64,000 bases of DNA from Aeromicrobium tamlense (GTDB lineage: Bacteria > Actinomycetota > Actinomycetes > Propionibacteriales > Nocardioidaceae). Position 1 is the first letter of the stretch; each line of letters starts with the position of its first letter. The notes beneath the pieces were generated by a model, which searched no databases, was not told the origin of the DNA, and was given only the letters and a program-made list of their open reading frames with translations. The DNA lies in the NCBI RefSeq assembly GCF_013408555.1, contig NZ_JACBZN010000001.1, forward strand, positions 992,001-1,056,000, given 5' to 3'. Below, in pieces: positions 1 to 64,000 of this stretch. Both the position numbers and the translations under genes were made by a program.

Positions 1-1468
1 CCTCGCCGACGCGCAGGTTCAGCGAGCCCAGGATGGTCTCGGCCTCGGACACGGAGCGGCCCTGGATGTTCGGGATCTCGTAGCGCTCCTTGCCCTTGCT
101 GACGACGAGCGTGATGACGTCGTCGGGCAGGGCACGCGACCCGGCGTCGGGGTCCGACGAGACCACGGCGCCCTTCTCGACGACCTCGGAGAAGGCGGGC
201 TCGCCCAGCTCGGTGGTGAAGCCGGCGGCCTCGGCGGTCTTGACGGCCTCGGCCTGGTCGAGCGAGACGAGGTTCGGCACGGTCTCGTAGCGGCCGATCG
301 CCAGGTACCAGCCGAGCAGGGCGGTGGCGGCCAGCGCGGCGAGCGCCACGAGGAGCAGGACCGGACCGCGACGACGCCGGCCCGCCGGGGCGGGCTCGGC
401 CTCGGAAGGACGGTCGACCGCGGCAGGCGCGACCGGACCGCCGAACGTGGTGGTGGGCTCGGTGACGGCGGTGGTGGGCTGGTCCTGGCCGACGTCCCAC
501 AGCGAGGTGACCGGCGCGGTCATCTCGACGTCCGCGGGTGGGCCGTCGAGGACGGGCGCGACGACCGGCGTGGGCCCCGAGCCCGGGAGCAGGTCCTGCG
601 TCAGCTCGGGATCGTCGGCGAGACCGGCGGCCAGGGCGCGCTGGACCTGGCGCAGCTGGTGCAGCAGGACGCGGGCGTCGGGGGAGCGGCGCTCGCGGTC
701 GCGCGTCATGGCGCGACGCACCAGAGCGTCGAGGTAGGGCGGGATGCCCGGCTGCAGCGTGGAGGGCGGCGCGACGTCCTCGTTGACGTGCTGGTGGGCT
801 ACGGCCAGCGGCGAGTCGCCCGTGTGGGGCTTGGAGCCCGTGAGCATCTCGAAGAGCATCGCGCCGCACGCGTAGACGTCGGTGCGGGCGTCGGCGCCCT
901 GGTGGGTGATGACCTCGGGCGCCAGGTAGGACACGGTGCCGACGAGGACGCCGTCGAAGGTCGAGTCGTTGGAGATCGCGCGGGCCAGCCCGAAGTCGGC
1001 CAGCTTGACCTCGCCGGTGGTGGAGATCAGCACGTTCTCGGGCTTGATGTCGCGGTGGATCAGGCCGGCGTCGTGGGCCGCCGAGAGCGCCATCAGCACG
1101 GGCTCGAGGTAGGACAGCGCCCGCCGTGGCGCCATCGGCGCCTCCTCGCGCAGCACGTCGCGCAGGGTGCGACCCGGGACGTACTCCATGACGAGGTAGA
1201 TCGTCTCGCCGTCGACACCCTGGTCGTAGACCGAGACGATGCCGCGGTGGTTGAGCTTCGCCGCCGACTGGGCCTCGCGCACGAACCGCTCGGGGGTGTC
1301 CTCGAGGTCGGTGTCGGGGTGCATGATCTTGACCGCGACGATCCGGTCGAGCCGCAGATCGGTGGCGCGGAAGACGCTCGCCATGCCGCCCCGGGCGATG
1401 CGCTCATGGATCACGTAACGCTGGTCGAGCGTGCGCCCGACCAGTGCGTCGTCGTCCGTGACCGTCAT
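1..1468 (-). CDS. Serine/threonine protein kinase with PASTA repeats, PknL/PknB-like (3' part outside window)
   Basis: Membrane kinase that phosphorylates Ser/Thr on envelope and division proteins. Visible: glycine loop with GRGGMASVF near residues 25-33, catalytic Lys47 (VAVKIM), HRD at 138-140, DFG at 158-160 and an SYLAPE activation segment. A Pro/Thr-rich linker is followed by an Arg-rich stop and one membrane span near 368-389, then two extracellular PASTA repeats (first beginning VPNLVSL) before the window edge cuts the gene; 489 codons are present. The ATG follows AGGAGG and a TAGAAT box. Position next to a prenyl synthase and metF matches mycobacterial pknL, but mycobacterial PknL has no PASTA repeats, so domain content is more PknB-like. 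Symbol left blank for that reason. Confidence 0.93.
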   Translation of the reverse strand, partial: MTVTDDDALVGRTLDQRYVIHERIARGGMASVFRATDLRLDRIVAVKIMHPDTDLEDTPERFVREAQSAAKLNHRGIVSVYDQGVDGETIYLVMEYVPGRTLRDVLREEAPMAPRRALSYLEPVLMALSAAHDAGLIHRDIKPENVLISTTGEVKLADFGLARAISNDSTFDGVLVGTVSYLAPEVITHQGADARTDVYACGAMLFEMLTGSKPHTGDSPLAVAHQHVNEDVAPPSTLQPGIPPYLDALVRRAMTRDRERRSPDARVLLHQLRQVQRALAAGLADDPELTQDLLPGSGPTPVVAPVLDGPPADVEMTAPVTSLWDVGQDQPTTAVTEPTTTFGGPVAPAAVDRPSEAEPAPAGRRRRGPVLLLVALAALAATALLGWYLAIGRYETVPNLVSLDQAEAVKTAEAAGFTTELGEPAFSEVVEKGAVVSSDPDAGSRALPDDVITLVVSKGKERYEIPNIQGRSVSEAETILGSLNLRVGE

Positions 1469-1490
1469 GCTCGCCTCCTGGGACACCTCG

Positions 1491-1496
1491 ATTCTA
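1491..1496 (-). promoter_or_regulatory. -10 box (TAGAAT) of the PASTA kinase gene
   Basis: Read on the minus strand, TAGAAT lies 22 nt before the kinase ATG, with AGGAGG in the short leader. It suggests that the kinase has its own promoter rather than only read-through from the upstream prenyl synthase, 62 bp away. No convincing -35 is visible. Assignment is by motif only. Confidence 0.5.
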
Positions 1497-1530
1497 AGGG
1501 CTGGGCCCCCAGCACCCGTGCTCCCTCGGA

Positions 1531-2559
1531 TCAGCGGACGCGTCGGATGGCCGCGTCGACCAGCGGCTCGAGCACCGGACCGGCCGACGGGCCGATCCGG
1601 GCGATGGCGCGCAGCGACTGCTCGACGAGCCGGTCGATGTCGGCCTCGACCTGCTCGAGGGCCCCGCTGGACTCGATGAGGTCGTGCAGCTCGGCGACGC
1701 CCTCCTGGGTGCCGAGGAGCGCCAGGACGCGCTCGTGGCCGACCGCGTCAGCGGTGCGGGCGACCAGGACGGTGCGCTTGCCCTCGCGCAGGTCGTCGCC
1801 GATCGGCTTGCCGGTGTCGGCCGGGTCGCCGAAGACGCCCAGGACGTCGTCGCGCAGCTGGAATGCCTCGCCGAGCGGCAGCGCGACCTCGGTCAGCCGG
1901 CCCAGCAGGTCATCGTCGCCGCCGGCCAGCGCCGCGCCCACGTGGAGGGGCCGCTCGATCGTGTACTTGGCGGACTTGAAGCGGATCACGTGCATCGCGC
2001 TGGCGACGTCGAGCCGGTCGCGGGTCTGCGCGAGGACGTCGAGGAACTGGCCCGAGACGACCTCGGACTTGCACGCGTCCCACAGTCGCGCGGCGCGGGC
2101 GTCGGGCTCGGCTCGACGCAGCTGCTCGTCGGCCCACGACAGCATGAGGTCGCCGACGAGGATCGCCACGCGGGCCCCGTACTCGTGGGCCTCGCCGTGA
2201 CCGCCGGCCGCGACGTGCCGCGCCTCGAAGTCGCGGTGCACGCTGGGGCGGCCGCGCCGGGTGTCGGAGCCGTCCATCAAGTCGTCGTGGACCAGCGCGC
2301 TGCCCTGGAGCCACTCGAACGCCGCGCCCGCCGCGGCGATGCGCTCGTCCGAGGGGGCGCCGCCGGCGAGGAGCCAGCCGGCGTGGCAGAAGGTGGGCCG
2401 GAGCAGCTTGCCACCGGCGGTGAAGTCGACGGCGGCGTCGACGAGGTCGCCCACCGCGGGATCGAGATCGGTCAGCAGTCGCCGCTGCTCGCCGACGAAG
2501 GAGTCCAGCTGTCGAGCGACAGCTGTCCGAAAGGTGGAATCGGCTGCCGGGCTGTTCAC
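1531..2559 (-). CDS. Polyprenyl (geranylgeranyl-type) diphosphate synthase
   Basis: Class I trans-prenyltransferase condensing isopentenyl diphosphate with allylic diphosphates; cytosolic. The 342-residue product has the first aspartate-rich motif DDLMD with the following RRGRPSVH (near residue 91) and the second motif RDDVLGVFGD (near 236); both bind Mg-diphosphate. Length is typical. The GTG start is chosen because TATCGT lies exactly 7 nt upstream, the leaderless pattern common in this window; longer readings run into metF in antisense. It sits between the PASTA kinase and divergent metF, matching idsA2 in Mycobacterium. Product chain length cannot be read from sequence; the product could feed carotenoid, quinone or other isoprenoid synthesis. 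Confidence 0.93.
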   Translation of the reverse strand: MNSPAADSTFRTAVARQLDSFVGEQRRLLTDLDPAVGDLVDAAVDFTAGGKLLRPTFCHAGWLLAGGAPSDERIAAAGAAFEWLQGSALVHDDLMDGSDTRRGRPSVHRDFEARHVAAGGHGEAHEYGARVAILVGDLMLSWADEQLRRAEPDARAARLWDACKSEVVSGQFLDVLAQTRDRLDVASAMHVIRFKSAKYTIERPLHVGAALAGGDDDLLGRLTEVALPLGEAFQLRDDVLGVFGDPADTGKPIGDDLREGKRTVLVARTADAVGHERVLALLGTQEGVAELHDLIESSGALEQVEADIDRLVEQSLRAIARIGPSAGPVLEPLVDAAIRRVR

Positions 2560-2566
2560 GTCCGTG

Positions 2567-2576
2567 ACGATACCGT
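2567..2576. promoter_or_regulatory. Overlapping divergent -10 boxes for prenyl synthase and metF
   Basis: Minus-strand TATCGT (2572-2567) is 7 nt before the prenyl synthase GTG (2559), and plus-strand TACCGT (2571-2576) is 7 nt before the metF ATG (2584). The hexamers share the central TA at 2571-2572, so two RNA polymerases could not occupy both at once. Both transcripts would be leaderless. Motif-based inference. Confidence 0.6.
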
Positions 2577-2583
2577 TGGGACC

Positions 2584-3492
2584 ATGCCCGCTTCCCCCGA
2601 CGCCGCGTCCCACGACCCGATCCTGCAGGCGCTCGCCTCGGACCGGCCGGCCGTGTCGTTCGAGTTCTTCCCGCCGAAGGACGACGAGGGCGAGGCGCAG
2701 CTGTGGCGCACGATCGACGACCTCTCGCCGCTCGAGCCGACGTTCGTCTCGGTCACCTACGGCGCCGGCGGCACCAGCCAGGACCGCACCGTGCGGATCA
2801 CCGAGCGGATCGCCCGCGAGGCGTCGATGCCGCCCGTCGGTCACCTCACGCTCGTGGGGCAGAGCCGCGGCGAGATCGAGACGGTGCTCAAGCAGTACGT
2901 CGCGGCGGGCGTCCAGCACGTGCTGGCCCTGCGCGGCGATCCGGCCGGAGGCCCGCGCGCTCCGTGGGAGCCGCACCCCGACGGCATGAGCCACGCGATC
3001 GAGCTGGTCGACCTCGTGCGCGAGGTAGGCGGGCTCTCCGTCGGCGTGGCGGCGTTCCCCGAGGGTCACCCCGACTGTGGCGGCCTCGACGAGGACGCCG
3101 ACGTGCTCGTGGCCAAGTCGCGCGCCGGCGCGTCCTTCGCGATCTCGCAGCTGTTCTTCCGCGCCGACGACTACTTCGGCCTCGTCCGCCGCGTGCGCGA
3201 CCGCGGCTGCGACCTGCCGATCGTGCCGGGCATCATGCCGATCCTGAACTTCGGCCAGGTGGCCCGCATGGCCGAGCTCTCCGGCGCCGACATGCCGCGC
3301 GAGGTGCTCGACCAGATCGAGCCGATCGCCGACGACCGCGCCGCCGTGCGCGCCAAGGGCATCGAGCTGGCCACCCAGCTGTGCCGCGATCTGCTCGCCG
3401 GCGGCGCCCCCGGACTGCACTTCATGACGCTCAACCGCTCGCCCGCGACGCGCGAGATCTTCGAGCAGCTCCGCGCCGACGGCCTCGTCTGA
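2584..3492 (+). CDS. metF: Methylenetetrahydrofolate reductase
   Basis: Reduces 5,10-methylene-THF to 5-methyl-THF for methionine synthesis; cytosolic flavoprotein. The 302-residue protein has the N-terminal FEFFPPK (residues 26-32), the VTYGAGG strand-loop, GHLTLVG, the LALRGDP flavin-contacting motif, and the ISQLFF and VPGIMPI segments of the (beta/alpha)8 barrel; length is typical of bacterial MTHFR. The ATG follows a TACCGT box by 7 nt with no ribosome-binding site, so a leaderless mRNA is likely. It is divergent from the prenyl synthase and convergent with the flavin oxidoreductase, separated from the latter by a palindromic repeat. Confidence 0.95.
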   Translation: MPASPDAASHDPILQALASDRPAVSFEFFPPKDDEGEAQLWRTIDDLSPLEPTFVSVTYGAGGTSQDRTVRITERIAREASMPPVGHLTLVGQSRGEIETVLKQYVAAGVQHVLALRGDPAGGPRAPWEPHPDGMSHAIELVDLVREVGGLSVGVAAFPEGHPDCGGLDEDADVLVAKSRAGASFAISQLFFRADDYFGLVRRVRDRGCDLPIVPGIMPILNFGQVARMAELSGADMPREVLDQIEPIADDRAAVRAKGIELATQLCRDLLAGGAPGLHFMTLNRSPATREIFEQLRADGLV

Positions 3493-3499
3493 GCCGACC

Positions 3500-3574
3500 G
3501 AGCGGGGTTTCCCGCCACGATGCGGGGGAAGTTCTCCCCGCAAGGTGACGGATTCCCCGGTTGACCGGGGAATC
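3500..3574 (-). repeat. Dispersed two-hairpin repeat, copy A
   Basis: Contains a 24-nt near-perfect palindrome at 3551-3574 (11-bp arms around TG) and a second hairpin with arms TGCGGGG (3521-3527) and CCCCGCA (3536-3542). Read on the minus strand, 33 of 37 positions match copy B at 30250-30286, and a distal block (GTGGCGGGAAACCCCG) matches copy B at 13 of 16. It lies between convergent metF and the oxidoreductase gene, so it could act as a bidirectional terminator. Confidence 0.7.
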
Positions 3575-3579
3575 CTCGC

Positions 3580-4755
3580 CTAGCGCGGCACGGCGCCGAG
3601 GTGGGCCGCCAGGGCGGCGGTGCCCATGCCGGTGATCTCGAGGCCGGCGCCGGGCGCGGCCGCCGCGCCGACGAGCCACAGGCCCTCGCGCGGGCTGCGG
3701 GCCGGGAGGGGCAGGTCGGAGACGGCCGGGGGAGCGGGCACGCTCTCGCGCCATGTCACGTGGGGCCGCAGGTCGTGGCCGTGCCGGGCGAGCACCTCGA
3801 GCGGGTCCGTGCCGGTCGGCGCCTCGAGCACCCAGCCGTCGTCGCCCGAGCGCCAGCCGCGCACCACGTCGCGACCGTGCACGACGAGGTCGTCGGCCGC
3901 CACGGCCCCGTCGAGCCGCACGGCGGTGAGGGTGCGCGCGCCGGAGGTCTCGGAGCCGGCGGCCCACACGACCAGGTCGGCCTCGCGCACGGATCCGTCG
4001 GCGAGCACGACGCCGTCGACGACACCGGAGGCCGCCGCGGGCTCGACCACCTCGACGCCGGTCTCGACGGTGACCCGTCGCTCACCGAGCCGCTTCAGCA
4101 GTGCGGCCGCGAGTCCGGCGCTGCCGCCGTCGAACCGCCACCGGCCGAAGTTGCGCTCGACGTAGTGCCAGACCGCCAGCACCGACGGGCCCGATTGGTC
4201 GACCCACCCGAGCTCGGCACCCACGCGACGCAGCCGTGCGTCGCGCACGGGACGGACCAGCCGCTCGAGGGAGACGTCCGCGAGCGGCACCTCCGGGGCG
4301 GGCGCGCCGAACGGGTGCGCCGCCTCGAACACGGTGCGGCGGACGGCGTCCCACGGGTCGGCGAGCTCGTCCACCCACGGTGACCAAAGGTCCGAGCCGA
4401 GCGCCGTGGTCACCGCGTCGTGCTGGGCGCCCCGGGTACCGAAGGGCAGGTCGAGCTCGAGGCCCCGGCCGGGCCAGCGGCCGGCCACGACGTGACGGCG
4501 CGGTCCCGCGGGGGAGATCGCGATGAGGGCGTCCATCGGTCGACCGGACTTGCGGAAGAGATCGCGGAAGACGCCGGGCAGGGTCACGCCGTCGGGCCCG
4601 GCGGCCCACCGGGCGCCGCCGATCGGGCGGCCGAGCAGCAGCCCGCCCGCCTCGCCGTCGCGCTCGAGCACGGTGACCTGATGCCGCAGCTTCGCCAGCC
4701 GGGCGGCGGCGGACAGTCCGGCGAAGCCGCTGCCGACGACGATGATCCGGGCCAC
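3580..4755 (-). CDS. FAD/NAD(P)-dependent oxidoreductase (amine oxidase / phytoene desaturase-like fold)
   Basis: The N-terminus is a Rossmann dinucleotide-binding loop, VVGSGFAGLSAA at residues 6-17, followed about 20 residues later by the acidic end of strand 2 (LERDGEAGG). The C-terminus has the second FAD contact, GLWLVGAAAAPGAGLEITGMG, where the segment after LVG is typical of flavin amine oxidase/carotenoid desaturase-type enzymes. Length is 391 residues. Substrate is unknown; the nearby prenyl synthase makes an isoprenoid substrate conceivable but not shown. The GTG start has a strong GGAGGGG site and lies 2 bp after the stop of the DUF4126 gene, so the two are probably co-transcribed. 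Confidence 0.85.
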   Translation of the reverse strand: MARIIVVGSGFAGLSAAARLAKLRHQVTVLERDGEAGGLLLGRPIGGARWAAGPDGVTLPGVFRDLFRKSGRPMDALIAISPAGPRRHVVAGRWPGRGLELDLPFGTRGAQHDAVTTALGSDLWSPWVDELADPWDAVRRTVFEAAHPFGAPAPEVPLADVSLERLVRPVRDARLRRVGAELGWVDQSGPSVLAVWHYVERNFGRWRFDGGSAGLAAALLKRLGERRVTVETGVEVVEPAAASGVVDGVVLADGSVREADLVVWAAGSETSGARTLTAVRLDGAVAADDLVVHGRDVVRGWRSGDDGWVLEAPTGTDPLEVLARHGHDLRPHVTWRESVPAPPAVSDLPLPARSPREGLWLVGAAAAPGAGLEITGMGTAALAAHLGAVPR

Positions 4756-4757
4756 GC

Positions 4758-5333
4758 TCAGCCCCTCCGCTCGCGCCGCCGGGCGCGGGAGCGCCTGATC
4801 GCGCGCCACAGCCACAGGAAGAGGGAGACGCCGAGGACCAGCGCGACCGCCGTGACGACGAGGGCGACCCACGGGTGCGCGAGCGCCAGCAGCACGACGG
4901 CCACGACGCTCAGGTCCTCGCCGGTGCTCAGCGCGGCGTTGGAGAACGGCTCGGGGGAGGTGTTCGCCGCCGCGCGCACGCCGGCCTTCACTCCGTGGGA
5001 GGCCAGCGCGGTGCCGCCGCCGAGCGCCGCGAGCAGCGCCGGGTCGAGCGTGCCGCCGTGCTCGGCCAGCTTCCACGCCACGACCGCGCCGATCGCCGGA
5101 CGGACGACCGTGGAGACGCCGTCCCAGGCCGAGTCGAGCCACGGCACCTTGTCCACGACGAACTCGATCGCGAACATGCCCAGGCTCAGCCCGATGACCC
5201 ACCAGTCGCCGAATCCGGCCGGCACCCACTCCGAGCCGCCGGCGCGCGCCACGATCCCGAGCACCGCCACGGTGGCCCAGGCGTTGACGCCGCTGGCCCA
5301 TCCCGTGGCGAAGACGAGGGCCGCCAGATCCAT
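4758..5333 (-). CDS. DUF4126-like integral membrane protein
   Basis: A 191-residue protein with about five hydrophobic segments (first at residues 2-25; last near 150-178) and a strongly basic C-terminus ([12 protein letters not shown]). Glycine-rich membrane segments and the motif around ALGGGTALASHGVKAGVR resemble the DUF4126 family, whose function is unknown. The ATG lies 6 nt after a minus-strand TACGGT box, which suggests a leaderless message starting here and running into the flavin oxidoreductase gene 2 bp downstream. It is divergent from the methyltransferase gene. Confidence 0.75.
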   Translation of the reverse strand: MDLAALVFATGWASGVNAWATVAVLGIVARAGGSEWVPAGFGDWWVIGLSLGMFAIEFVVDKVPWLDSAWDGVSTVVRPAIGAVVAWKLAEHGGTLDPALLAALGGGTALASHGVKAGVRAAANTSPEPFSNAALSTGEDLSVVAVVLLALAHPWVALVVTAVALVLGVSLFLWLWRAIRRSRARRRERRG

Positions 5334-5387
5334 GCCGCGACCGTACCGCGAGGCGCTGCGCCACCTCCCCTGTGGGAAGGTGACGTC

Positions 5388-6137
5388 ATGGGTCCGATCC
5401 GTGGCGTGCTGGCGTGGCAGTCCGTGCTCGACGCGCTGGTGCAGGCCGGCGCGGCCCCTGACGGCTCCGGATCCCTCGACGTGCTCGACCTCGGTGGCGG
5501 CACCGGCTCGGACGCCGTGCGCGTCGCCGCGCTCGGTCATCGCGTCGTCGTGGTCGATCCCAGCCCTGACGCCCTGGCCGCCTCCGCCCGCCGCGCAGCC
5601 GAGGCCGGCGTCGAGGTCGAGGGCCGACTCGGCGACTCCGCCGACCTGGCGGAGCACGTCGCGGCCGCCAGTGTCGACGTCGTGATCTGTCACGGCGTGC
5701 TGGAGCACGTCGACGATCCCGGCCAGGCCGTGGCCGCGGCGCGCGAGGTGCTGCGCCCCGGCGGCTGGCTGAGCGTGATCGTCCCCGGCCGCGTCGCGGC
5801 GGTCGCGGCGCGAGCCGCGGCGGGCGACTTCGCCGGTGCCACCGCCCTCGTCGAGGCCGCTCCCGACGCCTCGTGGGACCTCGCAGGGCTCGGCCCGCGA
5901 CGCTGGTTCGCCGAGGAGCTCGAGGACCTGCTCGTCGACCACGGACTGACCCCGGTCCTGAGCCAGGGCGTGCGGGCCCTGAGCGACGACGTGCCGGGGG
6001 TCGTGGTCGACGGATCGGCCGGTGCCCGCGAGGAGCTCTTCGCCCTCGAGCGCTCGATCCGCCGGATTCCGCAGTTCGCTGGACGTTCGGCTGGTTTGCA
6101 GACCATGGCCCGCCTAGAATCGACCTCACACCCCTGA
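5388..6137 (+). CDS. Class I SAM-dependent methyltransferase
   Basis: The 249-residue protein has motif I DLDLGGGTGSD-type (VLDLGGGTGSD, residues 32-42), the acidic post-I residue in VVVVDPSP, and the motif IV-VI region VDVVICHGVLEHVDDPG and LRPGGWLSVI. These place it in the Methyltransf_11/25 group of small-molecule methyltransferases. Substrate unknown. The ATG at 5388 follows GGGAAGG with 6 nt spacing. The gene is 13 bp from the DUF3040 gene downstream, an arrangement that recurs in actinobacteria upstream of the dcw cluster, although a TAGAAT box at the end of this gene gives DUF3040 its own promoter. Confidence 0.88.
   Translation: MGPIRGVLAWQSVLDALVQAGAAPDGSGSLDVLDLGGGTGSDAVRVAALGHRVVVVDPSPDALAASARRAAEAGVEVEGRLGDSADLAEHVAAASVDVVICHGVLEHVDDPGQAVAAAREVLRPGGWLSVIVPGRVAAVAARAAAGDFAGATALVEAAPDASWDLAGLGPRRWFAEELEDLLVDHGLTPVLSQGVRALSDDVPGVVVDGSAGAREELFALERSIRRIPQFAGRSAGLQTMARLESTSHP
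6115..6120 (+). promoter_or_regulatory. -10 box (TAGAAT) for the DUF3040 gene, inside the methyltransferase 3' end
   Basis: TAGAAT ends 30 nt before the GTG start of the DUF3040 gene, leaving a leader of about 24 nt that carries AAGGAG. The box lies within the last codons of the methyltransferase gene. No clear -35. Confidence 0.5.
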
Positions 6138-6150
6138 CCAAGGAGTCACC

Positions 6151-6531
6151 GTGCCACTGTCGGACGAAGAGGCCCGGCTGCTCGCCCAGTTGGAGCAGTC
6201 GCTGGCCGCAGAGGATCCCGAGTTCGCGTCCACGCTGCGCGGCTCCAAGTTGATCGCGCACAACCGTCGTGTCGCGGCCATCTGTGTCGTGGGCTTCCTC
6301 GCCGGCATCGCCATGCTGCTGGGCGGAGCCGTGTCCAAGATGACCTGGGTCGGCGCACTCGGCTTCGTCGCCATGGTGGCGGCCGCCTACTTCTTCGTCC
6401 GTGCCTGGCGACGCGGGATCAGCGGCGCCCAGGAGCCCAGCGGCCCCGCGCCCAGCTCGCCGAAGGGCTCCGGCTCGTTCGTCGAGCGCATGGAGGAGCG
6501 CTGGCAGCGCCGTCAGGACGACGGCATCTGA
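6151..6531 (+). CDS. DUF3040 membrane protein
   Basis: A 126-residue protein: an acidic N-terminal helix beginning MPLSDEEARLLAQLEQSL, the hallmark of DUF3040, two membrane segments near residues 40-60 and 66-84, and a charged C-terminal tail ending in MEERWQRRQDDGI. The family is restricted to actinobacteria, lies near mraZ in several genera, and has no established function. GTG start with AAGGAG 7 nt upstream. Two terminator hairpins follow, so this gene ends the transcription unit before the dcw cluster. Confidence 0.9.
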   Translation: MPLSDEEARLLAQLEQSLAAEDPEFASTLRGSKLIAHNRRVAAICVVGFLAGIAMLLGGAVSKMTWVGALGFVAMVAAAYFFVRAWRRGISGAQEPSGPAPSSPKGSGSFVERMEERWQRRQDDGI

Positions 6532-6558
6532 TCGCTCCACCGCGCCCCACCGTCCACG

Positions 6559-6582
6559 AGACCCCGCCGATCGGCGGGGTCT
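6559..6582 (+). terminator. Palindromic terminator after DUF3040
   Basis: A perfect 24-nt palindrome, AGACCCCGCC-GATC-type arms, is followed by TTCGTCGTTC. It lies 28 bp after the DUF3040 stop. GC-rich stem with a weak U tail, typical of high-GC intrinsic terminators. Confidence 0.75.
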
Positions 6583-6644
6583 TCGTCGTTCTCGCCCCCC
6601 TTCGCTCCACCAGCGGCTGAATTCCCCCCACTTCCCTCCACCGA

Positions 6645-6673
6645 CCCGCCATCGCTGAGATGGCGGGCCTTTT
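6645..6673 (+). terminator. Second terminator upstream of mraZ
   Basis: Stem CCCGCCATC / GATGGCGGG (9 bp, loop GCTGA) is followed by CCTTTT. Together with the preceding palindrome it insulates the mraZ promoter from upstream transcription. The interval 6583-6726 holds no gene. Confidence 0.75.
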
Positions 6674-6726
6674 GCGCTCTCGTCCCACGCGACACGCCTG
6701 ACTCTTGACGAAATCAGGGTGGATGG

Positions 6727-6761
6727 TGGAGCGTTGTGGGTTAAGGTGGGGCGTAGTGGTG
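6727..6761 (+). promoter_or_regulatory. MraZ operator: four TGGNN boxes at 10-bp spacing
   Basis: TGGAG (6727), TGGGT (6737), TGGGG (6747) and TGGTG (6757) are spaced exactly 10 bp apart. This matches the known MraZ operator architecture (TGGGN direct repeats with 5-nt spacers upstream of mraZ), so autoregulation of the dcw promoter by MraZ is expected. A TTGACG at 6705-6710 could be the -35; the -10 is not clear and may lie within the boxes. Confidence 0.8.
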
Positions 6762-6814
6762 GAAACACCGGACTTCGACCTCGAGGGAGAGCGACGTGGA
6801 GCAGGGAGGACGCG

Positions 6815-7267
6815 ATGGCCGCACCGGCATCGACGCACTTCTTCGGCACGTTCACGCCTCGCCTCGACGAGAAGGGCAGGCTCTTCTTGCCGGCGAAGTT
6901 CCGACCGCTGCTGACGGACGGCGTGGTGCTGACGCGTGGTCAGGAGCACTGCATCTACGGCTGGACGCCCGAGGCCTTCGACGAGTTCTCCGAGCGGGCG
7001 CGGCAGGCGTCGTTCACGAACCGACAGGCGCGCAACTTCATCCGCATGCTCTTCGGCGGTGCGGCGCACGAGACGCCGGACAAGCAGGGACGCGTGCCCG
7101 TGTCGCAGCTGCTGCGCGACTGGGCCGGCCTGGACCGCGACTGCACGGTCGTGGGCACGGGCGAGCGGTTCGAGATCTGGGACTCGGCGAAGTGGAACGA
7201 CTTCTCCGACGAGCACGAGGAGGGCTTCGCCGACCTGTCGGAGGAGATCTTCCCCGGGATCTTCTGA
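6815..7267 (+). CDS. mraZ: MraZ, transcriptional regulator of the dcw cluster
   Basis: DNA-binding regulator with two SpoVT/AbrB-like half-repeats: the first carries DEKGRLFLPAKFR (residues 18-30), the second the matching DKQGRVPVSQLLRDW near residue 90. The protein assembles into a ring that reads repeated boxes; 150 residues is the normal size. ATG chosen because it follows GGGAGGA with 6 nt spacing and gives the conserved HFFGTFTPRLDEKG start; longer in-frame readings lack similarity. First gene of the division/wall cluster, directly downstream of a four-box operator and two terminators. Confidence 0.95.
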   Translation: MAAPASTHFFGTFTPRLDEKGRLFLPAKFRPLLTDGVVLTRGQEHCIYGWTPEAFDEFSERARQASFTNRQARNFIRMLFGGAAHETPDKQGRVPVSQLLRDWAGLDRDCTVVGTGERFEIWDSAKWNDFSDEHEEGFADLSEEIFPGIF

Positions 7268-7291
7268 GCACTCCCGCGGTGGGGCGCGATG

Positions 7292-7345
7292 CCCGCCTGA
7301 GGGGTTCTGACGTCACTTCCCCGGCGTCAGAACTCTGCAGGCGGG
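7292..7345. promoter_or_regulatory. Inverted repeat between mraZ and rsmH
   Basis: CCCGCCTG (7292-7299) pairs with CAGGCGGG (7338-7345), and inside it GTTCTGACG (7304-7312) pairs with CGTCAGAAC (7325-7333), leaving a 12-nt loop. There is no U-rich tail, so it may be an attenuator, an mRNA-processing/stability hairpin, or an operator, rather than a plain terminator. It sits in a 121-bp gap, unusually long for this otherwise overlapping cluster. Confidence 0.6.
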
Positions 7346-7388
7346 GATCGGGCCCCATCGGCGCGCCGTCGGTGACCGGGACGCTGGC

Positions 7389-8336
7389 ATGAGCGCGCGG
7401 CACGTCCCGGTGATGCTGGACCGCGTCGTGTCGGAGTTCACCCCCGTCGTGGAGGGACGTGACCGGCCGGTCGTCGTCGACACCACGCTCGGACTGGGCG
7501 GGCACACCGAGGCGCTCCTGAACCGCTACCCGAGCCTGCACGTCATCGGCATCGATCGTGACCCCGAGGCCCTGCGCCGTGCGGGGGAGCGACTGGCTCC
7601 GTTCGGTGACCGCTTCGAGGCCGCGCACGCGGTCTACGACGAGATCGCCGAGGTCGTGCACGACTCGGGCCGCACGAGCGTCGACGGGGTCCTGTTCGAC
7701 CTCGGCGTCTCCTCGATGCAGCTCGACCTGGCGGACCGCGGCTTCGCCTACGCGCAGGACGCGCCGCTGGACATGCGGATGAACTCCGAGGACGACCTCA
7801 CGGCGGCCGGCGTGCTCAACACCTACGCCGAGGACGACCTGGCGCGGATCCTGCGCGAGTACGGCGAGGAGAAGTTCGCCCGCCGCATCGCCAGGGAGAT
7901 CGTCGCCGAGCGCGAGCAGCGTCCGTTCGAGCGCAGCGAGCAGCTCGTCGAGCTGATCCGCCGCTGCATCCCGGCCCCGGCGCGGCGCACGGGCGGCAAC
8001 CCCGCCAAGCGCACGTTCCAGGCGCTGCGGATCGAGGTCAACGACGAGCTCGGCGTCTACCGGCGGGCGCTGCCGGCGGCGCTGGACCTGCTCTCGGTCG
8101 GCGGGCGCGTCGTCGTCCTGTCGTACCACTCCCTGGAGGACCGGATCACCAAGCGCGTGTTCACCTCCGCCACCACGAGCACGGCTCCGCGGGACCTTCC
8201 CGTGGTGCCCGAGTCCATGCAGGCCCGCTTCCGCTCCCTGACCCGGGGAGCCGAGCTGGCCGGCGAGGACGAGATCACCGACAACCCCCGCGCGCGTTCG
8301 GTCCGGATGCGCGCTGTCGAACGGATCGCCGCATGA
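7389..8336 (+). CDS. rsmH: 16S rRNA (cytosine1402-N4)-methyltransferase
   Basis: N4-methylates C1402 in the decoding centre of 16S rRNA using SAM. The 315-residue protein opens with [10 protein letters not shown] and has the SAM-binding loop [11 protein letters not shown] (residues 31-41), the conserved [11 protein letters not shown] block, and the C-terminal [11 protein letters not shown] signature of RsmH/MraW. Second gene of the dcw cluster as in most bacteria. ATG start at the family-typical position; no strong Shine-Dalgarno is visible just upstream. Confidence 0.96.
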
Positions 8337-8358
8337 ACGACGCCCAGCGAGAGACCCG

Positions 8359-8820
8359 ATGAGCACCGCCACCTCCCCCCGTGCCCTCAGTCGCACGGCC
8401 GCCGCGCGATCGTCCGCGCTCGCGTCCGGCATCGCCGCGCGCGGTCGTGACGCGCGTGACGTCGGGCTGAAGCTGGTCGGCCCGGTCCGCGTCCGCGCGC
8501 GCCGGGCGCCCTTCGTCGTCGTCGTGCTGTCCGTCCTGGCCGCGGGCCTCGTCGGCCTGATCCTGCTGAGCACCGCCATGCAGGCCCAGTCGTTCAAGAT
8601 CGACGACCTGCAGCAGCGCGCCACCCTCCTGCAGGCGCAGAAGGAGCAGCTCGCCGCCGAGGTGGACCGCATGCAGAGCCCGTCGGGCCTGGCCGACCGC
8701 GCCCTGAGCGAGGGCATGGTCCCCAACGCCAACCCCGTCTTCCTGCGCCTCGCCGACGGCAAGGTCATCGGCGAGCCGGTCCCGGCCGAGCCCGACACGA
8801 ACGTCAGGAGGGCCGGCTGA
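8359..8820 (+). CDS. ftsL: FtsL-like septum formation protein
   Basis: Small bitopic division protein that, with DivIC/FtsB and FtsQ, controls septal wall synthesis. The 153-residue product has a basic cytoplasmic N-terminus of about 50 residues, one membrane span (residues 51-71) and an extracytoplasmic heptad-like helix (residues 75-105, with QRATLLQAQKEQLAAEVDRM). FtsL sequences diverge strongly, so the call rests on topology plus position between rsmH and ftsI. Its TGA overlaps the ATG of ftsI (TGATG), implying translational coupling. No FtsB homologue is visible in the window. Confidence 0.85.
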   Translation: MSTATSPRALSRTAAARSSALASGIAARGRDARDVGLKLVGPVRVRARRAPFVVVVLSVLAAGLVGLILLSTAMQAQSFKIDDLQQRATLLQAQKEQLAAEVDRMQSPSGLADRALSEGMVPNANPVFLRLADGKVIGEPVPAEPDTNVRRAG

Positions 8821-10562
8821 TGCCCGTCTCGGTCACCCGGAACCGGCTGCGGGTCCTCGTGGTCTGCGTGCTCGGCCTCTTCCTGCTCTTCGCCGGCCGC
8901 CTGTTCCAAATCCAGGCGGTCGACTCGAAGGCGTACGCGGCGATGGCCGTCGAGGCCGGCACGCGCAAGGCCGTCGTGCCCGCGCCCCGAGGCGACATCG
9001 TCGACCGCAACGGCGAGGAGCTGGTCACCAGCACCGACGGACTCACGATCACGGGCGATCCGTCGATGACGGCCGAGAAGGCCCCCGAGATCGCGCGCAT
9101 CCTGCACGAGAAGCTCGGCGACGAGATCGACTACTTCGACACGATCCAGAAGCTGCGCACGCCGAAGTCGCGCTACGTCTTCCTCGCGAAGGACCTGCCG
9201 GCGTACGAGGCCCGCAAGGCGGTGAAGGCCGTCGCCGAGGCCGGCTACACCGGCGTGTTCACCGAGACGGAGAGCCTGCGCAGCTACCCGGGCGGCTCGC
9301 TCGCGGCGAACGTCCTGGGCATCACCGAGGAGAACGGCAAGGGCATCGCCGGCCTCGAGATGCAGTACGACCAGCAGCTCACCGGCAAGGACGGCTCGTC
9401 GACGTACGAGGTCTCCACGACCGGCCAGCGCATCCCGATGGCCGACTCCACGGTCGAGGAGATGGTGCCGGGCGCGAACGTCAACACCACGATCGACCGT
9501 GACCTGCAGTGGTACGCCGACCAGCGCCTGCGCGACGTCGTCAGCTCCGCCGGTGCCGACTACGGCCTGGCGATCACGATGGACGTCCGCACGTGCCAGA
9601 TCGTGCAGCTCTCGCAGGCGCCCACGTTCAACCCCGACAGTCGCGCCGGCGTCAACGACGGCACGCTCGTCAACCGCGCGGTGTCGAACGTCTTCGAGCC
9701 CGGCTCGGTCATGAAGACGATCACCATGGCGGCGCTGGCCGACCAGGGCAAGGTCACCGCCGACACCAGGATCAAGGTGCCGTCGGGCATGGTCATCGAC
9801 GGCTTCCCGATCGGCGACTACTGGCAGCACGGCGCGATCCGGCTGACGGCTGCGGGCGTCATCGCGAAGTCCTCGAACCTCGGCACGATCGTCGCGGCCG
9901 AGCAGATGTCGGACTCGACGTTCTACTCGTACCTGCGCAAGTTCGGCTTCGGCGCCCACAGCGGCATCGACCTGCCCGAGGAGTCGGTGGGCATCGTCTC
10001 CCCGGCGCGCGACTGGACGAAGGCCAAGCACGCCACGACCTCGTTCGGACAGGGCGTCTCGGTCAACGCGATCCAGATGATCCGCGCGGTCGGTGCGATC
10101 GCCAACGGCGGCGTCATGTGCACGCCGCGGGTCGTGGACTCGCTGACGAAGGCCGACGGCTCGGTCGAGAAGACCGATCCGGGCGAGTCGCGCCGGGTCG
10201 TCTCCCGCGAGGCCGCGTCCGAGGTCACCCGCATGATGGAGGCCGTCACGGCCGACGACGGCACGGCGCCCGCCGCGCAGATCGAGGGCTACCGCGTGGC
10301 CGGCAAGACCGGCACCGCCTGGCGCGTCAACCCCACCACCGGCAAGTACGTGCGGGGCCAGAACACGATCTCGTTCATGGGCTTCGCGCCGGCGGACAAC
10401 CCGCGCTTCATCACCTACGTCGTGATCGACAAGCCCCCGCGCAACGCCGGTGGTGGCTCGATGGCCGGCCCGGTGTTCCACGACATCATGTCGATGGCCC
10501 TGGAGCGCTTCGGCGTGACGCCCACGGGCGCCAAGCCGCCCAAGATCAAGCAGGACTGGTAG
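8820..10562 (+). CDS. ftsI: Septal class B penicillin-binding protein (transpeptidase)
   Basis: Cross-links peptidoglycan at the septum. The 580-residue protein has an N-terminal membrane anchor (residues 11-32), the PRGDIVDRNG start of the PBP dimerisation domain, and a transpeptidase domain with all three active-site motifs: Ser296-V-M-Lys299, Ser351-Ser-Asn353, and Lys496-Thr-Gly498. There is no C-terminal PASTA domain. Works as partner of FtsW encoded downstream. Start overlaps the ftsL stop by 1 base; 29 bp separate it from murE. Confidence 0.95.
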   Translation: MPVSVTRNRLRVLVVCVLGLFLLFAGRLFQIQAVDSKAYAAMAVEAGTRKAVVPAPRGDIVDRNGEELVTSTDGLTITGDPSMTAEKAPEIARILHEKLGDEIDYFDTIQKLRTPKSRYVFLAKDLPAYEARKAVKAVAEAGYTGVFTETESLRSYPGGSLAANVLGITEENGKGIAGLEMQYDQQLTGKDGSSTYEVSTTGQRIPMADSTVEEMVPGANVNTTIDRDLQWYADQRLRDVVSSAGADYGLAITMDVRTCQIVQLSQAPTFNPDSRAGVNDGTLVNRAVSNVFEPGSVMKTITMAALADQGKVTADTRIKVPSGMVIDGFPIGDYWQHGAIRLTAAGVIAKSSNLGTIVAAEQMSDSTFYSYLRKFGFGAHSGIDLPEESVGIVSPARDWTKAKHATTSFGQGVSVNAIQMIRAVGAIANGGVMCTPRVVDSLTKADGSVEKTDPGESRRVVSREAASEVTRMMEAVTADDGTAPAAQIEGYRVAGKTGTAWRVNPTTGKYVRGQNTISFMGFAPADNPRFITYVVIDKPPRNAGGGSMAGPVFHDIMSMALERFGVTPTGAKPPKIKQDW

Positions 10563-10578
10563 CCGTCGTGCCGCCCGG

Positions 10579-10584
10579 TAGGTT
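10579..10584 (+). promoter_or_regulatory. -10 box (TAGGTT) giving a leaderless murE transcript
   Basis: TAGGTT lies 7 nt before the murE GTG, within the 29-bp ftsI-murE gap. Same spacing as many other starts in the window. Suggests an internal promoter in the dcw cluster from which murE mRNA begins at its start codon. Confidence 0.55.
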
Positions 10585-10591
10585 GGGGCGG

Positions 10592-12085
10592 GTGGACGAG
10601 ATGAGGGTCAGGCCGTTCGACACGCCCACGTGGTCCCTCGCCGAGGTGGCCGCGGCGTGGTCCGGGGCGACGGCCGAAGGCGACGCGAGCGTCACCGGGA
10701 TCAGCCTCTCCACCCGCGACGTCGTGGCCGGCGACCTGTTCGCCGCGCTGCCCGGTGCCAGCACGCACGGCGCCCGGTTCGCGCCCCAGGCGCTCGAGGC
10801 CGGGGCCGTGGCGATCCTCACCGACGCCGAGGGCGCCGCGACGCTGCCGGGCGACGTCCCGCGGGTCGTCGTCGAGGAGCCGCGACGCGGTCTCGCCGCG
10901 TTCGCCGCGCGGTTCTACGACCGGCCCAGCAGCCGGTTCACCACCGTCGGCGTCACGGGCACGCAGGGCAAGACCACGACCACGTACCTCGCCGAGGCCG
11001 CGCTGGGGGAGTCGCGCTCGGCCGTCATCGGCACGATCGGCACCCGCATCGCGGGACGCCCGGCGGCCAGCAGCCTGACCACCCCCGAGGCCCCCGCCCT
11101 GCAGGCGCTGTTCGCCGTCATGGCCGAGGAGCAGGTCGCCGCGTGCGCGATGGAGGTCTCGAGCCACGCCATCGTGCAGGGACGCGTCGACGGCTTCGTG
11201 CTCGACGCCGCGGTGTTCCTCAACCTCGGTCGCGACCACCTGGACTTCCACCACGACCTCGAGTCGTACTTCGCCGCGAAGGCCGAGCTCTTCACGCCCG
11301 AGCACGCCCGCCGCGCCGTGATCAACCTCGACGACGCGCACGGGCGCCGGCTCGCGCAGCAGACCGTGCTCCCGGTCACGACCTTCTCCACCGAGGGGGC
11401 GCCCGCCGACTGGCGTGCGGTGAACGTGCGCTCGCACCGCCTCGGCAGCGACGTCACACTGATCTCGCCCGACGGCACCGAGACCGAGCTGTCCGTGCCG
11501 CTGGCCGGCGCCTTCAACGTCTCCAACGCCGTCGCCGCGATCGTGGCGCTGGCGGGGGAGGGCCACGACCTGCGTGAGCTCGTCCGCGGCGTCGCCTCCG
11601 CGCGGGGCGTGCCGGGCCGGATGGAGCGCGTCGACGCGGGCCAGCCCTTCACGGCCGTCGTCGACTACGCCCACAAGCCCGAGGCGGTCGAGGCCGTCCT
11701 GGCCGCACTGCGACCCGTCACCGCGGGTCGGCTGATCGTCGTGATCGGCGCCGGGGGCGACCGCGACCGCGGCAAGCGACCGCTGATGGGCGAGGTCGCG
11801 GCGCGGCTCGCCGACCTGGTGGTCGTCACCGACGACAACCCGCGCAGCGAGGAGCCGGCGCGGATCCGCGCCGAGGTCCTGGCCGGCGCCGAGCGGGGCA
11901 CCGCCGAGGTGCTCGAGGTGGGCGACCGACGCGAGGCGATCGCGGTGGCCGTCGGACAGGCGCGCACCGGCGACACGGTCGTGGTCGCGGGCAAGGGCCA
12001 CGAGCGCGGCCAGCAGGTCGGCGACGTGGTCCACCCGTTCGACGACCGCGAGGTGCTCGTCGAGCTGATCGGAGGCGCCTCGTGA
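10592..12085 (+). CDS. murE: UDP-N-acetylmuramoyl-L-alanyl-D-glutamate--diaminopimelate ligase
   Basis: ATP-dependent addition of the third, diamino acid residue to the wall precursor. The 497-residue product has the Mur ligase P-loop GTQGKTTT (Lys127), the HxxDFH carbamate/ATP region (NLGRDHLDFHHD), the KxxxVVDYAHKPEAV hinge, and DDNPRSE at 414-420; the DNPR form is associated with diaminopimelate rather than lysine. GTG 10592 is preferred over ATG 10601 because a TAGGTT box sits 7 nt upstream and no ribosome-binding site precedes the ATG. Its last codons overlap the murF start by 4 bp. Confidence 0.95.
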   Translation: MDEMRVRPFDTPTWSLAEVAAAWSGATAEGDASVTGISLSTRDVVAGDLFAALPGASTHGARFAPQALEAGAVAILTDAEGAATLPGDVPRVVVEEPRRGLAAFAARFYDRPSSRFTTVGVTGTQGKTTTTYLAEAALGESRSAVIGTIGTRIAGRPAASSLTTPEAPALQALFAVMAEEQVAACAMEVSSHAIVQGRVDGFVLDAAVFLNLGRDHLDFHHDLESYFAAKAELFTPEHARRAVINLDDAHGRRLAQQTVLPVTTFSTEGAPADWRAVNVRSHRLGSDVTLISPDGTETELSVPLAGAFNVSNAVAAIVALAGEGHDLRELVRGVASARGVPGRMERVDAGQPFTAVVDYAHKPEAVEAVLAALRPVTAGRLIVVIGAGGDRDRGKRPLMGEVAARLADLVVVTDDNPRSEEPARIRAEVLAGAERGTAEVLEVGDRREAIAVAVGQARTGDTVVVAGKGHERGQQVGDVVHPFDDREVLVELIGGAS

Positions 12086-13440
12086 CCCCCACCACCCTGG
12101 CCCAGGTCGCCGTCGCCACCGACGGCCGCGTCGAGGGCGACGACGCGCTCTCGGTCGAGGGCCCCGTCGCCATCGACTCCCGCCGGGTGACGCCCGGCTG
12201 CCTCTTCGTGGCGATCCCGGGCGAGCACGTGGACGGGCACGACTACGTCGAGGCCGCCCTCGAGGGCGGAGCCGTGGCCACGCTCGCCACGCGCGCGGTG
12301 CCGGGTCCTCACGTGATCGTGGCCGACCCCGTCCGGGCGCTCGGCCGGCTCGCCGCCGACCGGCTCGCGTCGCTGAGGTCCGAGACCGACCTGCGGGTGG
12401 TGGCCATCACCGGCTCGCAGGGCAAGACCTCGGTCAAGGACCTCGTCGCGCACGTCCTCCGGACCGAGGGCGCCACGGTCGCGCCCGAGGGCTCGTTCAA
12501 CAATGAGCTCGGCGTGCCGCTCACCGTGCTGCGCGCCGACGCCGGCACGCGCCACCTCGTGCTCGAGATGGGAGCCCGCGGGATCGGCCACATCGCCACG
12601 CTGTGCGAGATCGCGCCGCCCGACGTCTCCGTCGTCCTGAACGTCGGCACGGCCCACGCGGGCGAGTTCGGCGGTCTCGACCGCACGGCCCAGGCCAAGG
12701 GCGAGCTCGTCGAGGCGCTGGACGAGCACGGCACGGCCGTCCTCAACGCCGACGACGAGCGCGTCGCGGCGATGGCGTCGCGCACGCGCGGTCGCGTCCT
12801 GACCTTCGGGCGGGCCGGGCAGGTCCGCCTCGTCGGCGACGTCACCCTCGACGACGCCGGGCACCCGCGCTTCGTCGTCGAGGCCGACGGCCTCACGCTC
12901 GACGCCACGGTCCCGCAGCTGGGCGCGCACCACGCGATCAACGCCGTCGCGGCCGTCGCCGCGACCTCCGCCCTGGGCGTGCCCGTCGAGGCCGCCGTGC
13001 ACGCGCTGACCACCGCGACGGCCACCTCGCCCATGCGGATGGAGCGCCACGAGACGGCCGGGGGAGTCGTCGTCGTCAACGACGCGTACAACGCCAACCC
13101 CGAGTCCATGGCGGCGGCCCTGCGCACCCTCGCAGGACTGGCCCCGGGACGCGGCGTCGCCGTGCTCGGTGAGATGCTTGAGCTGGGCGAGGACTCGCCC
13201 GCGCAGCACCACAGGATCGGCCGGCTCGCCGCCGACCTCGGCATCGCCCGGGTCATCGCGGTCGGTGCCGGAGCCGCCGAGATCGCCCGGGGAGCCGGGT
13301 CGGCGGGTCTCCAGATGGACGATGTCGAGGCAGCGGTGGACGCACTCTCCGCGAGCCTGGATGCCGGTGACGTGGTGCTTGTGAAAGCATCGAGGGGCGC
13401 CCGCCTGGAGCGGGTCGTCGAAGCGCTGCTGCGCAACTGA
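12082..13440 (+). CDS. murF: UDP-MurNAc-tripeptide--D-alanyl-D-alanine ligase
   Basis: Adds the D-Ala-D-Ala dipeptide to the UDP-MurNAc-tripeptide. The 452-residue protein has the N-terminal substrate domain (VAIDSRRVTPGCLFVAI), the P-loop GSQGKTS with Lys115, the GTAHAGEFG motif of the central domain, and VVVNDAYNANPESM at the inter-domain hinge, all characteristic of MurF. GTG start overlaps the murE stop in GTGA, so translation is coupled. A 27-bp gap containing GGAAGGAACG precedes mraY. Confidence 0.96.
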   Translation: MTPTTLAQVAVATDGRVEGDDALSVEGPVAIDSRRVTPGCLFVAIPGEHVDGHDYVEAALEGGAVATLATRAVPGPHVIVADPVRALGRLAADRLASLRSETDLRVVAITGSQGKTSVKDLVAHVLRTEGATVAPEGSFNNELGVPLTVLRADAGTRHLVLEMGARGIGHIATLCEIAPPDVSVVLNVGTAHAGEFGGLDRTAQAKGELVEALDEHGTAVLNADDERVAAMASRTRGRVLTFGRAGQVRLVGDVTLDDAGHPRFVVEADGLTLDATVPQLGAHHAINAVAAVAATSALGVPVEAAVHALTTATATSPMRMERHETAGGVVVVNDAYNANPESMAAALRTLAGLAPGRGVAVLGEMLELGEDSPAQHHRIGRLAADLGIARVIAVGAGAAEIARGAGSAGLQMDDVEAAVDALSASLDAGDVVLVKASRGARLERVVEALLRN

Positions 13441-13467
13441 CACGCACGGAAGGAACGAACGGAAGCG

Positions 13468-14535
13468 ATGCTGGCCGTACTGATCGCAGGGGTCGTGGGA
13501 CTCGTCGGCACACTCGTCGGCACCCGTTTCGCGATCTCCGTGCTCGTGGCCAAGGGCTACGGACAGCTCATCCGCGACGACGGTCCGACCTCGCACCACG
13601 TCAAGCGCGGCACGCCCACCATGGGCGGCCTCGTCATCATCATCAGCACGGTGCTGGGCTACGCCATCGCGAAGCTGGTCACCGGCTACGAGCCCAGCGC
13701 CTCGGCGGTGCTGCTGCTCTTCCTGTTCGTCGGCCTCGGCGCCATCGGCTTCCTCGACGACTGGATCAAGGTCGCGAAGCAGCGCAACCTGGGTCTGCGC
13801 AGCAAGGCCAAGATGGTGGGCCAGATCCTCGTCGGCCTCGTGTTCGCCGTCCTGGCGATCGGCTGGGAGAACGACAACGGCCAGACCCCGATCACCCACG
13901 CGATCTCGTTCACGCGCGACCTGTCGTGGGAGCTGCCCACGGTGCTGCTGATCGTGTGGGTGCTGCTGATGATCGCGGGTGCCAGCAACGGCGTGAACCT
14001 CACCGACGGCCTCGACGGCCTGGCCACCGGCGCCGCCGTGATGGTCTTCGGTGCGTTCATCCTCATCAACGTCTGGCAGTCCAACCAGAGCTGCTTCATG
14101 CTCGACCCCGGCCCGAAGTGCTACGAGGTGCGCGACCCGCTCGACCTCGCGGTGGTCGCCTCGGCCGTCACCGGCGCGTGCTTCGGCTTCCTGTGGTGGA
14201 ACGCCTCGCCCGCCAAGATCTTCATGGGCGACACCGGCTCGCTCTCGCTCGGCGGCCTCATGGCCGGCTTCGCGCTGATGACCCGTACCGAGCTGCTGCT
14301 CATCGTGCTGGGCGGCCTGTTCGTCATCATCACCTTCTCGGTGATCCTGCAGGTCGGGTACTTCAAGCTCTCCGGCGGCAAGCGCATCTTCCGGATGGCG
14401 CCGCTGCAGCACCACTTCGAGCTCAAGGGCTGGGCCGAGATCACGATCGTGGTCCGGTTCTGGATCATCAGCGGCATCTGCGTGATCTCCGGCATCGGCC
14501 TCTTCTACTGGGAATGGGTCGTCGGTGCCTTCTGA
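13468..14535 (+). CDS. mraY: Phospho-N-acetylmuramoyl-pentapeptide transferase
   Basis: Transfers phospho-MurNAc-pentapeptide to undecaprenyl phosphate to make lipid I. The 355-residue protein has about ten membrane segments and the conserved cytoplasmic loops: KRGTPTMGG, FLDDWIKV, NLTDGLDGLA (with catalytic-site aspartates), MGDTGSLSLGG and the histidine-rich MAPLQHHFELKGW. The ATG follows a purine-rich GGAAGGAACGAACGG leader. Its 3' end overlaps murD by 11 bp. Confidence 0.96.
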   Translation: MLAVLIAGVVGLVGTLVGTRFAISVLVAKGYGQLIRDDGPTSHHVKRGTPTMGGLVIIISTVLGYAIAKLVTGYEPSASAVLLLFLFVGLGAIGFLDDWIKVAKQRNLGLRSKAKMVGQILVGLVFAVLAIGWENDNGQTPITHAISFTRDLSWELPTVLLIVWVLLMIAGASNGVNLTDGLDGLATGAAVMVFGAFILINVWQSNQSCFMLDPGPKCYEVRDPLDLAVVASAVTGACFGFLWWNASPAKIFMGDTGSLSLGGLMAGFALMTRTELLLIVLGGLFVIITFSVILQVGYFKLSGGKRIFRMAPLQHHFELKGWAEITIVVRFWIISGICVISGIGLFYWEWVVGAF

Positions 14536-15973
14536 GCGCGACGTCTCGTCGCTGCACCGCGACTCCTCGTGGGAGGGCGTCCGCGCCGTCGTCGCCGGCT
14601 TCGGCGTCAGCGGCTTCGCGGCCGCCGACACGCTGAACCATCTCGGTGCGAGCGTCGTCGTGCTCGACGAGTCCGAGGGCGACGCCCACCGGCAGGAGCA
14701 GGCGCAGCTGCTCGAGGTCCTGGGTGCCGACGTGCGCCTGGGCCCCGGCACCGCCGCCGAGCTGCCGCGGGACGTCGACCTCGTGATCACGTCACCCGGC
14801 TGGCGCCCCACCGTGCCGCTGCTGGCCGAGGCCGCCGGCCGGGGCATCCCGGTCTGGGGCGAGGTCGAGCTGGCCTGGCGCCTGCGGGGCGCCGATCCCG
14901 CGCCGTGGCTGGCCGTCACGGGCACCAACGGCAAGACCACCACGGTGCAGATGCTCGAGGCGATCCTGCAGGCGGCGGGGCTGCGCGCCCAGGCCGTCGG
15001 CAACGTCGGCACCCCGATCCTCGAGGCCGTCATGGACCCCGAGGGCCGCGACGTGCTGGCCGTCGAGCTCTCCAGCTTCCAGCTGCACTGGACGCAGTCG
15101 ATGGCGGCCGAGTCCGCCGCCGTGCTGAACCTCGCACCCGACCACTACGACTGGCACGGCGGGGCGCAGGCCTACGCCGCCGCGAAGGGCAAGGTCTACG
15201 AGCAGGTCCGGCGCGCGTGCGTCTACAACGTGGCCGACGAGGCCACGAGGCACCTGGTCGAGGAGGCCGACGTGGTCGAGGGCGCCCGCGCCATCGGGTT
15301 CACCCTGGGCATCCCCGAGCCCGGCATGGTCGGCATCGTCGACGACCTGCTGGTCGATCGGGCCTTCGTGGACTCCCGCGCCACGAGCGCCGCCGAGATG
15401 GCCTCGATCTCCGACCTCGACGACGACTCGCCGCACAACGTGCAGAACGCGCTCGCGGCCGCCGCGCTCGCGCGGGCCCACGGGGTCGCCCCGGTCGCGG
15501 TCCGCGACGGCCTGCGCGCCTTCCGCCTCGGACCTCACCGGATCAGCACGGTCGCCGAGCGCGACGGCGTCCGCTGGGTGGACGACTCCAAGGCCACCAA
15601 CCCGCACGCCGCTCGCGCCTCGCTGCGCGCCTTCGACCACGTGGTCTGGGTCGCCGGGGGACTGGCGAAGGGCGCCACGTACGGCGACCTGGTCCGCGAC
15701 GTCCGCGAGCACCTGCGGGCCGCCGTGCTCATCGGCGCCGACCGCGACCTCATCGCCGCCGAGCTGGCCGCCCAGGCGCCCGACGTGCCGGTCGAGCTCG
15801 CCGACGGCGACGACGCCGACGCGCTGATGGACGCCGTCGCGACCGCCGCCCGGCGCCACGCCCGTCCGGGCGACACCGTCCTGCTCGCTCCCGCCGCCGC
15901 CTCGATGGACCAGTTCCGCGACTACGCCCACCGCGGCGACGCGTTCGCGCAGGCCGTCGACCGCCTCGGCTGA
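14525..15973 (+). CDS. murD: UDP-N-acetylmuramoylalanine--D-glutamate ligase
   Basis: Adds D-glutamate to UDP-MurNAc-L-Ala. The 482-residue protein has the N-terminal Rossmann-like domain (VVAGFGVSGFAAAD), P-loop GTNGKTTT with Lys137, the LSSFQLHW strand-helix, NLAPDHYDWHG, and the hinge VRWVDDSKATNPHA. GTG at 14525 starts inside mraY, an 11-bp overlap. The reading frame ends before a 233-bp palindrome-rich gap, the longest break inside the mur block. Confidence 0.95.
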   Translation: MPSERDVSSLHRDSSWEGVRAVVAGFGVSGFAAADTLNHLGASVVVLDESEGDAHRQEQAQLLEVLGADVRLGPGTAAELPRDVDLVITSPGWRPTVPLLAEAAGRGIPVWGEVELAWRLRGADPAPWLAVTGTNGKTTTVQMLEAILQAAGLRAQAVGNVGTPILEAVMDPEGRDVLAVELSSFQLHWTQSMAAESAAVLNLAPDHYDWHGGAQAYAAAKGKVYEQVRRACVYNVADEATRHLVEEADVVEGARAIGFTLGIPEPGMVGIVDDLLVDRAFVDSRATSAAEMASISDLDDDSPHNVQNALAAAALARAHGVAPVAVRDGLRAFRLGPHRISTVAERDGVRWVDDSKATNPHAARASLRAFDHVVWVAGGLAKGATYGDLVRDVREHLRAAVLIGADRDLIAAELAAQAPDVPVELADGDDADALMDAVATAARRHARPGDTVLLAPAAASMDQFRDYAHRGDAFAQAVDRLG

Positions 15974-16206
15974 CCCCGGTCCGCTCGGAGGCGGTGAGTG
16001 GTCAACCACTCCCGGTGACCGCCGGTGACCGGTCAACCCTTCGGGGCTCCGTTCAGGTTGAGGGCTCACCGCCCCACCCCGGGTTCGGTTCCCCACTCAC
16101 CGCTCCCGCGGCCGGACGCGGCGACACGCGCCCGGAGGTCCACGCGGCACGCCGTCCCACGGGCCACACTGGGGAGCAGTTTCCCTTTCTTCCCCGAAGG
16201 AACGCC
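15974..16206. repeat. Palindrome-rich gap between murD and ftsW
   Basis: No gene is seen here. GAGTGGTCAACCACTC (15996-16011) is a perfect palindrome; the sequence CCGGTGACCG then occurs twice in tandem (16013-16022 and 16023-16032 region) leading into another GGTCAACC. The 11-bp arm GCGGTGAGTGG (15991-16001) recurs inverted as CCACTCACCGC (16093-16103), enclosing about 90 nt. The GGTYAACC core is shared with repeat copies A and B. The last 20 nt carry the ftsW ribosome-binding site GAAGGAA. Confidence 0.65.
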
Positions 16207-17424
16207 ATGAGTACCACCGCTTCTCGGCGGTCGTCGAGCACGCTCGAGACCGTGCGGAACCTGCTGGAGCGACCGCTCGCGTCGTACCAGCTCGTGCTCG
16301 GCACGACCGGCCTGCTGCTTGGGCTCGGTCTCATCATGGTCCTCAGCGCCAGCTCGGTGTTCGCGCTGCGCGTCTACGGCAACTCCTTCGAGATCTTCAG
16401 CCGCCAGGCGATCTTCGCTGTCGTCGGGCTCGTGGGCATGGTCATCGCGATGCGCATCCCGCTCGAGCGGGTGCGCCAGCTGTCGCGACCCGTCCTGCTC
16501 GTGGTCGTCGTGCTGATCGGGCTGACCTTCACGCCGCTGGGCATGGACATCAACGGCAACCGGAACTGGATCCCGCTGTTCGCCGGCTTCAACCTCCAGC
16601 CGTCCGAGTTCGCGAAGCTCGCGATCGTGATGTGGATCGCCGACCTCTACACCCGCCGACACCGACACCTCGGCACGCCGCGATTCGTCATCACGCCCGT
16701 CGTCCCGATCGCGGGAGCCGTCTCGGCGCTCGTCGTGTTCCAGAAGGATCTCGGCACCGCGGTCATCCTGTTCGCGATCATCGCGGGCATGCTGTGGGTC
16801 GCCGGCCTGCCGCTCAAGCCGATGCTGGGCTTCGGCGCCGGCCTCGTCGTGCTGCTGCTGTTCTTCGTGGCCACGGCGCAGCACCGCGTCGACCGCTTCA
16901 TGTCGTTCCTCAACCCGATGGCCGATCCCGAGCAGTCGGGCTACCAGGCGATCAAGGCCATGATGGGCTTCGCCCGCGGGGGCTTCTGGGGCCTGGGCCT
17001 GGGCAGCAGTCGTCAGAAGTGGGGCGCCCTGCCCGAGGCGCACACCGACTTCATCCTCGCGGTCATCGGCGAGGAGCTCGGCCTGGCCGGCAGCCTCGTG
17101 ATCCTGGCCCTGTTCGGCCTGCTGGCGTACACCGGCTTCCGCATCGCCCACCGCAGCCGCGACCGCTTCGCGCGCTACCTCGCCGCCGGCATCACGATCT
17201 GGCTCACGACGCAGGCGATCATCAACATCGGCATGGTGCTCGGCCTGCTGCCGGTCATCGGCGTGCCGCTTCCGCTCGTCTCGTACGGTGGTTCCAGCAT
17301 GCTCGCCACACTCGCCGCGCTGGGCCTCCTGGCCAACTGCGCCACCACCGAACCCGGCGCCGCCCGCGCCCTGTCCGTCTCGCGTCGTGCCAAGGCGCGC
17401 AAGAAGCAGCGGGCGGGTCGCTGA
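16207..17424 (+). CDS. ftsW: SEDS-family septal peptidoglycan polymerase
   Basis: Polymerises lipid II into glycan strands at the septum together with the FtsI transpeptidase. The 405-residue integral membrane protein has about ten spans, the NRNWIP and QPSEFAKLA motifs, and the extracytoplasmic loop YQAIKAMMGFARGGFWG...PEAHTDFI, whose HTDF aspartate corresponds to the essential SEDS residue. The basic tail (SRRAKARKKQRAGR) is cytoplasmic. ATG chosen for the GAAGGAA site; it lies 2 bp upstream of murG. It could be confused with RodA, but position in the dcw cluster supports FtsW. Confidence 0.94.
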   Translation: MSTTASRRSSSTLETVRNLLERPLASYQLVLGTTGLLLGLGLIMVLSASSVFALRVYGNSFEIFSRQAIFAVVGLVGMVIAMRIPLERVRQLSRPVLLVVVVLIGLTFTPLGMDINGNRNWIPLFAGFNLQPSEFAKLAIVMWIADLYTRRHRHLGTPRFVITPVVPIAGAVSALVVFQKDLGTAVILFAIIAGMLWVAGLPLKPMLGFGAGLVVLLLFFVATAQHRVDRFMSFLNPMADPEQSGYQAIKAMMGFARGGFWGLGLGSSRQKWGALPEAHTDFILAVIGEELGLAGSLVILALFGLLAYTGFRIAHRSRDRFARYLAAGITIWLTTQAIINIGMVLGLLPVIGVPLPLVSYGGSSMLATLAALGLLANCATTEPGAARALSVSRRAKARKKQRAGR

Positions 17425-17426
17425 CG

Positions 17427-18506
17427 ATGCGTGTCCTGCTCGCCGGCGGTGGTACCGCCGGTCACACGTCTCCGCTGCTCGCGACCGCCGCGGTCCTGGC
17501 CGACGCGGGCGACGACATCGTCTGCCTGGGCACTCCGCGCGGCCTCGAGGTCACGCTGATCCCGCAGGCCGGCCACGCGCTCGAGCTGGTGCCGCCGGTG
17601 CCGCTGCCGCGCCGCCCCAACGCCGACCTGGTGAAGCTGCCCGCCAACCTGCGCCGCTCGGTCTCGGCCACGCTCGAGGTCTTCGACCGGTTCCGTCCCG
17701 ACGTCGTCGTCGGCTTCGGCGGCTACGTCTCGGTGCCGGCCTACCTCGCGGCCCGCAGGCGCAAGCTGCCCCTCGTCGTCCACGAGGGCAACGCGCTGCC
17801 CGGCATCGCGAACAAGCTCGGCGCGCGCCTCACCCGTCACGTGGCGACCAGCTTCCCCGACACCGAGCTGCGCCACGGCACCTACACGGGCCTGCCGATC
17901 CGTCGGCAGATCGCCGACCTCGACCGGTACGCCTCGCGGGCCGAGGGCCGCCGGCACTTCGGCCTCGACCCCGATCGCCCGACGATCCTGGTCACCGGAG
18001 GCTCGCAGGGCGCCCGTCGCATCAACACCACGATGGCCGCCGCCGCGCGTGACCTCGCCGACGCCGGCATTCAGGTGCTGCACGCGGCCGGTCGTCCCGA
18101 GGAGGTCGAGCTCGACAGCCGTGCGGACGACCCGCCCTACGTCGTCGAGCAGTACATCGACCGGATCGACCTCGCCTACGCCGCCGCGGACCTGGTGGTG
18201 TGCCGCTCGGGCGCCAACACCGTCACCGAGGTCGCGGCCGTCGGCCTGCCGGCCGTCTTCGTCCCGCTGCCGATCGGCAACGGCGAGCAGGCCCTCAACG
18301 CCCACCCGGTGGTGGGTGCCGGCGGTGCGCTGCTGATCGAGGACGGCGCGTTCACGCCGGCGTGGGTCGACAGCGCGATCGTCTCGCTCGTCACCTCGCC
18401 CGAGCGCCTCGAGCGCATGTCGCAAGCCGCCTCCGGCATCGTCCGGCGCGATGCCGCCGAGCGTCTCGCGCAGATGGTGCACGAGGCGGGGGAGGCCGGC
18501 CGGTGA
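17427..18506 (+). CDS. murG: UDP-GlcNAc--lipid I N-acetylglucosaminyltransferase
   Basis: Adds GlcNAc to lipid I to give lipid II on the inner membrane face. The 359-residue GT-B enzyme has the glycine-rich GGGTAGHTSPLLA at residues 7-19, the VVGFGGYVSVPA G-loop, HEGNALPGIANKL, the second G-loop TGGSQGARRIN, and the donor-binding CRSGANTVTEVAAVGLPAVFVPLP. ATG 2 bp after the ftsW stop; its last bases overlap the murC GTG (GTGA). Confidence 0.96.
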   Translation: MRVLLAGGGTAGHTSPLLATAAVLADAGDDIVCLGTPRGLEVTLIPQAGHALELVPPVPLPRRPNADLVKLPANLRRSVSATLEVFDRFRPDVVVGFGGYVSVPAYLAARRRKLPLVVHEGNALPGIANKLGARLTRHVATSFPDTELRHGTYTGLPIRRQIADLDRYASRAEGRRHFGLDPDRPTILVTGGSQGARRINTTMAAAARDLADAGIQVLHAAGRPEEVELDSRADDPPYVVEQYIDRIDLAYAAADLVVCRSGANTVTEVAAVGLPAVFVPLPIGNGEQALNAHPVVGAGGALLIEDGAFTPAWVDSAIVSLVTSPERLERMSQAASGIVRRDAAERLAQMVHEAGEAGR

Positions 18507-19903
18507 GGATCGACCTGCCGTCCGAGGTCCTGCCCGCCGACCGGCTCGGCCGCGTGCACCTCATCGGCATCGGCGGCGCGGGGCTCTCGGCCATCGCCCT
18601 GCTGATGCACGAGGCCGGCGTCGACGTGAGCGGCAGCGACGGCAAGGACTCCGCCGTGCTCGACCGTCTGCGTGCCGCCGGCATCACGTGCCACGTCGGT
18701 CACGACGCCGCGCACCTGGCCGACCGCGACACGGTCATCGCGTCCACCGCGGTGCCCGAGGACAACCCCGAGGTCGTCGAGGCGCGCCGCCGCGGCCTGC
18801 GCCTGTGGCCGCGCTCGGCCGGCCTCATGTCGACGATGCTCGGCGACCGCCGGATCGCGATCGCGGGCACGCACGGCAAGACCACCACCACCGCGATGCT
18901 GACGTTCGCGCTGCGCGGCGCCGGCGCCGACCCGTCGTTCGCGATCGGGGCCGAGGTCGCCGGGCTGGGCACCAACGCCCGCCGCGGCACCGGTCCCGAG
19001 TTCGTCGTCGAGTCCGACGAGAGCGACGGCGCCTTCCTGCACTACCGCCCGCACGCCGCCGTCGTCACGAACATCGACGCCGACCACCTCGACACGTGGG
19101 GCACGGTCGAGGCGTACGAGCTCGCCTTCGCCCAGTTCGCCGCCACGGTCGACGAGGTCGTCGTGGTCTCGGCCGACGACCCCGGCTGCCGTCGCCTGCG
19201 CGACACCGTGAGCAGCCCGCGGATCCTCACCGCCGGGTTCGCCGAGGACGCGCACGTCCGCGGCACGGACGTCGAGGTCGCTGGCTCGACCACCCGCTTC
19301 ACCCTCCACGTGCCGGGCCTGGAGCCCACCGAGGTCGTCCTCGCCGTCCCCGGACGGCACTACGCCGCCGACGCCCTGCTCGCGCTGGCCATCGGCCTCG
19401 AGCTGGGGCACGACCTCGCCGGGATGGTCGAGGGCCTGGCGGGCTACACCGGGGCCGCGCGCCGCATGGAGCCCAAGGGCGAGGCCGGGGGAGTGCGCGT
19501 CGTCGACTCCTACGCGCACCACCCCACCGAGATCGCGGCCGATCTGGCTGCCGCCCGCGCGCTCGCCGGCGACGACCGTCTCGTCGTGGTCTTCCAGCCC
19601 CACTTGGTCAGCCGCACCCGCCTGTTCGGCGAGCGCATGGGCCAGGAGCTCGCCGCCGCCGACCTCGTCGTGGTGGCCGACCTCTATCTCGCGCGCGAGG
19701 CCGCCGATCCCGCGGTCACCTCGGCCCTCGTCGTCGACGCGGCCGGCCCGGACGCCCACCTGGGCGGTCCGGTCGAGGACGTGCCCGCGTTCCTGCAGCC
19801 GATGCTGCGCCCGGGCGACCTCGTGCTGACGCTCGGCGCCGGCGACGTCACGACCGTGGGCCCGGCGCTGCTGGACCTCCTGCGGGACTCCGGCGATGAG
19901 TGA
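18503..19903 (+). CDS. murC: UDP-N-acetylmuramate--L-alanine ligase
   Basis: First Mur ligase, adding L-Ala to UDP-MurNAc. The 466-residue protein has VHLIGIGGAGLSAIA at the N-terminus, P-loop GTHGKTTT with Lys126, VVESDESDGAFL, TNIDADHLDTWG, and the hinge VVDSYAHHPTEI, all MurC-specific. GTG start overlaps murG by 4 bp, and the last 8 bp overlap ftsQ. In this cluster the four Mur ligases are split around mraY, ftsW and murG, as in other actinobacteria. Confidence 0.96.
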   Translation: MRIDLPSEVLPADRLGRVHLIGIGGAGLSAIALLMHEAGVDVSGSDGKDSAVLDRLRAAGITCHVGHDAAHLADRDTVIASTAVPEDNPEVVEARRRGLRLWPRSAGLMSTMLGDRRIAIAGTHGKTTTTAMLTFALRGAGADPSFAIGAEVAGLGTNARRGTGPEFVVESDESDGAFLHYRPHAAVVTNIDADHLDTWGTVEAYELAFAQFAATVDEVVVVSADDPGCRRLRDTVSSPRILTAGFAEDAHVRGTDVEVAGSTTRFTLHVPGLEPTEVVLAVPGRHYAADALLALAIGLELGHDLAGMVEGLAGYTGAARRMEPKGEAGGVRVVDSYAHHPTEIAADLAAARALAGDDRLVVVFQPHLVSRTRLFGERMGQELAAADLVVVADLYLAREAADPAVTSALVVDAAGPDAHLGGPVEDVPAFLQPMLRPGDLVLTLGAGDVTTVGPALLDLLRDSGDE

Positions 19904-20606
19904 CCGCTTCAGCGAGAAGCTCCGGCTCAAGCGGCGCAGGTCGCGCTGGCGCATCGCGGGGATCGTGCTGCTCGTCCTCCTCGTCGCGGGCGCGGTCTGG
20001 GCGATCTGGTTCTCGAGCCTCTTCGAGACGCGCGAGACCACGGTCTCCGGCACCGAGCACGTCCCGGTCGAGCGCGTGGTGCGCGTCGCCCAGGTGCCGC
20101 TCGGCGAGCCGGTGCTGCGCGTGGACACCGACGCGATCGAGGAGCGGGTCGCCGCGCTCAAGCCCGTCCGGTCGGTGCGCGTCGAGCGCGACCTCCCGCA
20201 CACGATCCGCATCGTCGTCACCGAGCGCACGGCCGTGGCGTGGGTCGACCGCTCGGGCACGCCGTGGGCCGTCGACGCGACCGGCGTGGTCTACCGGCCG
20301 CTGAACTCGCGCCCGGGCCACCTGCCGCAGCTGGACGTCGACGCCGACGACCGCCGCGTCGTCGCGGCCACCGCCCGCGTGGCGGCCGACATCGCCGACG
20401 GCGACCGCGAGCTGCTCGCCGACACGAACGCCATCACGGCCGAGACGCGCGACTCGATCGAGCTCGCGCTGACGAGGGACCGCACGGTCGTGTGGGGGAG
20501 TGCGGAGGAGGCCGGGCCCAAGCTCGCCGTCCTGCGACCGCTGCTGCAGATCGAGGCCAGCAGCTACGACGTCAGCGCGCCCGAGCGCCCGACGACGCTC
20601 GAGTAG
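19896..20606 (+). CDS. ftsQ: Cell division protein FtsQ (POTRA domain)
   Basis: Bitopic divisome scaffold. The 236-residue product has a basic cytoplasmic N-terminus (KLRLKRRRSRWR), a membrane span at about residues 19-40, a POTRA domain (residues 45-115: FETRETTVSGTEHV through LPHTIRIVVTERTAVAW) and the C-terminal beta domain. ATG overlaps the murC stop (ATGAGTGA). A hairpin and a separate promoter-like region follow before ftsZ, so expression of ftsZ may be partly uncoupled. Confidence 0.93.
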   Translation: MSDRFSEKLRLKRRRSRWRIAGIVLLVLLVAGAVWAIWFSSLFETRETTVSGTEHVPVERVVRVAQVPLGEPVLRVDTDAIEERVAALKPVRSVRVERDLPHTIRIVVTERTAVAWVDRSGTPWAVDATGVVYRPLNSRPGHLPQLDVDADDRRVVAATARVAADIADGDRELLADTNAITAETRDSIELALTRDRTVVWGSAEEAGPKLAVLRPLLQIEASSYDVSAPERPTTLE

Positions 20607-20631
20607 ACGCGCGTCCCCCGAGTAGACGAAC

Positions 20632-20653
20632 AACACGCCGCCGGCGCGGCGTG
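20632..20653 (+). terminator. GC hairpin between ftsQ and ftsZ
   Basis: ACACGCCGC-CGGC-GCGGCGTGT: a perfect 9-bp stem with 4-nt loop, 26 bp after the ftsQ stop. No U tract follows, so it could be a weak terminator or an mRNA-stability element separating ftsQ from ftsZ. Confidence 0.5.
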
Positions 20654-20679
20654 TCGTCCGAGATCGATCCGGCGTACCC

Positions 20680-20745
20680 ACCTAGTGTCAAGACATCGAC
20701 GAGGTTGACATAACTATAAGCCTCGACTTGAACGTTAAGGTTTCG
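20680..20745 (+). promoter_or_regulatory. AT-rich promoter region of ftsZ
   Basis: The stretch from TAGTGTCAAGACA through TTGACATAACTATAAG to GAACGTTAAGG is the most AT-rich interval in the cluster. TTGACA at 20705-20710 is a good -35; GAACGT at 20730-20735 (19-nt spacing) and TATAAG at 20715-20720 are possible -10s. The exact promoter cannot be fixed by eye. CGAGG (20700-20704) and CCTCG (20721-20725) could form a small stem around it. GAAGGGGAAG near 20745 serves as the ftsZ ribosome-binding site. Confidence 0.5.
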
Positions 20746-20759
20746 AAGGGGAAGACGAC

Positions 20760-21911
<1,152 letters not shown>

Positions 21912-21913
21912 CC

Positions 21914-22633
21914 GTGCCCGACAGCACGCCCGGCTCCTCCGCGCCGTTCTGGTTCCGGTCCGACCTCGGGGTCGCGGCGTTCGGCTTCACCGACGCGCGC
22001 ACCGACCTGGGTCGGGGCCCGATCGACGGATCACCCGCGGAGGGCCCGGGCGTCGTGGCCGCGGCGCTCGGGGGCCGGCCGGCCCTGATGCGCCAGGTCC
22101 ACGGTGCCGACGTGGCCGTCGCCGACCCTGACGCCCAGCCCGAGGCCGACGCGCTCGTGCTCGACCGGCCGGGCGTCGTCGCGATCGTCCGGGTCGCCGA
22201 CTGCGTCCCGATCGTCGTCGCGTCGCCCGACCGGCCACTGGCGGCCGTCGTGCACGCGGGTCGCGTGGGCATGGCGTCCGGCGTGGTCCCCGCGGCCGTG
22301 GCCGCCCTGCGCGAGCGCGGCGCCGACCGGCTCGAGGCGTGGGTCGGACCCCGGGCCTGTGGCTCCTGCTACGAGGTGCCGCAGGCGATGGCCGACGAGG
22401 TCGCCGCGGCCGAGCCCGCCGCCCGGGCCACCACCCGGCAGGGTACGCCCGGCCTCGACATCGGCGCCGGCGTGCTGGCCCAGCTCGAGCGCGACGGCGT
22501 GGTCGCCCACGACCTCGGTGGCTGCACGATCGAGGACGAGCAGTTCTGGTCGCACCGGCGTCAGGGTGAGGCCGCAGGACGCTTCGGCGCCGCGGTCGTC
22601 CTGCGCGAGGGGAGTGCCGATGTCGCGCCGTGA
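21914..22633 (+). CDS. pgeF: PgeF/YfiH-family multicopper-like protein (peptidoglycan editing / purine nucleoside phosphorylase)
   Basis: DUF152 family. The 239-residue protein keeps the metal ligands: His in RQVHGADV, Cys in VADCVPIV and His in VVHAGRVG. In other bacteria homologues either prevent misincorporation of L-Ser into wall precursors or act on purine nucleosides; which applies here cannot be read from sequence. The position just after ftsZ is conserved in Gram-positive bacteria. GTG start 2 bp after ftsZ; 14-bp overlap with the next gene. Confidence 0.88.
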   Translation: MPDSTPGSSAPFWFRSDLGVAAFGFTDARTDLGRGPIDGSPAEGPGVVAAALGGRPALMRQVHGADVAVADPDAQPEADALVLDRPGVVAIVRVADCVPIVVASPDRPLAAVVHAGRVGMASGVVPAAVAALRERGADRLEAWVGPRACGSCYEVPQAMADEVAAAEPAARATTRQGTPGLDIGAGVLAQLERDGVVAHDLGGCTIEDEQFWSHRRQGEAAGRFGAAVVLREGSADVAP

Positions 22634-23324
22634 CGCGCTCGCGCAGAACCTCGCGGCCGTCCGCGAGCGGATCGCCCGCGCCTGCGAGCAGGCCGGCCGC
22701 GATCCCGGCGAGGTCACCCTCGTCGTCGTCACCAAGACCCACCCGGCGAGCGACGTCGAGCTGCTCGCCGACCTCGGCGTCACCGACGTCGGCGAGAACC
22801 GCCACCCCGAGGCCGCCGACAAGCAGGCCGAGGTCGCGGCGAGCGGGGCCTCGCTGCGCTGGCACTTCGTCGGAGGGCTCCAGACCAACAAGGCCGGCGC
22901 CGTCGCCCGCTACGCCGACGTCGTCCACAGCGTCGATCGCGCGAAGCTCGCCCGGTCGCTCGACCGCGGGGCCGAGGCGGCCGGGCGCACGCTGCGCGTC
23001 CTCGTCCAGGTCGACTTCGACACCACCGACCCCGGCCGCGCGGGCGTCCCGCCGGCCGACGTGCAGGCGCTCGCCGACGTGATCGTGGGGGAGTGCCCGC
23101 ACCTCGAGCTCGGGGGCGTCATGACCGTCGCGCCGCTCGGGCAGGACCCCGAGCCGAGCTTCGCGCACCTGCGCGAGATCAGCGCCGACCTGGTGCGCAC
23201 CGTGCCGTCCGCGACCACGATCTCGGCCGGCATGAGCGAGGACTTCGAGGTCGCGATCCGGCACGGCGCGACACACGTGCGCGTGGGTCGTTCGGTGCTG
23301 GGGCAGCGCCCTGTACTGCAGTAG
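22620..23324 (+). CDS. YggS-family PLP homeostasis protein
   Basis: Binds pyridoxal 5'-phosphate in a single alanine-racemase-like barrel without known catalysis; implicated in PLP and amino-acid homeostasis. The 234-residue protein has the PLP lysine in VVVTKTHP (Lys39), the VGENR loop, WHFVGGLQTNK and the C-terminal GMSEDFEVAIRHGATHVRVG that binds phosphate. Starts inside pgeF (14-bp overlap). Its TAG stop is also the first half of a TAGTCT -10 box for sepF. Confidence 0.92.
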   Translation: MSRRDALAQNLAAVRERIARACEQAGRDPGEVTLVVVTKTHPASDVELLADLGVTDVGENRHPEAADKQAEVAASGASLRWHFVGGLQTNKAGAVARYADVVHSVDRAKLARSLDRGAEAAGRTLRVLVQVDFDTTDPGRAGVPPADVQALADVIVGECPHLELGGVMTVAPLGQDPEPSFAHLREISADLVRTVPSATTISAGMSEDFEVAIRHGATHVRVGRSVLGQRPVLQ

Positions 23325-23327
23325 TCT
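23322..23327 (+). promoter_or_regulatory. -10 box (TAGTCT) for sepF overlapping the yggS stop codon
   Basis: The TAG stop of the YggS gene (23322-23324) continues as TAGTCT. The expected transcript would start about 7 nt later and carry a leader of roughly 27 nt with GGGAGTGA before the sepF ATG. Motif-based. Confidence 0.45.
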
Positions 23328-23360
23328 CAACAACGTCAAGACCGAAGATCGGGAGTGAGC

Positions 23361-23837
23361 ATGGCTGGCGCAATGCGGAGGATGGGCGAGTACCTCGGAC
23401 TCGTCGAGCAGGCCGAGTACGACGAGGCGCTGGAGTACGAGCCGGAGGCCCCGGCACGCACCGCCGCGCCGGTGCGTCAGGCTGCCCCCCAGTCGGTCGC
23501 GCCGCGCACCGTGACGGCCCTCGACGACCGCCGTCAGCCCGGCCTGTCCGTGGCCGACCTGGCGCGCATCGAGACCGTCACACCCCGCACGTACAACGAT
23601 GCCCGCACCATCGGCGAGTCGTTCCGCTCGGGCGTGCCGGTGATCATGAACCTCTCCGACATCGGCGACGACGACGCGAAGCGTCTCGTCGACTTCGCCG
23701 CCGGACTGGTCTTCGCCGTCCACGGCACGATCAACCGGATCACGGCGAAGGTCTTCCTGCTGTCGCCCGAGGGAGTGCAGGTGTCCGACGAGGACCGCGC
23801 CACCCTCGCCGCCGGCGGCTTCTACAACCAGAGCTGA
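23361..23837 (+). CDS. sepF: Cell division protein SepF
   Basis: Membrane-binding FtsZ partner; an N-terminal amphipathic helix binds lipid and the C-terminal domain polymerises and binds the FtsZ tail. The 158-residue protein starts MAGAMRRMGEYLGLVE (amphipathic, SepF-type), has a Pro/Ala linker (about 30-60) and the core domain with ETVTPRTYNDARTIGESFRSG and FAAGLVFAVHG. SepF is the usual Z-ring anchor in actinobacteria, which lack FtsA; none is seen here. ATG is used rather than GTG 23355 because GGGAGTGA is correctly spaced. Confidence 0.95.
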   Translation: MAGAMRRMGEYLGLVEQAEYDEALEYEPEAPARTAAPVRQAAPQSVAPRTVTALDDRRQPGLSVADLARIETVTPRTYNDARTIGESFRSGVPVIMNLSDIGDDDAKRLVDFAAGLVFAVHGTINRITAKVFLLSPEGVQVSDEDRATLAAGGFYNQS

Positions 23838-23843
23838 GGCCCC

Positions 23844-24131
23844 GTGTCACCGATCGGGACCATTCTCTACAACCTCATCTACCTGGCGATCATCTTCGTG
23901 ATCGCCAGGTTCGTCGTGGACTGGGTGCAGCTGCTTGCCCGCCAGTGGCAGCCCCGCGGCTTCATCGCGGTGCTGTGCGAGTTCATCTTCACCGTCACCG
24001 ACCCGCCGCTGCGCGCCCTGCGCAAGGTCATCCCTCCGATCCGTCTGGGTGGCGTCATGCTCGACGTCTCGGCGATGGTCCTGTTGCTCCTGTTGTTCAT
24101 CGCGCAGTCCCTGGTGGTCGTCATCTTTTAG
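23844..24131 (+). CDS. YggT-family membrane protein
   Basis: A 95-residue protein with two membrane segments (about residues 5-27 and 68-94) flanking the conserved loop FTVTDPPLRALRKVIPPIRLGG. YggT proteins are found between sepF and divIVA in Gram-positive bacteria and are thought to help division or envelope function; mechanism unknown. GTG start 6 bp after sepF, with GAGGCCCC weakly resembling a ribosome-binding site. Confidence 0.9.
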   Translation: MSPIGTILYNLIYLAIIFVIARFVVDWVQLLARQWQPRGFIAVLCEFIFTVTDPPLRALRKVIPPIRLGGVMLDVSAMVLLLLLFIAQSLVVVIF

Positions 24132-24149
24132 GTGATCGTTGAGACTTGA

Positions 24150-24178
24150 GCACCGGCCCGCTGCCCGGTGCTTAGGAT
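24150..24178 (+). promoter_or_regulatory. Hairpin followed by a TAGGAT -10 box before divIVA
   Basis: GCACCGG (24150-24156) pairs with CCGGTGC (24165-24171), then TAGGAT at 24173-24178 forms a standard actinobacterial -10. The stem may end the sepF-yggT transcript just before divIVA transcription begins, or be an operator. The divIVA leader would be about 64 nt and contains CAGAGGTGACC. Confidence 0.5.
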
Positions 24179-24248
24179 GAGGCGGTACCGTTGACGAGGC
24201 CCCGAATCTTTCCCCCGACAGACCCGACTCACACGCAGAGGTGACCAG

Positions 24249-24977
24249 ATGGCGCTCACGCCCCAGGACATTCGCGACAAGCAGTTCACTGCCGTGCGCT
24301 TGCGCGACGGCTACGACATGGGTGAGGTCGAGCAGTTCCTCGATGAGGTCGAGGTCGAGTTCGAACGCCTCGTCAACGAGAACTCCGAGCTGAAGGCCAA
24401 GGTCGCCGAGCTCGAGGCCGCGCTCGAGGAGGCCTCCAAGGCCCAGCCCGCTCCCGCCGCCGCCAAGCCCGAGCCCGTCAAGGAGCCCGAGCCGGTCAAG
24501 GAGCCCGAGCCCACCCCGGCCCCCGCCGCTCCGGCCCCCGCCGCTCCGCAGGAGCTGCGCGTCACCTCCACCGCCGAGGCCTCCACGGCCGCCGCGCGCC
24601 TCCTCGAGATCGCGTCGGCCAACGCCGACCAGCTCATGGACGCCGCGAAGGAGGAGGCCGACACGATCATCGGTGAGGCCCGCGTCGAGGCCGAGCAGCT
24701 CTCGGCCGAGGCCCGTCGCAACGCCGACACGCTGCAGTACGAGTCGCGCAAGCGCGCCGAGCAGCTCGACGTCGAGACCGAGCAGCGCCGCAAGGAGGTC
24801 ATCTCCAGCCTCGAGCGTGAGCGTCAGGAGCTCCAGGGCGAGATCGACCACCTGCGTGCCTACGAGCGCGAGTACCGCGCCCGCCTCAAGGCCTACTTCC
24901 AGGACCAGCTCGCGCAGCTCGAGGGCAGCTCGCCCGTCGCGCCGCAGCAGGGCTCCGCGCTGGACAGCAAGGACTGA
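24249..24977 (+). CDS. divIVA: Polar growth / septum-site protein DivIVA (Wag31)
   Basis: Coiled-coil protein that binds negatively curved membrane at poles and septa. The 242-residue product has the lipid-binding N-terminus MALTPQDIRDKQFTAVRLRDGYDMGEVEQFLDEV, a first coiled coil to about residue 63, a low-complexity Pro/Ala/Glu linker (about 70-101, with VKEPEP twice), and a long second coiled coil to about residue 225. This layout matches Wag31 and its Streptomyces counterpart. Ends the cluster; a very strong hairpin follows. Confidence 0.95.
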   Translation: MALTPQDIRDKQFTAVRLRDGYDMGEVEQFLDEVEVEFERLVNENSELKAKVAELEAALEEASKAQPAPAAAKPEPVKEPEPVKEPEPTPAPAAPAPAAPQELRVTSTAEASTAAARLLEIASANADQLMDAAKEEADTIIGEARVEAEQLSAEARRNADTLQYESRKRAEQLDVETEQRRKEVISSLERERQELQGEIDHLRAYEREYRARLKAYFQDQLAQLEGSSPVAPQQGSALDSKD

Positions 24978-25001
24978 TCTCGCGGCACCGCGTCACTGAG
25001 T

Positions 25002-25050
25002 CGAACGACGGCGCCCGATCCCTCCGGGGATCGGGCGCCGTCGTCGTTCG
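25002..25050 (+). terminator. Very long-stem terminator after divIVA
   Basis: CGAACGACGGCGCCCGATCC is followed after a CCTCC-type loop by its inverted complement with one bulged C, giving a stem of about 20 bp that ends in GTCGTTCG. It closes the dcw cluster and faces the ileS terminator. The outer repeats CGAACGAC / GTCGTTCG are part of the stem. Confidence 0.85.
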
Positions 25051-25080
25051 TGATCGCGTGGCGTCGGGTGGAGAGACGCG

Positions 25081-25116
25081 AGCGGGGTGCCGGGACCGAA
25101 GTCCGGGCACCCCGCT
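25081..25116. terminator. Terminator downstream of ileS (convergent region)
   Basis: AGCGGGGTGCC (25081-25091) pairs with GGCACCCCGCT (25106-25116), an 11-bp perfect stem, 15 bp beyond the ileS stop. The TTTCTCGTT flank is on the plus-strand side, so it may work in both directions between divIVA and ileS. Confidence 0.7.
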
Positions 25117-25130
25117 TTCTCGTTCGAGGG

Positions 25131-28100
25131 TCAGGCGCGAGCCAGGCTCACTGCGAGGCCGAGATCCTCGTCGTGCACGTCGTCGGCCTCGCCGGGCGCG
25201 AACGCGACCGCCAGGACCTCCTCGGCGATGCTGTCGCCGTGCTCGCGCAGCGCCTCGGCGGTCTCGCCCTCGGCGGCCCACGTGAGCGTGATGCGGTCGG
25301 TGATCTCCAGCCCGGCGGCCTTGCGCGCCTCCTGGATCACGCGCACGGCCTCACGGGCCAGGCCCGCGCGGCGCAGCTCGTCGTCGATGGCCAGGTCGAG
25401 CGCGACGGTCTCACCCTGCTCGTTGACGACCGACCAGCCCTCGCGCGGACGCTCGGTGATGATGACGTCGTCGGCCTCGACCTGCCACGACTCGCCGCCA
25501 GCCGTGACGGTGGCCTCGCCGGACTCGAGCGCGCGGGCGAGCTCGCCGGCGTCGGTCGCGGCGATGGCCTGCGCGACCATCGGGGTCTGCTTGCCGTAGC
25601 GCTTGCCCAGCTGGCGGAAGTTGGCCTTGGCCGAGAACTCCACGAGGTCGGCGCCGGCGTCGGCCAGCGAGCCGAGCTCGACGATGTTGAGCTCCTCGCA
25701 CACCTGCGCGCGCAGGTCCTCGCCGAGCGACTCGAAGTGGGCCGAGCCGATGAGCGCACGGCGCAGGGGCTGGCGCGTGCGGACCTTGGCCTCGGCGCGG
25801 GCGGCGCGACCGAGCTCGGTGACGCGTCGGGCCAGGCCCACGCGTGCGGCCAGGCCCTCGACGCGCAGCGACGCGTCGGTCTCGGGCCACGACGCGAGGT
25901 GCACCGACGGCGCGGCGTCGGGGTCGACGGGGACCACGAGGTCCTGCCAGACCCGCTCGGTGACGAACGGGACGAGCGGCGCCATGAGGCGTGTCAGCAC
26001 GTCGAGCACCTCGTGCAGGGTGGCCAGGGCGGCCGCGTCGCCGCGCCAGAAGCGCTTGCGCGAGCGACGCACGTACCAGTTGGACAGGTCGTCGACGAAG
26101 GTCGCCAGGACCGCGCCGGCGCGCTGGGTGTCGAAGTCCTCCAGGGCCGACGTGACGTCGGTGACCAGGTCCTGCGTCTGCGACAGCAGCCACTGGTCGA
26201 GGACGCCGCGCTCGGCCACCGGGGGAGCGTCGGTGGCCGGGCTCCAGTCGGCGGCGCGGGCGTACAGGACGTGGAACGCCACGGTGTTCCAGTACGTCAG
26301 CAGCACCTTGCGCACGATCTCGGTGAGCGCGGTGGGGCCGATGCGGCGCGCCGACCACGGCGAGCCCGCGCACGCCATGAACCAGCGCAGCGCGTCGGCG
26401 CCGTGCTCGTCCATGAGCGGCATGGGCAGCAGGATGTTGCCCAGGTGCTTGCTCATCTTGCGGCCGTCCTCGGCCAGGATGTGGCCCAGGCACACGACGT
26501 TCTCGTAGCTGGACTCGTCGAACACGAGCGTGCCGACGGCCATGAGGGAGTAGAACCAGCCACGGGTCTGGTCGATGGCCTCGGAGATGTACTGCGCGGG
26601 GTAGGCGCGCTCGAACCTCTCCTTCGAGCCCTCCACGTGCGGGTAGCCCCACTGCGCGAACGGCATCGAGCCGGAGTCGAACCACGCGTCGATGACCTCG
26701 GGCACGCGACGGTACGTGCCGGGCTCGCCGTCGACCGTGAAGGTGACGTCGTCGATGTACGGGCGGTGGGGATCGAGGTCGGACTGGTCGGTGCCGGTCA
26801 GCTCGGACAGGTGGGCCAGCGACTCGACGCAGACGACCTTGCTCGGATCGGCGTCGTTGCGCCAGATCGGCAGGGGCGTGCCCCAGAAACGGTTGCGCGA
26901 GAGCGACCAGTCGATGTTGTTCTGCAGCCAGTCGCCGTAGCGGCCGTGCTTGATGGTCTCGGGGTACCAGTTGGTCTTCTCGTTCTGCGCGAGCAGCTCG
27001 TCCTTGCGCGCCGTGGTGCGGATGTACCAGGCGGGCAGCGCGAAGTACATGAGCGGCGTGTGGCAGCGCCAGCAGTGCGGGTAGCTGTGCTCGTAGTCCA
27101 GCGCGCGGAACAGCAGGCCGCGCGACTCGAGGTCGGCCACCAGCGTGGGGTCGGCCTCCTTGAAGAAGGCGCCGCCGACGAGCGGGACGTCGGCCTCGAA
27201 GTGGCCGTCGGGCGCGATCGGGTTGACCACGGGCAGGCCGTACGCCTTGCAGACCGCCATGTCGTCCGCGCCGAACGCGGGGGACTGGTGCACCAGGCCG
27301 GTGCCGTCGTCGGTGGTGACGTAGTCGCCCAGGACGACGAAGTGCGCGTCGGGGATCTCGACGAGGTCGAAGGGGCGACGGTACGTCCAGCGCTCCATGT
27401 CACGACCGGTGACGGTCTCGACGGTCTCCCAGCCCTCGCCGAGGGCGGAGGCGACGAGCGGCTCGGCCACGACGACGCGGTCGGTGCCGTTCGTGGCCAC
27501 GACGTAGGTGACCTCGGGGTGCACGGCGACGGCCGTGTTCGACACGAGGGTCCACGGCGTGGTGGTCCAGACCAGCAGGTCGGTGCCCTCCCACGGGCCC
27601 GACGTCAGCGGGAAGCGCACGTAGACCGAGGGATCGACGACGGTCTCGTAGCCCTGCGCGAGCTCGTGGTCGGACAGCGTGGTGCCGCAGCGCGGGCAGT
27701 ACGGCGCGACGCGGTAGTCCTCGACCAGCAGGCCCTTGCCGTGGATCTGCGACAGCGCCCACCACACGCTCTCGACATACGAGGCGTCCATCGTGCGGTA
27801 GGGGTCGGACATGTCGGTCCAGTACGCCATGCGCTCGGTCATGGTCTCGAACTGGTCGACGTTGCGCAGGACGGACTCGCGGCACTTCGCGTTGAACTCC
27901 GCGATGCCGAAGGCCTCGATGTCGGGCTTGCCGTTGAAGCCGAGCTCCTTCTCGACGGCGATCTCCACGGGCAGGCCGTGGCAGTCCCAGCCGGCCTTGC
28001 GCTCGACGTGGAAGCCCTGCATGGTCTTGAAGCGCGGGAAGACGTCCTTGAAGACGCGGGCCTCCACGTGGTGGGTGCCGGGGACGCCGTTCGCGGTGGG

Positions 28101-28316
28101 CGGGCCCTCGTAGAAGGTCCAGCGCGGCGCGTCGGCGCGGGTGCTCAGGCTGGCGGCGAAGGTGCCCTGCTCGGCCCACAGGTCGAGGATCTCGCGCTCC
28201 ATCGCCGGCAGGTCGACGTGGGCCGGCACGGGCCGGTATCGCAGCGACTCAGCGGGGGTGGCGGAGGGACCGGATGCAGCCTGTGCTGCGGGGGCGTTCG
28301 GGGCGTCCTGACTCAC
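25131..28316 (-). CDS. ileS: Isoleucyl-tRNA synthetase (long, eukaryote-like type)
   Basis: Charges tRNA-Ile and edits valine. The 1061-residue protein has the catalytic GTHHVEAR variant of HIGH near residue 80, GWDCHGLPVE, the editing-domain motif TTTPWTLVSNTAV, the KMSKS loop as Lys620-Met-Ser-Lys-His624, and an anticodon-binding domain (WYVRRSRKRFW). Length and motifs match the type common in actinobacteria and eukaryotes, which is generally less sensitive to mupirocin. GTG start lies 7 nt after a TAGGAT box, so the message should be leaderless; no T-box leader fits in the 61-bp gap. Confidence 0.96.
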   Translation of the reverse strand: MSQDAPNAPAAQAASGPSATPAESLRYRPVPAHVDLPAMEREILDLWAEQGTFAASLSTRADAPRWTFYEGPPTANGVPGTHHVEARVFKDVFPRFKTMQGFHVERKAGWDCHGLPVEIAVEKELGFNGKPDIEAFGIAEFNAKCRESVLRNVDQFETMTERMAYWTDMSDPYRTMDASYVESVWWALSQIHGKGLLVEDYRVAPYCPRCGTTLSDHELAQGYETVVDPSVYVRFPLTSGPWEGTDLLVWTTTPWTLVSNTAVAVHPEVTYVVATNGTDRVVVAEPLVASALGEGWETVETVTGRDMERWTYRRPFDLVEIPDAHFVVLGDYVTTDDGTGLVHQSPAFGADDMAVCKAYGLPVVNPIAPDGHFEADVPLVGGAFFKEADPTLVADLESRGLLFRALDYEHSYPHCWRCHTPLMYFALPAWYIRTTARKDELLAQNEKTNWYPETIKHGRYGDWLQNNIDWSLSRNRFWGTPLPIWRNDADPSKVVCVESLAHLSELTGTDQSDLDPHRPYIDDVTFTVDGEPGTYRRVPEVIDAWFDSGSMPFAQWGYPHVEGSKERFERAYPAQYISEAIDQTRGWFYSLMAVGTLVFDESSYENVVCLGHILAEDGRKMSKHLGNILLPMPLMDEHGADALRWFMACAGSPWSARRIGPTALTEIVRKVLLTYWNTVAFHVLYARAADWSPATDAPPVAERGVLDQWLLSQTQDLVTDVTSALEDFDTQRAGAVLATFVDDLSNWYVRRSRKRFWRGDAAALATLHEVLDVLTRLMAPLVPFVTERVWQDLVVPVDPDAAPSVHLASWPETDASLRVEGLAARVGLARRVTELGRAARAEAKVRTRQPLRRALIGSAHFESLGEDLRAQVCEELNIVELGSLADAGADLVEFSAKANFRQLGKRYGKQTPMVAQAIAATDAGELARALESGEATVTAGGESWQVEADDVIITERPREGWSVVNEQGETVALDLAIDDELRRAGLAREAVRVIQEARKAAGLEITDRITLTWAAEGETAEALREHGDSIAEEVLAVAFAPGEADDVHDEDLGLAVSLARA

Positions 28317-28323
28317 TCGGCCA

Positions 28324-28370
28324 ATCCTACGGTGGGGCGACTTGCACGCGTCCCGTGGTCGGTCTACTGT
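28324..28370. promoter_or_regulatory. Divergent promoters for ileS and the DksA/TraR-like gene
   Basis: Minus-strand TAGGAT (28329-28324) is 7 nt before the ileS GTG; plus-strand TACTGT (28365-28370) is 7 nt before the ATG at 28378. Both imply leaderless transcripts. The 35 bp between the two boxes leave room for back-to-back polymerases only partly. Confidence 0.6.
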
Positions 28371-28377
28371 CCCGGGC

Positions 28378-28779
28378 ATGCCCAAGACCACGTTGGCCGT
28401 CCGCGCGGACGAAGAGCCCTGGACCCCTGCGGAGGCCAAGGCCGTGCGCGAGGAGCTCGTCGAGGACCTCGCCCGCCTGAGGACCGAGCTCGACCACTCC
28501 GCCCGTGATCTGCAGGACATCCTGGCGGGCGGTGTCGACGGCGCGGGCAACGACCAGGCCGACGTCGGCTCGAACAGCCTCGAGCGCGACGCCGAGCTCT
28601 CGCTCGCCGCGAACCAGCGCGAGCTGCTGCTGCAGACCGAGAAGGCGCTGGCTCGTCTCGACGACGGCACCTACGGCGTCTGTGAGCAGTGCGGCGAGCC
28701 GATCGGCAAGCTGCGCCTCATGGCGTTCCCCCGCGCGACGCTGTGCATGGACTGCAAGCGTCGCGAGGAGCGTCGCTGA
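28378..28779 (+). CDS. DksA/TraR C4 zinc-finger family protein
   Basis: A 133-residue protein with an N-terminal coiled-coil hairpin (about residues 15-85, ending SLAANQRELLLQTEKALARL) and a C-terminal C4 zinc finger, CEQCGEP...RATLCMDCKRREE. This is the DksA/TraR fold, which can enter the RNA polymerase secondary channel; actinobacterial members are often RNAP-binding modulators but are less studied. ATG is chosen over GTG 28342 because a TACTGT box lies 7 nt upstream. Located between divergent ileS and lspA. Confidence 0.9.
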   Translation: MPKTTLAVRADEEPWTPAEAKAVREELVEDLARLRTELDHSARDLQDILAGGVDGAGNDQADVGSNSLERDAELSLAANQRELLLQTEKALARLDDGTYGVCEQCGEPIGKLRLMAFPRATLCMDCKRREERR

Positions 28780-28784
28780 CTCCC

Positions 28785-29306
28785 GTGACCCCGTCCTCGG
28801 ACCCGTCGACCGAGCCGATCGGCCGTCGCCGGGTCGGCCTGTTCGCGTTCGTCGCGATCGCGGTCGTGGCGCTCGACCAGCTCACCAAGTGGTGGGCGGT
28901 CGCGCGGCTCGACGGCCGTGACGCCATCCCGCTGCTGGGCGACCTGCTGAGCCTGCGCTTCGTGCTCAATCCCGGCGCCGCGCTCGGCACCGCCGCGGGC
29001 TACACGATCGTGCTGAGCCTCGTCGCGATCGCCGTCACGGTCACCCTCATCGTCATCGCGCCCCGGCTGCGCGACCCGTGGTGGGCCGTGGGGCTCGGGC
29101 TGTTCCTCGGGGGCGCCGTGGGAAACTTGATCGACCGGCTCTTCCGTGAGCCGTCGTTCCTGCGGGGCCACGTCGTGGACTTCATCGACTACGCCGGCTT
29201 CTTCGTGGGGAACGTGGCCGATATCGCCCTGACGGTGGCGGCCGTGGTCATCATCTGGCGGTCGTGGCGAGGACATCGCTTCGACGGCACCCGGGAGGAA
29301 TCGTGA
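28785..29306 (+). CDS. lspA: Lipoprotein signal peptidase II
   Basis: Cleaves signal peptides from diacylglyceryl-modified prolipoproteins in the membrane. The 173-residue protein has four membrane segments, the ALDQLTKWW motif, [10 protein letters not shown], and both catalytic aspartates: GNLIDRLF and NVADIALT. The partner enzyme Lgt is encoded in this window at 60746. GTG start 5 bp after the zinc-finger gene; GTGA overlap with the rluD-like gene downstream, as in many bacteria. Confidence 0.95.
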
Positions 29307-30241
29307 CCGACGACGCCACGCAGGTGCGCAGCGTCTACATCCCCGAGGGCCTGGCCGGCGAGCGCGTCGACGTCGCCCTGGCCCGGCTCTTCGGCGTCTC
29401 GCGCACGCGCGCCGGCGACCTCGTCGCCGAGGGGCTCGTGCTGCTCGACGGCAGCCAGCCGATCAAGTCCGAGCGCGTCGAGCCCGGCGCGCTGATCGAG
29501 GCCACCATCCCCGCACCCCGGCGCGCCGTGGTGGTCCCCACCGAGGTCGAGGGCATGTCGATCGTGCACGAGGACGACGACATCGTCGTGGTCGACAAGC
29601 CGATCGGCGTTGCGGCGCATCCCGGCGTGGGCTGGGACGGGCCCACCGTCTCGGGTCACCTGGCCGGCGTGGGCGTGCGGATCTCCACCAGCGGCGCGGC
29701 CGAGCGCCAGGGCATCGTGCAGCGCCTCGACGTCGGCACCAGCGGCCTCATGGTCGTGGCCAAGTCCGAGCGCGCCTACACCGTGCTGAAGCAGGCGTTC
29801 CGCGACCGCACGGTCGACAAGACCTACCACTCGCTCGTGCAGGGCCACCCCGACCCGCACACCGGCACGATCGACGCGCCGATCGCCCGGCACCCCAAGC
29901 ACGACTTCAAGTTCACGGTCCGCGCCGACGGCCGCGCCTCGGTCACGCACTACGACACGCTCGAGGCGCACCGCTTCGCGTCGCTGCTGGAGATCAAGCT
30001 CGAGACCGGTCGCACCCACCAGATCCGCGTGCACATGGCCGCCATCAAGCACCCGTGCGTGGGCGACCCGTTGTACGGCGCCGACCCGGTGCTGGCCAAG
30101 CGCGTCGGCCTCGAGCGCCAGTGGCTCCACGCGGTGCGGCTCGGCTTCACCCACCCGGCGTCGGGGGAGTGGGTCGAGTACGAGAGCCCCTACCCCGACG
30201 ACCTCCAGCGCGCGCTCGACGTCGTCCGCGAGCTGGACTGA
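29303..30241 (+). CDS. RluD-like 23S rRNA pseudouridine synthase
   Basis: Isomerises specific uridines in RNA. The 312-residue protein has an N-terminal S4 RNA-binding domain (about residues 10-70, [22 protein letters not shown]), then the RluA/RluD catalytic domain with the essential aspartate in [16 protein letters not shown], and [13 protein letters not shown] and [10 protein letters not shown] motifs. Overlaps the lspA stop by 4 bp (GTGA), with GGGAGGAA correctly spaced. Exact target uridines cannot be assigned from sequence. Confidence 0.93.
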
Positions 30242-30245
30242 CCCG

Positions 30246-30322
30246 CAGTTTCCCCGGTTAACCGGGGAAACCGTCACCTCGCGAGGTTCGCGAACCTCGC
30301 GAAGTGACAGGAAACCTCGTTC
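30246..30322 (+). repeat. Dispersed two-hairpin repeat, copy B
   Basis: Two perfect 24-nt palindromes in a row: 30248-30271 (core TTCCCCGGTTAACCGGGGAA) and 30279-30302 (core AGGTTCGCGAACCT), the second flanked by GTCAC and GTGAC. Matches copy A (3500-3574, opposite strand) at 33 of 37 positions across the first palindrome and its flank. Located just after rluD and before the aminotransferase gene. The rest of the 136-bp gap contains only the promoter of the next gene. Confidence 0.7.
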
Positions 30323-30377
30323 AGTCGCCGCCGGGAGTCGCGGCCGGGAGGTGGAGGGCGTCCGGCACAATGGGCGC

Positions 30378-31601
30378 ATGAGTCCTGTCGTGCGCCAGTC
30401 GGAGAAGTTGAGGGATGTCCTGTACGACATCCGCGGCCCCGTCAGCGCGCGAGCTGCCCAGCTGGAGGCCGAGGGTCATCGGATCCTCAAGCTCAACATC
30501 GGCAACCCGCAGCCGTTCGGGTTCGACGCGCCCTCGGAGATCCTCCAGGACGTCATCGCCGGCCTGCCCACGGCGCAGGGCTACTCCGACTCGCGCGGCA
30601 TCCAGTCCGCGCGGCGTGCGGTGGTGCACCACTACCAGCTGCAGGAGGGCTTCCCGGCCCTCGACATCGACGACGTCTGGCTCGGCAACGGCGTCAGCGA
30701 GCTGATCCAGATCGCCCTGCAGGCGCTGCTCGACAACGGCGACGAGGTGCTGATCCCCACGCCGGACTACCCGCTGTGGACCGCGGTGACGAACCTCGCC
30801 GGTGGGCGCCCCGTGCACTACCGGTGCGACGAGGACAACGACTGGAACCCCGACCTGGCCGACCTCGAGGCGAAGATCACCGATCGCACCAAGGTCATCG
30901 TCGTCATCAACCCGAACAACCCCACGGGCGCCGTCTACAGCCGCGAGACCCTCACGGCGATCGCCGATCTCGCGCGCAAGCACGACCTGATCCTCATGGC
31001 GGACGAGATCTACGACAAGATCCTCTACGACGACGCCGTCCACATCCCCTTGGCCAGCATCGCGCCCGACGTCCTGACGCTGACGTTCAACGGCCTCTCC
31101 AAGGCGTACCGCGTGTGCGGCTACCGTGCGGGCTGGCTCGTCGTCACCGGTCCGCTCGAGCGCGCCCAGGACTATCTCGAGGGCCTCACCCTGCTGGCGT
31201 CGATGCGGCTGTGCCCCAACGTGCCGGCACAGAACGCGATCCAGGTGGCGCTCGGCGGCTACCAGTCGATCAAGGAGCTGATCCTGCCCGGCGGCCGCCT
31301 GCTGGAGCAACGCGACACCGCGGTCAACGAGCTGCGCAAGATCCCCGGCGTCAGCGTCGTCGCGCCGCGCGGCGCCCTGTACGCGTTCCCGCGCCTCGAC
31401 CCCGAGGTCTACCCGATCAAGGACGACCAGCAGTTCGTGCTGGACCTGCTGATGTCGGAGAAGATCCTGCTGACCCAGGGCACGGGCTTCAACTGGCCCG
31501 ATCCCGACCACCTGCGCATCGTCACCCTGCCGTGGTCGCGCGACCTGGCGGAGGCGATCCAGCGCATGGGCCATTTCCTCAGCACCTACCGCCAGGACTG
31601 A
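30378..31601 (+). CDS. AlaA-type pyridoxal phosphate aminotransferase
   Basis: Fold-type I aminotransferase, probably glutamate-pyruvate (alanine-forming). The 407-residue protein has KLNIGNPQPFGF, the VINPNNPTGAVYS motif, MADEIYDKILYD, and the PLP lysine in FNGLSKAYRVCGYRAGW, a combination typical of AlaA/YfbQ. ATG 30378 is used because CACAAT lies 6 nt upstream (leaderless) and no ribosome-binding site precedes the GTG further up. Its 3' end overlaps the convergent LicD-like gene by 16 bp. Confidence 0.9.
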   Translation: MSPVVRQSEKLRDVLYDIRGPVSARAAQLEAEGHRILKLNIGNPQPFGFDAPSEILQDVIAGLPTAQGYSDSRGIQSARRAVVHHYQLQEGFPALDIDDVWLGNGVSELIQIALQALLDNGDEVLIPTPDYPLWTAVTNLAGGRPVHYRCDEDNDWNPDLADLEAKITDRTKVIVVINPNNPTGAVYSRETLTAIADLARKHDLILMADEIYDKILYDDAVHIPLASIAPDVLTLTFNGLSKAYRVCGYRAGWLVVTGPLERAQDYLEGLTLLASMRLCPNVPAQNAIQVALGGYQSIKELILPGGRLLEQRDTAVNELRKIPGVSVVAPRGALYAFPRLDPEVYPIKDDQQFVLDLLMSEKILLTQGTGFNWPDPDHLRIVTLPWSRDLAEAIQRMGHFLSTYRQD

Positions 31602-32950
31602 CGCAGCCTCCCCAGCCAGCCAGTGCGCCGCTCGGGCTCCGGCGGGGGCGGCGTCGCCGCCTGGTCGGCGAAGTCCTTCTTGCGCCACCGGTGCTTGAAG
31701 GCCGGGTCGGGCGTGCTCCAGCCGGGACCGTAGATCGTCTCGAGGTAGCCCACGGGGTCGGCCGGCAGCGGCACCGTCACGCCGAGGAACTCCCGCTCGC
31801 TGGTGGGGAACATGGTCGCGCGGTCGAGGGCACCGCGCGTGCCGGGGTACCAGGCGATCCGGTCACCCTCGAACAGCGCCGAGAACACGTCGACGTTCTT
31901 GCCGCCCCCGGCGGGCGCGACGTGCCGGTGGCCGAAGAAGTCGCCCTTGACCGTGAAGCCGCGCGCCCGCAGGAAGTCCTCGACCAGCGCGTGGGCCTCG
32001 GGCAGCGTGGCGGCCTCGTGCGGCTCGAACGCCACGATGAGGTCGAGGTCGTCGTCGTGCGGGATGAGGTCGCCGTCGCGCACCACGGCCAGCGCCGCGC
32101 CGTAGCCGAAGCACACGTGAGGCGTCAGGTCCCGGAGCGCGTCGGCCACCGCGACGGTGGAGCGGACGTAGTCCTGCTTCTCCTCGGCCGACCAGAACCG
32201 GAAGGACCGCGTGGGACCGTGCGCCGTCCAGTCGAGGGAGCGGTCGTGGAGCACGCCCTCGCTCACGGTGCGGACGAACTCGCGGCGCGCCTCGTCGCTG
32301 AGCTGCTTCGCCGCCGACTTCATGGCCGTGCGGGCCGGCTGGTAGTGCCCCGCGACGGTGAGCGCGAGGGGTCCGGCGAGCAGCTCGAACGTCGGCCGCA
32401 GGTCGTCGGGGACGTCGACCGTCCGGGCCCGGACCCAGGCCTGCAGCTCCTCGGCGCGGCCGGGCGCGTCGTAGACCGTGACCCAGGGACCGCCGGGGGA
32501 GCCGATCAGCACGCGCACGTCGCGGCTCTCGATCGCGGCGCGGGCCGCGATGCCACGCAGGTGCAGGGCGGTGAGCTCGACCGGCTCGGCGAACGCGACC
32601 TCGGCCCACGGCAGAGCCTCGTGCTCGGTGCGGATCTGCACGCCGTGCGGGTGCTCCGCGTCGAGAAGACGCTCGGGGTCGAACGTCTCGCGGAACCCGT
32701 CGGCGAAGCTGCTCGCCGTGATCGTGACGCGAGCGGCCAGCTCGACGGGGGAGAGCGCCGGCGTGGTGGACACGCCCAGGGACTGCAGCCGCAGGATGGA
32801 CGGCGAGGCCAGCTCGACGCGCACGCGGTCGACCGTGGTCGGTGGGAGGGCGACGTGCAGCTGGCCGGCGGGCCGGACGAAGTCGAGGTCGGGGAAGGCG
32901 GCGCGGGCCGACCGGACCGTCTCGGTCAGGAGCTCGCCGAGCGTCTCCAC
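31586..32950 (-). CDS. LicD-family nucleotidyltransferase-like protein with an extra N-terminal region
   Basis: The C-terminal part (about residues 270-440) is LicD-like: HVCFGYGAALAVVRDG, then the acidic cluster HDDDLDLIVAF near residues 296-303, later the DVFSALF and YLETIYGPGW segments. LicD proteins transfer phosphocholine or similar groups to cell-surface glycans. The N-terminal ~190 residues look beta-rich (VTITASSFADGFRETF, VRVLIGSPGGPWVTVYDAPG), perhaps a carbohydrate-binding-like fold, which I cannot name. GTG start is 1 bp after the stop of the methyltransferase gene, so the two form an operon. Acceptor is unknown. Confidence 0.75.
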   Translation of the reverse strand: METLGELLTETVRSARAAFPDLDFVRPAGQLHVALPPTTVDRVRVELASPSILRLQSLGVSTTPALSPVELAARVTITASSFADGFRETFDPERLLDAEHPHGVQIRTEHEALPWAEVAFAEPVELTALHLRGIAARAAIESRDVRVLIGSPGGPWVTVYDAPGRAEELQAWVRARTVDVPDDLRPTFELLAGPLALTVAGHYQPARTAMKSAAKQLSDEARREFVRTVSEGVLHDRSLDWTAHGPTRSFRFWSAEEKQDYVRSTVAVADALRDLTPHVCFGYGAALAVVRDGDLIPHDDDLDLIVAFEPHEAATLPEAHALVEDFLRARGFTVKGDFFGHRHVAPAGGGKNVDVFSALFEGDRIAWYPGTRGALDRATMFPTSEREFLGVTVPLPADPVGYLETIYGPGWSTPDPAFKHRWRKKDFADQAATPPPPEPERRTGWLGRLRQSWR

Positions 32951-32951
32951 C

Positions 32952-33611
32952 TCAACGCCTCGTGAGCAGCGCCCGCGCGACGTAGGCGTCGTCCTCGCGG
33001 TACTTCGCGAAGCCGTAGCCCTCCACCGCGTAGGTGACGTCGAAGCCGTGCAGGACGGCCTGGGCGTTGAACGAGGTGGGGTCGACGAAGCGGCGGTAGT
33101 GGCGGCCGGTGACCTTGGCGCCGCTGGAGTCGCGCAGAGTGCGGTACTCGACGGCGAGCCGGTCGCCGGGCGAGGTGAGCTCGGCGACCAGGCGCAGGAA
33201 CGCCGCCTGCTCGTCGTCGGTGATCGCGTGCACGAAGAAGCGTGCGTAGACGAGGGTGTTCCCGGGCTCGACGCGCAGCTGCGCGGCCAGCCCCTCTTGG
33301 TCGATCGAGGCACTGACGAACTCGACGTCGAGCCCCAGCTCCTCGGCCAGCTCGGAGCACGCCTCGACCGCGGCCTTCGAGCCGTCGACGCCGGTCACGT
33401 CGTGCCCGTGCGCGGCGAGGAAGAGCGAGTCGCGTCCCGATCCGCTGCCGAACTCGAGGATCCGCGTGGGCCCGTCGAGCTCGCCAGCCACGAAGGCGGC
33501 GAACTGGGACGGGACGGGACGCCGGGCGACGCCGCCGTCCGCGTAGAACGCGTTCCAGTAGTCCGTGCGCTCCGCCGGCACCACGCCGGACGGCTCGTCG
33601 GATCGACTCAT
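32952..33611 (-). CDS. SAM-dependent methyltransferase paired with the LicD-like gene
   Basis: The 219-residue protein begins with the DYWNAFYADGG pre-motif seen in methyltransferases of surface-glycan loci, then motif I ILEFGSGSGRDSLFLA, and VTGVDGSKAAVEA for the SAM ribose. Followed after 1 bp by the LicD-like gene, suggesting a joint role in decorating a surface polymer. ATG follows AGGGGGTGA. Substrate unknown; the pairing is the main clue. Confidence 0.82.
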   Translation of the reverse strand: MSRSDEPSGVVPAERTDYWNAFYADGGVARRPVPSQFAAFVAGELDGPTRILEFGSGSGRDSLFLAAHGHDVTGVDGSKAAVEACSELAEELGLDVEFVSASIDQEGLAAQLRVEPGNTLVYARFFVHAITDDEQAAFLRLVAELTSPGDRLAVEYRTLRDSSGAKVTGRHYRRFVDPTSFNAQAVLHGFDVTYAVEGYGFAKYREDDAYVARALLTRR

Positions 33612-33714
33612 GGGTCACCCCCTGCTCAGCACGCCCCGTGCGTCACGAGGCGAAATTCCGCTCACCGTACCGGCTCGGCGGGCCGTTCCGCGAGGGAATC
33701 GGCGGTCCGGCGTG

Positions 33715-34875
33715 TCAGCCGTTGCGGAAGCTGCGCCGCACCTCGCGGGCGCCGCGCTCGTCGAGCTCGCGCAGCTCGCGGGCGATGTCGGCGCTGGCCT
33801 TGCGGGCGTGGTTCAGGTCCTCGCGCACCTCCTGCAGGTGCTCCTTCCAGGTGCGCTCGAAGCCGTTCATGCTGCCGATCCGCTCGTCCTCGGGGGTGAG
33901 GCGGCCCTCGCGGATCGCGAGGCGGATCTCCTGCAGGCGCTCGGCGGCCGTGTCGAGGGCGCGCGCGCAGTCCTGCAGCTCCTCGCCGACGGAGGCGATG
34001 TCGTCGGGGCGCGACAGCCGTGTGGGATCGGGCGTGGACTGGTCGTCCCCGGACTTCACCGGCCCGGCGATCGCCTGCCGCTGCCGGGGGAGCTGCTCGA
34101 CGAGCTGGTTGTCGAGGCGGTTCACCCCGCGCAGCGCCTCGACGAGCTCGTCGAAGATCGCCTGCACGGTCTGGCGGTAGCGCTCGGCGATCTGGTCGGC
34201 CTTGCCGTCGAGCATGATCGCGACGGACCCGTGCCGGTCGGTGAACTCGAGGCCGGCGAGGCGCCGCAGCGGGCCCTCGACCTGGTTCAGGACCTGCTGG
34301 TCCGCCATCTTGATCAGGTCGCTCGCCTCGGTGGGCGGCTCGGGCTCGCGGCGTTCGTGGTCGCGATCGGCGCCGCCGCCACCGCCGCCGCCGCCCTTGC
34401 GGTCCCTCTCGGCCCGCTCGCGCTCGCGACGCTCGGCCCGCTCGCGCTCGCGATGCTCGGCCCGCTCGCGCTCGGCCTCGCGGTGCTCGCGGGCAGCCTG
34501 CTCGTTGAGGTCGCCCACCTGGTCGCGCAGGTCCTGGCGGGCCTGACGCCAGCGGCGACGGGTCTCGTCGAGGGTGCCCAGGGCGTCGGTCATGCGATCG
34601 GCCTGGCGACGGATCAGCTCGACGAGATCGGAGAGCTGATCGGCGTCGGCCTCCAGGACCTGGCCGAGCGTGCCGGCGACGCGCGACATCGCGCGGACGG
34701 TGGGTCCGCGCGTCTCCTGCGGCGCGTCGGCCTCGCGCAGGCGCTTGCCGACGTCGGTCAGCTCGGCCACGAGGTCCTGGAGCTTCTCGGCACCGTGACG
34801 CAGACGATCCGGATCGCCCGGGACGTCGAGTGCGTCGGGATGGAAACGGATGACCTGCTGCAGGTCGACAGCCAT
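33715..34875 (-). CDS. Helical coiled-coil protein with a charged repeat, function unknown
   Basis: I do not recognise a named family. The 386-residue product has a helical N-terminal region (residues 15-125) reminiscent of WXG100-like or type VII substrate helices but without a clear WXG, then a highly charged Arg/Glu repeat (RERERAER-type, about residues 138-158) built on a 24-bp DNA repeat, a poly-Gly hinge, and a second helical region rich in leucine heptads. No signal peptide or membrane span. ATG follows GGGGGG with a TAGAAA-like box further up. Divergent from the DrrAB-like exporter. Confidence 0.8.
   Translation of the reverse strand: MAVDLQQVIRFHPDALDVPGDPDRLRHGAEKLQDLVAELTDVGKRLREADAPQETRGPTVRAMSRVAGTLGQVLEADADQLSDLVELIRRQADRMTDALGTLDETRRRWRQARQDLRDQVGDLNEQAAREHREAERERAEHRERERAERRERERAERDRKGGGGGGGGADRDHERREPEPPTEASDLIKMADQQVLNQVEGPLRRLAGLEFTDRHGSVAIMLDGKADQIAERYRQTVQAIFDELVEALRGVNRLDNQLVEQLPRQRQAIAGPVKSGDDQSTPDPTRLSRPDDIASVGEELQDCARALDTAAERLQEIRLAIREGRLTPEDERIGSMNGFERTWKEHLQEVREDLNHARKASADIARELRELDERGAREVRRSFRNG
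34408..34479. repeat. 24-bp tandem repeat within the coiled-coil gene
   Basis: The unit CTCGGCCCGCTCGCGCTCGC plus GAYG occurs at 34408-34431 and 34432-34455 with one base different, and a diverging third copy begins at 34456. On the coding (minus) strand each unit encodes eight residues of the ERERAERR/ERERAEHR type. Likely to vary in copy number. Confidence 0.8.
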
Positions 34876-34982
34876 GATGAACCCCCCGAGTTCGAGTCAG
34901 TGCTGGGCAATTTCTACCACTGACGGAACGAGTCGGCAGCCAAGGGCTGATTTCTGTCGGGTGTGTGGCCCATGATCGAGGG

Positions 34983-35951
34983 ATGAGCGACATGATCCGC
35001 GCGACCGGACTGGTCAAGCGCTATGGCGACGTCGAGGCCCTCGCCGGGCTCGACCTGGCGGTGCCCGAGGGCACCGTCCTGGGACTGCTCGGGCCCAACG
35101 GTGCGGGCAAGACCACGGCGGTCCGCATCCTCACCACCCTGCTCACGCCCGACGAGGGCCAGGCCACGGTGGCCGGGGTCGACGTCCGGGCCGATCCCGA
35201 CGGCGTGCGCCGGCGCATCGGCCTGTCCGGGCAGTACGCGGCGGTCGACGAGTACCTGACGGGCTACGAGAACCTCGAGATGGTCGGGCGGCTGTACGGG
35301 ATGAAGGCCAAGGACGCCGGCGCGCGCGCCCGCGACCTGCTCGCCCGGTTCGGCCTGTCCGACGCGGCCGACCGGCCCTCGAAGACCTACTCCGGCGGCA
35401 TGCGTCGCCGGCTCGACCTCGCGGGCGCTCTGGTCGCCGAGCCGCCGGTGATCGTGCTGGACGAGCCCACCACGGGCCTCGACCCGCGCAGCCGCCAGCA
35501 GATGTGGGAGGTCATCTCCGACCTCGTCTCCTCCGGCGCGACGGTGCTGCTCACGACGCAGTACCTCGAGGAGGCCGACCTGCTGGCCGACAACATCATC
35601 GTGATCGACCGCGGGCGGTCGATCGCCGAGGGCACGGCCGACCAGCTGAAGTCCCAGGTCGGCGGCGAGCGGATCGAGGTCGTGGTGGACGACCCGGCCC
35701 ACGCGTCGCGCGTCCGCGACTTCCTCGCCGAGGTCGCCAAGGGCGAGGTCACGGTGCGCGAGCGCTCCGTGGCCGCCGCGGTCAGCGGCTCTGGCGCCGA
35801 CGACCTCATGCAGGTCCTGGGCAACATCCGCGGGGCGGGCATCGACGTGCTCGACATCGGCCTGCGGCGTCCCACCCTCGACGACGTGTTCCTGTCCTTG
35901 ACCGGCCACGAGGCCGAGGACGCCACCACCGATCAGGAGGTCACGCGATGA
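34983..35951 (+). CDS. DrrA-like ABC transporter ATP-binding protein
   Basis: ATPase subunit of an ABC-2 type exporter. The 322-residue protein has Walker A GPNGAGKTT (residues 37-45), the signature YSGGMRRRL starting at Tyr136, Walker B VIVLDEPTTGLD with Asp160-Glu161, and the H-loop replaced by Gln in LLTTQYLEEA, as is usual in the DrrA subfamily. C-terminal DUF4162-like extension. DrrA relatives export anthracyclines and lipids; substrate here unknown. ATG with CATGAT 6 nt upstream; overlaps the permease gene by 4 bp. Confidence 0.92.
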   Translation: MSDMIRATGLVKRYGDVEALAGLDLAVPEGTVLGLLGPNGAGKTTAVRILTTLLTPDEGQATVAGVDVRADPDGVRRRIGLSGQYAAVDEYLTGYENLEMVGRLYGMKAKDAGARARDLLARFGLSDAADRPSKTYSGGMRRRLDLAGALVAEPPVIVLDEPTTGLDPRSRQQMWEVISDLVSSGATVLLTTQYLEEADLLADNIIVIDRGRSIAEGTADQLKSQVGGERIEVVVDDPAHASRVRDFLAEVAKGEVTVRERSVAAAVSGSGADDLMQVLGNIRGAGIDVLDIGLRRPTLDDVFLSLTGHEAEDATTDQEVTR

Positions 35952-36772
35952 CCACCCTCACCCAGCGCAGCGGTCCGCTCCGCGTGCTCAGCGACGGCTG
36001 GGTCTGCGCCAAGCGCAACCTCATCAAGATCAAGCGCGTCCCCGAGATCATGGTCTTCGTCCTGATCTCGCCCATCATGTTCGTCCTGCTGTTCGCGTAC
36101 GTGTTCGGCGGCGCGATCGACGCCGGTCCGGGCCTGGACTACAAGGAGTTCCTGATCGGCGGCATCTTCGCGCAGACCGTGGTGTTCGGCGCCACGTTCT
36201 CCGGCGCGGCGATGGCCGAGGACATGCAGAAGGGCTTCATCGACCGGTTCCGGTCACTGCCGATGTCCCGCTCGGCGGTGCTCGTGGGGCGCACGGGCGC
36301 GGACGTCGTCTACAACGTGCTCTCGCTGATCATCATGGCGCTGACGGGCCTGCTCGTCGGCTGGCGCGCGCACAACGGCATCCCGAAGATGCTCGGCGCC
36401 TTCGCGCTGCTGCTCGTGTTCGCCTACGCGATCAGCTGGATCATGGCGTGGATCGGCCTCATCGTGCCCAGCGTCGACGTGATCAACAACGCGTCGTTCA
36501 TCGTGATCATGCCGCTGACGTTCGTCTCCAACGCGTTCGTGCCCACCGAGTCGTTCCCCGACTTCCTCAAGCCGTTCGTCGAGTGGAACCCGGTCTCGGC
36601 CGTCACCCAGGCGGTGCGCGAGCTGTTCGGCAACGTCCCGGACGGCGTGCCCGTGCCCGACGCCTGGAGCCTGCAGCACCCCGTGATCTACACGCTCCTG
36701 TGGACCGTGCTGATCGTCGCGGTGTTCGTGCCTCTGTCGGTCCGCGCCTACCAGCGCGCCGCGAGCAAGTAG
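35948..36772 (+). CDS. DrrB-like ABC-2 type transporter permease
   Basis: Membrane partner of the preceding ATPase. The 274-residue protein has six membrane segments, FGGAIDAGPGLDYKEFLIGGIF after the first span, the EDMQKGFIDRFRSLPMSRSAVL coupling motif typical of ABC-2 permeases, and FVEWNPVSAVTQAVRELFG before the last span. Start ATG overlaps the ATPase stop (ATGA). Followed by a 165-bp gap with an inverted repeat and the dnaE promoter. Confidence 0.92.
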   Translation: MTTLTQRSGPLRVLSDGWVCAKRNLIKIKRVPEIMVFVLISPIMFVLLFAYVFGGAIDAGPGLDYKEFLIGGIFAQTVVFGATFSGAAMAEDMQKGFIDRFRSLPMSRSAVLVGRTGADVVYNVLSLIIMALTGLLVGWRAHNGIPKMLGAFALLLVFAYAISWIMAWIGLIVPSVDVINNASFIVIMPLTFVSNAFVPTESFPDFLKPFVEWNPVSAVTQAVRELFGNVPDGVPVPDAWSLQHPVIYTLLWTVLIVAVFVPLSVRAYQRAASK

Positions 36773-36778
36773 CGCACC

Positions 36779-36850
36779 GGGGGAGGACTCCCGCGCGGGC
36801 GTGCCCTACCGACTCCGGTCGGGCGCTCACGTAGGCTGGAGTCCTTCCCC
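36779..36850. promoter_or_regulatory. Inverted repeat enclosing the dnaE promoter
   Basis: GGGGGAGGACTCC (36779-36791) matches the inverse of GGAGTCCTTCCCC (36838-36850) at 12 of 13 positions. Between them lie the -10 candidate TAGGCT (36832-36837) and a smaller stem CCGAC/GTCGG. The leader from there to the dnaE ATG is about 95 nt and ends with GCGGAGGCC. The long stem may end drrAB transcription; its overlap with the promoter is unusual. Confidence 0.5.
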
Positions 36851-36937
36851 GATCCCCGGCCGCCGACCCTGTCTGCGGCTTCGACCACTGTCCCCGGATC
36901 CGGGACCAGAACGACGTAGCGGAGGCCGACGGCGACC

Positions 36938-39900
36938 ATGGCGAGTGACTCGAGCTTCGTGCACCTGCACGTCCACACGGAGTACTCGATGCTCGACGGA
37001 CACTCGTTGCTGGACGGGCTGTTCGAGCGCACGGCGCAGCAGGAGATGCCGGCCATCGCGATGACCGACCACGGCAACGTGCACGGCGCCTACGACTTCT
37101 GGAACACCGCTCGCAAGCACGGCGTCAAGCCGATCATCGGCCTCGAGGCCTACCTCACGCCGGGCACGCACCGCAGCGAGAAGAAGCGCGTCCGCTGGGG
37201 CCGTGGCAACGCGGCCGAGGAGGGCGGCGACGACGTCGCCGGCGGTGGCGCGTACACCCACATGACGATGTGGGCCTCGTCCACCGAGGGCATGCACAAC
37301 CTCTTCCGGCTGTCGTCCCTGTCCAGCCTCGAGGGCTACTACTACAAGCCGCGCGCCGACCGCGAGCTGCTCGAGCGCTACTCCACCGGACTCATCGCCA
37401 CCACGGGCTGCCCGTCGGGCGCCGTCCAGACCCGGCTGCGGCTGGGCCAGTACGAGGAGGCCCGCCGCGAGGCCGCCGAGCTGCAGGAGATCTTCGGAAA
37501 GGAGAACCTCTTCCTCGAGCTGATGGACCACGACATCTCGGTCGAGCGCCGGGTCCGCGAGGACCTGCTGCGCCTCGGCCGCGAGCTCGGCATCCCGCCC
37601 GTGGCCACGAACGACTCGCACTACACGCACCCGCAGGACGCGGCCGCGCACGACGCGCTCATCTGCGTCGCGTCGGGCAAGCGCATCAGCGACGAGAAGC
37701 GCCTGCGCTTCGACGGCGGTGGCTACTACATCAAGTCCGCGGCCGAGATGCGGTCCCTGTGGGAGGACAAGCACGGGATGAAGGAGGCGTGCGACAACAC
37801 GCTGCTCATCGCCGAGCGCTGCGACGTCGAGTTCACCGAGTCCACGGGCGGCTACATGGCCCGCGCCGACGTCCCCGACGGCGAGACCGAGGAGTCCTGG
37901 TTCCGCCAGGAGGTCTGGCGCGGCATCGAGGCCCGCTACGGGAAGGACTTCGGCGACGACGTCCGCGCCCGTACCGAGATGGAGCTCGCGGTCATCGCCC
38001 AGAAGGGGTACTGCGGCTACTACCTCGTGGTCGCCGACTTCATCAACTGGTCGAAGGACAACGGCATCCGCGTCGGACCCGGCCGTGGCTCGGGCGCCGG
38101 CTCGATCGCCGCCTACGCGCTGCGGATCACCGACCTGTGCCCGCTGCAGAACGGCCTGATCTTCGAGCGCTTCCTCAACCCCGAGCGCCCCTCGATGCCC
38201 GACTTCGACATCGACTTCGACGAGCGTCGTCGCGGCGAGGTCATCCAGTACGTCACGCGCAAGTACGGCACCGACAAGGTCGCCCAGATCGCCACGTTCG
38301 GCCGGCTCAAGTCCAAGGCCGCGGTCAAGGACGCCAGCCGCATCCTGGACTACCCGTTCGCGATGGGCGACAAGATCACCAAGGCGATGCCCGCCGACGT
38401 GATGGGCAAGGGCGTCAAGCTCGGCGACATCTTCGACGAGTCGCACAGCCGCTACAACGACGGCAAGGACTTCCGCGACCTGCATGCGCAGGACCCCGAC
38501 GTCCGCAAGGTCTACGACATCGCGCTCGGCCTCGAGGGCCAGATCCGCAACTGGGGCGTGCACGCCGCCGGCGTCATCATGAGCAGCGACCCGCTGCTGG
38601 ACATCGTGCCGATCATGAAGCGCGAGGCCGACGGCTCGGTCATCACCCAGTTCGACTACCCGATGTGCGAGTCGCTCGGCCTGGTCAAGATGGACTTCCT
38701 GGGCCTGCGCAACCTCACGGTCCTCAACGACGCCATCGAGAACATCAAGGCCAATCGCGACGTCGACCTCGTGCTGGAGGACCTGGGCTTCGACGACCCC
38801 GAGGCCTACGCGCTGCTGTGCCGCGGCGACACCCTCGGCGTCTTCCAGCTCGACTCGCCGCCGATCCGCCAGCTGCTCAAGCAGATGCAGCCGGACAACT
38901 TCGAGGACATCAGCGCCGTCATCGCGCTGTACCGCCCCGGACCGATGGGCGCGGACAGCCACACGAACTATGCGAAGCGCAAGAACGGTCGCCAGGAGAT
39001 CGACTACATCCATCCTGAGCTGACCGAGGCGCTGAAGCCGATCCTGGGCACCACCTACGGGCTGATCGTGTACCAGGAGCAGGTCATGGAGATCGCCCAG
39101 GTGCTGGCCGGGTACTCGCTCGGACAGGCCGACAACCTGCGTCGCGCGATGGGCAAGAAGAAGCGCGAGGTCCTGCAGCAGGAGTTCGTGGGCTTCGAGG
39201 CCGGCATGATCGAGCGCGGGTTCTCCAAGGCCGCGGTCAAGACGCTGTGGGAGATCCTCGTCCCGTTCGCCGACTACGCCTTCAACAAGGCGCACTCGGC
39301 CTCGTACGGCGTCATCAGCTACTGGACCGCCTATCTCAAGGCGCGCTACCCCGCCGAGTACATGGCGGCCCTGCTCACCAGCGTCAAGGACGACAAGGAC
39401 AAGTCCGCGCTCTACCTGGCCGAGTGCCGGCGCCTGGGCATCAAGGTGCTGCCGCCCGACGTCAACGACTCGGTCGCGAACTTCGCCTCGGTCGGGCCCG
39501 ACATCCGCTTCGGCCTCACCGCCGTGCGCAACGTCGGCGCCAACGTCGTGGCCGGCATCATCGAGGCCCGCGAGACCAAGGGCGCGTTCACGGACTTCGC
39601 CGACTTCCTCGACAAGGTCCCCACGCAGGTGTGCAACAAGCGCGTGCTCGACTCGCTCATCAAGGCGGGTGCGTTCGACTCCCTCGGCCACGGCCGGCGG
39701 GCGCTCGCGTCGATCGCCGAGGAGGCCGTCGACCAGTACATCGACATCAAGCGCAACGCCGCGATCGGCCAGGACTCGCTGTTCGGCGCGTTCGAGGAGG
39801 AGTTCGACGGACTCGGCATCACGGTCCCCGACATCGCCGACTGGGACAAGACGCAGAAGCTCGCCTTCGAGCGCGACATGCTCGGCCTCTACGTGTCCGA

Positions 39901-40477
39901 CCACCCGCTCGGCGGGCTCGAGCACGTGCTGGCCGCCAACTCCGACTCCTCGATCGGCACCCTGCTCGACGGCGACCGTCCCGACGGCGACGTCCTCAAG
40001 CTGTGCGGCCTGGTCACCAACGTGCAGCGCCGCATGAGCAAGAAGGGCGACACCTGGGCCACGATCACGCTCGAGGACCTCGAGGGCTCGGTCGACATCG
40101 CCGTGTTCCCGGCCGCCTACAACCTCGCGTCGTCGGTGCTCACGCAGGACTCGCTCGTGGTGGCCAAGGTCCGCGTGCGGCGCAACGACGAGGGCATGGA
40201 CCTGTCGGCCAACGAGGTCACCCGGCCCGCGATCGGCGAGGGCCGCACCGACCAGCCGCTCGTCGTCAGCCTGGCGGCGTCGCGCTGCACGATCGACACG
40301 ATCAACGCGTTCAAGCAGGTGCTGGGCTCGCACCCGGGCGTCACCGAGGTGCACCTGCGGCTCACGGGCCAGGGCAAGACCACCACGATGCGCCTCGACA
40401 AGGGCCTGCGCGTCTCCACGACGTCGTCGCTGTTCGCCGACCTCAAGGAGCTGCTCGGCCCGGGGTGCCTCGCATGA
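36938..40477 (+). CDS. dnaE: DNA polymerase III alpha subunit, PHP-exonuclease type
   Basis: Main replicative polymerase. The 1179-residue protein opens with the PHP domain, HLHVHTEYSMLDG (His11, His13, Asp20), TDHGNVHG, GLEAYLTPG, a Cys in TTGCPSG and NDSHYTH, so metal ligands needed for built-in 3'-5' proofreading appear intact. The polymerase core has GPGRGSGAGS and the catalytic PDFDIDFDERRRGEV; then the beta-clamp and OB-fold regions. No intein interrupts it. Corresponds to DnaE1. Stop overlaps the next gene by 4 bp (ATGA). Confidence 0.96.
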   Translation: MASDSSFVHLHVHTEYSMLDGHSLLDGLFERTAQQEMPAIAMTDHGNVHGAYDFWNTARKHGVKPIIGLEAYLTPGTHRSEKKRVRWGRGNAAEEGGDDVAGGGAYTHMTMWASSTEGMHNLFRLSSLSSLEGYYYKPRADRELLERYSTGLIATTGCPSGAVQTRLRLGQYEEARREAAELQEIFGKENLFLELMDHDISVERRVREDLLRLGRELGIPPVATNDSHYTHPQDAAAHDALICVASGKRISDEKRLRFDGGGYYIKSAAEMRSLWEDKHGMKEACDNTLLIAERCDVEFTESTGGYMARADVPDGETEESWFRQEVWRGIEARYGKDFGDDVRARTEMELAVIAQKGYCGYYLVVADFINWSKDNGIRVGPGRGSGAGSIAAYALRITDLCPLQNGLIFERFLNPERPSMPDFDIDFDERRRGEVIQYVTRKYGTDKVAQIATFGRLKSKAAVKDASRILDYPFAMGDKITKAMPADVMGKGVKLGDIFDESHSRYNDGKDFRDLHAQDPDVRKVYDIALGLEGQIRNWGVHAAGVIMSSDPLLDIVPIMKREADGSVITQFDYPMCESLGLVKMDFLGLRNLTVLNDAIENIKANRDVDLVLEDLGFDDPEAYALLCRGDTLGVFQLDSPPIRQLLKQMQPDNFEDISAVIALYRPGPMGADSHTNYAKRKNGRQEIDYIHPELTEALKPILGTTYGLIVYQEQVMEIAQVLAGYSLGQADNLRRAMGKKKREVLQQEFVGFEAGMIERGFSKAAVKTLWEILVPFADYAFNKAHSASYGVISYWTAYLKARYPAEYMAALLTSVKDDKDKSALYLAECRRLGIKVLPPDVNDSVANFASVGPDIRFGLTAVRNVGANVVAGIIEARETKGAFTDFADFLDKVPTQVCNKRVLDSLIKAGAFDSLGHGRRALASIAEEAVDQYIDIKRNAAIGQDSLFGAFEEEFDGLGITVPDIADWDKTQKLAFERDMLGLYVSDHPLGGLEHVLAANSDSSIGTLLDGDRPDGDVLKLCGLVTNVQRRMSKKGDTWATITLEDLEGSVDIAVFPAAYNLASSVLTQDSLVVAKVRVRRNDEGMDLSANEVTRPAIGEGRTDQPLVVSLAASRCTIDTINAFKQVLGSHPGVTEVHLRLTGQGKTTTMRLDKGLRVSTTSSLFADLKELLGPGCLA

Positions 40478-40983
40478 CCCGCACCACCAAGGTGCTGCTG
40501 GCCGTCGTCGCCTCGGGAGCTCCCGCGGCGTTCGCCTGGTGGGCGTTCGCGCGGCCGTCGCAGTGGCTGGCCACCGAGCGCGGCCTCGTCCTCACCGAGG
40601 GCAACGCCGCCGGCACGTTCCAGGTCGTCGCGGTGTTCACGATCATCGGGATCGTGCTGGGCGTCGTGTCGGGCGTCGTGGTCCACCGCGTCACCCGGGC
40701 CGTCCGCTGGGAGATCGTGCTCGGCCTCACGGCGGCGTCCACCGCCGCCGCGCTGCTGTGCTGGCGCCTCGGCATCTGGCTCGGCCCCGGCCCGCTCGAG
40801 GACGTCACGGGTCTGAAGGCAGGGGAGCAGGTGTCCGCCCCGCTCGCGGTCGACGCCCTCGTCCCGTTCCTGGTGTGGCCGCTCGTCTCGGTGCTGAGCT
40901 ACACGCTCTCGCTCTACCTCAGCACCGACGGGACCGAGGACGACGAGGAGATCGACGACGTCAGCGCGCGATCCGAGCGGTGA
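40474..40983 (+). CDS. Small membrane protein coupled to dnaE
   Basis: Function not recognised. The 169-residue product has four likely membrane segments (about residues 6-24, 45-68, 80-100 and 120-145) and an acidic tail (TEDDEEIDDVSARSER). The ATG overlaps the dnaE TGA, so it is probably expressed with dnaE. Hydrophobic proteins of this size follow dnaE in other actinobacteria, but I cannot assign a role. The 3' end overlaps the convergent YbaK gene by 23 bp. Confidence 0.8.
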   Translation: MTRTTKVLLAVVASGAPAAFAWWAFARPSQWLATERGLVLTEGNAAGTFQVVAVFTIIGIVLGVVSGVVVHRVTRAVRWEIVLGLTAASTAAALLCWRLGIWLGPGPLEDVTGLKAGEQVSAPLAVDALVPFLVWPLVSVLSYTLSLYLSTDGTEDDEEIDDVSARSER

Positions 40984-41449
40984 CCGCCCGGGTGTGCGCC
41001 ACGAGGTCCTCGGGCGCCAGCTCGAGGTCGAGGCCGCGCCGGCCGCCCGAGACGAACACGGTCGGGTGCGTCAGCGCGCTGACGTCGACCACGGTGCGGT
41101 GCAGCTTGCGCTGGCCGAACGGGCTGATCCCGCCCAGGACGTAGCCGGTGGCCCGCTGGGCCGCCGCGGCGTCCGCCAGCTGGGCCCGCTTGCCGTTCAG
41201 CGCCGAGGCGGCGCGCTTGAGGTCGAGGCTTCCCGAGACCGGGACCACCGCGACCGCCAGGAGGCCGTCGACGTCGATCATCAGCGTCTTGAAGACCCGC
41301 GCGTGCTCGAGGCCGAGCGCGTCGGCCGCCTCGTGACCGTAGGACCGGGCGCGGGGGTCGTGCTCGTACGTGTGGGCGGTGACCTCGACGCCGGCACGGT
41401 GCAGTGCCGCAAGCGCGGGGGTCGCCTCGCCGACCTTCTTGTTGGCCAC
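40961..41449 (-). CDS. YbaK/EbsC-type Cys-tRNA(Pro) deacylase
   Basis: Hydrolyses mischarged Cys-tRNA(Pro) made by ProRS; single-domain trans-editing factor. The 162-residue product has the YbaK core: GVEVTAHTYEHDP, HARVFKTLMIDVDG with the active-site lysine, and GYVLGGISPFGQRKLHRTVVD. GTG 41449 is preferred over the upstream ATG (41500) because TAGCCT lies 7 nt before it and the extra residues do not match the family. Convergent with the membrane protein downstream of dnaE. Confidence 0.93.
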   Translation of the reverse strand: MANKKVGEATPALAALHRAGVEVTAHTYEHDPRARSYGHEAADALGLEHARVFKTLMIDVDGLLAVAVVPVSGSLDLKRAASALNGKRAQLADAAAAQRATGYVLGGISPFGQRKLHRTVVDVSALTHPTVFVSGGRRGLDLELAPEDLVAHTRAVTARIAR

Positions 41450-41519
41450 GAGCGAGAGGCTACCTCCGTCCGGGGTCAGATTTCCGGCGTTACGGACCAT
41501 TTCCTCGGCCGGCGAATCG

Positions 41520-42692
41520 TCAGGGGCGGTCGAGGGTGGCGCGCACTGCGAGGCCCAGCAGCAGGGCCCAGAACGCGGCGCCGACCGACAGCAGCGAGAT
41601 CCCCGAGGCGGCGAGCAGGAACGTCAGTCCCGCGCTCGTGCGGTGCCGAGGCTGCTCGAACGCGCCCTGCAGCGATCCGACGAGCGCGCCGATCAGCGCG
41701 AGTCCGGCGACCGCCTCGATGATTCCCGGGGGAGCGACCGCGGCCAGCGCGACGACGAGTCCCGCGGCCGCCGCGATGACGAGGTACCCCACGCCGGCCG
41801 ACACGGCGGCGACCCAGCGGCGCTCCCGGGGGCCGGCCTCGTCCCCGGCCGCGAGCGCGGCCGACAGCGCGGCGAGATTCATCGCGTGACCGCCGAACGG
41901 GGCGACGAGCGCGGTGCCGACGCCCGTCGCGACCACCGACGAGCGCCACGGCACGGAGAAGCCGAAGCTGCGCAGCACCGCTGCGCCGGGCAGGTTCTGC
42001 GAGGCCATCGTGACGATCGTCAGGGGCAGCGCGATGCCGACGATCGCGGGCCACGTCCACGTCGGGGTGGTCCACTCCAGCCGCGGGACCAGCGAGGCGG
42101 TGTCGAGCGACTGTCCGGAGCGGTTCGCGGCCACCGCGATCGCGCCGACGGCGACGAGCAGCGCCACCGGGACGGCCCAGCGCGGAGCCACGCGGCTCGT
42201 CACGAGCCACGCGAGGATCACCGGCAGGACGTACCCCGGCGAGTCCGCGAGGGCGAGGAACGGCGCGAGGCACAGCTGCAGCAGGATGCCGGCCAGCATC
42301 GCCTGGGCGATCTCGGTGGGGATCCGCGCCACGAGGTCGCCCAGCAGGGGGACCGCGCCGATCAGCGCGATGAGCACGCCCGTGACGACGAACGCGCCCA
42401 CGGCGGCGGGCCAGCCGCCCTCGACGGCGCCCGTGGAGACCAGCAGTGCGGCGCCCGGCGTGGACCACGCGAGGGTCACCGGCACGCGGTGCACGAGCGC
42501 GAGCCCGACGATGAGCAGGCCGAAGCCCACGGTCAGCGCGAGCAGGCCGCTGGCCGCCTGCGACGGCGACGCCCCGACGGCGCGCAGGCCCGCCAGCACG
42601 ACGGCGAACGACGACGTGAAGCCGACGAGGGCGGTGACGGCGCCGGCCGTGACGGGCTGCTGCCAGCGCACGGCGTCGGGGGAGCGGGACAC
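41520..42692 (-). CDS. BenE-family benzoate/H+ symporter-like transporter
   Basis: The 390-residue protein has 11-12 membrane segments, the [16 protein letters not shown] motif, [14 protein letters not shown] and the [17 protein letters not shown] signature of BenE transporters. Homologues import benzoate with protons, but many BenE-like proteins have unknown substrates and no benzoate catabolic genes are nearby. GTG start lies 6 nt after a minus-strand TAGCCT, so a leaderless message is likely. Divergent from hisD with 39 bp between start codons. Confidence 0.88.
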
Positions 42693-42698
42693 GCTGCG

Positions 42699-42725
42699 AG
42701 GCTAGGCCATGGCGCGACCTAGACT
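42699..42725. promoter_or_regulatory. Back-to-back leaderless promoters for the BenE-like gene and hisD
   Basis: Minus-strand TAGCCT (42704-42699) precedes the BenE GTG by 6 nt; plus-strand TAGACT (42720-42725) precedes the hisD GTG by 6 nt. Only 15 bp separate the two hexamers, so the polymerases would compete and each -35 region lies within the opposite gene. Confidence 0.6.
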
Positions 42726-42731
42726 TCACAC

Positions 42732-44039
42732 GTGCTTCGACGACTCGACCTGAGAGACCAGACCGACGGCTACCGCGACGCGGTGCCCCGTGCCGAGGTC
42801 GACGTCGAGCATGCCCTCGCGGCCGTCGTCCCGATCTGCGACGACGTGCGCGATCGAGGCGCCGAGGCGGTGCTCGACGCGGGCGAGCGCTTCGACGGCG
42901 TGCGCCCCGAGCGGCTGCGCGTCTCGGCCGAGGACATCGAGAAGGCCCGCGCCGGACTCGACCCGGCCGTGCTCGACGCGATCGACGAGTCGATCCGCCG
43001 GCTGCGAGCCACCTGCGAGGCCGAGCTCGAGCGCACGGTCGAGATCGAGGTCGCGCCCGGCGCCACCGTCGAGCGGCGCATCGTGCCGATGCAGCGCGTC
43101 GGCCTCTACGTGCCCGGCGGCCTCGCGCCGCTGGTCAGCACCGTGATCATGAACGCCGTCCCCGCCCAGGTCGCGGGCGTCCCGGGCATCGCCCTGGCCA
43201 GCCCGCCACAGGCCGAGTTCGGCGGCCTCCCGCACCCCACGATCCTGGCCGCCTGCGCGCGACTGGGCATCGACGAGGTCTACGCCGCCGGTGGCGCGCA
43301 GGCGCTGGCGATGCTGGCGTACGGCACGCAGGAGAGCGAGCCGGTCAACCTCATCACCGGCCCGGGCAACATCTACGTCGCCGCCGCGAAGCGTCACCTG
43401 CAGGGCGTCGTCGCGATCGACTCCGAGGCCGGTCCCACCGAGATCGCCATCGTGGCCGACGCCACCGCCGATCCCGCGTTCGTCGCGGCGGACCTCATCA
43501 GCCAGGCCGAGCACGACCCGATGGCCGCCGCGGTGCTGATCACCGACTCGCTCGAGCTGGCCGACGCCGTCGACGCCGAGCTGGAGCGCCAGGTGCCCAC
43601 CGCGCGCCACGAGGAGCGGATCCGCACCGCGCTCGCGGGCCAGCAGTCGGCGACCGTCCTGGTGCGCGACACCGGCCAGGGCGTCGACGTGGCGAACGCG
43701 TACGCCGCGGAGCACCTCGAGATCCAGACCGCCGACTCGGCGGCCGTGGCCGCCAGGATCGTCAACGCCGGCGCGGTCTTCGTCGGGTCGTTCGCGCCCG
43801 TGTCGCTGGGCGACTACGCCGCCGGCTCGAACCACGTGCTGCCCACCGCGGGCTGCGCGTGCCACTCGTCGGGCCTCTCGGTGCGCGCGTTCGTCAAGAA
43901 CATGCACGTCGTGACCTACAGCGACGCCGCCCTGCGCGAGGTCGGACCGCAGGTGGTCACGCTCGCCGAGGCCGAGGACCTGCCCTCGCACGGCGCCGCC
44001 GTGACCGTCCGCCTGGAGCGCGAGGCGACGACGCGATGA
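42732..44039 (+). CDS. hisD: Histidinol dehydrogenase
   Basis: Two-step NAD-dependent oxidation of L-histidinol to histidine. The 435-residue protein has the family blocks [59 protein letters not shown], the Zn/catalytic region [14 protein letters not shown] and AEHLEIQT, and [21 protein letters not shown] start with TAGACT 6 nt upstream (leaderless). Stop overlaps the hisC ATG by 4 bp. First gene of the his operon here; hisG and hisE are not in the window. Confidence 0.97.
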
Positions 44040-45115
44040 CGGTCCCCGCCTGGGTGCCCATCCGTGACGAGCTGCGCGACGAGGTGCCCTACGGCGCCCC
44101 GCAGATCGACGTCCCGGTGCGCCTCAACACGAACGAGAACCCGTACGGTCCCAGCCAGGAGGCCGCGGCCGACATCGCCGCGGCCGTGCAGGAGGCCGCG
44201 CTCGAGCTGAACCGCTACCCCGACCGCGAGGCGTGGGCGCTGCGCGAGGCCCTCGCCGGCTATCTCGGGCACGGCCTCACGGCCGAGCGCGTGTGGGCGG
44301 CCAACGGCTCCAACGAGGTCATGCAGCAGATCCTGCAGGCCTTCGGAGGCCCCGGCCGCACCGCCGTGTCCTTCGCGCCGACCTACTCGATGTACCCCGA
44401 GTACGCCCGCAACACCCACACCCGCTGGGTGGCCGGACGCCGGCGCGAGGACTTCGCGATCGACGTCGCCGCGGCGGTCGCGCTGATCGAGGCCGAGCAG
44501 CCCGAGGTCGTCTTCCTGACCTCGCCGAACAACCCCACGGGCACCGCGCTGGCGCCCGAGGAGCTGCGCGCCGTGCTCGACGTCGCTCCCGGCATCGTCG
44601 TGGTCGACGAGGCCTACGCGGAGTTCCGCCGCGCCGGCACGCCCACGGCACTCGAGCTGCTGGACGACCACCCGCGACTCATCGTCACGCGCACGATGAG
44701 CAAGGCGTTCGCGCTGGCCGGTGGCCGGCTCGGCTACCTCGCGGCCGACGCTGCGGTCGTCGACGCGCTGCGCATCGTGCGGCTGCCGTACCACCTGTCG
44801 GCCGTCACGCAGGCCACCGCGCTCGGCGCCCTGCGGCACACCGACGAGCTGCTCGCCCAGGTCGACGCGCTGCGCGAGACCCGCGACGAGACGGCCGACT
44901 GGCTGTCCGGACGCGGGTACGACGTGGCCGCCTCCGACGCCAACTTCGTGCTGTTCGGGCATTTCGCCGATCGCCACGCGGTGTGGGAGGGTTTGGTCGA
45001 CCGAGGCGTCCTCATCCGCGAGGTGGGGCCCGAGGGCTGGCTGCGGGTGTCGATCGGCACCCCCGAGGAGATGCAGGCGTTCCGCGCCGCACTGATGGAG
45101 GTAGACCCCCGATGA
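44036..45115 (+). CDS. hisC: Histidinol-phosphate aminotransferase
   Basis: PLP-dependent transfer of an amino group to imidazole acetol phosphate. The 359-residue protein has [41 protein letters not shown] and the PLP lysine in [21 protein letters not shown] overlap with hisD upstream and with hisB downstream implies coupled translation. Some actinobacterial HisC proteins also act on aromatic amino acids; nothing here distinguishes this. Confidence 0.96.
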
Positions 45116-45717
45116 GCGAGCGCAGGACCGCACGGATCGAGCGGAAGACCTCCGAGTCGCACGTCGTCGTCGAGCTCGACCTCGACGGCAGCGGCCGCAC
45201 GGAGATCAGCACGGGCGTGGGCTTCTACGACCACATGCTCACGGCGCTGGGCCGCCACTCGCTGATGGACCTCACCGTCCGCTCCGAGGGCGACCTGCAC
45301 ATCGACGCCCACCACACGGTGGAGGACACCGCGATCTGCATCGGCCAGGCGATCCGCGAGGCGCTCGGCGACAAGGCCGGCATCCGCCGCTACGGCAACG
45401 CGATGGTGCCGCTCGACGAGGCCATCGCGCAGTGCGTGGTCGACGTCTCGGGCCGTCCCTACTTCGTGCACACCGGTGAGCCGGAGCGCCAGATCACCGC
45501 GATCATCGGCGGCTCCTACATCGGCTCGCTGACGTCGCACGTCTTCGAGTCGATCGCGCACCACGCCGGGATCACGATGCACATGAACCTGCTGGCCGGT
45601 CGCGACCCTCACCACATCGCCGAGTGCCAGTTCAAGGCGCTCGCCCGCGCCCTGCGCACCGCCGTCGAGCCCGACCCGCGTGAGACGGGCATCCCGTCCA
45701 CGAAGGGCGCGCTGTGA
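45112..45717 (+). CDS. hisB: Imidazoleglycerol-phosphate dehydratase
   Basis: Dehydrates IGP to imidazole acetol phosphate; Mn-dependent. The 201-residue single-domain protein has [36 protein letters not shown] with metal-binding histidines, and the second set [15 protein letters not shown] and [16 protein letters not shown]. No fused phosphatase domain, so histidinol phosphatase must be encoded elsewhere. ATGA overlap with hisC; 13 bp precede hisH. Confidence 0.97.
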
Positions 45718-45730
45718 GCGGAGCGGCCCG

Positions 45731-46375
45731 ATGACCACGGTCGCGGTCCTGGACTACGGCTCGGGCAACGTGCGCTCCGCGGTGCGCGCGGTCGAGCGTG
45801 CCGGCGAGGCCACCCAGGTGTCGGTCGTGCTGACCTCCGACCGCTCGGTCGCCGAGCAGGCCGACGGTCTGCTGGTGCCCGGCGTCGGCGCGTTCGCGGC
45901 GTGCATGCGCGGCCTGCGCGAGGTCGACGGCGAGCGGATCATCGAGCGCCGGCTCATCGCGGGCCGTCCCGTGCTGGGCATCTGCGTCGGCATGCAGATC
46001 CTGTTCGCGGAGGGCATCGAGCACGGCGTGCGGACCACCGGCTGCGGCGAGTGGCCGGGCACGGTGGAGCGCCTCCAGGCGCCGATCGTGCCCCACATGG
46101 GCTGGAACACGATCGAGCCTCCCGCCGAGTCGCGGATGTTCGCAGGCCTGGAGTCCGAGCGGTTCTACTTCGTGCACTCCTACGGCGTGCGCGACTGGCT
46201 CGTCGACGCCGAGGGCACCGCGTTCACGCCGCCCGGCGTCACGTGGACCGGGTACGGCGGCGACCGCTTCGTCTCGGCCGTCGAGCACGGCCCGCTGTGG
46301 GCCACGCAGTTCCACCCCGAGAAGTCGGGCGACGCGGGCCGCCGCCTGCTCGAGAACTGGATCGCCACCCTCTAG
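45731..46375 (+). CDS. hisH: Imidazole glycerol phosphate synthase, glutaminase subunit
   Basis: Class I glutaminase that delivers ammonia to HisF. The 214-residue protein has [11 protein letters not shown], the nucleophile cysteine in [10 protein letters not shown], and the catalytic His-Glu in [10 protein letters not shown]. The HisF partner is encoded 2.7 kb away, separated by yitT, hisA, a DUF1707 gene and a lipoprotein gene. A hairpin directly after the stop ends this part of the his operon. Confidence 0.96.
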
Positions 46376-46384
46376 CCGACGAAC

Positions 46385-46426
46385 GATGAGGCATTCGGGT
46401 ACCCCAGCGGGGCCGTATGCCTCATC
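46385..46426. terminator. Hairpin between convergent hisH and the YitT gene
   Basis: GATGAGGCAT (46385-46394) pairs with ATGCCTCATC (46417-46426), a 10-bp perfect stem whose 22-nt loop contains a further CCCC/GGGG stem. It lies 10 bp after hisH and 10 bp after the end of the convergent YitT gene, so it probably works as a bidirectional terminator. Confidence 0.75.
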
Positions 46427-46435
46427 CTGCGTCCC

Positions 46436-47092
46436 TCAGGCCCGGTAGCGCTCGGGACGGTGGTTGAACGCCAGCACGATGTTGAGGATGACCGCGCCCA
46501 TCGCGGACAGCAGCACGTTGTCCCACGGCACGACGAGGATCGCCGCCAGCACCACCAGCACGTCGAGCGCCATCTGCACGTAGCCGGCGCGCAGGCCCGC
46601 CTGCTCCTGCGCGATGAGCGCCAGGACGCTGAAGCCGCCGAGGCTCGAGCCGTGCCGGAAGAGGATGAGGATGCCCGTGCCGGCGAGCAGGTTGCCGGTG
46701 ACGATGCCGTAGACCGGGGCAAGGTCGGGGGAGGGGATCATCTCGGCGTGGATCGCGGTGAAGAACGAGAGCAGCGCGACGGCGATCACCGACCGGACGG
46801 TGAACTGCAGGCCCTTCTTCCACAGCGCGAGCGCGAAGAACGGCACGTTCGCCACGAGCAGGACCACCGGGAGCGGCAGCGCCACGGCGTAGGTGATCAG
46901 CAGCGAGAGTCCCGCGGTGCCGCCCGTGACGGCGTGCGCCTCGTAGAGCAGGTGCAGGCCCAGCGAGGCCAGCCACGTGCCCGTCAGGACGCCCAGGACG
47001 TCCTCGGCGGGAGTGTGGGGCAGGGTGACGGCGGTCGGCTCGGTGGGATCGTCGTCCTCGGGGGACGGATGCTCGGCGTGGCTGTCGTTCAT
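46436..47092 (-). CDS. YitT-family membrane protein
   Basis: A 218-residue protein with an acidic, Pro-rich cytoplasmic N-terminus and five to six membrane segments ([20 protein letters not shown] start). [16 protein letters not shown] and [17 protein letters not shown] match the paired glycine motifs of the YitT/DUF161 family, function unknown. There is no C-terminal DUF2179 domain. ATG is 9 nt after a minus-strand TAGAGT. It interrupts the his genes on the opposite strand, convergent with hisH and divergent from hisA. Confidence 0.87.
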
Positions 47093-47101
47093 GGCCCGCT
47101 C

Positions 47102-47127
47102 ACTCTACGGAGGTGCCTCGATACGAT
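47102..47127. promoter_or_regulatory. Divergent promoters for the YitT gene and hisA
   Basis: Minus-strand TAGAGT (47107-47102) is 9 nt before the YitT ATG; plus-strand TACGAT (47122-47127) is 6 nt before the hisA GTG. So hisA has its own leaderless promoter after the operon is broken by the YitT gene. Confidence 0.55.
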
Positions 47128-47133
47128 CGCGGG

Positions 47134-47856
47134 GTGACTCTCGAACTCCTCCCCGCCGTCGACGTCGCCGAGGGACGGGCCGTGCGCCTCGTCCAGGGCG
47201 AGCTCGGCAGCGAGACGTCCTACGGCTCCCCGCTCGACGCGGCCCTGCAATGGCAGGCCGATGGCGCCGAGTGGATCCACCTGGTCGACCTCGACGCCGC
47301 GTTCGGGAAGGGCAGCAACCGCGAGCTGCTGGCCGAGGTCGTCGGCCGCCTCGACGTGAAGGTCGAGCTGTCGGGCGGGATCCGCGACGACGAGTCGCTC
47401 GACGCCGCGATGGCCACCGGCTGCCGCCGGGTCAACCTCGGCACCGCCGCGATCGAGGATCCCGACTGGTGCCGCTCGGCGATCGCCCGGTACGGCGACC
47501 GCATCGCCGTGGGCCTCGACGTCCGCGGCCGCACGCTGGCCGCCCGCGGCTGGGTCAAGGAGGGCGGCGACCTCTTCGAGACCCTGGCGCGGCTCGACGC
47601 CGACGGCTGCGCCCGCTACGTCGTCACCGACGTCACGAAGGACGGCACGCTGTCCGGCCCCAACCTCGACCTCCTGCGCCAGGTCTGCGAGCAGACCGAC
47701 CAGCCCGTCGTCGCCTCCGGCGGCGTCTCCAGCCTCGACGACCTGCGCGCGATCGCCTCCCTCACGGGGATCGGCGTCGAGGGCGCGATCGTCGGCAAGG
47801 CGCTCTACGCGGGAGCGTTCACGCTGCCCGAGGCGCTCGACGCGGTCCGGGACTGA
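47134..47856 (+). CDS. hisA: HisA / PriA: ProFAR isomerase, probably also phosphoribosylanthranilate isomerase
   Basis: (beta/alpha)8 barrel that isomerises ProFAR in histidine synthesis. The 240-residue protein has [19 protein letters not shown] with the catalytic first aspartate, [38 protein letters not shown] with the second aspartate, and [13 protein letters not shown]. Actinobacterial PriA enzymes also perform the TrpF reaction; the conserved Arg/Trp-containing loops here and the lack of trpF beside trpC-B-A support this, but it is inference. GTG start 6 nt after TACGAT. Confidence 0.95.
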
Positions 47857-47857
47857 C

Positions 47858-48370
47858 ATGGGCGCGCAGGTCGACTGGAGCCGCTTCAGCGCCGACCCGC
47901 GCCGTCCCGAGGTCGCGGGCGTGCGCGCGTCCGACGCCGATCGCGAGACCGCGATCGAGTGCCTGCGCGAGGCGTACGCCGACGGCCGGCTCGACCGCAT
48001 CGAGTTCGACCGGCGCTCCGCCGACGCGCTCGCTGCGACGCTGCTCGGCGAGTTCGCGCCGCTGCTGCAGGACCTCGAGCCGCAGCTGCCGCAGGAGTCG
48101 TCGGTCCACGAGCAGGCGGTGCGGCGCTACCGCCGCGAGGCGCGCGACGCCCGCAACGGATTCGTGGGCATCAGCGTCCTGACCACGGGCATCTGGGGCG
48201 CCACGAACTTCGGTGACATCCTCGCGGGGCAGGCCGGCTTCTTCTGGCCGGTCTTCCCGATCCTGGGCGTCGGCGCCGGCTGGCTGATGCAGGTCCTCAA
48301 GCGCAAGGACCGCATCGAGCACCACGAGCGCCGCATCGTGCGGCACCGCCGCGAGACGACGGAGGACTGA
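47858..48370 (+). CDS. DUF1707 protein with two membrane segments
   Basis: The 170-residue protein carries the DUF1707 motif, VRASDADRETAIECLREAYADGRLDRIEFDRRSADALAA (residues 22-60), then a linker and two membrane segments (about 102-120 and 125-148) with a basic-acidic tail. DUF1707 is actinobacterial and often precedes membrane or cell-wall-sensor domains; function unknown. ATG is 1 bp after the hisA stop, so it is co-transcribed with hisA although it has no evident role in histidine synthesis. Confidence 0.9.
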   Translation: MGAQVDWSRFSADPRRPEVAGVRASDADRETAIECLREAYADGRLDRIEFDRRSADALAATLLGEFAPLLQDLEPQLPQESSVHEQAVRRYRREARDARNGFVGISVLTTGIWGATNFGDILAGQAGFFWPVFPILGVGAGWLMQVLKRKDRIEHHERRIVRHRRETTED

Positions 48371-48373
48371 GGC

Positions 48374-49030
48374 TCAGCAGCCGTCGCGCATGAGGTCGGG
48401 ACGCGTGCCCGTGGTGACCTCGAGCATCAGGACCTTGCTGGTCGGGCCGACCGCCTCGGTGTCCTCGGCGAACAGGAAGCCCAGCCACGCGTCGCCCTCG
48501 GTGACGAACACCCCGGTCTGGCCGTAGCCGGCCTCGGTCATCTCGGCGGTCTCGTAGACGCCGGTGACGTCCTTGAGCGTGCTGCCGACACCGAGGCCGT
48601 CGGCGGTGCGCGGCTGCTCGCCCCGCACGCCCAGCGACACGACGGTGCCGTCCTCCTTCGTCAGCACGTCGAGCGAGGAGGCGTACGCGGACTTCCAGCC
48701 CAGCGGCTCGGTGCGGCCGCACTCCTCGCCGGGCACCTCGACGTCGGCGTCGAACAGGCCGGTGGCGAGCGCCTCGTCCTTCGACATCCCGGTGGTGACG
48801 GGGCCGACGGCGCCGGGCACGACGGTGAGCTCCTCGATCGCCGGCAGCGGCGCGGGCGCCTCGGCGGTGGGCGACTCGGTGGTCGCGCTGGGCGAGGCCG
48901 AGGTCGTCGACCCGGTGGGATCGGGCGTCTCCTCGGGCGAGTCGGAGCACGCGGCGAGGGTCAGGGCAGCGACCGCGGCGACCACCCACAGGCGGCTCGT
49001 CGCGACGGCGGACCCACGGACTACGCTCAT
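48374..49030 (-). CDS. Putative secreted lipoprotein
   Basis: Function not recognised. The 218-residue product has a type II signal peptide with lipobox LAAC (Cys near residue 27), a Pro/Thr/Ser-rich spacer, and a C-terminal domain (about 60-218) containing [16 protein letters not shown] and later [13 protein letters not shown], two short motifs that look like a duplicated 'GMT/GST-x-x-(D/E)' unit. Two cysteines (CGRT, and the final Cys) may form a disulphide. The ATG is 7 nt after a minus-strand TAGGCT that lies inside hisF. Processing would use the Lgt and LspA encoded in this window. Confidence 0.82.
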
Positions 49031-49034
49031 GGCC

Positions 49035-49043
<9 letters not shown>
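49022..49043. promoter_or_regulatory. Interleaved divergent promoters of the lipoprotein gene and hisF
   Basis: Plus-strand TACGCT (49022-49027) is 7 nt before the hisF GTG (49035) and lies inside the lipoprotein gene; minus-strand TAGGCT (49043-49038) is 7 nt before the lipoprotein ATG (49030) and lies inside hisF. The two start codons are 4 bp apart, so each -10 is within the other gene's first codons. Confidence 0.65.
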
Positions 49044-49792
<749 letters not shown>

Positions 49793-49796
<4 letters not shown>

Positions 49797-51604
49797 GCGC
49801 CCCGGCTCTCGACACCCTCAGCGGCGGCGGCACCGACCGGCTGACCCGGCGCGGCTTCCGCGTCATGGGGCGCGGCATCGCGCGCCAGAAGGTCATGTTC
49901 ACGTGGGCCGCGCTGGCCTCGCTGCTGTTCGGCGTCATGACCGTCGCCGACGCGTGGGTGCTGGGCTGGGCCACCGACCACGTCATCACACCATCGGTCG
50001 AGGCCGGCGCGATCGACTGGTCCACGCTGTGGACCGGCGTCGGGCTGTTCATCCTCGCGGCGCTGCTGCGCACCGTGGGCGTCGTCGGCCGTCGCCTGCT
50101 CGGCGGCGTCGTCTTCTACCGGCTCGTGCGCGACGACCGCCTGCGCGTCACCCGCCGCTACCTCCAGCTGCCGCTGCGCTGGCACCACCGCCACCCGGCC
50201 GGCCAGCTGCTCAGCAACGCCAACGCCGACGTCGAGGCCACGTGGTCGGTGTTCATGCCGCTGCCGATGGCCCTCGGCACGATCGCGATGCTCGTCGCGG
50301 CCATCGTCACGATGGTGCTGGCCGACCCGGTCCTCACGATCGTCGGCCTCGTCGTGATCCCGCTGCTGTTCGCCGCGAACGCGGTCTACCAGCGCTGGCA
50401 GGGGCCGCGGATCGCGCTGGCCCAGAGCCTGCGCGGCGACGTCTCCACCGTCGCCCACGAGTCCTTCGACGGCGCCCTCGTGGTGAAGTCGCTCGGTCGC
50501 GAGGCCGACGAGACCGCCCGCTTCCGCGCCGCCAGCGAGCGGCTGCGCGACGCCGCGATCGGCATCGGCCGCGTGCGCGCGATCTTCGACCCCGTGATCG
50601 AGGCGCTGCCCAACCTCGCCGTGCTCGCGGTCCTGGCGATCGGCGCCTGGCGGGTCGGCTCCGACGCCGCCGACGCGGGCGACGTCGTGCAGGTCGCGTA
50701 CCTGTTCACCGTGATCGGCATGCAGATCCGCTCGTTCGGCTGGGTGCTCGGCGAGCTGCCCCGCGCCGTCGTCGGCTGGGACCGCGTCTCGCGCGTCATC
50801 GACGAGGACGACGCGATGGACTACGGCACCCAGGACGTCCCGGGCGCCGGTCCGGTCGACCTCACCGTCGACGGCCTCGACTACAGCCACCCCGACGAGC
50901 CCGACACGGCGGTCCTGCGCGACATCGCGTTCGAGGTCCCGGCGGGGAAGGTCACCGCGGTCGTCGGCGCCACCGGCAGCGGCAAGAGCACCCTGACCTC
51001 GCTCGTCACCCGCCTCGTCGACCCCGATCGGGGCGCCGTGCGCGTGGGCGGCACCGATGCCCGCGACCTGTCGCAGCAGGCACTCACGCGCGCCGTGGCC
51101 CTCGTGCCCCAGTCCACGTTCCTGTTCGACGACACCGTGCGCGCCAACGTCGCGCTCGACCTCGACGTCCCCGACGAGCGGGTCTGGGAGGTGCTGCGGA
51201 TCGTGCAGGCCGACCGCTTCGTCAGCGCCCTGCCCGACGGGCTCGACACCGAGCTGGGGGAGCGCGGCACGTCGCTCTCGGGCGGCCAGCGCCAGCGCCT
51301 GGCACTGGCCCGCGCGCTCGTGCGCGACCCGCGCGTGCTCGTGATGGACGACGCCACCAGCGCGCTCGACCCCGAGGTCGAGCAGCGCATCCTGCGCGCC
51401 CTGGCCGACCGGGCCGGCTCGCCCACCACGGTGGTCGTGGCCTACCGCAAGGCCACGATCGCGCTCGCCGACGAGGTCGTCTTCCTCGCCGACGGTCGCG
51501 TGGCCGACCGTGGCACCGACGCCGAGCTGCGCGCGCGGTCCGCGGCCTACCGCAACCTCGTCGACGCGTACGACCAGGCCCGGGAGGAGGTCGACCATGA
51601 GTGA
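49793..51604 (+). CDS. ABC exporter half-transporter with a degenerate ATPase site
   Basis: Type IV exporter subunit: six membrane segments (residues 30-320) and one nucleotide-binding domain. Walker [10 protein letters not shown] has Lys398 and the signature LSGGQ (495-499) is intact, but Walker B is MDD with Asp520 in place of the catalytic glutamate, and the H-loop histidine is Tyr551 (VVAYRKAT). These are the marks of the non-catalytic half of a heterodimeric exporter. The 603-residue protein starts at a GTG overlapping hisF by 4 bp, and its end overlaps the next half-transporter by 8 bp. Confidence 0.93.
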
Positions 51605-53369
51605 CCCGAAGCAGCGCGAGGGCGGCATCTCCGTCCTGGCGCGCGGCATGCGCCGCAACCCCGAGATCACCGAGGGCATCTGGGTGACCCTGCTGCTGGC
51701 GCTGATCAGCACCGCCGGCGGCTCGCTCGTGCCGATCGTGGTGCGCGCCGCGCTCGACGACGGCTTCGCGGCCGGAGACGTCGACACCGGCCTCGTCACC
51801 CGCTACGTCGCGATCGCCGCGGTCCTCATGGTGGGCATCGCGATCGCCGGCTACTGGTCCAAGGTGCGGATCTTCACCGCGAGCGAGCGGGGCCTGGCCA
51901 ACCTGCGCGTCGCGGCCTTCCGCCACGTGCACGACCTGTCGATGCTCACCCAGAACACGCAGCGCCGCGGCTCGCTCGTCTCGCGGGTCACGTCCGACGT
52001 CGACCAGATCAGCCAGTTCCTGCAGTTCACCGGGATCATGATGATCATCAGCGTCGGGCAGATGATCGTCGCCACGATCGTCATGGCGTTCCTGTCCTGG
52101 CAGCTCACGCTCGTCGTCCTCATCAGCTTCGTGCCGCTCGCGCTGAGCCTGCGGTGGCTGGCCGGCGCGATGTCGCGCGCCTACGACCACGTGCGGGCCA
52201 GCGTGGGCGAGATGCTCGCCGTCATCGCCGAGCCGGTCGTCGGCGCCTCCGTCGTGCGCTCGTACGGCATCGAGGACCGCACGCAGCAGCGCGTCGACGT
52301 CGCCGTCCGCGCCAACTACCGCAACAACATCCGCGCCCAGACGATCACCGCGGGCGCGTTCTCGGCCGCGATCCTGGTCGGCGGCATCGCGAACGCCGCG
52401 GTGCTGGCGATCGGCGTGTGGCTGGGCGTCCTGGGCGACCTGTCCGTCGGCACGATCGTCGCGTTCGTGTTCCTCGTCGGCCTGTTCACCGGCCCGGCGC
52501 AGATGGCCACGCAGGTGATCTCCGAGGCGCAGAACGCGATCTCGTCGTGGCGCCGCGTGCTCGACCTGCTCGACACCCCGGCCGACGTCGTCGATCCCGG
52601 CGCCGAGGCCGAGCCGCTGCCCGCCGGCGACCTCGAGGCCCGCTTCGAGAAGGTCTCGTTCGCCTACCCCGAGGGACCCACGGTCCTGGCGGGCGTCGAT
52701 GTGACCATCGAGGCGCGCCAGCGCGTCGCGGTCGTCGGCGAGACCGGCTCGGGCAAGACCACGTTCGCGAAGCTGCTCACCCGACTGATGGATCCCGTCG
52801 AGGGACGGGTCGTGCTGGGCGGGGTCGACATCTCGCGCGTGGCCTTCGAGGACCTGCGTCGTCACGTGCTGATGGTGCCGCAGGAGGGCTTCCTGTTCGA
52901 CGCCACGCTCGGCGAGAACCTGCGCTACGGGGCCCGCGACGCCACCGACGCCGACCTCGTCTCCGCCGTCGAGCGGCTGGGCCTGGCCGACTGGTTCGCG
53001 GCGCTGCCGCGCGGCCTGGAGACCCGCGTCGGCCAGCGTGGCGAGTCGCTCTCGGCGGGAGAGCGCCAGCTCGTCGCGCTCGTGCGGTCTGCGCTGGCCG
53101 ATCCGGCGCTGCTCGTCCTCGACGAGGCGACGAGCGCGGTCGACCCGCAGACCGAGCTGCGCGCCACCCGCGCCCTCGACCGCCTGCTCGAGGGCCGCAC
53201 CAGCGTCACGATCGCGCACCGGCTCTCCACCGCCGAGAACGCCGACCGGGTCCTCGTCTTCGACCAGGGGCGGCTCGTCGAGGACGGCCACCACCGCGAC
53301 CTCGTCTCCGCCGGCGGCGTCTACGCCCGCCTGCACGCCTCGTGGGTCGCGCAGGCCACCCTCGCCTGA
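51597..53369 (+). CDS. ABC exporter half-transporter, catalytic partner
   Basis: The 590-residue protein has six membrane segments and an ATPase domain with Walker [10 protein letters not shown] (Lys387), Walker [13 protein letters not shown] with catalytic Glu510, and H-loop His541, but its signature is LSAGE (485-489) instead of LSGGQ. Combined with the preceding subunit's intact LSGGQ this gives one working and one degenerate ATP site, as in BmrCD-type multidrug exporters. ATG overlaps the upstream gene by 8 bp. Substrate unknown; the location between hisF and hisI does not by itself imply a role in histidine metabolism. Confidence 0.94.
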
Positions 53370-53406
53370 TGCCGGCCGCCGGGCGCGGCCTGAGAGAATG
53401 AGGGAC

Positions 53407-53745
53407 GTGAGCTCTCTCGATGCGGCGATCGCCGGCCGGCTGAAGCGCGACGACTCGGGCCTGGTCCCCGCGGTGGTGCAGGACGCGACGTCTCGCGCCG
53501 TCCTCATGGTCGGCTGGATGGACGACGAGGCGCTGCACCGCACGCTGACCACCGGCCGCTCCACGTTCTGGAGCCGCAGCCGCGGCGAGTACTGGGTCAA
53601 GGGCGAGACGTCGGGCCACACCCAGCACGTGCGCGAGGTCCGCCTCGACTGCGACGGCGACACGCTGCTCGTCGTCGTCGACCAGGTCGGTCCGGCGTGC
53701 CACACCGGCGCCACGACGTGCTTCGACGAGGACCTGCTGACGTGA
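53407..53745 (+). CDS. hisI: Phosphoribosyl-AMP cyclohydrolase
   Basis: Opens the purine ring of PR-AMP; zinc- and magnesium-dependent. The 112-residue single-domain protein has [36 protein letters not shown], the metal site DCDGDTLL and GPACHTG with the catalytic Cys/His. No fused PR-ATP pyrophosphohydrolase (HisE) domain. GTG start lies 7 nt after GAGAAT, suggesting a leaderless message independent of the ABC genes. GTGA overlap with the next gene. Confidence 0.95.
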
Positions 53746-54293
53746 GGCGCAACCTTCTCGGCCCGTCCGTCCTGCTGCTGCTGGCGCTGGGCGGCGGCAC
53801 GCTGCTCGCCGTCCGCGCGGCGTGGGCCACGGCCACCGCGCAGGCCGCGGGACTGCCCGAGGTCGAGCTGAGCGTCTCGGGCGCCGACGCGGTGCCCGGC
53901 GCCGTCGGCCTCGCCGTGCTCGTGATGGCGGCCGGCCTCGGCGTGCTCGCGTCCGGCCCGCGGCTGCGCCGCGCGATCGGCACGCTCGTCGCGCTGGCCG
54001 GTGTCGTCGGCGTCGTGTTGACGGCCCGGGCCGGCGACGCGATCGCCACCGCCCAGCGCCGCGCGATCGACGAGGCGGCCGCCTCGGGCATCGACGTGCA
54101 GTGGAGCACCACCGCCGCGCAGCCCCTCGCGGTCGCCGGGTTCGCGCTCGTGGTCGCGGTCGGCGCCGCGGTCGCGTGGCTGGGTCCGCGGTGGGCCACG
54201 ATGGGCCGCAAGTACGACGCCCCGGCCGCGCGCGAGCCCGACGCGAGCGACCTCTGGAAGGCGATGGACGACGGCGTCGATCCCACCGCCTGA
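53742..54293 (+). CDS. Trp-biosynthesis-associated membrane protein (TIGR02234-like)
   Basis: The 183-residue protein has four membrane segments (about residues 5-25, 52-70, 75-95 and 128-150) and a hydrophilic tail ending in [15 protein letters not shown]; the tail and the spacing match the actinobacterial membrane protein that sits among trp genes. Function unknown. In relatives trpE is usually just upstream; here hisI abuts it directly. GTG overlaps the hisI stop by 4 bp. Confidence 0.83.
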
Positions 54294-54301
54294 CGACCGA
54301 G

Positions 54302-54307
54302 TAGGCT
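54302..54307 (+). promoter_or_regulatory. -10 box (TAGGCT) for the HGxxPAAW gene
   Basis: TAGGCT lies 40 nt before the ATG at 54348. The expected leader of about 34 nt contains TAGGAGCA as a ribosome-binding site. Confidence 0.5.
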
Positions 54308-54347
54308 GTCGTCCGAACCACCCCGAGCACCTCTAGGAGCACACCCC

Positions 54348-54548
54348 ATGTCGCACGGATCGTCGCCGGCCGCCTGGACCGCCGTCCTCGTCAGCCTCGC
54401 CGGCTTCCTCGTCGGCGGGATCGGCCTGATCCCCGAGCCGAACTGGGTCATCTTCACGATCGGCGTCGTGCTCGCGGTGGGCGCCCTGCCGCTCGGCAAG
54501 GTGATGTCGCTCGCCGGCTACGGCACCAGCCGGGTGAAGGAGCACTGA
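54348..54548 (+). CDS. HGxxPAAW-motif small membrane protein
   Basis: A 66-residue protein beginning with the signature SHGSSPAAWTAVLV, with two membrane segments (about residues 8-27 and 33-50) and the tail SLAGYGTSRVKEH. Small proteins with this N-terminal motif are found near tryptophan genes in actinobacteria; function unknown. It has its own -10 and TAGGAGCA ribosome-binding site. Its stop overlaps the proposed CTG start of the next gene. Confidence 0.88.
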   Translation: MSHGSSPAAWTAVLVSLAGFLVGGIGLIPEPNWVIFTIGVVLAVGALPLGKVMSLAGYGTSRVKEH

Positions 54549-54973
54549 CCAGCCCGGTCATCCCGACGACCGCCTCGCGCGGTCACCTGCTGCGCGGCCC
54601 GCTGATCGCGGGTGCCGCCGGCGCCGCCGCGCTCGCGCTGCTGCACGTGCGCGACCCCCACGTCCAGGGCTCCTACGGGTTCTGTCCGTTCCTGGTGCTC
54701 ACCGGGGAGCCGTGTCCCGGCTGCGGGGGCCTGCGCGCGGTCAACCTGCTGACCCGCGGCGACCTCGTCGCCGCCGTGTCGAGCAACCTGTTCGCCGTCA
54801 GCCTGGTGGCGATCGCCGTGGTGGCGTGGGCGGTGTGGCTCGTGCGCCGCGCGCGGGGGATCCCGGCGCGCTATCTCACCTGGTCGGCCCGCACCGTCAC
54901 CGTGCTGGGAGTCGCCGCTGCCGTCTTCGGTCTCGCCCGCCTCACCCCGTGGGGCGCCTGGCTCGCTCCCTGA
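54545..54973 (+). CDS. DUF2752 membrane protein, probably starting at CTG
   Basis: The domain core GEPCPGCGGLRAVNLLTRGDLVAA is diagnostic of DUF2752, a family of unknown function. The first ATG/GTG in frame (GTG 54647) would remove the first membrane segment (LLRGPLIAGAAGAAALALLHV), which the family has. The only plausible upstream start is CTG 54545, overlapping the previous stop as CTGA with AAGGAG 2 nt before it. That gives 142 residues and three membrane segments. Start is an inference; the core is certain. Confidence 0.82.
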   Translation: MTSPVIPTTASRGHLLRGPLIAGAAGAAALALLHVRDPHVQGSYGFCPFLVLTGEPCPGCGGLRAVNLLTRGDLVAAVSSNLFAVSLVAIAVVAWAVWLVRRARGIPARYLTWSARTVTVLGVAAAVFGLARLTPWGAWLAP

Positions 54974-55095
54974 CGTGAGCCAGATGTGTAGCGCTGACCA
55001 CCGAAAGTCCCTCGGATCCACCGAATTCCGGGGGATACTGCTACAGATCTCGCGTCCCGGAGGGGCGTGACGATCCGCGAGTCCGAAGGAGTGCC

Positions 55096-56403
55096 GTGAC
55101 CGACAGGGGGACGCCCGCCGCCGCGGGGGCCGAGGTCGCCGGGTCGGGGCGCCGTCGCGTGCCGCGGGTGCACCGCGCGTGGCTGGTCGCCGGGGTCACG
55201 TTCCTCGTCCTGCTCGCCTCGGCCGCGTTCCGGTCGAGCCTGGGCGTCCTGCTGGTCCCGATCGAGGAGGACCTGGGCTGGAGCCGCACCGACACCTCGA
55301 TCGCGGTCTCGATCAACCTCATCGTCTACGGCGTCGCCGCCCCGTTCGCGGCGGCGCTGCTCGAGCGCATCGGCGTCCGCCGCACCGCCGTCGTGGCGCT
55401 CCTGCTCATCTGCCTCGGCTGCCTGGCGTCCACCGTCATGACTGCTCCGTGGCAGCTGTCCGTCCTGTGGGGCGGCGTGATCGGCGTCGCCACCGGCTCG
55501 GTTGCCCTCGTCTTCGGCGCCATCGTCGTCAACCGCTGGTTCGTCGCGCGCCGTGGGCTCGTGCTGGGCATCCTGGGCGCCGCGTGGGCCACCGGTCAGC
55601 TGATCTTCCTGCCGCTGCTCGCCGCGACGGTCGACGCCTTCGGCTGGCGCGCCGCCGCCTACGTCATCGCTGGCTGCTGCGCCGTGCTGCTGCCGGTGGT
55701 CGCCCTCGTGCTGCGCGACCGTCCGTCCGACGTCGGGCTGGAGCCCTACGGCGGCGTCGACGACGAGGTGGTCGTGGTCGCGCCGCCCACCGCGACGGCC
55801 GCCGTCGTCCATGCCGTCACCGTGCTGCGCGAGGTCGTCGCCACCCGCGCGTTCCTCTTGCTGGCCGGCACGTTCTTCGTCTGCGGCTGGACCACCAACG
55901 GCATCATCAGCAGCCACTTCGTGCCGGCCGCGCACGACCACGGGATGGCCGCGACCACGGCGGCAGGCCTGCTCGCGGTCGTGGGCGTCTTCGACATCGT
56001 CGGCACGATCGGCTCCGGCTGGCTCACCGACCGCTACGACCCGCGCGTCCTGCTGGCGGCCTACTACGGGCTCCGGGGCCTGGCGCTGCTCGCCGTGCCG
56101 GCGCTGCTGGGACCGTCGGTGGAGCCGCCGCTGCTCGTCGTGATCGCGCTCTTCGGACTCGACTGGGTCGCCACCGTGCCGCCGACCGTGGTGCTGTGCC
56201 GCTCGGCCTTTGGCGCCGAGCGCGGCGGCATCGTCTTCGGCTGGGTGTTCGCCGCCCACATGATCGGCGCGGGCGTCGCCGCGGCGGCCAGCGGCGCGAT
56301 GCGCGCGGCGTCGGGCGACTACACGTCCGCGTGGATCCTGGCCGGCGCGCTCGCGGTGGCGGCGGCGGTGGGGGCGCTGCTGCTGCCCCGCCGGGTCAGC
56401 TGA
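55096..56403 (+). CDS. Major facilitator superfamily transporter
   Basis: The 435-residue protein has 12 membrane segments; a basic N-terminus (GRRRVPRVHRAW), the signature loop LLERIGVRRTA between helices 2 and 3, VARRGLVLGILGAAWATGQ in the helix 4-5 region, and SGWLTDRYDPR as the loop 8-9 counterpart. The overall pattern (SSLGVLLVPIEEDLGWSR at the start) resembles monocarboxylate/oxalate-type MFS carriers. Substrate unknown. GTG follows AAGGAG by 5 nt. The 122-bp upstream gap has no gene. Its end overlaps the convergent DUF4190 gene by 8 bp. Confidence 0.88.
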   Translation: MTDRGTPAAAGAEVAGSGRRRVPRVHRAWLVAGVTFLVLLASAAFRSSLGVLLVPIEEDLGWSRTDTSIAVSINLIVYGVAAPFAAALLERIGVRRTAVVALLLICLGCLASTVMTAPWQLSVLWGGVIGVATGSVALVFGAIVVNRWFVARRGLVLGILGAAWATGQLIFLPLLAATVDAFGWRAAAYVIAGCCAVLLPVVALVLRDRPSDVGLEPYGGVDDEVVVVAPPTATAAVVHAVTVLREVVATRAFLLLAGTFFVCGWTTNGIISSHFVPAAHDHGMAATTAAGLLAVVGVFDIVGTIGSGWLTDRYDPRVLLAAYYGLRGLALLAVPALLGPSVEPPLLVVIALFGLDWVATVPPTVVLCRSAFGAERGGIVFGWVFAAHMIGAGVAAAASGAMRAASGDYTSAWILAGALAVAAAVGALLLPRRVS

Positions 56404-56743
56404 GTGTGGCCAGGTCGATGAAAGCGCTGCCCATCGAGACGAGGGTGCCCAGCACGCCCAGCACGATGGCGGCGACACCCACCCAGAAGGCGGCCGTGAC
56501 CATCGACGTGTCGGCGTAGGGCCCGCCCCACTGCTGCAGCCGGCTGCGCTCGGCGCGAGCCAGCACGACGGCCACGATGCCGCCGGCGACGCCGAGGATC
56601 CCGCAGCAGCAGCCGGCCGGGATGCTCACGATGGCGATGACCAGCGCCCACACGCCCTGGTTGCCGCTGTCGCCGGGGACCGGCTGTCCGTAGACGTAGC
56701 CGTACGGGGGCTGGCCGCCCGGCGGCGGGGGATGGCTCGACAC
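56396..56743 (-). CDS. DUF4190-type membrane protein with Pro-rich N-terminus
   Basis: A 115-residue protein: a Pro/Gly/Tyr-rich cytoplasmic N-terminus (SSHPPPPGGQPPYGYVYGQP), then two membrane segments (about 40-62 and 82-105) with a CCCG turn after the first and RAERSRLQQWGG between them, the DUF4190 pattern. Function unknown. GTG start lies 6 nt after a minus-strand TATGCT, so leaderless. Followed upstream by a related Pro-rich membrane protein on the same strand. Confidence 0.85.
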   Translation of the reverse strand: MSSHPPPPGGQPPYGYVYGQPVPGDSGNQGVWALVIAIVSIPAGCCCGILGVAGGIVAVVLARAERSRLQQWGGPYADTSMVTAAFWVGVAAIVLGVLGTLVSMGSAFIDLATLS

Positions 56744-56801
56744 CGGTCGAGCATAGGACGGCGCGACCCGGCTGCTCGCCGGGCCGCGCCGTGGGGGTCG
56801 A

Positions 56802-57686
56802 TCAGGCGGCGACGGGCTGGTCCTGGAACTTCTTGTAGGCGTAGGCCGAGGCGATCGCCACGACGGGATAGGCGAGGAACAGCAGCAGGCCGCACGGGCA
56901 GGCGCCGATGAGGATGACCACGAAGGACAGGAGCGCCAAGAGGATCGAATTCCCGAGGTTGGCCCGGACGAGATCGATGCTCGCCTTGAGCGAGTCGACG
57001 GGGGAGAGCCCACGATCCACCAGGAACGTCATCGCGAAGTAGGTCAGGAAGGTCAGCACGAAGCCGACCAGCGACAGGATCGCGCCGAGGAACCCCGGAA
57101 GGAGGCTGCCGAGGTTGCCGATCAGCGCCAGGATCACCGACAGGACGATGACCGGCGCGAGATCGATCCGGCCCAGCGCGTTGCCGAGGTCGAATGCCCT
57201 TCCCTCGGTGGCGTCGAGCGCACCGCGGACGGCGACCGCATTGAGGATGGACAGGGCCACCGTCAGCGCGAATCCCATGAGGAAGAAGACGAGGAGACCG
57301 CCGAAGGAGGATTCGTCACCCGCCAGCGCGACGCCCACGGAGGAGAAGAAGATCGCGATGAAGAAGATGGCCATGAGGGCCAGGGCGATCAGGCCCAGGA
57401 CCAGCCAGGGCCCGAGGTTCGCGGTGAGCTTGCGCCAGCCGTAGCCGATCGCGTCCGGGGCGCTGAACGGCTCGACGAACCCGGAGCCGCCACCGGGCGG
57501 CGGCGGGTAGCCGCCGTAGCCACCACCGCCGGGCGGCGGCGGGTAGGCGCTGCCGCCGTAGCCGGGCGCGTCGCCGGGCGGGGGCGGGTAGGCCGGCCCG
57601 TCGGACGGCGGCTGCGGGGGCGGCGGGGGCACGGGACCGTCCGGGCGCTCGGGGTCGGGGCCGAGGGGCGGTTCGTTCGTCGACAT
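56802..57686 (-). CDS. Polytopic membrane protein with Pro/Gly-rich N-terminus
   Basis: The 294-residue product has a disordered N-terminus (residues 1-70) with repeated YPPPPG units, then about five to six membrane segments from residue 95. [24 protein letters not shown] near residue 225 and the cysteine motif [14 protein letters not shown] near 262 resemble integral membrane proteins of the DUF975/'glycerophosphodiester phosphodiesterase membrane' type; no function can be named. ATG lies 6 nt after minus-strand TATGCT. Divergent from trpC. Confidence 0.85.
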
Positions 57687-57692
57687 GCGCTG

Positions 57693-57792
57693 AGCATAGG
57701 GAGTATCGAGGAGGCCGTATACCGCCTCCGCCCCGTGTTGTCGTCCCGAAACGGAGGGCGCGTGCCACTTCCGGGCGTCCCGGGGCTACGCT
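57693..57792. promoter_or_regulatory. Divergent promoters before trpC
   Basis: Minus-strand TATGCT (57698-57693) serves the membrane protein gene (6 nt from its ATG). Plus-strand TACGCT (57787-57792) is a -10 candidate for trpC, leaving a leader of about 40 nt with GGGAAGGGAGAG. The 152-bp gap shows no leader peptide with Trp codons and no attenuator-like stem pair. Confidence 0.5.
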
Positions 57793-57838
57793 GGAGGTCA
57801 GTTCGGAGCCGAGTCCCGACAGGGGAAGGGAGAGTGCG

Positions 57839-58654
57839 ATGACCGTGCTCGACGACATCCTCGCGGGGGTGGCCGAGGACCGGGCCGAGCGCCAGGCCCG
57901 GGTGAGCCTGGACGATCTCAAGCGCCAGGCCGACAAGCAGCCGCCCGCGCTCGACCCGATGCCCGCCTTCCGGTCCGACGGCGTCTCGGTGATCGCCGAG
58001 GTGAAGCGGTCCAGCCCCAGCAAGGGCGCGCTCGCCGACATCAAGGACCCCGCCGCCCTGGCCGGCGACTACGCCGCCGGTGGCGCCTCGGCCATCAGCG
58101 TCCTGACCGAGCAGCGCCGCTTCGGCGGCTCGCTCGACGACCTGCGCGCCGTCCGCGCCGACGTCCACGTGCCGGTGCTGCGCAAGGACTTCATCACCAC
58201 CTCGTACGAGCTGTGGGAGGCCCGGGCCGCGGGGGCCGACATGGCGCTGCTCATCGTCGCCGCGCTCGACCAGAACGCGCTCGAGTCGCTCATCGATCGC
58301 GCGCGCTCGATCGGCCTGACGCCGCTCGTGGAGGTCCACGACGAGGAGGAGGTGCGCCGCGCCGTCGCGGCCGACGCCGACCTCATCGGTGTGAACGCCC
58401 GCAACCTCAAGACGCTCGAGGTCGACCGCCAGACGTTCGAGCGCCTCGCGCCGCAGATCCCCGACTCGATCGTCAAGGTCGCCGAGTCCGGCGTCCGTGG
58501 ACCCCACGACGTCATCGAGTACGCGCGCTTCGGCGCCAACGTCGTGCTCGTGGGCGAGACGCTCGTCAAGGGCGACGACCCGCGCGCCACCGTCGCCGAC
58601 CTGGTCGCCGCCGGGCTTCACCCGGCCCTGCAGCATCGATGGCAGCCCAGCTGA
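57839..58654 (+). CDS. trpC: Indole-3-glycerol phosphate synthase
   Basis: Ring closure of CdRP to indole-3-glycerol phosphate. The 271-residue barrel has [13 protein letters not shown] with the catalytic Glu and Lys, [20 protein letters not shown] with the second Lys, [16 protein letters not shown]-type ([10 protein letters not shown]) and VAESGVRG. Not fused to TrpF, which is expected where PriA supplies that activity. ATG follows GGGAAGGGAGAG. A 39-bp gap without obvious structure separates it from trpB. Confidence 0.97.
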
Positions 58655-58693
58655 CTCCTCCAGCTTCCTGCCGACCCCTCACCCAGGACGACC

Positions 58694-59937
<1,244 letters not shown>

Positions 59938-59941
<4 letters not shown>

Positions 59942-60744
59942 GCGTCACGAGCCCGATCGACGAGCTGTTCGAGCGCACGCGCGCCGAGAACCGCGCCGCG
60001 CTGGTGGGCTACCTGCCGGCCGGGTTCCCCACGGTCGACGGCTCCATCCGCGCGATCGAGGCGATGGTCGAGGCCGGCGTCGACCTGGTCGAGGTCGGCC
60101 TGCCCTACAGCGACCCCGTGATGGACGGTCCCACGATCCAGGCCGCCGCCGAGGCCGCGCTGGTGAACGGCACCCGCGTCGACGACGTGTTCCGCGTCGT
60201 GGAGGCGGCCTCCGCCGCCGGGGCCGTGACGGTCGTCATGACCTACTGGAACCCGGTCGAGCGCCGCGGCGTCGACCGGTTCGCGGCCGACCTGGCCGCC
60301 GCCGGGGGAGCGGGCCTCATCACGCCCGACCTGATCCCCGACGAGGCCACCGAGTGGGACCGCGCCTCGCGCGCCCACGGCCTCGACCGCATCTTCCTCG
60401 TCTCGCCGTCCTCGTCCGACGAGCGGCTCGCGATGACGGCCGACGCGGCCAGCGGCTTCATCTACGCCACGGCCGTCATGGGCGTGACGGGTCAGCGCGA
60501 GCAGACCAGCAGCCTCGCTCCCGAGCTCGTGGGACGGCTGCGCAAGGTCACCGACAAGCCCGTCGGCGTCGGCCTCGGCGTCAGCAACGGCGCCCAGGCC
60601 CACGAGATCGCCGCGTTCTCCGACGCGGTCATCGTGGGCTCGGCGCTCGTGCGCTGCCTGCTCGACCAGCCCGACGAGGCGTCCGGCCTCGCCGCCATCC
60701 GCGAGCTCGCGGCCGACCTGCGCGCCGGCGTCGAACGGGACTGA
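59938..60744 (+). CDS. trpA: Tryptophan synthase alpha chain
   Basis: Cleaves indole-3-glycerol phosphate and channels indole to TrpB. The 268-residue barrel has [14 protein letters not shown], the catalytic Glu and Asp in [45 protein letters not shown] and [13 protein letters not shown] for phosphate binding. ATGA overlap with trpB; lgt starts 1 bp after the stop. Confidence 0.97.
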
Positions 60745-60745
60745 C

Positions 60746-61585
60746 ATGACGATCGCCACCTTCATCCCGTCGCCGGAGCAGGCCGTCTGGCACCTCGGGC
60801 CGCTGCCGCTGCGCGCCTACGCCCTGTGCATCATCGCGGGCGTCGTCGCCGCGATCTGGATCGGCGAGAAGCGCTTCGTGGCCGCCGGCGGCCGCCCGGG
60901 CGCGATCGGCGACATCGCGATCTGGGCCGTGCCCTTCGGCATCATCGGCGGGCGGATCTACCACGTCCTCACCGATCCCGAGCTCTACTTCGGCGACGGC
61001 CGCGACCCCATCGACGCGCTGAAGATCTGGGAGGGCGGCCTGGGCATCTGGGGCGCCATCGCGTTCGGCGGTGTCGGCGCGTGGATCGCCTGCAAGCGGT
61101 ACGACATCGACTTCCTGAAGATGGCCGACGCGCTGGCGCCCGGCCTGCTCGTCGCGCAGGCGATCGGACGTCTGGGCAACTACTTCAACCAGGAGCTCTT
61201 CGGACGCCCCACCACGGTGCCGTGGGCCCTGGAGATCTCCGAGCGTCACCGGCCCGACGGCTACGAGCAGTTCGCCACCTTCCACCCGACGTTCCTCTAC
61301 GAGGCGCTGTGGAACCTCGCGGCGGCCGCGCTGCTGGTGTGGCTGGGCAAGCGGTTCGCGCTGACCCACGGCAGGGTGTTCGCGCTCTACGTGATGCTCT
61401 ACACGCTGGGTCGCGGCTGGATCGAGGCCCTGCGCATCGACACCGTGAATCACCTCGGCCCGTTCCGGCTGAACATCTGGACCTCGATCGTGGTCTTCTG
61501 CCTCGCCCTCGCGTACTTCGTGTGGGCGGGCCGCCACTACCGCGAGCGCGCTGAGCGTGACGTCTCCGGGGCTGACACGCCGTAA
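60746..61585 (+). CDS. lgt: Prolipoprotein diacylglyceryl transferase
   Basis: Transfers diacylglycerol to the lipobox cysteine of prolipoproteins. The 279-residue protein has seven membrane segments, GGRIYHVLTDPELYF, EGGLGIWGA, the Lgt signature GRLGNYFNQELFGRPT, and HPTFLYEALWN with the essential histidine. ATG 1 bp after trpA stop, so it is co-transcribed with trpC-B-A, an arrangement frequent in actinobacteria. Works before LspA (28785). Confidence 0.96.
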   Translation: MTIATFIPSPEQAVWHLGPLPLRAYALCIIAGVVAAIWIGEKRFVAAGGRPGAIGDIAIWAVPFGIIGGRIYHVLTDPELYFGDGRDPIDALKIWEGGLGIWGAIAFGGVGAWIACKRYDIDFLKMADALAPGLLVAQAIGRLGNYFNQELFGRPTTVPWALEISERHRPDGYEQFATFHPTFLYEALWNLAAAALLVWLGKRFALTHGRVFALYVMLYTLGRGWIEALRIDTVNHLGPFRLNIWTSIVVFCLALAYFVWAGRHYRERAERDVSGADTP

Positions 61586-61616
61586 TCGGCCCGCCAACGT
61601 CACTCCCAGCGCTGAG

Positions 61617-61838
61617 TCAGGCCTTCGGCTCGTCGTCGAGGCGCTCGGCGGCCTCCTTGAGCTTCGCCGCGGCGTCGTCGATCTTCTCGGTGAACTTGCC
61701 ATCGGTGGCGCGGTCGGCGAGGTCGGCCACCTTGTCGATCGCGGCGTCGACCTCCTCGTCGCGTTGCGCGACCTCCTCCTTGACCCGGGCCACCATCTGC
61801 TCCGCGTCCTTGCCCTTGAACTTGTCCAGGAAGCCCAC
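61617..61838 (-). CDS. MT0933-like small antitoxin-family protein
   Basis: A 73-residue, highly charged helical protein (MGFLDKFKGKDAEQMVARVKEE start; CTDGKFTEKIDDAAAKLKEAAERL-like tail). The TDGKFTEKIDDA motif resembles the (T/Q)GKYSDxI motif of the MT0933/Rv0909 antitoxin family. No toxin gene lies beside it: neighbours are lgt (convergent) and miaA (divergent). It may therefore be an orphan or serve another role, such as a stress-type CsbD-like helical protein. GTG start with GAGGGGAA upstream. Confidence 0.75.
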   Translation of the reverse strand: MGFLDKFKGKDAEQMVARVKEEVAQRDEEVDAAIDKVADLADRATDGKFTEKIDDAAAKLKEAAERLDDEPKA

Positions 61839-61931
61839 GGGGTTCCCCTCTCGTGTGTTGCGGTCCCGCCGGTCGGGTCCCGGTCGTCACGGTACTGCGG
61901 TCGGGCGCGGGCGGCCTGAAAGACTGGCCCC

Positions 61932-62840
61932 ATGAGCGCGCCCCGTCCCGTCGTCGCCGTGGTGGGCCCGACGGCCTCGGGCAAGACCCGGCTCTCGGTC
62001 GACCTCGCGCGCGCCGTGCACGGCGAGGTCGTGAACACCGACTCCGTGCAGCTCTACCGCGGGATGGACGTGGGCAGCGCCAAGGCGACTCCGGACGAGC
62101 GCGGGGGAGTCCCGCACCACCTCCTCGACGTGCTCGACCCCGTCCAGGAGGCCAGCGTCGCCGCGTTCCAGCGCGAGGCGCGGGCCGCGATCGAGCAGAT
62201 CCGCGCACGCGACGCCGTCCCGATCCTCGTCGGCGGGTCCTCGCTGTACGTGCGGGCCGTCCTGGACCCGCTGGACTTCCCCGGCACCGATCCCGCCGTG
62301 CGTCGCCGCTGGACCGAGCGCCTCGACGAGGTCGGCCCCGAAGTGCTGCACGAGGAGCTGGCGCGGCGCGACCCGGCCGCGGCCGAGGCGATCCTGCCCA
62401 CGAACGGGCGTCGCATCGTGCGCGCCCTGGAGGTCGGCGAGCTCACCGGAGAGCCCTTCGCGGCCACGATGCCCGCGTACGCGTCGATCTACCCCGAGGT
62501 CGTGATGATCGGCCTCGACGTGCCGCGCGACGTGCTGGACGCGCGCATCGACGCCCGGGTCGAGCAGATGTGGGCCGATGGCCTCGTCGACGAGGTGCGA
62601 GGACTGCCCGGACTCGCCGGCTCGCCCACCGCGTCGCGGGCGCTGGGCTACCAGCAGGTGCTCGCGATGCTCGCGGGCGACCTCACCGAGGAGGAGGCGA
62701 AGGAGGAGACGAAGTCGGGCACCCGTCGCTTCGCCCGCCGCCAGGACCGGATGATGCGCAAGGACCCCCGGATCCACTGGCTGCCCTTCGACGATCCCGA
62801 CCTGCTCGCGCGTGCTGTGGCACTCGCCGGAGCCCCGTAG
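61932..62840 (+). CDS. miaA: tRNA dimethylallyltransferase
   Basis: Adds an isopentenyl group to A37 of tRNAs reading U-starting codons, using DMAPP. The 302-residue protein has P-loop GPTASGKT (residues 12-19), the NTDSVQLYRGMDVGSAKAT block, HHLLDV, VGGSSLYVRAVL and the C-terminal TRRFARRQDRMMRK; typical for MiaA. ATG start with AAGACT 6 nt upstream. Its TAG stop forms the first half of the dapF -10 box. Neighbours dapF and hflX give the common actinobacterial miaA-dapF-hflX order. Confidence 0.96.
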   Translation: MSAPRPVVAVVGPTASGKTRLSVDLARAVHGEVVNTDSVQLYRGMDVGSAKATPDERGGVPHHLLDVLDPVQEASVAAFQREARAAIEQIRARDAVPILVGGSSLYVRAVLDPLDFPGTDPAVRRRWTERLDEVGPEVLHEELARRDPAAAEAILPTNGRRIVRALEVGELTGEPFAATMPAYASIYPEVVMIGLDVPRDVLDARIDARVEQMWADGLVDEVRGLPGLAGSPTASRALGYQQVLAMLAGDLTEEEAKEETKSGTRRFARRQDRMMRKDPRIHWLPFDDPDLLARAVALAGAP

Positions 62841-62843
62841 GCT
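62838..62843 (+). promoter_or_regulatory. -10 box (TAGGCT) for dapF overlapping the miaA stop codon
   Basis: The miaA TAG (62838-62840) is the start of TAGGCT, which lies 6 nt before the dapF ATG. This predicts a leaderless dapF transcript that begins as miaA translation ends. Confidence 0.55.
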
Positions 62844-62849
62844 GAGGAC

Positions 62850-63662
62850 ATGGAATTCACGTGGTTCAAGGGACACGGCACCGAGAACGACTTCGTGCTG
62901 CTGCCCGACCACGACGGCACCCTGCACGGTGATCTCGACCCCGCCTTCGTGGCCGCCCTGTGCGACCGTCGTCGCGGCATCGGCGCCGACGGCGTCATGC
63001 GGGTCGTGCGGTGCACCGCGCTCGGTCACAACTCGCCCGCCGAGTGGTTCATGGACTACCGCAACGCTGACGGCTCGCTGAGCCAGATGTGCGGCAACGG
63101 CATCCGCGTCTTCGCCCGGCACCTGCTGGAGGAGGGCCTCGTCGAGGGTCCCGAGTTCCCCATCGACACCCGCGACGGACTGAAGTTCCTCACCGTCGTC
63201 GGCGACGAGATCGCCGTCGACATGGGCGCGTTCACCACGGGCACCCACTCGAAGGTCTCGGCCGGCGGCCAGTCCTGGGAGGCGCTCGAGGTCCACACCG
63301 GCAACCCCCACGCCGTCGCGTTCGTCGACCGCGTGGCCGACGCCGGCCCCCTGCTCGAGCAGCCCGGGTACGCCGAGTCCGTCTACCCCGAGGGCGTCAA
63401 CATCGAGTTCGTCGAGCGCCGCGGCACGCACCACGTCGCGATGCGCGTGCACGAGCGCGGCTCGGGCGAGACCCGCTCGTGCGGCACCGGTGCCTGCGCC
63501 GTGGCGATCGCCACCGCGAAGGCCGACGGCGCCCCCGACCCCACCACCTACCGCGTCGACGTCCCCGGAGGCACCTTGCACGTCACCGTCTCACCCGATC
63601 GCACGATCCTGAGGGGCCCGGCGCGCATCGTCGCCGCGGGCACCATGGAGTGGCGCGGATGA
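62850..63662 (+). CDS. dapF: Diaminopimelate epimerase
   Basis: Interconverts LL- and meso-diaminopimelate without cofactor. The 270-residue protein has KGHGTENDF, the first catalytic cysteine in SQMCGNGIRV (Cys81) and the second in RSCGTGACAVA (Cys211), plus VHTGNPHAVAFV and ERGSGET. Supplies meso-DAP for lysine and possibly the wall. Stop overlaps the hflX ATG by 4 bp. Confidence 0.97.
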   Translation: MEFTWFKGHGTENDFVLLPDHDGTLHGDLDPAFVAALCDRRRGIGADGVMRVVRCTALGHNSPAEWFMDYRNADGSLSQMCGNGIRVFARHLLEEGLVEGPEFPIDTRDGLKFLTVVGDEIAVDMGAFTTGTHSKVSAGGQSWEALEVHTGNPHAVAFVDRVADAGPLLEQPGYAESVYPEGVNIEFVERRGTHHVAMRVHERGSGETRSCGTGACAVAIATAKADGAPDPTTYRVDVPGGTLHVTVSPDRTILRGPARIVAAGTMEWRG

Positions 63663-64000
63663 CCGAGGAGACCCGTCCCGACGTCGAGCTCCAGCCCGGC
63701 GAGATGGACCTGCAGGACCGGTCCTCGCTGCGCCGCGTCGCCGGCCTGTCCACCGAGCTCGAGGACATCACCGAGGTCGAGTACCGCCAGCTGCGGCTGG
63801 AGCGGGTCGTCCTCGTCGGCGTGTGGACCGAGGGCTCGGTGGAGGACGCCGAGAACTCGCTCACCGAGCTGAAGGCGCTCGCCGAGACGGCAGGCTCCGA
63901 CGTGCTCGACGCGCTCATCCAGCGTCGTCAGAAGCCCGACCCGGCGACCTTCATCGGCCGCGGCAAGGTCGACGAGCTGCGCGACGCCGTGCAGGCCACC
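63659..64000 (+). CDS. hflX: GTPase HflX (N-terminal part, cut by window edge)
   Basis: Ribosome-associated GTPase that rescues or splits stalled ribosomes. Only 114 codons are visible: an acidic N-terminal extension, then the HflX N-terminal domain with ERVVLVGVWTEG, SLTELKALAETAGSDVLD and the diagnostic DPATFIGRGKVDEL. The GTPase domain lies beyond the window. ATG overlaps the dapF stop (ATGA). Confidence 0.92.
   Translation, partial: MTEETRPDVELQPGEMDLQDRSSLRRVAGLSTELEDITEVEYRQLRLERVVLVGVWTEGSVEDAENSLTELKALAETAGSDVLDALIQRRQKPDPATFIGRGKVDELRDAVQAT

Follow-up and report, generated by a model that had tools for sequence, protein, structure and literature searches.

The DUF2752 gene in the window, by which we mean the whole 64,000-nt stretch of Aeromicrobium tamlense DNA analysed here, most probably begins with fMet at CTG 54545 through reinitiation coupled to the overlapping stop codon of the preceding gene, a rare start that recurs at this junction in relatives. 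CTG 54545 had been proposed as the start from the sequence-only reading, and comparison of relatives supported it by the position of the start, the restriction of the reading frame and the retention of CTGA in the window's clade. The gene order, the lack of other starts, the match of the start position to that of orthologues and the frame restriction in relatives were all observed directly.

Gene order and the stop-start overlap

On the plus strand, the order of genes at the junction is Trp_oprn_chp (PF09534), HGxxPAAW/DUF6704 (PF20447), DUF2752 (PF10825) and an MFS transporter, within a genome of 3.37 Mb. The HGxxPAAW/DUF6704 gene (54348-54548, plus strand) encodes a small membrane protein of 66 amino acids, which scored just above the PF20447 cutoff (27.4 bits against 27), and it ends with a CAC (His) codon followed by the stop TGA. 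The DUF2752 gene occupies 54545-54973 on the same strand and would encode a membrane protein of 142 amino acids if started at the CTG. Residues 47-95 of this protein matched PF10825 with an E value of 1.1e-15 and 57.8 bits, against a curated Pfam cutoff of 27. We also noticed a second, diverged DUF2752-like match with 44% identity in the same genome (G000:C1:1811236-1811595).

The overlap is located as had been claimed from the sequence: CTG lies at 54545-54547 and the upstream TGA at 54546-54548, sharing bases in a 4-nt CTGA (54545-54548, plus strand). From 54305 onwards no stop interrupts the DUF2752 frame, whose first canonical start is GTG 54647; this agrees with the earlier statement that no in-frame ATG, GTG or TTG precedes this codon.

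Comparison within Aeromicrobium

A search for related loci with the single DUF2752 protein as query returned no matches. With an alignment as query, the closest relatives of the locus were mostly Aeromicrobium among the best 80 of 116 loci. We then assembled a genus set of one locus per genome, for the 44 genomes with a match of 49. A canonical start was taken as usable in this set when it kept the conserved ASRG segment and the helix that follows. CTGA was in frame without any usable canonical start in 8 of the 44 loci. The window's clade contributed seven of these species (64-100% identity), and the eighth locus is that of Aeromicrobium sp. Root495 (L028). It had been stated at the outset that relatives with an alternative start inside the gene would count against the CTG; in the seven clade members, no ATG, GTG or TTG yielded a protein with both the ASRG segment and the whole of helix 1, and the CTG start withstood this comparison.

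The position of the CTG was compared with that of the starts of other congeners. The distance from CTG to the conserved RDPH motif is 35 codons (33 in L028). A similarly placed ATG or GTG, 33-37 codons ahead of RDPH and within 2 codons of the CTG position, exists in 26 of the 36 other congeners; some of the GTGs counted may reflect chance, given how often this codon occurs at 71% GC. The remaining 10 of the 36 carry candidate starts at other distances, 27 to 63 codons before RDPH. In A. phragmitis and A. camelliae (L005 and L034), the homologous N-termini M-SASPAPPATASRGRLLRGP and M-SATPAPAPTASRGRLLRGP start at an ATG one codon earlier, and both share the segment ASRGRLLRGP with the window's protein. 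Within the clade, codons 2-14 showed little purifying selection (pN 0.25, pS 0.28), and codons 10-13, which encode ASRG, were invariant as protein.

Frame restriction across the family

The family search gave matches in 233 of 341 genomes, and loci were taken from part of these. Of 274 collected loci, 48 were duplicates, 33 had pairs that were not adjacent, 23 had no upstream gene that could be detected and 1 lacked the motif; setting these aside left 169 distinct adjacent upstream/DUF2752 pairs, and 168 after L256 was omitted. A pair was scored as having no canonical start when no ATG, GTG or TTG was found at least 45 codons before the CPGCG motif, searched from 60 nt upstream of the stop. 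By this definition a canonical start was present in 147 of the 168 pairs and a usable one was lacking in 21. The DUF2752 frame was the CTGA frame in 19 of these 21 pairs, as compared with 36 of the other 147 (Fisher 6e-9, relatedness ignored). Under the least favourable setting, in which overlapping starts more than 10 nt upstream were disallowed, the counts were 19/33 and 36/135 (p 9e-4).

Relatedness was corrected for only roughly, by hand-collapsed lineages and a quick tree on a sample that is part of the family. After collapsing by hand, the CTGA cases represented about 10 lineages, as against 2 lineages in another frame (binomial p 3e-5 against 24.5%), and a quick maximum-likelihood tree gave 11 changes, with gain and loss not told apart and two odd loci left out. 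The CTGA-only cases included Nocardioides flavescens (L129), Pseudokineococcus (L118 and L119) and a Nocardioidaceae MAG (L122). Their CTG codons lay 47-63 codons before CPGCG, overlapping the distances of canonical starts (median 58, 5-95% range 48-68). Three CTGA-only loci (L219, L220 and L244) have an ATG 40 codons before CPGCG, a possible substitute start. Two further DUF2752 loci (L206 and L265) are in another frame and have no canonical start in the expected place.

The sequence-only reading had asked whether relatives carry ATGA or GTGA at the same place. Among the 55 frame-0 pairs, recognised starts occupied the same overlap as GTGA in one locus (L288) and as TTGA in five (L215, L218, L223, L229 and L269); ATGA was found in none. 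The overlap codon is the sole usable canonical start in L229 (TTGA) and L288 (GTGA), and in each of the remaining four TTGA loci a canonical start also occurs later in the gene. Among the 19 CTGA-only loci, 13 have CC after the TGA, giving CTG-ACC, as do 30 of the 107 loci whose start lies further downstream (p 0.001 for the difference, uncorrected); the commonest canonical starts at the DUF2752 junction are ATG-ACC and GTG-ACC.

The upstream last codon and local signals

The CTGA had been put forward as support for the CTG start. The overlap is real; its sequence is largely imposed by the last upstream codon, and CTGA alone is thus weak evidence, because TGA is directly preceded by the wobble position of that codon, which is CAC in 132 of the 168 pairs. 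In a 4-nt overlap, a last codon ending in C gives CTGA and one ending in T gives TTGA. The usual ending of the upstream protein, His (CAC) or another codon with a final C, therefore explains why the overlap yields CTG and not ATG.

The Shine-Dalgarno-like AAGGAG that had been noted just upstream is present at 54537-54542 (plus strand); it lies only 2 nt from the CTG, is absent from many other CTGA loci and is replaced by AAGGAT or AAGGGT in the closest relatives. The usual Shine-Dalgarno spacing is 5-9 nt. A Shine-Dalgarno-like match of at least 4 nt was commoner at CTGA-only loci (10/19) than at canonical ones (33/147). We rejected the Shine-Dalgarno sequence as the determinant, as 9 of the 19 CTGA-only loci had no such 4-mer and the window's own motif stands only 2 nt from its CTG.

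A candidate small hairpin, GACCGC-CTCGC-GCGGTC (54568-54584, plus strand), is located downstream of the CTG. It is strong in most of the window's clade, and L028 has a different stem. In the 8 discovery loci the stem-loop in codons 7-16 seemed more stable than in synonymous recodings, with a mean z of -2.1 as compared with -0.1 in 35 others (p 0.0014, uncorrected). Out of sample, the enrichment was not replicated: the mean z was -0.91 in 5 further CTGA loci versus -0.70 in 49 other adjacent loci (p 0.33). The raw energies of the same loci were lower at CTGA (mean -17.3 vs -11.6). The hairpin was accordingly dropped as an aid to a weak start.

Other CTGA junctions in the genome

We scanned 744 kb of the genome (680 kb of stretches plus the window), which contained 318 close tandem gene junctions. 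In-frame CTGA occurred at 56 junctions, 52 of which had an ATG, GTG or TTG within 60 nt, as compared with 82 ATGA and 55 GTGA junctions, so that an in-frame CTGA by itself is not surprising. Only 5 of the 318 junctions had no ATG, GTG or TTG within 60 nt on either side. Three of these were ordinary gaps with a later ATG, and an open frame up to the CTGA was found only at the DUF2752 junction and at 446280; a junction of the DUF2752 type is rare within this genome.

The junction at 446280 (G000:C1:446271-446310, outside the window; L297:6271-6310, compared in L309-L314) is a candidate site of -1 programmed frameshifting between two tandem Polyketide_cyc2 (PF10604) genes, which would thereby be joined. 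It reads G GGA AAA GCC TGA, with the slippery heptamer GGGAAAA, a 6-nt spacer and then a GC-rich inverted repeat, and roughly the first 20 codons of the downstream ORF contain no ATG, GTG or TTG. The same heptamer is present in 6 of 6 clade species, one of which has GTC in place of GCC.

Also outside the window, the rsmA/ksgA gene (PF00398; G000:C1:348866, L292:8866, compared in L339-L368) overlaps the stop of the preceding gene as CTGA. The preceding gene encodes a transglycosylase-domain protein (PF06737) and is presumably rpf. CTGA was present in 30 of 30 Aeromicrobium loci, 21-33 codons before the RPTK motif, and no canonical start was found 20-33 codons before RPTK in 22 of the 30, so that translation in these loci must begin either at the CTG or at a GTG some 30 nt farther upstream. 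This alternative GTG coincides, by eye, with an upstream Gln-Trp codon pair. Outside Aeromicrobium, 27 of 30 loci could be anchored, and the commonest candidate start lay at 25 codons (11 loci). Thus rsmA/ksgA, a ribosomal RNA methylase gene, may be a further case of a CTGA start.

Alternative explanations

Ribosomes could instead shift by -1 where the HGxxPAAW gene ends and so make an HGxxPAAW-DUF2752 fusion that needs no start codon, which would likewise restrict DUF2752 to the CTGA frame. Such a fusion would meet no stop in any of the seven clade members, whose DUF2752 frame is uninterrupted along the entire upstream gene, and a minor fusion product is described at an AUGA overlap in M. tuberculosis (PMC11260477). 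However, none of the 168 pairs has a strict X XXY YYZ heptamer, the only form scored, within 45 nt of the end of the upstream frame, whereas the 446280 junction keeps its heptamer in 6 of 6 clade species. The open stretch in L028 extends only 108 nt upstream and begins within the upstream gene, and 147 of the 168 pairs have their own ATG, GTG or TTG at the same junction. We consider such a frameshift unlikely.

Initiation inside the gene, at GTG 54647 or at a CTG at codon 15 or 16, would give a shorter protein. GTG 54647 (54647-54649, plus strand) is the first canonical start of the window's gene, and L004 (A. flavum, NZ_BJZQ01000001.1) has TTG at codons 15 and 16 and L032 has GTG at codon 16. 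The sequence-only reading had held that a start at GTG 54647 would delete the first membrane segment, and this was confirmed by an AlphaFold2 model built from a 20-row alignment of genus sequences (mean pLDDT 76.0): predicted helix 1 spans residues 12-33 (54578-54643, plus strand), and the GTG is residue 35. Its use would also cost P19, which is invariant across the 20 aligned orthologues. In L002 and L031 the first canonical start comes only at residue 66, beyond the CPGCG motif, which together with helix 1 contradicts GTG 54647 as the start. Starts at codons 15 or 16, as in L004 and L032, would keep most of the helix but lose ASRG, which lies upstream of them and is common to ATG-started orthologues; moreover, L033 carries CTC at codon 15 and L003 carries GTC at codon 16. 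Internal initiation is thus very unlikely. A decayed gene or a sequence error at the junction is extremely improbable, given that eight Aeromicrobium genomes and further genera share the junction and that, within the clade, purifying selection acts on the gene from codon 36 onwards (mean pN 0.15, pS 0.42).

Discussion

If DUF2752 starts at CTG 54545, the ribosome that ends the HGxxPAAW protein at TGA 54546 would step back one base and reinitiate on the overlapping CTG, by termination-reinitiation as at ATGA and GTGA junctions. The CTG would presumably be decoded by the initiator tRNA, initiation would depend on translation of the upstream gene, and the output of DUF2752 protein would probably be low. 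Several observations speak against the CTG start, namely the open upstream frame in the seven clade members, the later start in four of the five TTGA loci, the poor spacing of AAGGAG and the 9 CTGA-only loci with no Shine-Dalgarno-like 4-mer, the little purifying selection on codons 2-14, the other frame of L206 and L265, the ATG of L219, L220 and L244, and the rarity of CTG starts in the mycobacterial and start-codon evolution studies cited below.

A CUG start is allowed by NCBI table 11. The DUF2752 start resembles the rare bacterial CUG starts in that the codon would be read by the initiator tRNA, and differs from them in the stop-start overlap, which recurs at one gene junction in several lineages. 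Initiation complexes of E. coli are reported to form on CUG (PMC11497404), and in a study of start-codon evolution in 36 genome triplets, 2 of 61,358 AUG starts were reported to have become CUG (PMC5622118). The ATGA overlaps described by Huber et al. 2019 (PMC6728339) share with this junction a 4-nt stop/start overlap at which the terminating ribosome is thought to restart, but the shared start here is CTG. In the parts cited here, studies of gene overlaps name ATGA or GTGA (PMC10666635) or (A/G/T)TGA (PMC3887535), and not CTGA. A literature search on DUF2752 itself found no paper.

Mycobacteria belong to the same class as Aeromicrobium. The uORF-ppe2 overlap of M. tuberculosis (PMC11260477) is likewise an actinobacterial stop-start overlap, reported to act mainly by termination-reinitiation; it differs in its AUG start, and CUG is called a non-start codon in the description of a control construct. 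The figures cited from a mycobacterial selection give CTG as not enriched as a leadered start (0.03%; PMC4633059), yet CTG is seemingly kept across the window's clade and is found elsewhere.

The CTG start itself is of a known kind, and its recurrence at one junction is the part that a specialist might find surprising. Our confidence is evenly divided on the broader proposal that CTGA is a real, recurrent class of stop-start coupling in high-GC Actinomycetes, in which CAC-type endings force the CTG and selection repeatedly accepts it, perhaps owing to tolerance of a poor start codon by a ribosome that is terminating. If this is true, genes of this kind would be truncated or misplaced by gene finders limited to ATG, GTG and TTG starts, and a class of overlaps would escape surveys restricted to (A,G,T)TGA. 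With these junctions one could then also ask, in a natural setting, whether start-codon discrimination is relaxed in a terminating ribosome.
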